NCBI GenBank assembly: GCA_012026935.1
Contig: VEPI01000034.1
Span: 1-44,134 of the forward strand
From: Melioribacter sp.
Lineage (GTDB): Bacteria; Bacteroidota; Ignavibacteria; Ignavibacteriales; Melioribacteraceae
Length of the DNA stretch: 44,134 nucleotides
Direction: 5' to 3'
Part shown: piece by piece, positions 1 to 44,134 of the stretch
Position numbering within the stretch: position 1 is the first letter of the stretch
Layout: the number at the start of each line of letters is the position of its first letter
Position numbers and translations under genes: made by a program
The notes under the pieces: model-generated
What the model was told of the DNA's origin: nothing
The model's database searches: none
The model's input: the letters and a program-made list of their open reading frames with translations, nothing else

Positions 1-2
1 TG

Positions 3-65
3 AAAGAAGTAACACTTAAAGAAGCAAGAAAAAATTTGACTGAAAATGGTTTTAAGGTAAAATAA
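3..65 (+). CDS. C-terminal end of a CDS entering from the left edge; heavy-metal-binding-domain (HMBD)-like tail
   Basis: Open frame from the window edge reads KEVTLKEARKNLTENGFKVK*, closely matching the segment after the HMBD motif in the 3934-4503 protein (REVTVEKAKEKLLKRGFKV). Confidence 0.6.
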   Translation, partial: KEVTLKEARKNLTENGFKVK

Positions 66-165
66 TAATCAGTGGAATCGAATTTTAGATATAACTCTCA
101 AATTTTTAATGGCATTGGTAAGAAATCGAAACCAAATTTAAAACAATAAATAATGGAGAACCAAA

Positions 166-678
166 ATGAAAAATCAAAATAATTTCCGAATGCAGAACAC
201 CATAATGCAAATGTTTGTGGCTGTTCTTTTCCTATCTCTATTGGGAAGTGTTTCAATATTTGCTCAGCACCAGCATGACGGCACCGGAATGGGTGGAAAT
301 CAAAATATGCAAATGCAGGGAATGCAGAAGCATATGGGCGATATGCAAAATATGATGACTAAAATGAACGGTATGATGGAAAAGTCATCTCAAATGATGT
401 CCGCTATGAAATCGGGAATGGGGCAAGGAAACAATATGGGAAACATGAACATGAATTCTAAAATGCTTCCAATGATGCAAGGTATGGACGGCATGGGAAA
501 GAATATGAAAGATGTTCTTGGCGAAATGACAAAGATGATGGGCGATAAAGATATGATGAAAGATGGTGATATGATGAACAACATGAAAGATATGATGGGC
601 AATATGAAATCAATGATGAAAGATTATGATGAGATGCTGAAGATGATGGAGAAAACACAACAAGGCGGGAAGAAATGA
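166..678 (+). CDS. Methionine-rich secreted/periplasmic protein
   Basis: 170 aa ORF; N-terminal hydrophobic signal-like segment ending in FAQ; about a quarter of residues are Met, many as MM or MxM; HQHDG near the mature N-terminus. Confidence 0.8.
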   Translation: MKNQNNFRMQNTIMQMFVAVLFLSLLGSVSIFAQHQHDGTGMGGNQNMQMQGMQKHMGDMQNMMTKMNGMMEKSSQMMSAMKSGMGQGNNMGNMNMNSKMLPMMQGMDGMGKNMKDVLGEMTKMMGDKDMMKDGDMMNNMKDMMGNMKSMMKDYDEMLKMMEKTQQGGKK

Positions 679-1601
679 TTTCTCACCAAAGAAAAATTTT
701 GATAGAAAGAATTATCAAGAAGTCCTTTTGGGGCTTCTTGATTCTTTTTCTTTTTGCAGCAAATAATTCATTTGTGTTTGGACAAGAGGGGTGGTCGCTT
801 TCAACATCTATTCAATACTCAGGCGGGAATTATCTGTATAATAATTCTAACAGAATTTTCTATATATACGGAGGCGCCGGTTATCAAGCTAAGGATTGGA
901 GTATCAGCATTTCTGTTCCGGTTGTTTCTCAAAGCTCCGGCGGAGTTGGCCAAGTTGGCGGAATGATGCTGCCGAATGGAAACAGCGGCGACCCGAATAA
1001 TATGATGGGCAATAATAGCGGCACAAACAGCGGTGGAATGATGGGCAACAACGGCGGAATGATGGGTAACGGCACTTATAATTCTACACTGTCCGGAAGT
1101 ATGTCTTCATCAAATCATTTTGGTTTGGGAGATATTTATCTCTATGGTTCATATAATCTTTTGGATGAATTTACTTCGTCTTTTGATTTGAACTTAAACC
1201 CATTTGTAAAAATACCCACCGCTAACGAAACAAAAGGATTAGGAACCGGTGAATTTGATTACGGTATTTCCGCAACAGCAAAAAAAGCATTTGATACTTT
1301 TGTGACTTTTGCAGATCTCGGTTATATGATAATCGGTAAACCGGAAAGTATTAATTACAAAAATCCGGTTAGTTACGGTTTGGGTTTTGGAAAATTCTTC
1401 AACGACGGCAATTATTCTTTACTGCTTTATTATCAAGCATATACCACAATTCTTGAGGGTTATGACGCACCCAAACTATTATCATTGGGATTTAATTATA
1501 AGCTCAATCCGGTTCTAACTCTTTCCTTTATCGGTTCTGCCGGATTAAGTAAAGTTACTTCCGATTATTCATTTTCAAGCGGATTGAAGTGGAATTTATA
1601 A
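675..1601 (+). CDS. Outer-membrane beta-barrel-like protein with Met/Gly/Asn-rich insert
   Basis: 308 aa ORF overlapping the previous stop by 4 nt; signal-like N-terminus (FVFGQ), alternating beta-strand-like segments, terminal SGLKWNL; GGMMGNNGGMMGNG insert. Confidence 0.75.
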   Translation: MISHQRKILIERIIKKSFWGFLILFLFAANNSFVFGQEGWSLSTSIQYSGGNYLYNNSNRIFYIYGGAGYQAKDWSISISVPVVSQSSGGVGQVGGMMLPNGNSGDPNNMMGNNSGTNSGGMMGNNGGMMGNGTYNSTLSGSMSSSNHFGLGDIYLYGSYNLLDEFTSSFDLNLNPFVKIPTANETKGLGTGEFDYGISATAKKAFDTFVTFADLGYMIIGKPESINYKNPVSYGLGFGKFFNDGNYSLLLYYQAYTTILEGYDAPKLLSLGFNYKLNPVLTLSFIGSAGLSKVTSDYSFSSGLKWNL

Positions 1602-1626
1602 ACATAGCGTTTCTGAAAGGATTGTT

Positions 1627-2229
1627 ATGAAAAGTATTCTATTCGCATTAATATTTTTACTGACTGCATTTTCTTTCAATATTTATGCACACGGGAAAGA
1701 ACATGACAAACACAAAAAAGTAAAAGCTGATACATTAACAATTGTGGATGGTGATACAATTGCTGTAAACGGTCATCCAAAGAATTATAAAATGCCGATG
1801 ATGACAAAAGAAGAGATGCAAGAGGAAAAATTTGAGCTAAAGCCATCTGAAGAAATATTCGAACATCTTCACAATAAAATTGTCCACTTTCCAATTGCCA
1901 TCGGTGTTATTGCGTTCTTCTTTTCACTATTGCATCTCAGACGTAAGAATTATAACACTACAATATTAATCCTCGTCGTTCTTGGATTGGCTTTTTCAGT
2001 ATTAGCTTTCTTCACCGGATTGAATCAAGTTCAACCATTTGAAGGAACAAATAAATACTGGGTTGTGGAACTGCATCGAAATTTCGGTATCAGTATCCTT
2101 ATCACTTACTTTATTTGGTTGTTCTTTCTTCTTGTTGATAAGATTAAAAAATATGCGTGGATTATTGGAGCAATAATTTTTGTTCTGATTTTGATTACTG
2201 CCTTTTTAGGCGGAGTAATAGCACATTAG
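1627..2229 (+). CDS. DUF2231-like membrane protein
   Basis: 200 aa; signal peptide; HNKIVHFPIAIGVIAFFFSLL followed by further TM helices, typical of DUF2231-type proteins. Confidence 0.7.
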   Translation: MKSILFALIFLLTAFSFNIYAHGKEHDKHKKVKADTLTIVDGDTIAVNGHPKNYKMPMMTKEEMQEEKFELKPSEEIFEHLHNKIVHFPIAIGVIAFFFSLLHLRRKNYNTTILILVVLGLAFSVLAFFTGLNQVQPFEGTNKYWVVELHRNFGISILITYFIWLFFLLVDKIKKYAWIIGAIIFVLILITAFLGGVIAH

Positions 2230-2307
2230 AATTGTTTACGAAAATGAGAACGGGACATGTTCAATCCATGTCATTAAAATAGATTCAATAAATCAAAAGG
2301 TGGTTAT

Positions 2308-3816
2308 ATGGAAAAACAAATAAATAGATTGTTAATCTTGATGCTGATTTCAGTTGTTACTTTATCAGCTCAAGGGATGGGATTTATGTTCCCCGATACA
2401 TTAGCACAAGTTACACTCACCGGTAAAGTTACTGTTGATAATTCTCTTCCCATGCCGATATACTATCTCGACGTAAATGGCGACAACACAAATGAATACT
2501 ATCTTAACTTCGGTCCTACCTGGTATTCACCGGATAACTCAACAGCAGTAAGACCGAATAACGGAGACCAAGTTACCATTATAGGCGGACAGATGAACAG
2601 TTCAATGAACATGAACGGACTGCCGATGATTATTGTCTATCAAATTAATGGAAAACTTTGGAGAGATCCGTTCGATCCGATGTGGAATAGTTTTGGAAAC
2701 AATACACATATGATGGGACAACATGCAGACAATTGCAGCGGCTATGCCTTTGGCGTAAGCGGAACAACAGCCCAGAATGTAACTTTGACAGGAACTGCTT
2801 TAGTTGATACAACTTATTTTATGAATCTATACTACTTAGATGAAAATCAAGACGGTAAACCGGATTACTTTTTGAATTTTGGTCCGTGGTGGTACGAACC
2901 GAATACAGGTGCAAAGAGACCAAACAATGGCGATAACGTAACAATCGTGGGAGGAAAATTGCAAGCAACAAATGGCTTAAGTGTTGTAATTGTTTATCAG
3001 ATTAACGGTAAAGTGTGGAGAGATTCTTCGTTAATAGGAAAATATTTTGGCGGAGGATGGATGCGAAAAAATAATAGTAACGATAAGGTGATGAACCCTT
3101 TTGATGAAAATGATTTTATGATGATGGGAAGCGGTTGGAACATGGGTGGTATGATGTCTGATTCTATGTTTACAAGAATGCTGGAATTGAATCCGTACAA
3201 TATGCCGAAAAGCAAAGGAGAAAATATTTTTAAGTGTTATGAGATCGGCATATTTAATTCAAACGGCTCCAACGGAATGATGCAGAGCGGCTGCGGTGGA
3301 ATGATGAACTTTGGTTCTAACGGTAACTTTCAATTTCATTTCAACGATAAACAAATACAGGCTTACCACATTGATAAAAACAGTTTGAGAGTAAAATACT
3401 GGAACAGCCAAACAAATCAATGGATTATTATTTCCAACGCGGTAATTAACTCATCCACTAATACAATTACTTTTTCTAACAGCCAGATTGCCAGCTATTA
3501 TATTTTAACTTCCGATAATGTTACTGCTGTTGAATATGATGCAACTGTTCCTACGGGATATTCTCTCGAACAAAATTATCCAAACCCATTTAATCCGAGC
3601 ACTAACATCAGTTATACTCTACCTAATGAAGAAAATATCGTTCTGAAAATTTTTGATATCTCCGGAAGAGAAGTTAAAACATTGGATAGCGGTTATAAGC
3701 AAGCCGGGCGGCACACAATAACTCTAAATGCTGATAACTTTGCAAGTGGTGTTTATTTCTATCAATTAAATGCCGGCTCATTTATTGCAACTAAAAAATT
3801 TGTGCTAATGAAGTAA
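2308..3816 (+). CDS. T9SS type A sorting-domain protein with two tandem homologous N-terminal domains and Met-rich linker
   Basis: C-terminus YSLEQNYPNPFNPSTNISYTLP...GREVKTL...ASGVYFYQLNAGSFIATKKFVLMK is a classic Por/T9SS sorting domain; two similar ~100 aa blocks begin at VTLTGKVTVD and VTLTGTALVD. Confidence 0.85.
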   Translation: MEKQINRLLILMLISVVTLSAQGMGFMFPDTLAQVTLTGKVTVDNSLPMPIYYLDVNGDNTNEYYLNFGPTWYSPDNSTAVRPNNGDQVTIIGGQMNSSMNMNGLPMIIVYQINGKLWRDPFDPMWNSFGNNTHMMGQHADNCSGYAFGVSGTTAQNVTLTGTALVDTTYFMNLYYLDENQDGKPDYFLNFGPWWYEPNTGAKRPNNGDNVTIVGGKLQATNGLSVVIVYQINGKVWRDSSLIGKYFGGGWMRKNNSNDKVMNPFDENDFMMMGSGWNMGGMMSDSMFTRMLELNPYNMPKSKGENIFKCYEIGIFNSNGSNGMMQSGCGGMMNFGSNGNFQFHFNDKQIQAYHIDKNSLRVKYWNSQTNQWIIISNAVINSSTNTITFSNSQIASYYILTSDNVTAVEYDATVPTGYSLEQNYPNPFNPSTNISYTLPNEENIVLKIFDISGREVKTLDSGYKQAGRHTITLNADNFASGVYFYQLNAGSFIATKKFVLMK

Positions 3817-3933
3817 CCATTTCCAAACTTTGTACATGGTCTTTATAATTGACTGCTTTACTCTTTTTGATGTTGATGATTTTTGTATTACATAATTAAA
3901 ATTTATTGAAAAAAACGGCTTATTGGAGGAAAT

Positions 3934-4503
3934 ATGTTACACAAAAGTAATTTCACAAAACTCTTTATCGTCGTTGCATTATTAATTGCATCCTCGATAT
4001 TCGCTCAAGAAAAATCTATGCATATGAATATGAAAGGCATGAAGTCTGCAAAACAAACCGCTGATTCAATTATCGTTAGAAAAGGAGTGATAGATTTAAA
4101 ATCTATTGATAAAAATAACGATGGGAAAGTTTATCAATGTCCTATGGAAGCGAATGTTCTATCAGACGAAAAAGGTGAATGTCCTTTATGCGGAATGGAT
4201 ATTAGAGAAGTAACAGTAGAAAAAGCTAAAGAAAAATTATTGAAAAGAGGATTTAAGGTTTCTGAAACAGAACTCAAAGAGAATCCCGGAACCGAAAATA
4301 AATCAGTCGAAGCAAAAGTTAGTATTTGGAACCAAGTCTGCCCAGTAACGGGTGAAGATGTAGATTCCGACACACCTACAGTAGTATATCAGGGAAAAAC
4401 AATTGGATTTTGCTGTTCAGGATGTATTAAAAAATTCCAAAAGGATCCCGAAAAGTATATGAAGAATCTAAGCGAAGACGGATCAAAATTCGTTGGTAAA
4501 TAG
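3934..4503 (+). CDS. Secreted heavy-metal-binding domain plus YHS-domain protein
   Basis: Signal peptide (SSIFAQ); YQCPMEANVLSDEKGECPLCGMDIREV (HMBD-like) and CPVTGEDV...YQGKTIGFCCSGCIKKFQKDPEKYM (YHS-like). Confidence 0.85.
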   Translation: MLHKSNFTKLFIVVALLIASSIFAQEKSMHMNMKGMKSAKQTADSIIVRKGVIDLKSIDKNNDGKVYQCPMEANVLSDEKGECPLCGMDIREVTVEKAKEKLLKRGFKVSETELKENPGTENKSVEAKVSIWNQVCPVTGEDVDSDTPTVVYQGKTIGFCCSGCIKKFQKDPEKYMKNLSEDGSKFVGK

Positions 4504-4512
4504 TTTCATTTA

Positions 4513-4544
4513 GAGCCTAAGAACACTTACTTGGGCTCTTTTTT
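4513..4544 (+). terminator. Rho-independent terminator after the HMBD/YHS gene
   Basis: GAGCCTAAG-aacactta-CTTGGGCTC imperfect stem followed by TTTTTT. Confidence 0.75.
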
Positions 4545-4924
4545 AATACGTTAATTGAACTATTCAGACAGCAATTTGTTTTGAATTATAGCTTAAATGT
4601 TCCGCATTCATTGTTTACAATTTATAATTATAAGCTAACTTTTTAGATCATATTGTTAGATTTTGATAGACAATCAGACAAAATTTACTTATTTTTGAGC
4701 GGTGATTTTTATAAACACATATCAAATAACTACTTATAAAGATAAGTTTTGTACTCTCTTTTCAAATCCACTTCAGAGGCAAATTAAGTAAGGAGAAAAT
4801 ATTCATAAGAAGAATATTGCCCTTCTTTCGGAACTTTATAGCGAAATAAGAGTCAAAAAGTAAGTTTCATTCAATAAAAAAATTAGTTTATCAGTAGAAA
4901 TATAATTCAAGGAGATAGTAAGAA

Positions 4925-5785
4925 TTGAAGATTACGAAGCAATTTACAAACCGGGAGAGTAAATCTTTAGATCAGTACCTTCAAGAAATTGGTAAAGTTG
5001 ATCTTCTTACACCAAATGAAGAAATTGAATTAGCAATCCGTATTAAAAAAGGCGATCAATTAGCTCTAGAAAAACTTACCAAAGCTAATTTACGTTTCGT
5101 TGTAAGTGTTGCCAAACAATACCAAAATCAAGGACTTCCTCTAGGCGATTTGATCAATGAAGGCAATTTAGGTTTGATAAAAGCCGGAAGAAGATTCGAT
5201 GAAACACGCGGATTCAAATTTATTTCTTATGCTGTTTGGTGGATCAGACAATCAATCATGCAGGCAATTGCTGAACAATCAAGAATGGTTCGTCTTCCTC
5301 TAAATCGTGTTGGTGCTTTGAATAAAATGGGAAAAGCACTCAGCCAGCTTGAACAAGAATATGAAAGAAGACCAAGTCCTGAAGAAATTGCTAACCAGCT
5401 TGATATGGATGTTTCCGATGTTACTTATGCTATGCAGATTGCAGGCCGTCACGTTTCGATGGATGCACCGTTTGCTCACAGCGAAGACAACAATAACAGT
5501 TTGTTAGATGTTATGCCTAACGATGATCAGCCGGCTCCCGATTTTACTCTTATGAAAGAATCCCTGAAAGCAGAAATCGAAAGATCACTTTCTACTTTGA
5601 CAGAAAGAGAAGCTGAAGTTATTCGTCTTTACTTTGGATTAGGAAAAGAACACTCACTTACATTAGAAGAGATTGGTGAAAAATTAAATCTAACCCGTGA
5701 ACGTGTTCGTCAAATAAAAGAAAAGGCGCTAATAAGATTACGCCATTCTACACGAAGTAAGAACTTGAAAGCCTATCTTGGTTAA
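4925..5785 (+). CDS. rpoD: RNA polymerase primary sigma factor (RpoD/SigA family, short form)
   Basis: 286 aa, TTG start; contains [62 protein letters not shown] and [29 protein letters not shown]. Confidence 0.95.
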
Positions 5786-5802
5786 TATTAGTTAATTTGT
5801 TA

Positions 5803-5831
5803 AGGCCCCTTGCATTGCGAGGGGCTTTTTT
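5803..5831 (+). terminator. Rho-independent terminator after rpoD
   Basis: GCCCCT-tgcattgcg-AGGGGC followed by TTTTTTG. Confidence 0.85.
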
Positions 5832-5883
5832 GTTTTAAACTGTTTATTTTTGAACAGCTTAGAATTTATAATTTAGGAACCAT

Positions 5884-7299
5884 GTGAAAACTTTATTAAA
5901 AATATTTTTCATTTCGATCTTATCTTTATCTCAGATCAATGCACAAAAAGAAATTTTAGGTTATTGGTCCGGTAAATTGAAAATGATTAACATCGAATTG
6001 GATTTTCAAATTAACGTAACCAAAACAAATAAATCATTAAACGGATTCATCAGCATTCCCACACAAAAAGTAAGTGAATATAAATTACCGGTTTTTACAT
6101 ATAAGAAAAATCAAATCCATTTTGAACTGCCAAGTTCTGCCGGTACTGCAAAATTTGACGGCAAATTAAAAGCTGATTCAATTAACGGAACACTTCTGCA
6201 AGCAGGCATGAAAGGAACATTCAGTTTAGCAAAGACAACACAACCTATAGTTAAGAATCAACCGGCTGAACTGATTGATGAGCCTGTTCCCTACCTAAAA
6301 GATGATATAGCATTTAAGAACGGACGGATTTTGCTAACCGGAACATTAACAACACCAAAGGCAGATGGAAAATTCCCCGCAATAATTCTACTGACAGGAA
6401 ACGGACCTCAAGATAGAAATGAAGATATTTTCGGATTCAAAATTTTTAAAATTATAGCCGATTATTTAACACGCAAAGGTTTTGCCGTTCTTCTATACGA
6501 TGACCGCGGAGTCGGCGGATCAACCGGCAACACAATGCAATCAACAACTGAAGACTTTTCTAACGATGCACTCGCTGCAATCGAATTTCTAAAAAAGCAA
6601 GATAACATTGACAGGACAAAAATTGGTTTACTTGGTCACAGTGAAGGCTGCCAAATTGCCGAGCTTGCAACAGTTAATTCTAAAGACGTTTCCTTCATAG
6701 TATTGCTTTCAGGAAACGGTGTTGACGGCGGCAAAGCATTGATCGAACAGCAAAAATTAATTTTGAAAGCAAGCGGTGTTGCCGATTCTTTAATAGCACA
6801 AAATCTAGAATTACAAAACAAAATAAACTATGCACTCTATAATGATATTGATATTAATAGTTTGCAAAAAGATATAAAAGCATTTGCCGAAAAAGATTAT
6901 GAAGGTTATAGCAAAGAAGTAAAAAAATCTATACAGGATAAAGAAACATATATTAACTCTAATGTTCAGTCGCAGATAAATATTTTTAATAATCCTTGGT
7001 TTAAATTTTATGTTAAATACGATCCGATACCAACATTAGAAAAAATTAAAATTCCGGTGTTAATGTTATTTGGAGAATTTGATTTACAGTTTCCATCATC
7101 ATTAAACAAACCGAGAATGGAAGAAGCACTTGTTAAAGCCGGGAATAAAAATTTCAAGTCAATTATATTCCCGAAAGCAAATCATCTGTATCAAGAAGCA
7201 AAAATCGGAAGTCCGACTGAATATTCCGAATTGAAAAAGGAATTTGTACCCGGTTTCCTGGATACAATTGGAGATTGGGTTTTAAATATCATAAAGTAA
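5884..7299 (+). CDS. Alpha/beta hydrolase (dienelactone-hydrolase / S9-like)
   Basis: 471 aa, GTG start, signal peptide; [30 protein letters not shown] nucleophile elbow, KANHLYQ near C-terminus. Confidence 0.85.
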
Positions 7300-7331
7300 T
7301 TTATTCCATTTCATTTATTACAGGAAATAAT

Positions 7332-8447
7332 ATGTCAGATCATCAAAATCCCGTAGCTGGACTTGCAAGTCTAATGGGCAACACTCCCCTTTTAGAAATT
7401 AAACTTTTATTTAACGGTGAGAAGAGAAGAATTTTTGCTAAGGCAGAAAATCTAAACATGACAGGAAGCATCAAGGATAGGATGGCATTTTACATTTTTA
7501 AGAATGGATATGAAAAAAATAATCTAAGACCCGGTGCGTTAATCATTGAAGCAACAAGCGGAAATACTGGTATTGCTTTTTCTGCTATCGGCAGAGCTCT
7601 CGGGCATCCAGTGACTATCTTCATACCGGATTGGATGAGTAAGGAAAGAATTAATCTAATTAAAAGTTTTGGTGCTAATGTTGTTTTAGTAAGCAAAGAA
7701 GAAGGAGGATTTCTCGGTAGTATTGCACGCGCTGAAGAATTAGCAGCTAAAACAGAAAATTCTTTTCTTCCAAGACAATTCTCTAACAATGATAATTGTG
7801 AAGCACATTACCGTACAACAGGACCGGAAATTTTTTGGCAATTACAATTTCACGGAATAAAACCGGATGCTTTTATTGCAGGTGTCGGAACCGGCGGAAC
7901 TATTATGGGAACAGGACGATTCCTAAGAGAAAAATATCCCGACATAAAAGTTTATCCTTTAGAGCCGACCAATTCTCCAACACTATCAACCGGATATAAA
8001 GTCGGCAAACACCGCATACAAGGTATATCCGATGAATTCATTCCGCAGATATTAAAATTAGATTCCTTAGATAAAGTTGTTGATGTTGACGATGGTGATT
8101 CAATTATTATGGCGCAAAAACTTGCGGCAGAACTCGGCATTGGCGTTGGAATTTCATCGGGGGCAAATTTACTTGGCGCGTTAAAAATTCAGAATGAACT
8201 TGGCAGGGATTCCGTTATTGTAACAGTTTTTTCGGATGATAATAAAAAATATTTAAGTACGGATTTATTTAACGAAGAACCAATTAAAAAAGATTTCTTA
8301 TCTCCGCATATAAAATTATTGGAAGTTCGCGCGCTGAAACGTGTTTGTTACACCTGCTGTAATCCAGATGAATGTTCGGAATCGCATTTGGAAACGGCAT
8401 TTGAGTTACCGAATGGCTGTCCTAGAAAGGTTGAAACTAAACTCTAG
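7332..8447 (+). CDS. PLP-dependent cysteine synthase family protein with Cys-rich C-terminal tail
   Basis: Start moved to [10 protein letters not shown] (20th residue of the listed ORF). [41 protein letters not shown] are cysteine-synthase hallmarks; extra tail [18 protein letters not shown]. Confidence 0.88.
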
Positions 8448-8590
8448 TATATTTTCACAAGTAGATGAGATAATAAACAGCGTTACGACTAAAGATTTAT
8501 TTTTCTTTTTTGCAATTAGCTTTTTGCTCTTGGCAAAAACAATTTCCTTCGGCGGTCAAGGTTCATACAAGTGACCGGTATTACGAATTC

Positions 8591-9523
8591 TCAATTCCAT
8601 TTATTAATAAGCCAATTTTTAAGCGGACTCAAATCAAGTTGTTCGGCAAATTCTTTCATATAAGGTATTTTTTTTACATCATCCATTTTTATAATCACAT
8701 CTGCTGGAAAAACCGGTGATAGACGATAGTAATTATTTTTTAATATCTGCTTGCACTGGTAATCGGCAATCCCGTTTACTCCATCCATCATCAAAGAGAT
8801 TAACGGTTTGACCCATTGTGCTTCGCCCCAATCTAAAGATTTTCCTTTAATGTAATTCAAGGAAATTCCCGTTCCGAGTGAAAGCAGCATAATCTCATCA
8901 AGTTTAGGCGGAGAAGAAATGCTACGGATATCCTGCGACTGAGACAAAGCACACATACTCGGATTACTTGCAAAAACACCGCCGTCAATATAACCGTCAA
9001 CGGACGGGAAAAATGTTGGTGCGGCACTTGTATATAATCCAACTTTATATGCTAATTCTTCACCATCACTATCAGCCCCATCAAAGTTGTGAAATATTTT
9101 CGGTTTCCAACTCCGTGCATTTACACTCTTTGATTCATTATCAAGATCAAATGCCGTAACAAGAATTTTTTTCTTCAATGTTTTTAATTTGATGTTCCCA
9201 AAAATTCTTTTTAAAACCTTTTCCAAGTTAGCAATATCATAATCGGCACCGATCAAATTACCAAGATCTTTAATATCATCTAACCAAGAATCATCAAATA
9301 TTTTTTCACCATCGTCTATATAAATTTTTTGCATAACAGCAGGATCCATATTATTCGCAATACCTAATGCTAATAATCCGCCTGTAGAAGTTCCGGCAAT
9401 TAAATCGGCTTTATTAAGAAAATTTTTCAACGCCGGATCAGTATTCAAACGTAATAATACTGTTGCAGGTATTATTCCTCTAATACCGCCGCCATCTATA
9501 GAAATGATGCGATATTTTGCCAT
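8591..9523 (-). CDS. Patatin-like phospholipase
   Basis: 310 aa; SIDGGGIRGIIP, AGTSTGGLLA serine motif, YIDGGVFASNPS catalytic Asp motif. Confidence 0.92.
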   Translation of the reverse strand: MAKYRIISIDGGGIRGIIPATVLLRLNTDPALKNFLNKADLIAGTSTGGLLALGIANNMDPAVMQKIYIDDGEKIFDDSWLDDIKDLGNLIGADYDIANLEKVLKRIFGNIKLKTLKKKILVTAFDLDNESKSVNARSWKPKIFHNFDGADSDGEELAYKVGLYTSAAPTFFPSVDGYIDGGVFASNPSMCALSQSQDIRSISSPPKLDEIMLLSLGTGISLNYIKGKSLDWGEAQWVKPLISLMMDGVNGIADYQCKQILKNNYYRLSPVFPADVIIKMDDVKKIPYMKEFAEQLDLSPLKNWLINKWN

Positions 9524-9604
9524 AATAATATCTCCTTTCTATTTGTCCGCCACGTTCAAAAGCCGTAATGGTAACTACGTGACAGCAGAATAAATTTATT
9601 TGTT

Positions 9605-10309
9605 TTAGTTGGATTTATCTTTCACACGAGTGTCTGTTGCAATCCAGTTTACTTCCCAGGTTTTGCCGCCATCATCCGAGAATGCCTGTTCAAATCTGCA
9701 AGAATTAGGAGTAATATCAGAGATAACAAATCGAACAAAAATCGCACGGCCGTTAAGTGTTTCCTGACTGAAAAATTCGCCTCGCCCGTTTTTAAATTCA
9801 CCGATTGTAGGCTGGGTCATTGTTCCGCCGTTGATGCTTGCAAAATTGAGACTCCACTGGTGTGATTGCGGATTGTAAAGACGCAGACTCAGACCTTCGA
9901 AGTGACCTGCTTTACCATCAGCTACTAGTTCCACCAAATTAGCGCGGCCATCCCAAACTTTTCTTACAATAGTAGTACCCTCATATTCTACCCATTCGGT
10001 TGAACCGCTTAACGGATGCACAAGCCGCGATAGATGGGTTTTCCATGTACCGATCTCAAAATCAAAATCGTGCTGCCCGTCCTGAGCAGTTTTAATTTGT
10101 TGAGGATTTGTTCCCGGTGTATCAGACTTCTTCTGCGCGAAAATATGAAGCGGCTGTAAGATGACAAGCAAGCTGAATACCAGGAGAAAAGTTCGAGAAT
10201 GTTTGAGCGCGCCCCCAATGTATTGTTCTGTATAATCTTTTAGTTTGAAGTATTGAAAACGATTTTGGAAGATAGTGGAAAGTGTGAATAATTCTTTCAT
10301 TTTTTTCAA
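9605..10309 (-). CDS. DUF1579-like hypothetical protein
   Basis: 234 aa; HDFDFEIGTWKTHLSRL, WDGRANLVELVADG...EGLSLRLYNPQSHQWSLNFA; N-terminal start uncertain. Confidence 0.65.
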   Translation of the reverse strand: MKKMKELFTLSTIFQNRFQYFKLKDYTEQYIGGALKHSRTFLLVFSLLVILQPLHIFAQKKSDTPGTNPQQIKTAQDGQHDFDFEIGTWKTHLSRLVHPLSGSTEWVEYEGTTIVRKVWDGRANLVELVADGKAGHFEGLSLRLYNPQSHQWSLNFASINGGTMTQPTIGEFKNGRGEFFSQETLNGRAIFVRFVISDITPNSCRFEQAFSDDGGKTWEVNWIATDTRVKDKSN

Positions 10310-10455
10310 CCTTTCTTTTTAATGATGACCCAATCACTTTTACTTTCAGGTGCTCTTGGCGGAAAAGACCCGTACTTTGTATAACAATTTATTTTGTCAG
10401 GAAGTTTTCTTTGAAACCTGGTAATTAGGCTGATATTGACCCGGCATTTTTAAAA

Positions 10456-10968
10456 CTAATCAAATAGATCGGCAAGATTTTTTATTTCTTCCGCGCTTAC
10501 GCGAAAGACTGTCCATTCATCCATCGGTTTTGCACCAAGATTTTTATAGAATTGAATCGCCGGTTCATTCCAATCCAAAACGCTCCATTCAATTCTTCCG
10601 CAGTTTCTTTCGAGTGCAAGTTTTCCAAGAAATGTTAGAAGAAGTTTTCCAATCCCTATCCCGCGCAGATGCGGTTTGATAAAAAGATCTTCAAGATAAA
10701 TTCCCGGTTTACCAACAAACGTAGAAAAGTTATGAAAGAAAAGTGCAAACCCGGCAGCTTCATTTTTATAGTCTGCAATTATTACTTCTGCAACTGTTCT
10801 CTCTCCGAAAAGTGTCTCAAGCAGTAATTCTTCAGTTGCAACAATTTCGTGAGAAAGTTTTTCGTACTCAGCAAGTCCGGTGATTAAATTGAGAATTAAC
10901 GGAACATCTTTTTTTTCTGCAAAACGGAAAGTAACATCCGGGTTTTTTGTTTTTATTAAACTGTTCAT
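10456..10968 (-). CDS. GNAT family N-acetyltransferase
   Basis: 170 aa; YLEDLFIKPHLRGIGIGKLLL acetyl-CoA-binding motif, WSVLDWNEPAIQFYKNLGA. Confidence 0.92.
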   Translation of the reverse strand: MNSLIKTKNPDVTFRFAEKKDVPLILNLITGLAEYEKLSHEIVATEELLLETLFGERTVAEVIIADYKNEAAGFALFFHNFSTFVGKPGIYLEDLFIKPHLRGIGIGKLLLTFLGKLALERNCGRIEWSVLDWNEPAIQFYKNLGAKPMDEWTVFRVSAEEIKNLADLFD

Positions 10969-11113
10969 AGAATACTCTTAGTTAGAAATTTTGGATGGGA
11001 ATATAATTCTATATTTCTTTGGCTGTCAAGGTAAAGACCTTGGCTAAATTTAATAACCCTTCCTTCCGCTTCGCCGCAAAGCGGGGCGCGTAGTAAAGGA
11101 TCAGGATCAAAGA

Positions 11114-11291
11114 TGTCAGGTTAGTTGATATTCATTGAATAGCGCAGACCTTCAGGTCGGCGAACAAACGTATAACGATGATGGCTTTAGCCGCATTTAA
11201 TGCTGCTAAAGTCGAAGTTCTTTTCTTTACTGTCCAACGAGCTAAAGCCTGTCCACAGCAGTCGGCTTGTTGCAATTTACTTAACCTGACA
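11114..11291. repeat. Palindrome-rich intergenic element bounded by a perfect 10-bp inverted repeat (MITE-like)
   Basis: TGTCAGGTTA at 11114-11123 and TAACCTGACA at 11282-11291; internal hairpin 11183-11213 and GACCTTCAGGTC. Confidence 0.45.
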
Positions 11292-11314
11292 GTATTTGGA
11301 ATGGGATGAACTTT

Positions 11315-11623
11315 TTATTTTTTCCAGAAATGTTTTTTCTTATTTGCAGCAGTACAACTTCCTCCCATTGAAATGCTTAAGCCCAAAAGATAGCCGAAAT
11401 TATACCATCCGCCGTTATTATAAACAGCATAGATTGCAACATTGCCATCAAACAGAGAAATAATAAAAGCTATCGGTGCAATTATTCCGTGCCATAGACC
11501 GTACCAGAAGCCAACCGGTTTAATATCTACTGCATATTGATATTGAATTGCATCGGCACAACTGCTTAACAATACAATCAATATAACCGAAGCCGTAACG
11601 ACTAATAATTTTTTGGAATGCAT
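11315..11623 (-). CDS. Small predicted lipoprotein/membrane protein
   Basis: 102 aa; lipobox-like VLLSSCAD then a hydrophobic segment. Confidence 0.65.
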   Translation of the reverse strand: MHSKKLLVVTASVILIVLLSSCADAIQYQYAVDIKPVGFWYGLWHGIIAPIAFIISLFDGNVAIYAVYNNGGWYNFGYLLGLSISMGGSCTAANKKKHFWKK

Positions 11624-11896
11624 TTTCTGTCCTATTTTTTAAAGGAATATATAATTATAAAATTATTATAACCTTTTAATATAATAGCTACAACATCAAA
11701 GATTCGGACGCACTAAAGCGCTGGATAGGTGACAACTTTTTTAGAATTTTGAAAACACATTTAAAACTAATATTTCAATGTGAGAAGCAACAATACTGAA
11801 GCAGCTCCTACCCAAGAAAGAACAACTGCAGCTCGTTTTTGGTCACTTTCAAGACAAGAAATAGCCTCATCAAAAAAGGAAACTGTAAATCAAAAA

Positions 11897-12505
11897 TTAT
11901 TTCCCAGAGTGTCTTTCAACAAGTTTATTTACAACGTCTTCAAGCTCAATATTTTGTTCGGCTAGCATTACTAACAGATGATAAATTAAATCCGCAGTTT
12001 CATTTACAATTTCGTTCTTATCGCGGTTCTTTGCCGCTATAACGGTTTCAATTGCTTCTTCACCAACTTTCTGAATTATTCTATTGGCACCTTCCTTAAA
12101 CAATTTGGTAGTGTAGGAATTTTCCGGAAGCTTTTTCTTTCTTTCTTTTATCAACGCACTCAACCGGTTTAGAAAATTAATATTAGATTTCTCAACACCA
12201 AAGCATGAGTAATCACCCGTATGGCATGTTGGACCAACGGGTTTTGCAAAGATCAATAATGAATCATTATCACAATCTTTTTTAATATCCACAAGATTTA
12301 AGAAGTTGCCGGACGTTTCCCCTTTTGTCCATAATGCATTTTTAGTTCTGCTGAAAAACGTAACGCGTTGCGTTTCAATCGTTTTTGCAAACGCTTCATT
12401 GTTCATAAATCCAACCATCAATACCTGGCTGGTTTGAAAATCCACAACAACTGCGGGAATTAATCCGCCGAGTTTTTCAAAGTTTAATTCTTCAGCTTTT
12501 ATCAT
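11897..12505 (-). CDS. hisIE: Bifunctional phosphoribosyl-AMP cyclohydrolase / phosphoribosyl-ATP diphosphatase
   Basis: 202 aa; TRKN-like [38 protein letters not shown] (HisI), then C-terminal HisE domain. Confidence 0.95.
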
Positions 12506-13254
12506 AAACGCACTCTTATACCATTTAATTTCAGATATTGTTTTAGATCTTTAATCCCAAGCTCGCTGTAATGAAAAAGACTTGCGGCAAGGCAAGCATC
12601 AACGCCGGCATTAAACGCATTTAGAAAATGTTCTTTTGTTCCCGCTCCGCCGGATGCAATCACGGGAATTGTAACACTCTTTACAACTTGTTTCAGAAAT
12701 CCCAAATCGTAACCTTCTTTTGTGCCGTCATGATCCATTGATGTTAACAAAATTTCTCCTGCGCCAAGCTCATTAACTTTTTAGCACCAGCTTAATCCTT
12801 CAAGTTCGGTTTCTTCTTTTCCACCCTTGATAAATATCTTTTTGATTCCGTCTATTAGCTTCACATCAATTGCTGCAACAACCGCTTGACTGCCGAACCG
12901 TTTTGCCGCTTCTGTAATTAAAGAATGTTTTTTTACAATGGAAGAATTAAGAGAAACTTTATCGGCACCTGCTCGAAGCAAAGCTTCAATATCGTTTAAC
13001 TCGGATATTCCGCCGCCGACAGTAAACGGCATTCTAATTACACCGGCAACATTTTTTACTAACTCAACAAGCGTTTTCCTTTTTTCTATTGATGCAGTAA
13101 TATCAAGAAATACAAGTTCATCGGCTCCTTCGTGATAATATCTTTCAGCAAGTTCAACAGCAGAACCGGCATCACGCAGATCAACAAAGTTTGTACCCTT
13201 TACAACTCTGCCGTCTTTTACATCAAGACAGGGAATAATTCTTTTACTTACCAA
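12502..13254 (-). pseudogene. hisF: Imidazole glycerol phosphate synthase cyclase subunit HisF, interrupted by an in-frame TAA at 12781-12783
   Basis: ORFs 12781-13254 and 12502-12750 are in the same frame (13254-12750=504). Reading through gives ...[37 protein letters not shown]..., otherwise a full-length HisF. Confidence 0.85.
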
Positions 13255-13963
13255 ATTCTGCCAGCTCCTTTAATAAAATTTTATTTTCATAAATTGCTTT
13301 GCCAACAACCGCTGCATTACATTTTAATTTATCTAATTCGATCAGATCATTCATATTGCTTATACCGCCTGAAGCAATGATAAATATATCCGGGAAAATA
13401 TCTTTAAGATTCTTATACAACAGAAAGCTAGGTCCTTCAAGCATTCCGTCTTTTTCAATATCCGTGATGAGAAATTGTCTTAGTCCGTATTCGTAACACT
13501 GAGTAATGTAATCATTGATTTCAAGAGCTGAGTTTTCACTCCAGCCCTTTATAACAATTTCTCCCTCTAATGTATCTGCGGCAATAATTATTTTCTCCTG
13601 AGAAACTTTTTGCATTACTTTTTCAAATTCGGGTCTGTTAACAAACGGCAGTGAACCAATCACAATTTGGTCAACTCCAATTGCCAATAACTTTGAAGCA
13701 TCGTCAACGCTTCTAATCCCGCCGCCGAATTCTATCTTTAATTTTGTTTTATGCTTTATCTCTTCAATAATTTTTAATGTTGATATCTTTCCTTCCTTTG
13801 AGCCGGAAAGATCTACAATGTGTATTTGTTCAAATCCAAAATCAGAATAAACCTTGGCTTGATCGAGAGGATTTTCCGAATAGACTTTAGCCGATGCAAA
13901 ATCACCTTTCTTTAAGCGCACGACTTCCCCGTTCAGTATATCTATTGCAGGTATGATTAACAT
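13244..13963 (-). CDS. hisA: Phosphoribosylformimino-5-aminoimidazole carboxamide ribotide isomerase
   Basis: 239 aa; MLIIPAIDILNGEVVRLKKGD, FGGGIRS, ASGGISNMNDL. Confidence 0.95.
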   Translation of the reverse strand: MLIIPAIDILNGEVVRLKKGDFASAKVYSENPLDQAKVYSDFGFEQIHIVDLSGSKEGKISTLKIIEEIKHKTKLKIEFGGGIRSVDDASKLLAIGVDQIVIGSLPFVNRPEFEKVMQKVSQEKIIIAADTLEGEIVIKGWSENSALEINDYITQCYEYGLRQFLITDIEKDGMLEGPSFLLYKNLKDIFPDIFIIASGGISNMNDLIELDKLKCNAAVVGKAIYENKILLKELAEFGK

Positions 13964-14544
13964 TTTTCTATAAAGTTTTTAATTAATTGACTTCCAGCAG
14001 GACCGGATTTTTCCGGATGGAACTGAACGCCGAAGTAATTATCTTTTTCAATTGAAGCACAGAACTCCACATCATAGTTGCAGACAGAAGTTGAATGTTT
14101 ATTATTTGGCACATAAAAAGAATGCGCGAAATAGAAAAACTCGCCATCTTTTATATCATCAAATAGTTTTGATGTCTTCGCGTAACTCACTTGATTCCAT
14201 CCCATATGAGGAACTTTTATTTTACTTTCATCAAACTTCTCTGTCGAGTATGGGAAGATTCCTAAACCGTGAACATTCCCCTCTTTGGATTTATCGCAAA
14301 GCAATTGCATACCTAAACAAATTCCCAATATTGGTTTTTTTACAACGCGCAGCATTGTAAATAAGTTTGTCATGTGCAGATGTCTAATAGCAAATGATGC
14401 TTCGCCAACTCCGGGAAAAATAATTTTTTCCGAGTTGCAAATTTCATGTTCGTTTTTTGTGATTTTAAATTCACATTTCAAATCAATTAATACATTTGCT
14501 ACGGAAGCAGTATTCCCGGCACCGTAATCAATCAACGAAATCAT
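13957..14544 (-). CDS. hisH: Imidazole glycerol phosphate synthase glutaminase subunit
   Basis: 195 aa; LIDYGAGNTASV, GICLGMQLL, FGVQFHPEKSG. Confidence 0.95.
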   Translation of the reverse strand: MISLIDYGAGNTASVANVLIDLKCEFKITKNEHEICNSEKIIFPGVGEASFAIRHLHMTNLFTMLRVVKKPILGICLGMQLLCDKSKEGNVHGLGIFPYSTEKFDESKIKVPHMGWNQVSYAKTSKLFDDIKDGEFFYFAHSFYVPNNKHSTSVCNYDVEFCASIEKDNYFGVQFHPEKSGPAGSQLIKNFIEKC

Positions 14545-15152
14545 ATCAATCCTTTTGTTGAAGGCAGACTGCCTTTATTTCTAGAATCATATTTTAATGC
14601 ATTGTTCAATGCGCGTGCAAATGCTTTGAAAATTGCCTCGGCTTTGTGATGATCATTTTCACCGACTGCTTTTATATGAATATTCGCACGCAATCCCATC
14701 GAAAGTCCGCGGAAAAATTCTTTGAACAATTCTGTCGGGAACCCGCCAACCATTTCCCGTTTAAATTTACAATTGAAAGATAAATACGCGCGCCCGCCAA
14801 GATCAATTGCACATTGCGCGAGTGCATCATCCATCGGCAGCATAAATCCGTAACGCTCGATCCCCTTACGGTTGCCAAGTGCGTTGCTCATCGCTTCACC
14901 TAAAGCAATCCCAGCATCTTCAACCGAATGATGTTCATCAATGTGTAAGTCTCCCTTAACAATAATTTCCAAATTGATATTCGAATGTTTTGCCAATTGT
15001 TCCAGCATGTGATCGAAAAAACCAATACCGGTTTTAATTTTAGAATTGCCTGAGCCGTCTAAATCTAATTTTATTTTTATATCTGTCTCTTTAGTTTTGC
15101 GTTGATGACTTGCTTTACGGACAATTTTCTTTTTTAATTTTTGCTTTTTCAT
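14541..15152 (-). CDS. hisB: Imidazoleglycerol-phosphate dehydratase
   Basis: 203 aa; GIGFFDHMLEQLAKHS, DEHHSVEDAGIALGEA, ENDHHKAEAIFKAFARAL. Confidence 0.96.
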   Translation of the reverse strand: MKKQKLKKKIVRKASHQRKTKETDIKIKLDLDGSGNSKIKTGIGFFDHMLEQLAKHSNINLEIIVKGDLHIDEHHSVEDAGIALGEAMSNALGNRKGIERYGFMLPMDDALAQCAIDLGGRAYLSFNCKFKREMVGGFPTELFKEFFRGLSMGLRANIHIKAVGENDHHKAEAIFKAFARALNNALKYDSRNKGSLPSTKGLI

Positions 15153-16192
15153 AAAACATTCCGCAGTTCATTTATAAATTTATGATTTTGTTCCCTAGTT
15201 CCCACCGAGACTCTCAAACAATTTTTTACTTGATTACTTCTATCACGAATAACAATTCCCTTTTCAATTAATTTGTTATAAACCTCCGTGGGATTTTCAC
15301 ATTCGAACAAAACATAATTACTCTCGGTGGGGAACACTTTTTTTATTTTAGGATTTGATTTTAATTCATTCGTAATAAACTGCCGTTCTATTTTAATCGC
15401 CTCTACAAATTTATCTTTTTGCAAATTATTTTTTAATGCGTTTAGTATAACTTGAGTTGTAAGCTTGTTTAGATTGTATGGCATTTTAATTTTATATAAA
15501 AGACTAACTATTTGCGACGAAGCCACACAATAACCGCATCTTACTCCGGCCAATCCCCAAGCTTTAGAAAATGTTCTTGAAACGATTAAGTTAGGATAAT
15601 CCTGAATTGAATTTATCAGCGAAGGTTTATCAGCAAATTCAATGTAAGCTTCATCAACCAGGACAACTCCATTAAAGTTTTTTGCCAACTCAAAAATAAG
15701 TTTCGAGTCAATCAGATTTCCGGTTGGATTGTTAGGTGAACATATAAAAATTACTTTTGTGTTTTTTGTGATTGATTTATAAATTTTTTCGAGATCAGGC
15801 TGCCATGATTTATCCAATGGGACCGATATTGCTGAAACTTCATTTACATCACAGACAACTTTATACATTCCGTAAGTCGGTTCAAGTGTGATTGCATTAT
15901 CAACAGCCGGTTCGCAGAATATTCTAACAACCAAATCAATTATTTCATCGGAGCCAACTCCAATGAATAAATTTTCTTTTTCTACTTTAAGATACGCGCC
16001 TAATTCTTCTCTCAGCATATTATGGAACGGATCCGGATAGCGGTTCAACCCGACATTCCATTCATCTTTGACAACAGAACCAAAACTATTTTCATTTGCG
16101 TCCAGCAATATACCGGTCATATGATCTCCGCGTGCCGAAGTATATGGCTTTAACTTCAAAATATTCTTTCGTACTAACGATTCAATTTCCAT
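15149..16192 (-). CDS. hisC: Histidinol-phosphate aminotransferase
   Basis: 347 aa; LDANENSFG, SPNNPTGNLI, VDEAYIEFA, SRTFSKAWGLAGVRCGY. Confidence 0.95.
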   Translation of the reverse strand: MEIESLVRKNILKLKPYTSARGDHMTGILLDANENSFGSVVKDEWNVGLNRYPDPFHNMLREELGAYLKVEKENLFIGVGSDEIIDLVVRIFCEPAVDNAITLEPTYGMYKVVCDVNEVSAISVPLDKSWQPDLEKIYKSITKNTKVIFICSPNNPTGNLIDSKLIFELAKNFNGVVLVDEAYIEFADKPSLINSIQDYPNLIVSRTFSKAWGLAGVRCGYCVASSQIVSLLYKIKMPYNLNKLTTQVILNALKNNLQKDKFVEAIKIERQFITNELKSNPKIKKVFPTESNYVLFECENPTEVYNKLIEKGIVIRDRSNQVKNCLRVSVGTREQNHKFINELRNVL

Positions 16193-17471
16193 TCTTCATC
16201 CTTACTTTAATTGCGTTTGCGTGTGCATCTAATTTTTCAAGCGATGCCAACTTGATCACTGTTGAGGCAATATTTTTAAAACCGATTCTATTCACGTTTT
16301 GAAATGTCATTGTTTTCATGAATGATTCGACAGAAATTCCGCCAAATGTTTTTGCATAACCGTATGTCGGTAGAGAATGATTAGTTCCTGATGCATAATC
16401 GCCAATGCTTTCTGATGAATAACTCCCTAAAAATACAGAGCCGGCATTCACAATTTTCTTTTTATACTTTTCTGCATTGCTGATATTCAGTATCAAATGT
16501 TCCGGTGCATACTTATTACTTAATTCAATCGCTTCTTCAATTGAATTGACAATAAGGACAAACGAATTCTTCAATGCGCCATTTATAATATTTTTTCTAA
16601 ATAAATATTTTTTTTGTTTTTTAATCTCAACCTGAACTTGAGCTGCTAATTTCTCACTCGAAGTTAAAAGGATTACCTGGCTGTCAACGCCATGTTCGGC
16701 TTGGGAGAGCAAGTCAGCAGCGACAAATGAAGGATTTGCTTTTTCGTCTGCTATTACTAAAACTTCACTTGGCCCGGACGGCATATCAATCGCACTACCT
16801 TGCGGATCAATACTAACAAGTGATTTAGCAGCTGTTACATATTGATTTCCGGGTCCAAATAGTTTATCAACCTTTTGAATTGATTTATCGCCATACGCCA
16901 ATAACGCAATTCCCTGCGCTCCGCCGATTTTATAAAATTCATCTACTTCACAAATCTTAGCGGCAAATAAAACTGCGGGATTAATTTCTTTTTTTGTTGG
17001 GGACAATGCCGCTACTCTTTTGCATCCCGCAATGCGAGCCGGTATTCCTAACATCAGCATTGTTGATGGAAGAACGGCTGTACCCCCCGGAATATATAAA
17101 CCAACATTCTCGATTGCTCGGAATTTCCGCGAGCAGTTTATTCCGTTCATTGTTTCTATTGAATAATTTTTTGGATACTGTTGAGTATGAAATCTTTCAA
17201 TATTCTTGAATGCCGCCAGTATTGCTTTCTTTGATTCTCGATCTAATAATTTCTCAGCTAGTTCAATTTCTTTTTTTGATACGGCAATATTGTTTTCTTC
17301 AAAGCCGTCGTATTTCTTTGCATATTTTAGAGCGGCTACTAGACCATTCTTCTTAACATCGGCAATTATCGGTTTAACAATTTCATAAACCTTTTCTAAT
17401 TCAATTGCCGGACGCAAGAATAATTCCCGTAATTTATTCCGAGAAATATTTTTTATCGAAAAGCTTTTCAT
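16182..17471 (-). CDS. hisD: Histidinol dehydrogenase
   Basis: 429 aa; GLYIPGGTAVLPSTMLM, FGPGNQYVTAAK, AIDMPSGPSEVLVIAD, YAPEHLIL. Confidence 0.96.
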   Translation of the reverse strand: MKSFSIKNISRNKLRELFLRPAIELEKVYEIVKPIIADVKKNGLVAALKYAKKYDGFEENNIAVSKKEIELAEKLLDRESKKAILAAFKNIERFHTQQYPKNYSIETMNGINCSRKFRAIENVGLYIPGGTAVLPSTMLMLGIPARIAGCKRVAALSPTKKEINPAVLFAAKICEVDEFYKIGGAQGIALLAYGDKSIQKVDKLFGPGNQYVTAAKSLVSIDPQGSAIDMPSGPSEVLVIADEKANPSFVAADLLSQAEHGVDSQVILLTSSEKLAAQVQVEIKKQKKYLFRKNIINGALKNSFVLIVNSIEEAIELSNKYAPEHLILNISNAEKYKKKIVNAGSVFLGSYSSESIGDYASGTNHSLPTYGYAKTFGGISVESFMKTMTFQNVNRIGFKNIASTVIKLASLEKLDAHANAIKVRMKNGN

Positions 17472-18337
17472 AGTATCATATTCTCAATTGGTATCAATAA
17501 TAATCCGGATGCACCGGCTTCATGTAAATCATTTTGAATATTCCAGAATGTATCTGAAGGAATTACGGCATGTACGGCAAGCATTGATTCATCCGCAAGA
17601 GGAAGTATAGTTGGACTTTTTAACGAAGGTAATATTTCTCTAATTTTTGTAAGTGCAGTTTTGGGTACATTCATCATTAAATACTTGGATGCTTTTGCAT
17701 TTAGAGCAGATTCAATCCTTGCAATTAAATTTTTTAATACAGTATACTTCTCGGAATCTTTATCAATATTTTTATTGCCAATGAGAATGGCTTCGGAATC
17801 GAAAACGTTTGTAAACTTTTTAAGTTTATTCAGCTTTAAAGTATTTCCGGTTGAGACTATATCGCAAATACAATCTGCAATACCAAGAGAGGGTGCAATT
17901 TCAACTGAACCGCTGATCTGAATTATCTTTGCATCTATTTTTTGGTTGCGGAAATAGTTCGACAATATCTTTGGATATGAAGTAGCAACTCGTTTGCCGT
18001 TCAATTCATCCAGATTAAGCATCTGTTTATCTTCAGGAATTGCAATCATTAATGTGCATTTCCCATAACCGAGCTTTTTAATCGTATCAACATCAGCTTC
18101 TTTTTCGATAACTACATTTTCGCCGACAATTCCAATATCTGCAACACCGTCTTGCACATATTCAGGAATATCGTCATCGCGTAGAAACAGCAAGTCTAAT
18201 TCGAAATTGCGCGATGAGACTAACAAACGGTCTGAATAGTTTTCGATATCCAATCCGCAAGTCCGCAGAAGTTGTAAGGACTTTTCAGTAAGTCTTCCGC
18301 TTTTTTGAATAGCCAATTTTAGATTTCCGTTTAACAT
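17468..18337 (-). CDS. hisG: ATP phosphoribosyltransferase, long form
   Basis: 289 aa; LAIQKSGRLTEKSLQLL, DDIPEYVQDGVADIGIVGENV, DIVSTGNTLK; C-terminal regulatory domain present. Confidence 0.95.
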   Translation of the reverse strand: MLNGNLKLAIQKSGRLTEKSLQLLRTCGLDIENYSDRLLVSSRNFELDLLFLRDDDIPEYVQDGVADIGIVGENVVIEKEADVDTIKKLGYGKCTLMIAIPEDKQMLNLDELNGKRVATSYPKILSNYFRNQKIDAKIIQISGSVEIAPSLGIADCICDIVSTGNTLKLNKLKKFTNVFDSEAILIGNKNIDKDSEKYTVLKNLIARIESALNAKASKYLMMNVPKTALTKIREILPSLKSPTILPLADESMLAVHAVIPSDTFWNIQNDLHEAGASGLLLIPIENMIL

Positions 18338-18354
18338 AACTTCTCCTTTAAAAC

Positions 18355-18378
18355 AAAAAACCCCGTTGATAGCGGGGT
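18355..18378 (-). terminator. Intrinsic terminator between leader peptide and hisG (candidate attenuator)
   Basis: Minus strand CCCCG-ctatcaa-CGGGG-TTTTTT, directly before AAAGGAGAAGTT-ATG of hisG. Confidence 0.85.
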
Positions 18379-18406
18379 GTCATTTCTAAGTAATTTATAA
18401 ATTTAG

Positions 18407-18472
18407 TTATAGCACTCCGGCTTCCTTAATAAGGAATAAATGATGGTGAATATGATGGATTGCTAATAACAT
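18407..18472 (-). CDS. hisL: His operon leader peptide (21 aa)
   Basis: Minus strand ATG TTA TTA GCA ATC CAT CAT ATT CAC CAT CAT TTA TTC CTT ATT AAG GAA GCC GGA GTG CTA TAA = MLLAIHHIHHHLFLIKEAGVL*; five His codons in six, upstream of a terminator and hisG. Confidence 0.9.
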   Translation of the reverse strand: MLLAIHHIHHHLFLIKEAGVL

Positions 18473-18495
18473 TGTTTTGTTGTTTTTTTCTTGTG

Positions 18496-18526
18496 CAAAT
18501 ATAATTTTTCCGGAAGAATTATCAAA
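18496..18526 (-). promoter_or_regulatory. Bacteroidota-type promoter of the his operon (-33 TTTG, 19-bp spacer, -7 TATATTTG)
   Basis: Minus strand TTTG-ATAATTCTTCCGGAAAAAT-TATATTTG, matching TTTG-N19-21-TAnnTTTG; about 23 nt upstream of the leader ATG. Confidence 0.7.
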
Positions 18527-18617
18527 TAATTTCTTAAATAAACTTTGATGAATAAGATCACTTCATCTTTTAGATCGTATTCATATATTGAATTAAGAAT
18601 TTAGAACTGAATGCAAA

Positions 18618-19457
18618 ATGACAAACTGTTTTTTCGTTTCGGATATCCATGGTAGAAGTGAATTATATAATAAATTATTTAATGAGATCTTAATTCAAAA
18701 ACCTAAAGCTGTTTTCTTAGGCGGAGATCTTCTGCCGCATCACTATCTTCATAAAAACTTTGTCTTCGATTTCCTTCAGCTAAATCTTCAAATATTAAAA
18801 ACCAAACTTGAAAGCCGTTATCCTAAAATTTTCTTAATCCTTGGCAATGACGATGCCAGGATTGAAGAACCGTTAATTCAGAAACTTGAAGAAGAATCAT
18901 TAATAGAATATATCCATTTCCGCAAAACAGATTTTATGGAATATGAAATTTACGGTTATGCCTTTACGCCGCCCTCTCCATTTTTATTAAAGGATTGGGA
19001 GAAATATGATGTTTCAAGGTTTGTTGACCCGGGATCGATATCGCCGGAAGAAGGGAAAAGAACAGTTGATGTTTCTTTACATGAGAAAAAATATTCCACA
19101 ATAAAAGATGATTTGAATTCACTTACTAAAAATGATGATCTTACTAAAGCAATCTTTCTTTTCCATGGACCTCCGTATCAAACAAATTTAGACTGTGTTG
19201 CGACAAACACCAAATTAGTTGATCATGTGCCGGTTGATTCTCATGTTGGAAGTATTGCAATGAAAAGATTTATTGAAAAGAAACAACCGCTGATTACATT
19301 ACACGGTCATATTCATGAATCTGCACAGATTTCCGGAAGTTGGAAAGATAAAATTGGTCAGACATATTGTTTCAGTGCAGCTCATAAAGGAAACGAACTT
19401 GCTTTAGTTAAATTCGAATTGAGCAATCCGGAAACAGCAGAACGAATTCTTATTTAA
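18618..19457 (+). CDS. Metallophosphoesterase
   Basis: 279 aa; FVSDIHGRSELY, GGDLLPHH, LGNDDAR, LFHGPPYQT, LHGHIHES. Confidence 0.9.
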   Translation: MTNCFFVSDIHGRSELYNKLFNEILIQKPKAVFLGGDLLPHHYLHKNFVFDFLQLNLQILKTKLESRYPKIFLILGNDDARIEEPLIQKLEEESLIEYIHFRKTDFMEYEIYGYAFTPPSPFLLKDWEKYDVSRFVDPGSISPEEGKRTVDVSLHEKKYSTIKDDLNSLTKNDDLTKAIFLFHGPPYQTNLDCVATNTKLVDHVPVDSHVGSIAMKRFIEKKQPLITLHGHIHESAQISGSWKDKIGQTYCFSAAHKGNELALVKFELSNPETAERILI

Positions 19458-19470
19458 GAACTACTGAAAT

Positions 19471-19560
19471 AAAATTATGTCATTTTGGTCGAAGGGAGAA
19501 ATTTTTTTCTGTAAGATTTCTCCGCTGTTCCGCTTCTTCGAAATGACATTTCATAATTTT
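19471..19560. repeat. Long imperfect palindrome between convergent genes
   Basis: AAAATTATGTCATTTTGGTCGAAGGGAGAAAT...ATTTCTCC...CTTCGAAATGACATTTCATAATTTT; arms mirror each other. Confidence 0.65.
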
Positions 19561-19573
19561 TCAGACGTCTTTT

Positions 19574-22500
19574 CTAATTGGCTTTTGACTTAAACTTTAA
19601 TGGGCGTGCCGCGTCGGTAATTGCCCCGATCTTTGAAGCGTAACTTGTTTTATTTTTAATATCTTCATCGGTAACGTAGTGGATATCAAGCAGTCCGGAA
19701 GATCTGTAACCAGTACGAAGATAATTCATTTCACTTAATGCTAAGCTCCATCCTTCAAACCATAATGAAAGTTCTTTAACATTACGTTTATCTTTTCCAA
19801 TATGAACAATAAGATCAATATCACTCCCGGGACCGGAAATAGCATTTTTTGTACTTCCGAAAACATAAATTCCTTTTACACCAAATCTGTCCGCGTCTAA
19901 TTCTAAAGCAATTTTTTCAGCCATTTTCATCCGCCATCTCCAATAGTCGCTGGGATGATACTCAATAACTTCTTTATATTCTTTTTCTAAACTAGTTTCG
20001 GCAGATTGAGCTGCGAACATTCCTATAGCTTCATCAAGTTCAGCATTTGTTAATATTTTCAATATTGATCCCCCGGTAGTTTTCAATACATCAATTACTT
20101 TTATGGTATCTTCTAAATAATTATACTCCTGCACCAGGTCATCAAAAATATTTGGAGAGGAATTTAGAAACTTTTCACTAAATACAACTCTCGCATCGTC
20201 CGGGTATAACGGCAAATAACGAATACCTGCTTCAACAAGGTCCTGGAAAAAATGAGTACCGAAAGAAAGATCCGGAACATAATTACCTTTTTTTCTTGCA
20301 ACCTCAATCAGCATTGCCGTGTTGTTAATATCCGAGTATGTAACGCTTACCCCAAGTTTGATATCGCCCCTACTGCCCCATCTCCCGGGACCAATTAAGA
20401 TGAATTTTCTTTTGGGCAGAGTTTTATTCAGTTTACTTATCGCACGCCCGACACTAAGCATTTTGTTCCGATCGGATATCTCTGAATATTTTTGCGGATC
20501 TACATAAACAATATGTGTAATATCGGGTACTCTTCCGTTTGAAACAAACTTATGAGCCGTAAAAACAATTTTTTCTTCCGGCACATCTTTAGGAATTGAA
20601 TCAGAATTTGATTCTCTTGAAAAACTCTGCGGACGGCATTGAAGCATATAAAAATCCTTACCATCATAAGCGAATTCAATATCTACCGGAGTTTTAATTT
20701 TCTCTTGTAAAATTTTTAATATAACATCAATGCGTTTTAAGAAATTAGTTTTTAAGATTAATCCGTCAAATGTTGCTAAAAATTCTTTTGAGTGATCAAA
20801 TACATCTAAAGGTCCTGGCTGCCTAATCATTGTTCCGTCCAGAACAGAAAATATTTCCGTGAACAAAGGATATTCCGAACTGCATTCATCTAAAAGTTTA
20901 CTAATCTGAATTGATTCAAATTCATTCGTCTCCAAATTTATTACATCAATTTTTTTAGGAGAATATCTTCTTAATTCCTCGGGAGAAATATTTATTCTCA
21001 GGTTTGGCTGTCCGGGAGAAACAAGAACCGGATAATCGTCGCTTAATCTATCTACAGCCCTTGTACCAAAACCGGGTACCATTCGAATAAGTCCGTCTTC
21101 CCTTTTAATACGCGGCGACCAGCGGAATTCATTATTGCTAAATGCAACACCTGCAAAAGCCGGAAAATAATATTTGCCGACTTTCGTACCGACTGCTTCC
21201 TGGATCATAACACCCATCTCTTCATGGTAATCCAGCAAACCTCGTTCCGCACGATATTCTATTGGGTCCGGGCTGAATGTTGAAGCATAGACTTCTGCAA
21301 TTGCATCCATGAGTGCAACTAACCTCTGCTGTTTTGTCCCTTGATTAGCAAGAAATAAACTTTTGTACTTACCGGAAAATGCAGCTCCCATTTGATCCTC
21401 AAGAAGACTTGAGCTTCTTACAACTAATGGTCTATCACCAAGATCATCCAACGCAACAGATAAACCTTTAATTATATCCGGCGGAAATTCCGAATTTTTA
21501 AATAGTTGGACCACATGCGGATATTCGATCCGGACTTCATCTATCTCTTTATATTTTTGTTCTAACACTTCTTCCAGATTGTTGTGCTGCATAAAATGAA
21601 GAACGCCATCTGAAGTTATATACCACGTTTTTGGAGTTTTGAGTTCACTTAAGATTTCAACATTTTCACCAACTTTTTGAAGAATGTGGGCAGCTAAAAA
21701 CAATCCAGCACTTTTACCGCCCAATTTGCCGTGACTTCCTGAAGGGAAAATCATTTTATCTATAAGTTTATAAAAGTCGGTAAGCTTCACATATTCTTTT
21801 GCTACACTTATATATTCTAACTGTTCGGTAAAAAATCTTCTTAAGAGCGATACACGTAAACCTTTAATTGTAGATGGCGGAAGTTCAAATTTCTCCGGTG
21901 CCATGTGATAATATTTTCGAATTGCATCTGCAATGTCTGTCAGCGAAGTGTCCTGCGTTTCAACAACTTTTATAAGAGAACTTGATTTGTCTTCTTGAAT
22001 CCACTTTTGTATTCTTGAAAGAATTATATCATCCGGTAAATTTTCATCCGCTAATTTTAATATTTGCTCTACATACTGATCATAGTTAACTATCTTAGAA
22101 ACTTTTAACGGTTTATTATCATCATATTGAAGGTCTTCCTCTGTTGTTTCACCTTTCCAGGAGAGACTTGTATGCTTCATTAACATTTCTGCTTCTTCAA
22201 TACCTTTCCAGCATAAAAGATGTAACGTTTTTCTTAACAGACTCATAAACAAATTTGGATCGGTCTTGCGGATCATATCTAATACGATTCGCCATTCCCC
22301 TTTTGTGTGTCCGTCAACTTGCTGGCGTACTGATTGAAATTCATTAAAAACATTTTTTAATTTTTGATGGAGTATAAAATGGCCAAGCCGCTCGGCAATC
22401 GTATCTAATAATTTTTTTTCTTCTTTTAGAAATGGTCCGTCACCTGACGAAGGAACTTCTTCCGTATAATAAACAGATATACGTCCCACCACTTGATCTT

Positions 22501-22768
22501 GCACAATAATATTTGAATTTATAACCCACTTTGTTTCTTCAAAATCACTTGTTTGATAAACGATTTCGCCGTAAACCAATTTTGCTTTACAAACATTTTG
22601 AAATTGCCAGCCGGGAGGGATAGCATTAATTACAGTATGAAACGCCTGACGCAGCGAAATATCCGACCGATTTAAGCTATCTTCTATAGTGTAAAGACAG
22701 TTTAATTCTTTTGCACGTTCTTGAAGTTCAAATACTAAATTATCTATCGGTTTATTTTCGTTTACCAT
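19574..22768 (-). CDS. PEP/pyruvate-binding (PPDK N-terminal-like) protein with GAF-like N-terminus and C-terminal nucleotidyltransferase domain
   Basis: 1064 aa; LGGKSAGLFLAAHIL, PLVVRSSSLLEDQMGAAFSGKYKS, DIEFAYDGKDFYMLQCRPQS; C-terminal GVKGIYVFGSTKNAISGPGSDIDLIVHIG (NTase GS...DxD). Confidence 0.85.
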   Translation of the reverse strand: MVNENKPIDNLVFELQERAKELNCLYTIEDSLNRSDISLRQAFHTVINAIPPGWQFQNVCKAKLVYGEIVYQTSDFEETKWVINSNIIVQDQVVGRISVYYTEEVPSSGDGPFLKEEKKLLDTIAERLGHFILHQKLKNVFNEFQSVRQQVDGHTKGEWRIVLDMIRKTDPNLFMSLLRKTLHLLCWKGIEEAEMLMKHTSLSWKGETTEEDLQYDDNKPLKVSKIVNYDQYVEQILKLADENLPDDIILSRIQKWIQEDKSSSLIKVVETQDTSLTDIADAIRKYYHMAPEKFELPPSTIKGLRVSLLRRFFTEQLEYISVAKEYVKLTDFYKLIDKMIFPSGSHGKLGGKSAGLFLAAHILQKVGENVEILSELKTPKTWYITSDGVLHFMQHNNLEEVLEQKYKEIDEVRIEYPHVVQLFKNSEFPPDIIKGLSVALDDLGDRPLVVRSSSLLEDQMGAAFSGKYKSLFLANQGTKQQRLVALMDAIAEVYASTFSPDPIEYRAERGLLDYHEEMGVMIQEAVGTKVGKYYFPAFAGVAFSNNEFRWSPRIKREDGLIRMVPGFGTRAVDRLSDDYPVLVSPGQPNLRINISPEELRRYSPKKIDVINLETNEFESIQISKLLDECSSEYPLFTEIFSVLDGTMIRQPGPLDVFDHSKEFLATFDGLILKTNFLKRIDVILKILQEKIKTPVDIEFAYDGKDFYMLQCRPQSFSRESNSDSIPKDVPEEKIVFTAHKFVSNGRVPDITHIVYVDPQKYSEISDRNKMLSVGRAISKLNKTLPKRKFILIGPGRWGSRGDIKLGVSVTYSDINNTAMLIEVARKKGNYVPDLSFGTHFFQDLVEAGIRYLPLYPDDARVVFSEKFLNSSPNIFDDLVQEYNYLEDTIKVIDVLKTTGGSILKILTNAELDEAIGMFAAQSAETSLEKEYKEVIEYHPSDYWRWRMKMAEKIALELDADRFGVKGIYVFGSTKNAISGPGSDIDLIVHIGKDKRNVKELSLWFEGWSLALSEMNYLRTGYRSSGLLDIHYVTDEDIKNKTSYASKIGAITDAARPLKFKSKAN

Positions 22769-24513
22769 TTTTTAATTACTCCGCAACTCTTTCTACCGTC
22801 AACTTTTATTTTTAGAGATTCAGAAAGTTTTACATGTTTAACAAAATCTTTCTCACTAACTACTGTTTGTTTATTAAGCCATTGCCAGTCAATCTTAAAG
22901 TCTCCATCAAAAGTTATTGAAAAATAGCTTACATTGAAACTAGTAAGATTATGAAAGAAATGAGAGCCCTGGCTCAATTCAACATTTATTCCGAATAAAG
23001 TAGATTCAACAATTGCTTTGACTCCGGCAATTTGCCCCCAATCTATCGGTATGCCCAACCAAGGATCGGAGCTTCCCCATCTGCCGAAACCAATTAGAAG
23101 ATATTTTGTATTTCCCTTAACCAGTTCTTTATTGATCAAGTCAATTTCAGATGCAATTTTTATAGTATCTTTTTTGTCAAATGTTTCGGGCTTTACAAAA
23201 ACAATATCAAAAATATTATCTACAAATCCGTTACCCATAACTCGATCTGAAGCAACTAAAACATCATCGCCATACATTTCAGATTTAGCAACATCAATAG
23301 TTTCATCAGATACAACCATTGGCCGTACTTGAAGAAATCCTAATCGTAATTTTTTAGGTTCGTTTGAAATTGTAGCTGCAAATTCGATCTCAACCGGACT
23401 GTCAAGAGCTTGCTCGTAAACCTTTAATAATTTTTTGATAAGATCGTTGAATTTAAATTCATTCATTGAAAGCAGTTGTAAAAAATTTATCACTCGTGGT
23501 CCGTTATTCCCGGTTCCCATTACAATTCGCTGAGAAGATGCATCATAAGTTGATGCAATATATTGCAGGGTATCGTCATAATCGGCGTCACTTAATTCCT
23601 GTTGAATCAAATACTCTGTTTCCTTGGTCGGATCGTATTCAACAACCGGATTCATATTAACAGCCCAAAAATTAGTCTGAGTATTTTTTAAAACATCAGG
23701 AGGATCAGCAAATGGTGTAACCGCTTTGGGAAACGCAGGAGAATAGCTCCATACAATTCCGCCATCAACAATTGTCTTGCCAAGACCATGTGCAAGATTT
23801 ACAACACCATTTTCCGGTTTTGCTCTTCCTGTTGGATAAAAATTATAAGACCGCGCAACTCCGGAAAAATTGGGATAAAATCTGAAATTATGTTTCAATC
23901 CAACAACTTCCTGAATTATAACCGCCATCTTTTCATCTTCAATTTTGTGCGATGAGACTTTAAAATAATCTTTGGATGCTTTAATAAATGTTGAAGCAAA
24001 TACAAATTTAATTGCTTCAGTGAGTTTCAAAAATCTCGTATCCGTGCTTGGCTGATTATTTGGAATCATCTTTGTTGCATAAATGCCGGCGAAAGGTTCA
24101 TACTTAGCATCTTCCAACATACTGGATGAGCGAACAGCTAAAGGTACATGCACACTTTCGATAAGGGATCGCAAATCTCCCAGTATTTCAGTTGGGAGAT
24201 CTGCCTGAAGAAATGCAAGTATTATATCATCGTCTGATTCGTTGGAATATGCTATTGAGCAAAGCTTATTCCTCTCCATAAACAAATCAAAAATTTCTGT
24301 ACGTAAAACAATCAATCGCGGAATGTTTAATTCAACTTCCGGAAAAATTTTAAGATCAATTTTTTCTTTTATGATTTTATTTGCTAAAGCGAGTCCGCTT
24401 GCTTTACCACCGAACGAACCTTCACCTAGCCATGAAAAATATTCACTTGATTCAAAAAAATTACGGTCGAATCGAGGCAAAAATTTGTCATTGGTATTTG
24501 TGTTTGATTGCAT
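22762..24513 (-). CDS. PEP/pyruvate-binding (PPDK N-terminal-like) protein
   Basis: Listed ORF extends to 24564; start at MQSNTNTNDKF preferred. FGGKASGLALANKII, PLAVRSSSMLEDAKYEPFAGIYATK, VEIEFAATISNEPKKLRLGFLQVRPM. Confidence 0.85.
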   Translation of the reverse strand: MQSNTNTNDKFLPRFDRNFFESSEYFSWLGEGSFGGKASGLALANKIIKEKIDLKIFPEVELNIPRLIVLRTEIFDLFMERNKLCSIAYSNESDDDIILAFLQADLPTEILGDLRSLIESVHVPLAVRSSSMLEDAKYEPFAGIYATKMIPNNQPSTDTRFLKLTEAIKFVFASTFIKASKDYFKVSSHKIEDEKMAVIIQEVVGLKHNFRFYPNFSGVARSYNFYPTGRAKPENGVVNLAHGLGKTIVDGGIVWSYSPAFPKAVTPFADPPDVLKNTQTNFWAVNMNPVVEYDPTKETEYLIQQELSDADYDDTLQYIASTYDASSQRIVMGTGNNGPRVINFLQLLSMNEFKFNDLIKKLLKVYEQALDSPVEIEFAATISNEPKKLRLGFLQVRPMVVSDETIDVAKSEMYGDDVLVASDRVMGNGFVDNIFDIVFVKPETFDKKDTIKIASEIDLINKELVKGNTKYLLIGFGRWGSSDPWLGIPIDWGQIAGVKAIVESTLFGINVELSQGSHFFHNLTSFNVSYFSITFDGDFKIDWQWLNKQTVVSEKDFVKHVKLSESLKIKVDGRKSCGVIKKW

Positions 24514-24635
24514 TGAAAACTCGATGAAGATTAAAAAGCCGGAAATTGATTGATCATGTCTCACAATTCCCGGCTAAACGCTAATTGCCCGTTTCGCTCT
24601 CGCCAAAACGAGGCGAGTTAAAAGCTATTTGCTTA

Positions 24636-25925
24636 TTATACCCAGCCACGATCTTTACATGCCTGTGCAACTCGGTTTACAGAAATAACATAAGCAGCAT
24701 CTCTCATATAAAGTTTTCTTTTCTTTGCAAGATCACTCACTGCATGGAAAGCAGCAGTCATTTTAACATCTAACTTACCAAGCACTTCATCTTTTTCCCA
24801 ATAGTAATTCATGTTACATTGAACCTGTTCGAAATAACTGCAAGTAACACCGCCTGCATTAGCAAGGAAATCCGGAATTACAAAAATTCCTCTTTCTTGA
24901 ATCACTTTATCGGCTTCAGGTGTTGTTGGACCATTCGCACCTTCGGCAATAATTTTTACTTTTTTACTAATCTTATTCACGTTGTCTTGGCGGATTTGAT
25001 TTTCCAGGGCAGCAGGAATAAGTATATCAACTTCTTGTTCAATCCATGCATTACCATCTAGAATTTCGTAACCAAGTATTTTTGCTTCAGCTTTATTAAT
25101 ACCGCCGAATTTATCTGTAATTTTCAAAAGTTCTTTCGGATCAACTCCGCTTGCGCGTTTAATTGTATACGAGCACTGATCATTTTGATCCCAGCTGGAA
25201 ACGCAAACAACTTTCCCACCCATCTGTAGATAAAGTTCAATAGCAAATTGAGCTACATTGCCGAATCCTTGTACTGCTGCACTTGTATCTTGCGGACGAA
25301 TGCCAAGTTCTTTTAACGCTTCACGAACAGTAAATATAACTCCATATCCAGTTGCTTCCGCTCTTCCAAGTGAACCGCCCATCCCTACAGGTTTACCTGT
25401 AATGAAGCCGGGATATTTTGCACCGTGTATAGCTTCAAATTCATCAAGCATCCATAACATGTGCTGAGCGTTTGTCATAACATCCGGTGCGGGAACATCA
25501 TTAAGCGGACCAACATTTTTTGCCATTTGACGAATCCACCCGCGGCAAATTTGTTCTTGTTCTTTCATGCTAAGGTTGTGAGGATCGCAAATAACGCCAC
25601 CCTTTCCACCACCAAGAGGAATATTTACAACCGCACATTTCCACGTCATCCACATTGACAGTGCCTTCACTGTATCAATGGTTTCCTGCGGGTGAAAACG
25701 AATTCCACCTTTACTTGGACCGCGTGCGTCATTATGCTGGACTCTGAATCCTCTAAATACTTTTGTTGTTCCGTCATCCATTTTCACCGGAATGCTGAAG
25801 TGGAATTCTCTTAACGGATTTCTTAATAATTGTCTTGTTGCATCATCGAGATTTAATATTTCTGCAACCTTGTCAAATTGTGTCTGTGCCATCTCGAAAG
25901 GATTAAAAGCTTTGTCGCTACTCAT
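24636..25925 (-). CDS. gdhA: Glu/Leu/Phe/Val dehydrogenase (glutamate dehydrogenase)
   Basis: 429 aa; GPSKGGIRFHP, MTWKCAVVNIPLGGGKGG, PAPDVMTN, VQGFGNVAQFA, EGANGPTTPEAD. Confidence 0.94.
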   Translation of the reverse strand: MSSDKAFNPFEMAQTQFDKVAEILNLDDATRQLLRNPLREFHFSIPVKMDDGTTKVFRGFRVQHNDARGPSKGGIRFHPQETIDTVKALSMWMTWKCAVVNIPLGGGKGGVICDPHNLSMKEQEQICRGWIRQMAKNVGPLNDVPAPDVMTNAQHMLWMLDEFEAIHGAKYPGFITGKPVGMGGSLGRAEATGYGVIFTVREALKELGIRPQDTSAAVQGFGNVAQFAIELYLQMGGKVVCVSSWDQNDQCSYTIKRASGVDPKELLKITDKFGGINKAEAKILGYEILDGNAWIEQEVDILIPAALENQIRQDNVNKISKKVKIIAEGANGPTTPEADKVIQERGIFVIPDFLANAGGVTCSYFEQVQCNMNYYWEKDEVLGKLDVKMTAAFHAVSDLAKKRKLYMRDAAYVISVNRVAQACKDRGWV

Positions 25926-26121
25926 AAACTAACCTCTATTAGTATTTTTGTTATTAATATTGATGAGTTACCGAATTGAAATTCAGTGCTGAAATGAATT
26001 ATTGGATTTATTTATATAAAAATAAGAACTCAAATCGTTAACTCAACTTCCATATTCTGGAAAATTGACATAAGAAAAATAGACACGTTTGCCTTCTGAA
26101 GCAAGGAAGCTAAAACATGTA

Positions 26122-26168
26122 AAACACCGACATTTTAGCTCTTAAATGGTGTTTCTCAATTTTTTTTG
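26122..26168 (+). terminator. Candidate hairpin plus T-tract in the gdhA/prolyl oligopeptidase divergent spacer
   Basis: AAACACC...GGTGTTT with inner ATTTTA/TTAAAT pairing, then CTCAATTTTTTTT. Confidence 0.35.
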
Positions 26169-26319
26169 TCATCTAGATATAAATGCGTCTATCAACTTAT
26201 GGAAAACTATTTACACAATAGCAGATCAAAATTAACAGTCTTTAAGTTGGAATTGTAAATTTTGAATTCTAATTTAGAATTAATAAAGAAACATCATTTA
26301 ATCTTTAGAGGAGAGAGAA

Positions 26320-28428
26320 ATGAAAATTGTAACAAGGTTATTTGTTTTAATATTGTTCTTATCAATTTCTATCCAAGCTCAAATCAAATATCCAACAACA
26401 AAAAAAGTAGATCACGTTGATGATTACAGCGGCACAAAAGTTTCGGATCCTTACAGATGGCTTGAAGATAATAATTCCAAAGAAACTGCTGATTGGGTTG
26501 AAGCAGAAAACAAAGTAACACACGATTACCTTTCCAAAATTCCCTTCCGTGATCAATTAAGAAAAAGACTTACTGATTTATGGAATTATGAAAAATATTC
26601 TGCACCATCTAAACACGGTGAATACTACACCTTTTCAAAAAATGATGGCCTTCAAGAACAAAGTGTAATTTATATTCAAAAAGGTTTGAACGGGACTCCG
26701 GAAGTTTTACTTGATCCTAATAAACTTTCTACAGATGGTTCAATTAGTCTTGGGAGTTTAGGTTTCTCTAAAGATGATAAATATTTGTGTTACGGAATTT
26801 CCCGCGGTGGTTCCGATTGGCGTGAATTTTATGTAATGGATGTTCAAACAAAAAAATTAACTCCCGATTATATCAAATGGTCAAAGTTCAGCGGTACCTC
26901 CTGGTACAAAGATGGTTTTTACTACAGTCGTTATGATGAACCAAAAGCGGGAGATGAATTAAAACAAAAAGTAGAATTCCAAAAACTTTATTATCACAAA
27001 CTTGGATCGCAGCAATCTGATGATATTTTAGTAATGGAAGACAAACAAAATCCAAAATATGGATTTGGAGCCGGTGTAACTGATGATGAAAAGTTTTTAA
27101 TTATTAATGTATCACAAGGAACTGCCTCTGAAAACATGCTTTACTACAAGGATTTGACAAACGATTCTCCTATCCAACCTATCTTTGATAAATTTGAAGC
27201 AGAATACAGTGTTGTTGATAATCTTGATGACAAATTTTTAATATCAACAAACTATCAAGCACCAAACAATAAACTGATTTTGATTGATCCCAAGAATCCC
27301 GCCAAAGAAAATTGGAAGACAATTATTCCCGAGCGAAAAGAAGTGATGCAAAGTGTTTCTCTTGTAGGCGGTAAATTATTTGTAACATATTTAAAAGATG
27401 CAACAAGCAAAGTATCCGTCTTCGATACAAATGGTAAATATTTATATGATGTAAAATTACCGGCTGTTGGAACATGCGGAGGTTTTGGAGGGAAGAAAGA
27501 CGAATTCGAAACATTTTATACCTTCACTTCTTTTACATATCCTCCTACAATTTATAAGTACGATATAAAAAACAATAAATCAGAATTATTCAGAAAGGCT
27601 GCAGTGAAGTTTGAGCCATCAGCTTATGAGACAAAAGAAATTTTTTACAAGAGCAAAGATGGGACAAAAGTTCCTATGTTCATTGTTTATAAAAAAGGAT
27701 TGAAATTAGACGGAAATAATCCAACTCTATTATATGCTTATGGCGGATTTAATATATCAACTTTACCGGGCTTCAGTGTTGCCAGAATTCCTTTACTTGA
27801 GAACGGAGTTGTGTATGCATCGGCTTGTTTACGCGGAGGCAGTGAATATGGTGAAGATTGGCATAAAGCTGGAATGTTTGAGAAGAAACAAAATGTTTTT
27901 GACGATTTTATATCTGCTGCGGAATACTTAATCAAGAACAAATACACAAATCCAAAAAAGCTTGCTGTTCAAGGCGGTTCCAACGGAGGATTATTGATAG
28001 GTGCAGTAATTAATCAAAGACCGGATTTATATAAAGTAGCATTCCCTCAAGTTGGTGTTATGGATATGCTGCGTTTTCATAAATTTACAATCGGTTGGGC
28101 ATGGGTTTCTGAATACGGTTCAAGCGACAATCCGGATCAGTTCAAATATTTAATTAAGTATTCCCCTCTTCATAATATTAAGAAAGGAACAGATTATCCT
28201 GCTACAATGGTAACAACAGCAGATCATGACGACCGTGTTTTTCCCGCTCACTCGTTTAAGTATGCAGCAACACTTCAGGAAATGAACAGTGGTAAGAATC
28301 CTACTTTAATTCGTATTGAAACAAAGGTTGGACACGGAGCCGGGACAAGCACTTCAAAATCTATTGATCTTGTTACCGATCTTTATTCTTTTATGTTCTA
28401 TAATATGGGATTAACACCGAAGTTCTAA
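26320..28428 (+). CDS. Prolyl oligopeptidase family serine peptidase (S9A)
   Basis: 702 aa; signal peptide; DPYRWLEDNNS, GGSNGGLLIGAV, DHDDRVFPAHSFKY, GHGAGT. Confidence 0.95.
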   Translation: MKIVTRLFVLILFLSISIQAQIKYPTTKKVDHVDDYSGTKVSDPYRWLEDNNSKETADWVEAENKVTHDYLSKIPFRDQLRKRLTDLWNYEKYSAPSKHGEYYTFSKNDGLQEQSVIYIQKGLNGTPEVLLDPNKLSTDGSISLGSLGFSKDDKYLCYGISRGGSDWREFYVMDVQTKKLTPDYIKWSKFSGTSWYKDGFYYSRYDEPKAGDELKQKVEFQKLYYHKLGSQQSDDILVMEDKQNPKYGFGAGVTDDEKFLIINVSQGTASENMLYYKDLTNDSPIQPIFDKFEAEYSVVDNLDDKFLISTNYQAPNNKLILIDPKNPAKENWKTIIPERKEVMQSVSLVGGKLFVTYLKDATSKVSVFDTNGKYLYDVKLPAVGTCGGFGGKKDEFETFYTFTSFTYPPTIYKYDIKNNKSELFRKAAVKFEPSAYETKEIFYKSKDGTKVPMFIVYKKGLKLDGNNPTLLYAYGGFNISTLPGFSVARIPLLENGVVYASACLRGGSEYGEDWHKAGMFEKKQNVFDDFISAAEYLIKNKYTNPKKLAVQGGSNGGLLIGAVINQRPDLYKVAFPQVGVMDMLRFHKFTIGWAWVSEYGSSDNPDQFKYLIKYSPLHNIKKGTDYPATMVTTADHDDRVFPAHSFKYAATLQEMNSGKNPTLIRIETKVGHGAGTSTSKSIDLVTDLYSFMFYNMGLTPKF

Positions 28429-28439
28429 TGTTTATTTGT

Positions 28440-28463
28440 AGAGACGCGGAATATCGCGTCTCT
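28440..28463. terminator. Perfect 9-bp palindrome between convergent genes; possible bidirectional terminator
   Basis: AGAGACGCG-gaatat-CGCGTCTCT with T-rich flanks. Confidence 0.65.
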
Positions 28464-28469
28464 GCTCTT

Positions 28470-30035
28470 TTATTCTTTCCTAAAAATTCTAAGAACTATT
28501 TTCGAAAGATTTCCCAAACCGCTTATACGCTTAGATAATTTGTTACTGTAAAGTAAATCTATCAATCCTTTTAATCCGTAGTAAAGATTTTTGTTGTAAG
28601 GATGCCACCACAAATTCTTTTTTACGAATGGTAAAATATCTTTTACAATAGTTAACGGTTGTGTCATTTCATCAAAACCCATTTCGCCATGAGTTCTTCC
28701 AATACCGGATTCCTTAAAGCCTCCCCACGGTGTTTCAGCTAATCCATGACTCACTAAATGATCGTTAATAGTAACAACACCGGCTTTAATTTGTTTTGCA
28801 ATTTTTTCACCGCGATTTTGATTTCTAGTCCACACAGATCCGGTAAGTCCTAAATAGGAATCATTTGTCAAATTAATTGCATCATCATAATTATTGAATT
28901 TCATAACCCCAACAACCGGCCCGAATGTTTCATCGCGCATGACAATCATATCGTGATTGACATTTGTTAGAACTACAGCGGGATGAAAATTTTTCAATTG
29001 ATTATTCTTCGGTGTTTTTGATTGAGCAAAAACATTTGCACCCTTATTCAATGCATCTTCAATATGATTTCTAACGGTTTCTAATTGTCTTTCAGTAGTC
29101 ATACAACCCATATCAGAACTAAAATCGGTATCGTAATCAACATGAAGGTTTTCAACTTTATCTTTTAGGATGTTCGTGAAGGAATCATAAATTTTTTCAT
29201 GAACATAAATTCTTTCAACACCGCCGCAAGATTGTCCGGCATTTTGGAATCCGGCCCAAATTGTTCCCATTGCTGCTCGATAAGGATCAGCATCTTCACA
29301 AACAATCATTGCATCGTTGCCGCCAAGTTCCAGACAAATTGGAGTTAAGGTTTTAGCTGCTTGTCCCATCAAATATTTTCCAACAGCAACAGAACCTGTA
29401 AAAAATAATTTATTAATTCCGCAATCAAGAAAAGCATCACCGGCAATTTTCCCAGACATATTAACAAAGCTGAAAATTCCGTCTGGTAGATTTGCGTATT
29501 CAACCGCTTCTTTCAAAACTAAGCCCACCATTTGCGTCGCAGAGGCTGTTTTTAAAATTACTGCGTTACCGGAAAGTAAACCAAGAATAACGTCTGCCAA
29601 CGGTATTGAGAATGGATAATTCCAAGGAGAAATTATACCAACTACCCCATACGGCACTCTTAGTATTTTACTTCTTTTGTTGATCAGAAAAATATTTCCG
29701 CTCCCGAGTTTCTTATCTCGCAAAAATCTTCTTGCATTTTTGCAGTAGAATGAAATTCCCATAACAGCGGGTAGGATTTCCGTTGCTAATGCATCAATTC
29801 TTGTTTTACCATTATCACGGGAAATTATTTCTGCAATTTTATCTGCATTATCCACTATGTATTCACGAATCTTCAGAGCATATTTAATCCTTTCTGTCAA
29901 TGAATATTCTTCCCATAATTTCTGTGCCTCTGCTGCATGCTGGATCATCTCTTTTAATTCACCAATAGAATGCAGTTTAGAAAAACCTAAGCTTTCTCCT
30001 GTGGCCGGATTAAAATCTTCTGTTTGATTGTTCAT
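28470..30035 (-). CDS. Aldehyde dehydrogenase family protein
   Basis: Listed ORF to 30047, Met5 start preferred. SPWNYPFSIPL, FTGSVAVGKYL, LELGGNDAMIV, AGQSCGGVERIYV, ETPWGGFKESGIGRTHG. Confidence 0.92.
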   Translation of the reverse strand: MNNQTEDFNPATGESLGFSKLHSIGELKEMIQHAAEAQKLWEEYSLTERIKYALKIREYIVDNADKIAEIISRDNGKTRIDALATEILPAVMGISFYCKNARRFLRDKKLGSGNIFLINKRSKILRVPYGVVGIISPWNYPFSIPLADVILGLLSGNAVILKTASATQMVGLVLKEAVEYANLPDGIFSFVNMSGKIAGDAFLDCGINKLFFTGSVAVGKYLMGQAAKTLTPICLELGGNDAMIVCEDADPYRAAMGTIWAGFQNAGQSCGGVERIYVHEKIYDSFTNILKDKVENLHVDYDTDFSSDMGCMTTERQLETVRNHIEDALNKGANVFAQSKTPKNNQLKNFHPAVVLTNVNHDMIVMRDETFGPVVGVMKFNNYDDAINLTNDSYLGLTGSVWTRNQNRGEKIAKQIKAGVVTINDHLVSHGLAETPWGGFKESGIGRTHGEMGFDEMTQPLTIVKDILPFVKKNLWWHPYNKNLYYGLKGLIDLLYSNKLSKRISGLGNLSKIVLRIFRKE

Positions 30036-30064
30036 TTTACTCCACAATATTTGCGTACAAATAG

Positions 30065-30769
30065 TTACTCTAGTTTAGAATCGGTCAATGGAATTTTATC
30101 AATTACTTTGTCAATTCCGTTGGAGATTGCATAATCCAAAGGCGCGAACTTTTCTTCTTGACCTAATAAATAATATCCTTCTTCGCCTAGTATGTTTGCT
30201 TTCCAAAGTACGCGGCCGTCTTTCAACGATATTAAATAATAAGTGAATTGACATGAAGTGAGTGTAGCATCTACCGGTTTGAAAATTCCTCTGCCTGAAC
30301 TAAACCCTTTTTTGTTTATAATTTTATTTATTGTTCCTATCAACATCGCATCAGCTTCATTTTCTTCAACTGCATAACCTAGATCGGTTTCAAAAAAATA
30401 TTTCAAGTCAAGTTTTCTCAATTTCTCTATTGAATTAATTATTTTACCAACAGCTGAAGAATCAATAGTCATTATTGAATCTACAAGGGGTACTTCAAAT
30501 TTTACATATGGAAATTTTTGTTTTAATGAATTAAGAAAATGATTGGTTGCAAAGAAAGTACCTCTATCAGTTGTATCATCCGGAGCCATTGGCAATAGTG
30601 CAACTGAATTAATTTTGTACTGATCAATTTTAGGAGAGCGATAAATAGAGAGAATTACATTTCTTGGAACAATTACTCTATCAAGAAGTTCGCTACATCC
30701 TAATAATGAAATAATTAAGAATAGACTGAAAAGGAATAAAACCGAACTGTTTTTATTAGGAACTATCAT
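30065..30769 (-). CDS. Predicted lipoprotein of unknown function
   Basis: 234 aa; lipobox-like ISLLGCSEL. Confidence 0.7.
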   Translation of the reverse strand: MIVPNKNSSVLFLFSLFLIISLLGCSELLDRVIVPRNVILSIYRSPKIDQYKINSVALLPMAPDDTTDRGTFFATNHFLNSLKQKFPYVKFEVPLVDSIMTIDSSAVGKIINSIEKLRKLDLKYFFETDLGYAVEENEADAMLIGTINKIINKKGFSSGRGIFKPVDATLTSCQFTYYLISLKDGRVLWKANILGEEGYYLLGQEEKFAPLDYAISNGIDKVIDKIPLTDSKLE

Positions 30770-30956
30770 TTCACCGGCAATTTAATCGTCAATTTATTTA
30801 CATATTCATACAGAAATTGCATTAAATTTATAATGATGTCAATGTAATTATATTTTATTGTATCCGTTAATTTTTTGGTTGTTTGATACCCTAATTTAAA
30901 TATGATTTATTAAATTTGTCCCGTCAAAAAAAAACTTTAGTAAAAGGAAATGATTC

Positions 30957-31667
30957 ATGGGTAGAATATTTGAGACCAGAAAACATGTAATGTTTGCTCG
31001 TTATGCACGCATGTCAAAAGCATTTAACAGAATAAGAAAAGATATTGAAATTGCAGTTAAAGCAGCAGGCTCCGATCCGAAAGTAAATTCCAAGTTGAGA
31101 ATTGCAATACAGAATGCAAAAAGCGTAAATATGCCAAAGGATAAAGTGGAAGCTGCTATTAAAAGAGCTACGTCAAAAGATACAACCGGCTACCAAGAAA
31201 TAATTTATGAGGGTTATGCACCGCATGGAATTGGCGTAGTTGTAGAATGTGCAACAGATAATCCCACAAGAACTGTTGCAAATGTTCGTCATCATTTTAG
31301 AAAACACGAAGGTTCCTTGGGAACAACAGGATCAATTGCTTTCATGTTTGACCGCAAAGGATTGTTTAAGGTCCCAAAAAATTCTGTTACAGATCTTGAT
31401 AACCTAGAATTAGAACTAATTGATTTTGGTCTTGATGAATTTTCTTACGATGATGAATTCATTTATATCTACACACCATTTCAGGAATACGGTAATATGC
31501 AGAAAGCTCTTGAAGAGAAGAATATTGAAATCAAAGCAACCGAGCTCCAATACATACCAACCAACTATAAAGAAGTTACCGAAGAACAGCGCAAAGACGT
31601 AAATACTCTTATTGAAGCTTTAGAAGAAGATGATGATGTTCAATCTGTTTATAACAATATGCAGTAG
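30957..31667 (+). CDS. yebC: YebC/PmpR family regulator
   Basis: 236 aa; KAFNRIRKDIEIAVKAAGSDPKVNSKLRIAIQNAKSVNMPKDKVEAAIKRA, EGYAPHGIGVVVECATDNPTRTVANVRHHFRKHEGSLGTTGSIAFMF. Confidence 0.95.
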   Translation: MGRIFETRKHVMFARYARMSKAFNRIRKDIEIAVKAAGSDPKVNSKLRIAIQNAKSVNMPKDKVEAAIKRATSKDTTGYQEIIYEGYAPHGIGVVVECATDNPTRTVANVRHHFRKHEGSLGTTGSIAFMFDRKGLFKVPKNSVTDLDNLELELIDFGLDEFSYDDEFIYIYTPFQEYGNMQKALEEKNIEIKATELQYIPTNYKEVTEEQRKDVNTLIEALEEDDDVQSVYNNMQ

Positions 31668-31699
31668 TTTTATTGTTGTTGAAAATATATTTCTCAACA

Positions 31700-32173
31700 T
31701 CATTTTACAGTTTGAGGAGCTGTAGTCATCATTACAATTAGCCACCCTTCGTTAGTCTTTTTTAAAACAGCAGATTCTAATAAACTTAAATCAATACTTT
31801 TTTGTTGAGTACGAAAATTTACTAACACTTGATAATACGACCATGCAACATCTTTATGGATTACTGTTCTGAACATTTGCGGTTTTCTTGTCATCGTACC
31901 CATATTATGAACTGTTTTAATTTGCTGAAGCATTAACGGATAGTCATAATCTTTACCTTCATCAAGAAGAACAAAATTAGGTGATGCCAATTTCTGTAAA
32001 GTCGTTGAATCTACTGTAGCAATAGCATTGCTAAAATTCGTTAGTGTAGTTTCGATTGCAGTCACATCAGCTTCTGTCGGTGTACCAACTTCCTCATTTG
32101 ATTTGTCCTTGCATGAGTAGATAGATATAATTGCAAAAAAGATAATTGTTAAACGTACAGCAACTTTATTCAT
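31700..32173 (-). CDS. Small NTF2/SnoaL-like (DUF4440-type) lipoprotein
   Basis: 157 aa; lipobox-like IISIYSCKD; VTAIETTLTNFSNAIATVDSTTLQKLASPNFVLLDEG... Confidence 0.65.
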   Translation of the reverse strand: MNKVAVRLTIIFFAIISIYSCKDKSNEEVGTPTEADVTAIETTLTNFSNAIATVDSTTLQKLASPNFVLLDEGKDYDYPLMLQQIKTVHNMGTMTRKPQMFRTVIHKDVAWSYYQVLVNFRTQQKSIDLSLLESAVLKKTNEGWLIVMMTTAPQTVK

Positions 32174-32189
32174 AGCATCTCCGAAACAT

Positions 32190-33611
32190 TTATTTATTTT
32201 TTTTCATAATTAAATAATAAACTATAAATGATACGCCAAACCCAATAAACCAAGAGTAATCATATAAAAATCTAACTGAAGGAACCATTAAACCGATCAA
32301 TGCAACAAACACTCCGGCTATTAATGCATAGATTGCTTTAAAATTAAAACCATTTGTGAATTCATATTCGCCGCCTCTTCGATAAAGATCAATTACGATT
32401 AATTTCTTTTTCTTCACAAGAAAATAATCACAGATTAATATTCCGGCGATTGGTCCTAAAAATCCCGAATAACCAACTAGCCAACCAAAGATGTAAGCAC
32501 TGTAATCGGATAATAATTTCCAAGGCATAATCATAATGCCAAGAACAGCGGTCATTAATCCGCCGCGTATAAAAGTTATTTTCTTAGGATATATATTAGA
32601 GAAATCATTTGCCGGAGAAACAACGTTTGCCGCAATATTTGTAGTTAATGTTGCCACCATTAATGCAAGTAATGAGATTATCACTATTACCGGATTATTA
32701 AACTTTGTTAGAAGTATTACAGGGTCCCAAATTGCTTCACCAAATATTACTACTGTAGCCGAAGTAACTGCTACACCAATAAAAGAATACAACACCATTG
32801 TTGGCGGTAGCCCGATTGCCTGCCCTAACATTTGTGCTTTTTGACTTTTAGCAAAGCGTGAAAAATCGGGAATGTTTAAGGAAAGTGTTGCCCAATATCC
32901 AACCATTCCTGTTAATGCCGGAATAAAAAATTTCCAGAATTCACCAACAGTTTGGAATTTACTAGGTTGACTTAATATCGGTCCCCAACCTCCTCCCTGA
33001 ACATAAGCCCAAATGAGAAGAGCAATTCCAACGACAAGAAGAAAAGGCGCACCAAGAGCTTCAAGCCATTTAATTGATTCCATTCCCTTAACAATGAAAT
33101 ATACATTCATCGCCCAAAAAATTAGAAACCCCGCTGCTGAACTCAAATTCCATGCAGCCCATTGCGGAATGAGAACACTTAAGAGTGAATTCAAAGCTTG
33201 ACCGCCAATCCATGTTTGAATTCCGAACCAACCGCAAGCAACAATTGCACGAAGTATAGCAGGAACATTTGAACCAAGTGTTCCGAATGCAGCACGTGCA
33301 AGTACTGGGAATGGAATCCCATATTTCGTACCGGCGTGTGCATTAAGTATCATTGGAATAAGTACTATAAAGTTTCCGAGTGCGATTGTCATCAATGCCT
33401 GCCACCAATTCATTCCGCCCGCAATTAATCCGCTTGCCAACATGTAAGTAGTGATACAGACACTCATTCCAATCCAAAGGGATGCAACGTTGTATGTTCC
33501 CCACGTGCGTTGAATTATTTTTGTCGGTGCTAAATCTTTATTAAATAATTTCGTGTCATTAAGACCCGAAAGGTCAGTCTCTACCAAATCTTCGGAAAAA
33601 AGTTTTTCCAT
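32190..33611 (-). CDS. NCS1 family nucleobase/hydantoin:cation symporter
   Basis: 473 aa, polytopic; NVASLWIGMSVCITTYMLASGLI, ARAAFGTLGSNVPAILRAIVACGWFGIQTWIGG, NIAANVVSPANDFSNIYPKKI. Confidence 0.93.
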   Translation of the reverse strand: MEKLFSEDLVETDLSGLNDTKLFNKDLAPTKIIQRTWGTYNVASLWIGMSVCITTYMLASGLIAGGMNWWQALMTIALGNFIVLIPMILNAHAGTKYGIPFPVLARAAFGTLGSNVPAILRAIVACGWFGIQTWIGGQALNSLLSVLIPQWAAWNLSSAAGFLIFWAMNVYFIVKGMESIKWLEALGAPFLLVVGIALLIWAYVQGGGWGPILSQPSKFQTVGEFWKFFIPALTGMVGYWATLSLNIPDFSRFAKSQKAQMLGQAIGLPPTMVLYSFIGVAVTSATVVIFGEAIWDPVILLTKFNNPVIVIISLLALMVATLTTNIAANVVSPANDFSNIYPKKITFIRGGLMTAVLGIMIMPWKLLSDYSAYIFGWLVGYSGFLGPIAGILICDYFLVKKKKLIVIDLYRRGGEYEFTNGFNFKAIYALIAGVFVALIGLMVPSVRFLYDYSWFIGFGVSFIVYYLIMKKNK

Positions 33612-33666
33612 ATTATTCTTTCAATGATGACAAAATAAATTCTTTGTGATTTCAGAATTCAATTTC

Positions 33667-35055
33667 TTAATTCCATGCCGTACCGTAAGTGTCTCTCTTT
33701 ACAAAATTTCCTCGTCCAGGCTTTCCCAAAAACTTATCTTGCTCTACTATCACTTCTCCGCGAGAAATCACAGTATCAGTATTACCTTTTACTTTTTTGC
33801 CTTCATACATGGAATAATCAACTGCCATATGATGAGTCTTTGCAGAAATTGTATATTCTTTTTCCGGATCCCAAATAACTATATCGGCATCACTTCCAGG
33901 AGCAATAGTTCCTTTGCGCGGAAACATTCCAAACATTTTTGCCGGAGCTGTTGATGTAATTTCAATCCAACGATTTAATGTTATTCTTCCGGCACGAACT
34001 CCGCCGTCATAAATTAACTGCATGCGGTGTTCAATCCCGGGTCCGCCGTTTGGAATTTTCGTGAAATCACCTTTTCCTAATTCTTTTTGTTCATTAAAAC
34101 AAAACGGACAATGATCGGTAGAAACAATTTGAAGTGTATTTTTCTTAATACCTGCCCAAAGTTTTTCTTGGTGCCATTTTTCTCTAAGAGGTGGAGTGAA
34201 AACTAATTTTGCGTCTTCAAACCCGGGTTTGTTCATATCATCAAGTGATAGAAATAAATATTGAGGGCAAGTTTCGGCAAATGCAGGTAATCCGTGATCA
34301 CGGGCTTCGGCAACTTTTTCTAAAGCATCGTTAGATGAAAGATGAACAATATAAACCGGAGCTCCGGCCATTTGAGAAAGTGCAATTGCTCTATTAACCG
34401 CTTCACCTTCAGCAGAGGTTGGACGAGTTAATGCATGATAGATCGGTGCAGTTTTCCCTTCAGCTAAAGCTTTCTGTACAATTAAATCTATTACACCGCC
34501 GTTCTCGGCATGCATACAGACTAACGCACCTGTATCGGCGGTATGTTTCATTGCACGAAAAATTGTTGCGTCATCAACTAAAAGAACATTCGGATAAGCC
34601 ATAAATAATTTAAAACTTGTCACTCCTTCTTTAACCATATCTCCCATATCTCCAAGATCAGCTTCAAGTAAATCTGTTACTATCATGTGTAAACCGTAAT
34701 CAATCGTTGCTTTCCCTTCAGCTTTCTTCCACCATGTATCAAGAGCCGTTCGCATTTTTGTTCCCTTTGCTTGAATAGCAAAATCAATTATAGATGTTGT
34801 TCCGCCGAATGCAGCCGCACGTGTTCCGGTTTCAAAATTATCTACTGATGTAGTGCCACCGAAAGGCATATCTAAATGTGTGTGAACATCAATACCACCT
34901 GGAATTACATATTTTCCTTTTGCATCAATAATTTTATCTGCTTGAATATCGAGTGATAAACCGATTGTTTTGATTTTATCTTTCTCGATATAAATATCGG
35001 CGCTATAATCTTGTTCGGCTGTAATGATTCTTCCGTTTTTAATTAAGAGTGACAT
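33667..35055 (-). CDS. hydA: Dihydropyrimidinase
   Basis: Listed ORF to 35082; start at MSLLIKNGRI preferred. VIPGGIDVHTHLDMPFGGTTSVDNFETGTRAAAFGGTTSIIDF, STDHCPF, MAVDYSMYEGKKVKG. Confidence 0.94.
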   Translation of the reverse strand: MSLLIKNGRIITAEQDYSADIYIEKDKIKTIGLSLDIQADKIIDAKGKYVIPGGIDVHTHLDMPFGGTTSVDNFETGTRAAAFGGTTSIIDFAIQAKGTKMRTALDTWWKKAEGKATIDYGLHMIVTDLLEADLGDMGDMVKEGVTSFKLFMAYPNVLLVDDATIFRAMKHTADTGALVCMHAENGGVIDLIVQKALAEGKTAPIYHALTRPTSAEGEAVNRAIALSQMAGAPVYIVHLSSNDALEKVAEARDHGLPAFAETCPQYLFLSLDDMNKPGFEDAKLVFTPPLREKWHQEKLWAGIKKNTLQIVSTDHCPFCFNEQKELGKGDFTKIPNGGPGIEHRMQLIYDGGVRAGRITLNRWIEITSTAPAKMFGMFPRKGTIAPGSDADIVIWDPEKEYTISAKTHHMAVDYSMYEGKKVKGNTDTVISRGEVIVEQDKFLGKPGRGNFVKRDTYGTAWN

Positions 35056-35139
35056 CTCTAACTCCTTACTTTTAGTTATCAACGGTCAGCTTTCAGCATT
35101 CAGCAAAAACTGAGAGCTGATGGCAGAAGGCTGACAGCT

Positions 35140-36459
35140 TTAATGTATTTCAATTCCGTGTTTCTTCTGGAACTCTGCCAGATTCTCCCAGGTCATTGGT
35201 TTTCCATTTCTCTTAAATTCTTCTGTCAGCTGATTCCATGTTTTTGATGCAGAACCGTCATCAATTCTAACCATGGAAATACAATTCTCAACAGGACAAA
35301 CTAATGAACACAAAGCACAACCGACACAATCTTTTTCCCGGACTTCCGTTTTGTTATGCCCGTTGACGGGAGTTAGATCAATACACTGATGAGCTGCATC
35401 TTCGCAAGCGATATAACATAAATTGCAATGAATACATTTTTGCTGATCTATTCTAGCAATTGTTCTATTGAGAAGATCAAAATTCCCAAAATCATTTACT
35501 CGCTGAAGAGATTTACCTCGAATCTGATCGAGAGAAGTAAATCCTTTTGATTCCATCCAGTTACTCATTCCTTCAATCATATCATTCACAATTCGGAAAC
35601 CGTAATGCATCACAGCGGTGCAAACTTGAACACTTGATGCACCGAGAAGAATAAATTCCAAAGCATCACGCCAATTACTAATTCCGCCAATGCCTGAAAT
35701 CGGCAAATTGACTTCCGGATCTATAGCAACTTGAGAAAGAAGATGGAGTGCAATTGGTTTTACTGCGGGACCAGCATAACCACCATGTCCGCCCAATCCG
35801 CCAACATTCGGTTTTAATTCGAATGTATCAAGATTAATTCCGATGATACTATTAATAGTATTGATAAGAGAAATCGCATTAGCTCCTGCGGCTTTAGCTG
35901 CTCTTGCAGGAAGTTGAATGTTGCTGATATTCGGTGTGAGTTTTACAATAACAGGAATAGTTGAAACTTCAGTTACCCATTCGGTTATCATTTTGCAATA
36001 TTCGGGAACTTGACCAACAGCAGCACCCATACCGCGTTCGCTCATTCCGTGCGGACATCCGTAATTTAATTCTATTCCATCACAGCCTGTATCAATTGTG
36101 CGTTTAACTATCTCATGCCAGGTTTCCCTTTTCGATTCGACCATTAAAGAAACTACAACCGCGCGATCCGGCCAAAGTTTTTTTGTCTCGGCAATTTCTT
36201 TAAGATTAACTTCAATCGGTCTGTCGCTGATCAATTCAATATTGTTCAAACCGAAAATTTTCTGTCCGTTGTAATCCAATCCACCATAACGATTGAAAAC
36301 ATTCATTACAGGTTCGCCTATAGTTTTCCAAACTGTTCCTCCCCATCCTTGTTCGAAAGCTTTACAATTTTGATAAGCTGAATTTGATGGCGGGGCTGAA
36401 GCAAGCCAGAAAGGATTTGGAGATTTTATTCCAGCACAATTTATTGAAAGATCTACCAT
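35140..36459 (-). CDS. preA: NAD-dependent dihydropyrimidine dehydrogenase subunit PreA
   Basis: 439 aa; NPFWLASAPPSNS, IELNYGCPHGMSERGMGAAVGQ, two 4Fe-4S clusters CIHCNLCYIAC and CVGCALCSLVCPVENC. Confidence 0.94.
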   Translation of the reverse strand: MVDLSINCAGIKSPNPFWLASAPPSNSAYQNCKAFEQGWGGTVWKTIGEPVMNVFNRYGGLDYNGQKIFGLNNIELISDRPIEVNLKEIAETKKLWPDRAVVVSLMVESKRETWHEIVKRTIDTGCDGIELNYGCPHGMSERGMGAAVGQVPEYCKMITEWVTEVSTIPVIVKLTPNISNIQLPARAAKAAGANAISLINTINSIIGINLDTFELKPNVGGLGGHGGYAGPAVKPIALHLLSQVAIDPEVNLPISGIGGISNWRDALEFILLGASSVQVCTAVMHYGFRIVNDMIEGMSNWMESKGFTSLDQIRGKSLQRVNDFGNFDLLNRTIARIDQQKCIHCNLCYIACEDAAHQCIDLTPVNGHNKTEVREKDCVGCALCSLVCPVENCISMVRIDDGSASKTWNQLTEEFKRNGKPMTWENLAEFQKKHGIEIH

Positions 36460-36462
36460 AAA

Positions 36463-37824
36463 TTATTTTCCTCCTTTCGGTAATGATAAAAATTTATCAA
36501 TACCATGGGCGGCTCGTTTCCCATCGTAAGCTGCATTTACTACTTCTTTACCTCCGTTAATGCAATCACCGCCTGCAAAGATTTTTGGATTAGTTGTTTG
36601 ATATGTAGTCTGATCTACAATCACGCAACCTTCTTCATCAAGTGTTAACTTTGATATTGTGCTTAAGAAACTTGATTTTGTTTCTTGTCCTATCGCTTTA
36701 ATTACCATGTCAACCGGAATTGTGAATTCTGATCCTGAAATAGGAATTGGTTTTCTTCTTCCCCACTTATCGGGTTCACCGAGTTTCATTTTTAAGCATT
36801 CAATACCTTCAACAAATCCCTTACCAATAATTTGTTTAGGAGAAGTAAGAAAATGAAAAACAATTCCATCTCTCTTAGCAAGTTCATATTCGAATTCATA
36901 AGCAGACATTTCAACATCACTACGTCTATAAATTATATACACCTGGTCTGCACCTAAGCGTTTAGCTTCCGTTGCCGCATCTATTGATGTATTACCTGCA
37001 CCAATTACAGCAACCCTTTTTCCAACTTGAATATCATGCCAATTTTCTGTTTTTACTTTTTCTATGAAGTCTAGTGCACCAACTACTCCAGATAATTCCT
37101 CGCCGGGTATTGAGAGTTGGGGGCTTTCACCTAAACCGACTCCGAGAAAAAGCGCATCATGTTTATTTAAGAGATCATCAACTTTTACAGTCTTACCAAT
37201 CATAATTTCTGTTTTAAGATCAACACCAAAACTTTTTACCAATTTGACTTCTTTCAGACTATCTTCCCTTCTCATTTTATACGGAGCGATGCCCCAGGTA
37301 TTTAATCCGCCGGGAATTTTGTTAGCTTCATAAATTGTAACTTCATAACCCATCAGTGCAAGTTCAGCACTACAAGCTAATCCGGCAGGTCCGGAACCAA
37401 CTACGCCGACTGATTTTCCGATCTTAGATGCTTTATGAAAGAGTGCCGGCATTCCCTTTTCAAAATAATTTTCAATTGCATAACGTTGCAGTCTTCCAAT
37501 CTGAATCGGTTTTTCTTCTTTATCATTATAGACACAAGCTCCTTCACACAGTACATCAACCGGACAAGCTTTTGCACAGGTTAACGGAACCCAATTCGAT
37601 TCATAAATTGTTTTTGCCGAACCAAGAAGATTTCCGGTAGAAATCTTTTTTATAAAAGTTGAGATATCAATGTGAGTAGGACATGCTTTCATACAAGGAG
37701 AATCATAACAATAGAGACAACGGTTTGCTTCTGTAACAGCAGAGTTTTGTGTAAAGGGCGGGTGTAAATCTGAAAAATTTTTCTCGTATTGTTCACTTTG
37801 AAGTTTTGGAGCAATATTCTTCAT
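36463..37824 (-). CDS. preT: NAD(P)-dependent dihydropyrimidine dehydrogenase subunit PreT
   Basis: 453 aa; CLYCYDSPCMKACPTHIDI, GVVGSGPAGLACSAELALMGYEVTIYEA, VAVIGAGNTSIDAATEAKRLGA. Confidence 0.92.
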   Translation of the reverse strand: MKNIAPKLQSEQYEKNFSDLHPPFTQNSAVTEANRCLYCYDSPCMKACPTHIDISTFIKKISTGNLLGSAKTIYESNWVPLTCAKACPVDVLCEGACVYNDKEEKPIQIGRLQRYAIENYFEKGMPALFHKASKIGKSVGVVGSGPAGLACSAELALMGYEVTIYEANKIPGGLNTWGIAPYKMRREDSLKEVKLVKSFGVDLKTEIMIGKTVKVDDLLNKHDALFLGVGLGESPQLSIPGEELSGVVGALDFIEKVKTENWHDIQVGKRVAVIGAGNTSIDAATEAKRLGADQVYIIYRRSDVEMSAYEFEYELAKRDGIVFHFLTSPKQIIGKGFVEGIECLKMKLGEPDKWGRRKPIPISGSEFTIPVDMVIKAIGQETKSSFLSTISKLTLDEEGCVIVDQTTYQTTNPKIFAGGDCINGGKEVVNAAYDGKRAAHGIDKFLSLPKGGK

Positions 37825-37863
37825 TGATTTTGTCCCGATCTAAAATATAAAAATGAACGACTA

Positions 37864-39195
37864 TTAATTTAAAGCTTCATCGGCTATCGAAAGACACTTA
37901 TCAAGTTTATCAACAGCAAAATCTATTTCATCTTTTGTGATTATCAGCGGCGGTGCAATTACAAAATGGCTCATCCACGATTGAACATAAACTCCGCTTT
38001 TCATCATCTCTGCAGAAATCTTATCAACAAGCAATGGCTTTCCGCTAACTTTATCTTCTTTAGTATTGAATGGTTCCTTAGTAATCTGATTTTTAACTAA
38101 CTCGACCGCATAAAAAAGTCCAATTCCACGAACATCACCAATTGAAGGATGTTTTGATTTCAGAGCGTTCAATTTTTTGTTTAGATGATCACCAATTTCT
38201 ACAGCACGATCAATTAGTTTTTTATTTCTCAATTCATTGATTGCAGCTATTGCCGGGGCAAGTGTTAACGGATGTGCCTCATAGGTATGTCCGTGAGCAA
38301 AGTAATGATCATTGAAATAATCCGCTATTTTCATTGTGGTTGCGGTTAATCCGAGAGGGACATAAGCTGATGTAATTCCTTTTGCTGTAGTAAGAATATC
38401 CGGTTGAACATTCCAATGATTAACTGCAAACCATTTTCCTGTTCTACCCCAACCGCTCATTACTTCATCGGCAATAAGTAAAACATTATTCTCATCACAG
38501 ATTTTTCGTAACCGCGGTAAATATTCTTTAGGCGGAATCAAAATTCCATTTGTCCCTACAACTGGTTCAAGAATTATTGCTGCTACATTTCCTTCATTTT
38601 TAATCATATGTTCGATGTAATTTGCACAGGCTACTTCGCAATCAGGATATGAATGATTAAGCGGGCAACGATAACAGTTGCACTCGGGTGCAAAAATAAC
38701 TCCGTCAATTTTTCCAGAAGGTTCCACAGCCCAACGTCTGGGATCTCCTGTCGCCGCAATTGAGGCTGCAGTAGATCCGTGATATGAATTATATCTGGAA
38801 ATGATTTTATATTTACCTGTGTACATTCGTGCAATTTTTATGGCAGCTTCATTTGCTTCAGTGCCTGATGTTGAGAAATAAAATTTCTCTAATCCTTTCG
38901 GCAAAACCTCTAATAATAATTTACTTAGTTCTGCGCGTACTTCAGTAGCAAAACCAGGTGCAGCATATGCTAATTTCTTTGCTTGTTCTTCAATTGCTTT
39001 AATGACTGCATGATTCTTATGACCTAGTGTAACACACATAAGCTGAGATGAAAAATCAAGATATTTTTTACCTGAAGCATCTGCGAAATAACATCCTTCA
39101 GCATCAACTATCTGAAGCGGAGTCCAACCTTTCTGAAATCTCCATGTGCCGTAAGTATGTTTTGCAGTAATTGCTACAACTTCTTCGGGTGTCAA
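37864..39195 (-). CDS. Class III aminotransferase (probable beta-alanine/beta-aminoisobutyrate:pyruvate)
   Basis: 443 aa; FYFSTSGTEANEAAIKIARMYTGKYKIISRYNSYHGST, LIADEVMSGWGRTGKWFA, TAKGITSAYVPLG. Confidence 0.9.
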   Translation of the reverse strand: MTPEEVVAITAKHTYGTWRFQKGWTPLQIVDAEGCYFADASGKKYLDFSSQLMCVTLGHKNHAVIKAIEEQAKKLAYAAPGFATEVRAELSKLLLEVLPKGLEKFYFSTSGTEANEAAIKIARMYTGKYKIISRYNSYHGSTAASIAATGDPRRWAVEPSGKIDGVIFAPECNCYRCPLNHSYPDCEVACANYIEHMIKNEGNVAAIILEPVVGTNGILIPPKEYLPRLRKICDENNVLLIADEVMSGWGRTGKWFAVNHWNVQPDILTTAKGITSAYVPLGLTATTMKIADYFNDHYFAHGHTYEAHPLTLAPAIAAINELRNKKLIDRAVEIGDHLNKKLNALKSKHPSIGDVRGIGLFYAVELVKNQITKEPFNTKEDKVSGKPLLVDKISAEMMKSGVYVQSWMSHFVIAPPLIITKDEIDFAVDKLDKCLSIADEALN

Positions 39196-39234
39196 TTTTT
39201 ATTTCCTTATAGAATTAAAAAATAATTTCTTAAT

Positions 39235-40110
39235 CTATTTCTGTAGATCTGTTATTGCTCCATAAGACTCCGGTCTTCTATCTCGATAGAACTGCCAAAC
39301 ATTTCTGACTTCAAGAATTTCATCCAGATTAAGATCAGCAACAACTAATTCGTCTTTATCCCTGCTGGCTTGAGCAATTATTTTACCGCGCGGAGTGCAG
39401 AAATAACTTTTACCGTAAAATTCACCTATGTTCCAGGGTGCCTCTGTTCCAACACGATTAATTGCGCCAATAAAATATCCATTAGCAACTGCATGAGCCG
39501 GCTGTTCAAGTTCCCATAAATATTCCGAAAGTCCGGCTACAGTGGCGGAAGGATTAAAAATAATTTCGGCACCATTCAAGCCGAGAATTCTAGCTCCTTC
39601 CGGAAAGTGGCGATCATAACATATATAAACACCTATATCAGCAAATGCGGTTTTGAAAACCGGGAAACCAAGATTACCGGGTTTGAAATAAAACTTCTCC
39701 CAAAATCCCGGATCGCAATGAGGAATATGATGCTTTCGGTATTTACCAAGATATTTCCCATCAGCATCAATCACTGCAGCCGTGTTATAATAGACTCCTT
39801 TGATTTCCTCTTCATAAATTGGGACAACAATTACCATTGAATATTTTTTTGCAACTTCTTGCATGAGCTTAATTGTTGGTCCGTCAGGAATATTTTCAAC
39901 AAGTGAATACCATTTTGTTTTTTGTTCCGCGCAAAAATATGGTCCGTAAAAAAGTTCCTGCATACAAAGAATTTGCACTCCTTTCATCGCAGCCTGTTCA
40001 ATCATTAATAAATGTTTTTCAATCATTGATTGTTTTACTTTTTCAATTGGTTGTTCAGCAGATATTGAAAGAGTCGCTTGAATCAAACCACCACGGACTG
40101 TTCGTGTCAT
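39235..40110 (-). CDS. Nitrilase-superfamily hydrolase, probable beta-ureidopropionase
   Basis: 291 aa; MQELFYGPYFC, GKYRKHHIPH, VYICYDRHFPEGARILGLNGAEIIFNPSATV. Confidence 0.9.
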   Translation of the reverse strand: MTRTVRGGLIQATLSISAEQPIEKVKQSMIEKHLLMIEQAAMKGVQILCMQELFYGPYFCAEQKTKWYSLVENIPDGPTIKLMQEVAKKYSMVIVVPIYEEEIKGVYYNTAAVIDADGKYLGKYRKHHIPHCDPGFWEKFYFKPGNLGFPVFKTAFADIGVYICYDRHFPEGARILGLNGAEIIFNPSATVAGLSEYLWELEQPAHAVANGYFIGAINRVGTEAPWNIGEFYGKSYFCTPRGKIIAQASRDKDELVVADLNLDEILEVRNVWQFYRDRRPESYGAITDLQK

Positions 40111-40132
40111 TTTTTTACCTTCAGATTTTTAT

Positions 40133-40173
40133 AATTCAAAATTTTCAATTCGCAATTTGCAATTCTCAATTGC
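40133..40173. repeat. Degenerate microrepeat built from CAATT units
   Basis: AATTCAAAATTTTCAATTCGCAATTTGCAATTCTCAATTGC in a gene spacer. Confidence 0.5.
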
Positions 40174-40178
40174 TTCTC

Positions 40179-41633
40179 TCAGCTCATCCAGTTTATTTGT
40201 GATTCGGGATTCCATTTAATTGTAGTTTTTTTCAACTTAGTCCAGAATTCTATCGAACTCTTCCCTGTAATATCACAAGTACCGAATTTCGATTCGTTCC
40301 ATCCGCCAAAAGAAAAAGGTTCTCTTGGAACCGGGACACCGATATTCACACCAATCATTCCTGCGCTAGCCCGTTCACTGATATATCTAGCCATCCCGCC
40401 GCTTTGCGTGAATACAGAAGCAGCATTTCCATACAATGAACTTTGTTGAATTGATAAAGCTTTATCAACATTATCTGCTCTTATGATTGCGAGCACCGGT
40501 CCAAAAACTTCTTCTTTTGCTATCCGCATTTCAGGTTTTACATAATCAATAACCGTTGGACCTACATAAAAACCATTTTCTTTACCGGGCACTATATAAT
40601 TTCTGCCATCAAGAAGAACTTTAGCGCCATCTCCTTCTGCTTCGGTAATATAATTTTCAATTCTCTCTTTTGCTTGTTTCGAAATTACTGCACCAAGATT
40701 TTTACCTGGAATAATTTTTTTTGATTCCTCCACAAGCTGATTAATTATATTATCAACAGATCCAACTGCAACCATAGCTGATGCAGCCATACAACGCTGT
40801 CCTGCACATCCGGACATTGAAGCAGCAACATTAGATGCAGTCATTGCAACATTTGCATCCGGTAAAACTATTAAATGATTTTTGGCCCCTCCAAGTGTTA
40901 AGGCTCTTTTTAGATTTGATGTAGAACGTGTATAAACAATCTTTGCAACTTTTGTTGAACCAACAAATGAAACAGCTTGAATTCCGGAATGATCACAAAT
41001 TGCTTCTACGACATCTTTTGCGCCATGGACAACATTGAATACACCATCAGGTAATCCAGCTTCTTTTAAAAGATCTGCGATTCTATTTGCACTTATCGGA
41101 ACAAGTTCGGATGGTTTTAGAATCATACAATTACCAAGAACAAGCGCATTAGGGATTGTCCAATTTGGAACCATATTAGGAAAATTGAATGGTGTAATAC
41201 AGGCAACAACTCCAACCGGAAATCTTTCAGCCCTGCATTCAACACCTTTGCTTACTTCCATAACTTCACCGGCTGCCAGCTGCTCAAGTGAGCATGCAAA
41301 TTCTGTAACCTCTATACTTTTTTCTATCTCAGCAATGCTTTCCGAAATTGTTTTACCATTTTCTTCATGAATTAATTCGGCAAGCTCATTCATATTTTTT
41401 TCGAGAAGGGATTTATACTTGTAAAAAATTTGTGCTCGCTCTTTAATCGGTTTAGCTGACCAAGTCGGAAATGCTTTTTGAGCGGCAGTTACGGCCAGAT
41501 TTACAGCTTCTTTACCGGAGATAGGTACTGTTGATATTATTGATCCATCGATCGGTGAGATAACGTCAATTTTCTTTTCACCACCATCAACGTATTTACC
41601 ATCAATATAATTTTTCAAAGAAGGGTACTTCAT
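40179..41633 (-). CDS. mmsA: CoA-acylating methylmalonate-semialdehyde dehydrogenase
   Basis: 484 aa; ACITPFNFPNMVPNWTIPNAL, FVGSTKVAKIVYTRS, LGGAKNHLIVLPDA, GCAGQRCMAAS, PREPFSFGGWNESKFG. Confidence 0.95.
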   Translation of the reverse strand: MKYPSLKNYIDGKYVDGGEKKIDVISPIDGSIISTVPISGKEAVNLAVTAAQKAFPTWSAKPIKERAQIFYKYKSLLEKNMNELAELIHEENGKTISESIAEIEKSIEVTEFACSLEQLAAGEVMEVSKGVECRAERFPVGVVACITPFNFPNMVPNWTIPNALVLGNCMILKPSELVPISANRIADLLKEAGLPDGVFNVVHGAKDVVEAICDHSGIQAVSFVGSTKVAKIVYTRSTSNLKRALTLGGAKNHLIVLPDANVAMTASNVAASMSGCAGQRCMAASAMVAVGSVDNIINQLVEESKKIIPGKNLGAVISKQAKERIENYITEAEGDGAKVLLDGRNYIVPGKENGFYVGPTVIDYVKPEMRIAKEEVFGPVLAIIRADNVDKALSIQQSSLYGNAASVFTQSGGMARYISERASAGMIGVNIGVPVPREPFSFGGWNESKFGTCDITGKSSIEFWTKLKKTTIKWNPESQINWMS

Positions 41634-41757
41634 GTAGCCCTCGTAAAGTTTTTTGTGGAAATTTTCTCTCTTACATTAAGAAAATAGAGATTATTAATGA
41701 AGAAAGAAAGATTTTTTTAACGGTAGGTTAGAAAAGATTTGAAAAATAAATAAGCAA

Positions 41758-43371
41758 TTAGAAACGAGTGTTGATACTGAAATAAATTCTGGAATAAGTT
41801 GTTGTTTCTTGGAATGTTCCTTCATAACTAATTGTAAGGAAACTACTATAGAATAAGCGCCAGGATAGATCAACGTTTCCAATATTCTGTATCATATCCG
41901 GTGAACCGCTGAAAAATTGATAATTAATTTTTTTAATCCCTAATCCAAAATTCATTTCGCCATTAAACAAATCCTTGTTGATTGTCGCGCTGTAATAGTC
42001 TCCATTAACATATCCGGATTCAATTTTATTATAATTCAAATAAATTGATGACATGATAAGCGGAAGTTGAATATAACTTAAACTAACTCCAAAATTTCTT
42101 GATGGCTGCGGATCATCTTTACTAAAACGATAACCATAATTAAATCCCAACCACAAATAATTAAATGGACGCAGATTCAACCTCAAGCTAACTCCTTGCC
42201 GTGTAGCCGACTCAAGAACACTATCTGCGAAGTTTTTATATGTTTCATAGTATACAACATTTTTCCTTGCGTCATAAGACGCATTTAAGTTCAACCAATT
42301 ATTCAGAGAATAGGAACCCATAACGAATAAGCTGGTAACATCAAAAGATGATTGATCAATTCCTCCTTTTCTTTTAAAGAGATCAATTTCTGAAGAAAAA
42401 AACAAACCTAAATTTTGTGAAAGATTGCTATTATTCTGAAAGTACAAGAATCTTCTGTCTGTCTTAAAATTATTTGTCTGCTGAAAAATTCCAATTGTGT
42501 TTTGTATAGAAGCATTTCCCAAACTATCGTTTCTAAATAGATAGCCTCCGTACTCGAACATTTTAATATCATACCCATAATCTGTAAAGTTTGGTCTCGA
42601 ACCGGCAACAGCACCAATTACAAACTTGCTGATTGAAGTTTCGAATTGTAATCCGTCAATAGCACCAAGACTGGATGTTCTAATATTAATTTTTCTTCCG
42701 AGAGTAATTTTTGTTTTAGAGCTGAAATCATAACTGATTGCAAGGTCATAAATCTTTAAGGCGTCTCCAATATTTTTTTGAACGTCGCTCCATCGGTCTG
42801 CCCTATATGAAAAATTAATATAACTTGAAAATGATAATGGAGACCTGAACAGTGAATCTGCATCCATCGAAAATGAATAACGCCAATTCTGAAAATCGGG
42901 AGCTCCGTTAGAATTAGATAAATTCGAATATGATGAGATGGATAAATTACCTCTCGTCTTTTTAGAATAATAAGGTGTTATTGTTCTTGCTACATCTTTA
43001 TCTTCTATAATAGTCTTTGATAAAAGATTTTCTTTTCCAACTTTTTCTGCAGCCGGTTTTACTTTTTCTATCGGTTTTACAAATGTTTTGACTTGATCTC
43101 CGACTTTCAATTGAAAGTTATTAATTGCAATTCCTGAGCATGACGTGGTTGAAATAAATTTAACTATGATTGCCGGATTCAATACCCCTTTAACATTGAC
43201 GAATAATGTATCATTAATTGAAATACCATCAGTATTTTCAAATCGTATATAAATATTTTGTGAAGTGATAAACGATACGCTTCCGAGTTTCTCTAATTTC
43301 GAAATCTCTTGCGCGGATAGATCTACCAATCCGATTATAAAAAAAAATATTATGATTATTCTTTTCATCAT
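41758..43371 (-). CDS. Outer-membrane beta-barrel protein
   Basis: Listed ORF to 43425; start at MMKRIIIIFFFIIGLVDLSAQ (signal peptide) preferred, adjacent to the upstream stop. Long beta-strand-repeating region ending in RIYFSINTRF. Confidence 0.75.
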   Translation of the reverse strand: MMKRIIIIFFFIIGLVDLSAQEISKLEKLGSVSFITSQNIYIRFENTDGISINDTLFVNVKGVLNPAIIVKFISTTSCSGIAINNFQLKVGDQVKTFVKPIEKVKPAAEKVGKENLLSKTIIEDKDVARTITPYYSKKTRGNLSISSYSNLSNSNGAPDFQNWRYSFSMDADSLFRSPLSFSSYINFSYRADRWSDVQKNIGDALKIYDLAISYDFSSKTKITLGRKINIRTSSLGAIDGLQFETSISKFVIGAVAGSRPNFTDYGYDIKMFEYGGYLFRNDSLGNASIQNTIGIFQQTNNFKTDRRFLYFQNNSNLSQNLGLFFSSEIDLFKRKGGIDQSSFDVTSLFVMGSYSLNNWLNLNASYDARKNVVYYETYKNFADSVLESATRQGVSLRLNLRPFNYLWLGFNYGYRFSKDDPQPSRNFGVSLSYIQLPLIMSSIYLNYNKIESGYVNGDYYSATINKDLFNGEMNFGLGIKKINYQFFSGSPDMIQNIGNVDLSWRLFYSSFLTISYEGTFQETTTYSRIYFSINTRF

Positions 43372-43372
43372 A

Positions 43373-44134
43373 TTAACTTTTACCTGTTGGATGACAACTA
43401 TAACATGCTGCCGGAGTTGATACATAATTTCTTACACCCTGATGTTTCGAATCCATCTGTGCTTGTGGATGACATTTGAAACAACTAAATACCTTAAAGT
43501 TCGTTTGATCTGTATGACAATCACTGCATAGTGTCCATTTCCCTCTATGTTTACCTGAATAAATCGGAAAGTATTGTCCATCATGATTAAATGTTGATGG
43601 CTGCCATGCATTTTGGGTATGACATGATTCACAGTTTGTTGGGAATCTGGCTGTTACATGGTTCGGATTTGTTGTACTGTTATATTTTGCTTGATGACAT
43701 CCAACACACTGAGTGGGCGCACTACTATAATTTCCTCCTGTATGACAACTTGCACATTGATTGGCTATCGCAACATGTGCACCTAATATAGGATAATAAT
43801 TATTATGTATTGGGAATGTAGCCGGTTTCCAACCTGGATTTGTTGTGTGACATTGATCGCAAGTTGTAGGAATATTCAATGTAGCATGATTAGGATTTGT
43901 TGTGCTCTGATATTTGGCTAAATGACAACTCGAACAAACTGTTGGTGTTCCCTTAAATGTTGTAGTATGACAACTCGTACAGGTTACACTAACATGCGAT
44001 CCCGTTAATGGAAATGCTGTTGCTGAATGATTAAATGTAGCTCCTTGCCAAGTTGTTGTTGAATGACATTTTGTACAATCCGTTGGGTAACCTTGTGATA
44101 CATGATTCGGTGCTGTATTGTATTTTGTTTGATG
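43373..44134 (-). CDS. Multiheme c-type cytochrome, 5' end beyond the window
   Basis: The frame stays open past the listed Met to 44134; at least ten CxxCH motifs: CTKCH, CTSCH, CSSCH, CDQCH, CASCH, CVGCH, CESCH, CSDCH, CFKCH, CYSCH. Confidence 0.92.
   Translation of the reverse strand, partial: HQTKYNTAPNHVSQGYPTDCTKCHSTTTWQGATFNHSATAFPLTGSHVSVTCTSCHTTTFKGTPTVCSSCHLAKYQSTTNPNHATLNIPTTCDQCHTTNPGWKPATFPIHNNYYPILGAHVAIANQCASCHTGGNYSSAPTQCVGCHQAKYNSTTNPNHVTARFPTNCESCHTQNAWQPSTFNHDGQYFPIYSGKHRGKWTLCSDCHTDQTNFKVFSCFKCHPQAQMDSKHQGVRNYVSTPAACYSCHPTGKS

Follow-up and report, generated by a model that had tools for sequence, protein, structure and literature searches.

Background

In the Cus system of Escherichia coli (CusCFBA), an RND pump, an adaptor and an outer-membrane channel are encoded in one operon together with CusF, a gene that is not found in all Cus-type systems. 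In cryo-EM structures of the pump CusA, Cu(I) is held by M573, M623, M672 and E625 (PMC8092243). Beside CusCBA-type pumps stand the genes of the sponge-like proteins SilE and PcoE, which are small and exported and carry metal-ligand residues at helical spacing (i+3/i+4); the SilE motifs are a mixture of His and Met (PMC5008109, PMC10080550). PcoB, an outer-membrane barrel encoded in a copper operon, possesses a Met-rich flexible segment (PMC12509749). Met-rich periplasmic peptides of the MrpX type are known from another context, in which a Met sulfoxide reductase system is their partner (PMC8315932).

Here we describe a group of genes from a 3.18-Mb draft genome of Melioribacter sp. (Ignavibacteriales), which we compare with these systems. 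The stretch of DNA analysed (the window, 44,134 nucleotides) starts from the first base of contig C66. An initial annotation, made from the sequence, had described five complete plus-strand genes (166-4503) and the tail of a sixth, with products that are all exported or membrane-bound, and the gene calls bear this out. The features are as follows (coordinates are those of the window):

1..65, plus strand: 3' end of the gene for HMBD1, a small HMBD protein; the remainder lies at L009:3-320, minus strand
166..678, plus strand: METR, exported Met-rich protein of 170 aa, with Met columns conserved in homologues
675..1601, plus strand: BARREL, a PF13557-type beta-barrel predicted for the outer membrane, one loop of which is rich in Met, Gly and Asn
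1627..2229, plus strand: DUF2231-like membrane protein of 200 aa, with a His-containing N-terminal segment
2308..3816, plus strand: T9SS-sorted surface protein of 502 aa, with two predicted OB-fold repeats, a Met-rich middle and a Por_Secre_tail
2395..2670, plus strand: first predicted OB-fold repeat in the T9SS protein (AlphaFold2, Foldseek)
2764..3027, plus strand: second predicted OB-fold repeat in the T9SS protein, sharing 56% identity with the first
3934..4503, plus strand: HMBD-YHS, exported protein of 189 aa with HMBD and YHS domains (family matches)
4512..4539, plus strand: hairpin and T run resembling an intrinsic terminator, directly after the HMBD-YHS gene

Results and discussion

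The cassette is the distal half of a probable Cus-type operon

The first 55 bases of the window are identical to the end of contig C142 (taken on its minus strand), and joining the two contigs produces one unbroken ORF, which encodes a 109-aa exported HMBD protein (HMBD1). Leftward on C142, in the same direction, lie genes for CusB with an HMBD, a CusC-like channel, a CusA-like RND protein of 1116 aa, and a small Cys-rich exported protein; the gene order of the operon is thus CusA, CusC, CusB and then HMBD1, whose tail begins the window. The initial annotation had guessed that an efflux operon might adjoin the window on its left and had pointed to CusA/CusB-type genes as the ones to look for, and both are immediately upstream. 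Within this genome the join rests on the exact overlap of 55 bp, but the junction is backed by the recurrence of the order CusA-CusC-CusB-HMBD-METR-BARREL-DUF2231 on single contigs of other genomes (L048, L049, L206 and L207), in some of which one extra small gene stands within the order. The same four loci answer the question of conserved synteny, which had been proposed as a test of the copper reading, in its favor. The intergenic gaps from the HMBD tail through HMBD-YHS are 100, -4, 25, 78 and 117 bases, the negative value being the 4-base overlap of the BARREL gene start with the end of METR. We conclude that the cassette is the second, distal half of a Cu/Ag export operon, and that the whole unit is likely to be transcribed as a single RNA.

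A few features in and around the operon should be mentioned in passing. An inverted repeat with a T run at 714-742, near the start of the BARREL gene, appeared terminator-like in the scan; it is probably a chance occurrence, possibly an attenuator. The small Cys-rich exported protein encoded ahead of cusA (L009:6737-7165, minus strand) has no family match, and comparable-looking Cys-rich proteins are seen at other metal loci (L044, L081, L084); its gene may specify a leader peptide or a metal-binding protein. No metal regulator adjoining the operon was seen in the ORF list. The CopA-type copper ATPase of this genome is encoded away from the operon (G000:C69, L228), and its surroundings showed no further obvious genes for copper pumps. 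Elsewhere in the window, between 31700 and 43425, the translations resemble, as judged by eye, a cluster for reductive pyrimidine breakdown, comprising parts of dihydropyrimidine dehydrogenase, dihydropyrimidinase, an aminotransferase and ureidopropionase.

The pump carries the Cu(I)/Ag(I) triad

The RND protein belongs to the CusA/CzcA family (TIGR00914, 1124 bits against a cut-off of 701), and the adaptor and the TolC-type channel are both present in the operon (HlyD_D23, 6e-74, and OEP, 2e-21, respectively). Alignment to E. coli CusA (3t51) reveals that the triad M573/M623/M672 (M569, M619 and M668 in the numbering of the protein itself) and E625 are retained, while the triad is missing in about half of the RND proteins from the fetched loci. 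Both the pump and its predicted metal, copper or silver, are well supported. The operon shares with E. coli CusCFBA the triad-bearing RND pump, the adaptor, the outer-membrane channel and the organization in one operon, but its order is A-C-B, an HMBD protein is found and not CusF, and CusA contains an insertion of about 63 residues (785-847), the first half of which is rich in Met, Ser and Gly. A further difference is the presence of the extra genes for METR, BARREL, and the DUF2231, T9SS and HMBD-YHS proteins. The HMBD of CusB aligns with the N-terminal part of E. coli CusB, which bears Met residues.

HMBD proteins and the absence of CusF

The initial annotation had claimed HMBD-type segments and a YHS domain, and both are confirmed by family matches: HMBD-YHS matches PF19335 (E 6.6e-11, 42.4 bits, cut-off 23.6) and PF04945 (E 1.5e-9), and HMBD1 matches PF19335 (E 1.7e-7, 31.5 bits, same cut-off). 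HMBDs occur at three places in the genome, all of them within this operon. A profile search of the genome for the CusF family (PF11604) found no member, while the control match was obtained in E. coli, and the small HMBD protein is therefore a candidate substitute for CusF. Gene linkage points in the same direction: among RND proteins with readable triad positions, at loci collected via relatives of the T9SS protein or the barrel, a small HMBD protein is encoded at most four genes downstream in 9/9 cases with the triad and in 0/9 without it (Fisher p 4e-5, a value that overstates the strength and independence of the association, because the loci are phylogenetically related and were chosen by other neighbors). 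From this linkage and the absence of CusF we infer that the small HMBD protein could act as the chaperone in its place.

The DUF2231-like protein scores slightly under the cut-off of PF09990 (24.7 against 26.4 bits), and its homologs stand downstream of BARREL at other loci. HMBD-YHS found no match when used as the query of a plasmid search. The literature searched, with incomplete coverage, yielded nothing that links DUF2231 with copper, or the heavy metal binding domain with the YHS domain.

METR and BARREL form a conserved pair

Without its likely signal peptide METR comprises 136 residues, among them 40 Met, 3 His and no Cys. Its Met content (25.3%) is far above chance and compares with about 0.4-4% in the window ORFs outside the cassette. 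The Met residues recur with helical periodicity (a peak at 100-110 degrees, reached by one of 1000 shuffles), with an excess of spacings 3, 4, 7 and 10 and a depletion of 2, 5 and 9; this periodicity is weak in several METR homologs. In three diverged homologs the invariant columns are mostly Met. No Pfam or NCBIfam family matches METR above the cut-off. The initial annotation had listed MxM among the Met clusters of the cassette; in METR it is MM and MxxM that abound, and MxM (spacing 2) is depleted, with an observed/expected ratio of 0.18. As to its more general claim of several proteins with Met clusters, Met enrichment is only mild in the DUF2231-like protein and in HMBD-YHS.

BARREL matches PF13557 (E 3.8e-8), and its Met clusters are confined to one loop. 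Directly upstream of the BARREL homolog, a Met-rich ORF is present at 27 of 29 loci in a set from the phylum and at 20 of 21 loci in a second set from the order, a few of which nearly duplicate loci of the first set; among background ORFs, comparable Met content is found in 1 of 123. METR and BARREL thus form a conserved gene pair. Within Ignavibacteriales, BARREL occurs in 47/142 genomes (28/63 genera), where the pair usually resides within copper gene clusters, its neighbors being CopA-type ATPases, cupredoxins, multicopper oxidases, CusCBA, and HMBD and DUF2231 proteins. The arrangement CopA-cupredoxin-METR-BARREL also appears in other lineages (L084, a Bacteroidetes MAG, and L211). At two loci (L182 and G089:C4:222624-223448), in-frame TAA stops were reported inside the barrel matches, yet the ORFs there are of normal length; the match probably extends beyond the edge of the gene.

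By analogy with SilE, and in view of its gene linkage, METR may be regarded as a periplasmic sponge for copper and silver. Like SilE and PcoE, it is small, exported and encoded beside a CusCBA-type pump, and its metal-ligand residues show the helical i+3/i+4 spacing, but its 40 Met and 3 His, its lack of a recognized family match, and its nearly constant pairing with a barrel set it apart from them. The Csp copper storage proteins also display many soft-ligand side chains on helices, using Cys. METR has no Cys and, in the tentative module considered below, would be their Met-lined thioether counterpart. BARREL, in turn, may resemble PcoB in role, since both are outer-membrane barrels of copper operons with a Met-rich segment; however, BARREL belongs to PF13557 and not to the PcoB/CopB family PF05275, for which no match was found in the genome, and its Met-rich segment is an internal loop rather than the N-terminus.

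It could be argued that METR and BARREL constitute a general envelope module, e.g. a porin with a helical periplasmic partner, whose basic job has nothing to do with metal and which was recruited to the copper operons of Ignavibacteriales, becoming more Met-rich there. Indeed, distant families (f32, f42) keep the pair with a METR of 11-21% Met and 14-28% Gln, mostly with no copper genes nearby, so that the pair possibly predates its role in copper handling. On the other hand, METR is richest in Met near copper genes, and even the distant forms far exceed the background ORFs in this respect; on balance, we consider a non-metal basic function unlikely. Less probable still, to the extent that we regard it as quite doubtful, is that METR serves as a sacrificial sink for oxidants like MrpX/BcrX, its Met residues scavenging hypochlorite or other oxidants, and that it stands beside copper genes because copper stress oxidizes Met. 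Both are exported Met-rich proteins, and the lack of Cys and the paucity of His in METR would suit such a role. However, this explanation is weakened because the MsrP catalytic family (PF00174) is absent genome-wide; moreover, the stable partner of METR is an outer-membrane barrel rather than a reductase, and its usual neighbors in Ignavibacteriales are copper exporters.

The surface protein is not a marker of copper

The T9SS protein carries a type A sorting domain (TIGR04183, 50.1 bits, cut-off 23; PF18962, E 1.2e-11). Its repeats are predicted to adopt the OB fold: the AlphaFold2 model of a single repeat is of high quality (pLDDT 91.7, pTM 0.82), and its best Foldseek matches in the PDB are mostly OB-fold proteins (RPA14, OBodies, LysRS), with E-values that are weak (best 0.0099) and a fold class that is consistent across matches. 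The single repeat was used instead of the whole protein, the model of which was poor (pLDDT 57.6) and matched mostly Ig-like domains. Membership of the repeats in the CusF family was ruled out, as the family match is absent. In distant relatives (L189, L190, L197), genes after or near METR-BARREL encode small OB-like proteins that are exported and carry the motif H(L/M)GPxWY; these are similar to the repeats of the T9SS protein (profile probability 81%).

Among the genomes sampled in the order, between about one quarter and one third have full-length relatives of the T9SS protein, as do 13/396 of the phylum sample. A scan of genome contigs was swamped by the generic sorting-tag pattern and yields no census. 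The full-length relatives reside in several kinds of metal-resistance island, including some beside Zn/Cd-type (ZntA-like) P-ATPases and RND proteins without the triad; the T9SS protein is therefore no copper marker. An association of its Met content with the type of RND protein was looked for and was not seen. These neighbors might suggest an operon for zinc, cadmium or mixed metals, but the CusA of the operon has the full Cu/Ag triad, which the CzcA-like RND proteins in the same data lack, and we deem that reading very improbable.

A proposed division of labor

The initial annotation had read the cassette as a copper/silver system. The Met triad of CusA and the copper neighbors of METR-BARREL elsewhere agree with this reading, with the qualification that the T9SS family is not copper-specific. 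We propose, with considerable confidence in the scheme as a whole, although metal binding and function are deduced from sequence, that this is an envelope Cu(I)/Ag(I) detoxification operon with the following division of labor. The CusA-CusB-CusC pump would remove Cu(I)/Ag(I) from the periplasm, and the small HMBD protein, in the place of CusF, would gather the ions and pass them to the pump. METR, presumably helical with Met on one face, would absorb surplus periplasmic Cu(I)/Ag(I) in the manner of SilE. BARREL would be its partner, with a Met-rich loop that may serve to guide metal at the outer membrane or to buffer it there, as has been proposed for PcoB. The T9SS protein with its predicted OB folds may bind metal at the surface of the cell; the accessories in the membrane and the periplasm could be the DUF2231-like protein and HMBD-YHS, respectively. 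Such an operon would be a variant of the known Cus/Sil/Pco-like envelope detoxification, with partners that appear to be undescribed in the literature searched, the coverage of which was incomplete.

It is tempting to go further and to consider METR-BARREL as an undescribed two-gene metal module, in which the Met-lined helices store periplasmic Cu(I)/Ag(I) and pass it on to a dedicated barrel in the outer membrane, a second exit beside the tripartite pump, with the small HMBD protein as the CusF substitute of this lineage. We offer this more specific proposal tentatively, as a possibility that we would not yet favor.

The handling of copper and silver in the envelope has hitherto been known mostly from Proteobacteria, and the partners linked to the Cus pump described here are different ones. 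For METR-BARREL and the small HMBD protein, the linkage is strong enough for prediction of function, and their size suits direct testing. If the predictions are true, this lineage would possess a replacement for CusF and a Met-only metal sponge with a partner in the outer membrane.
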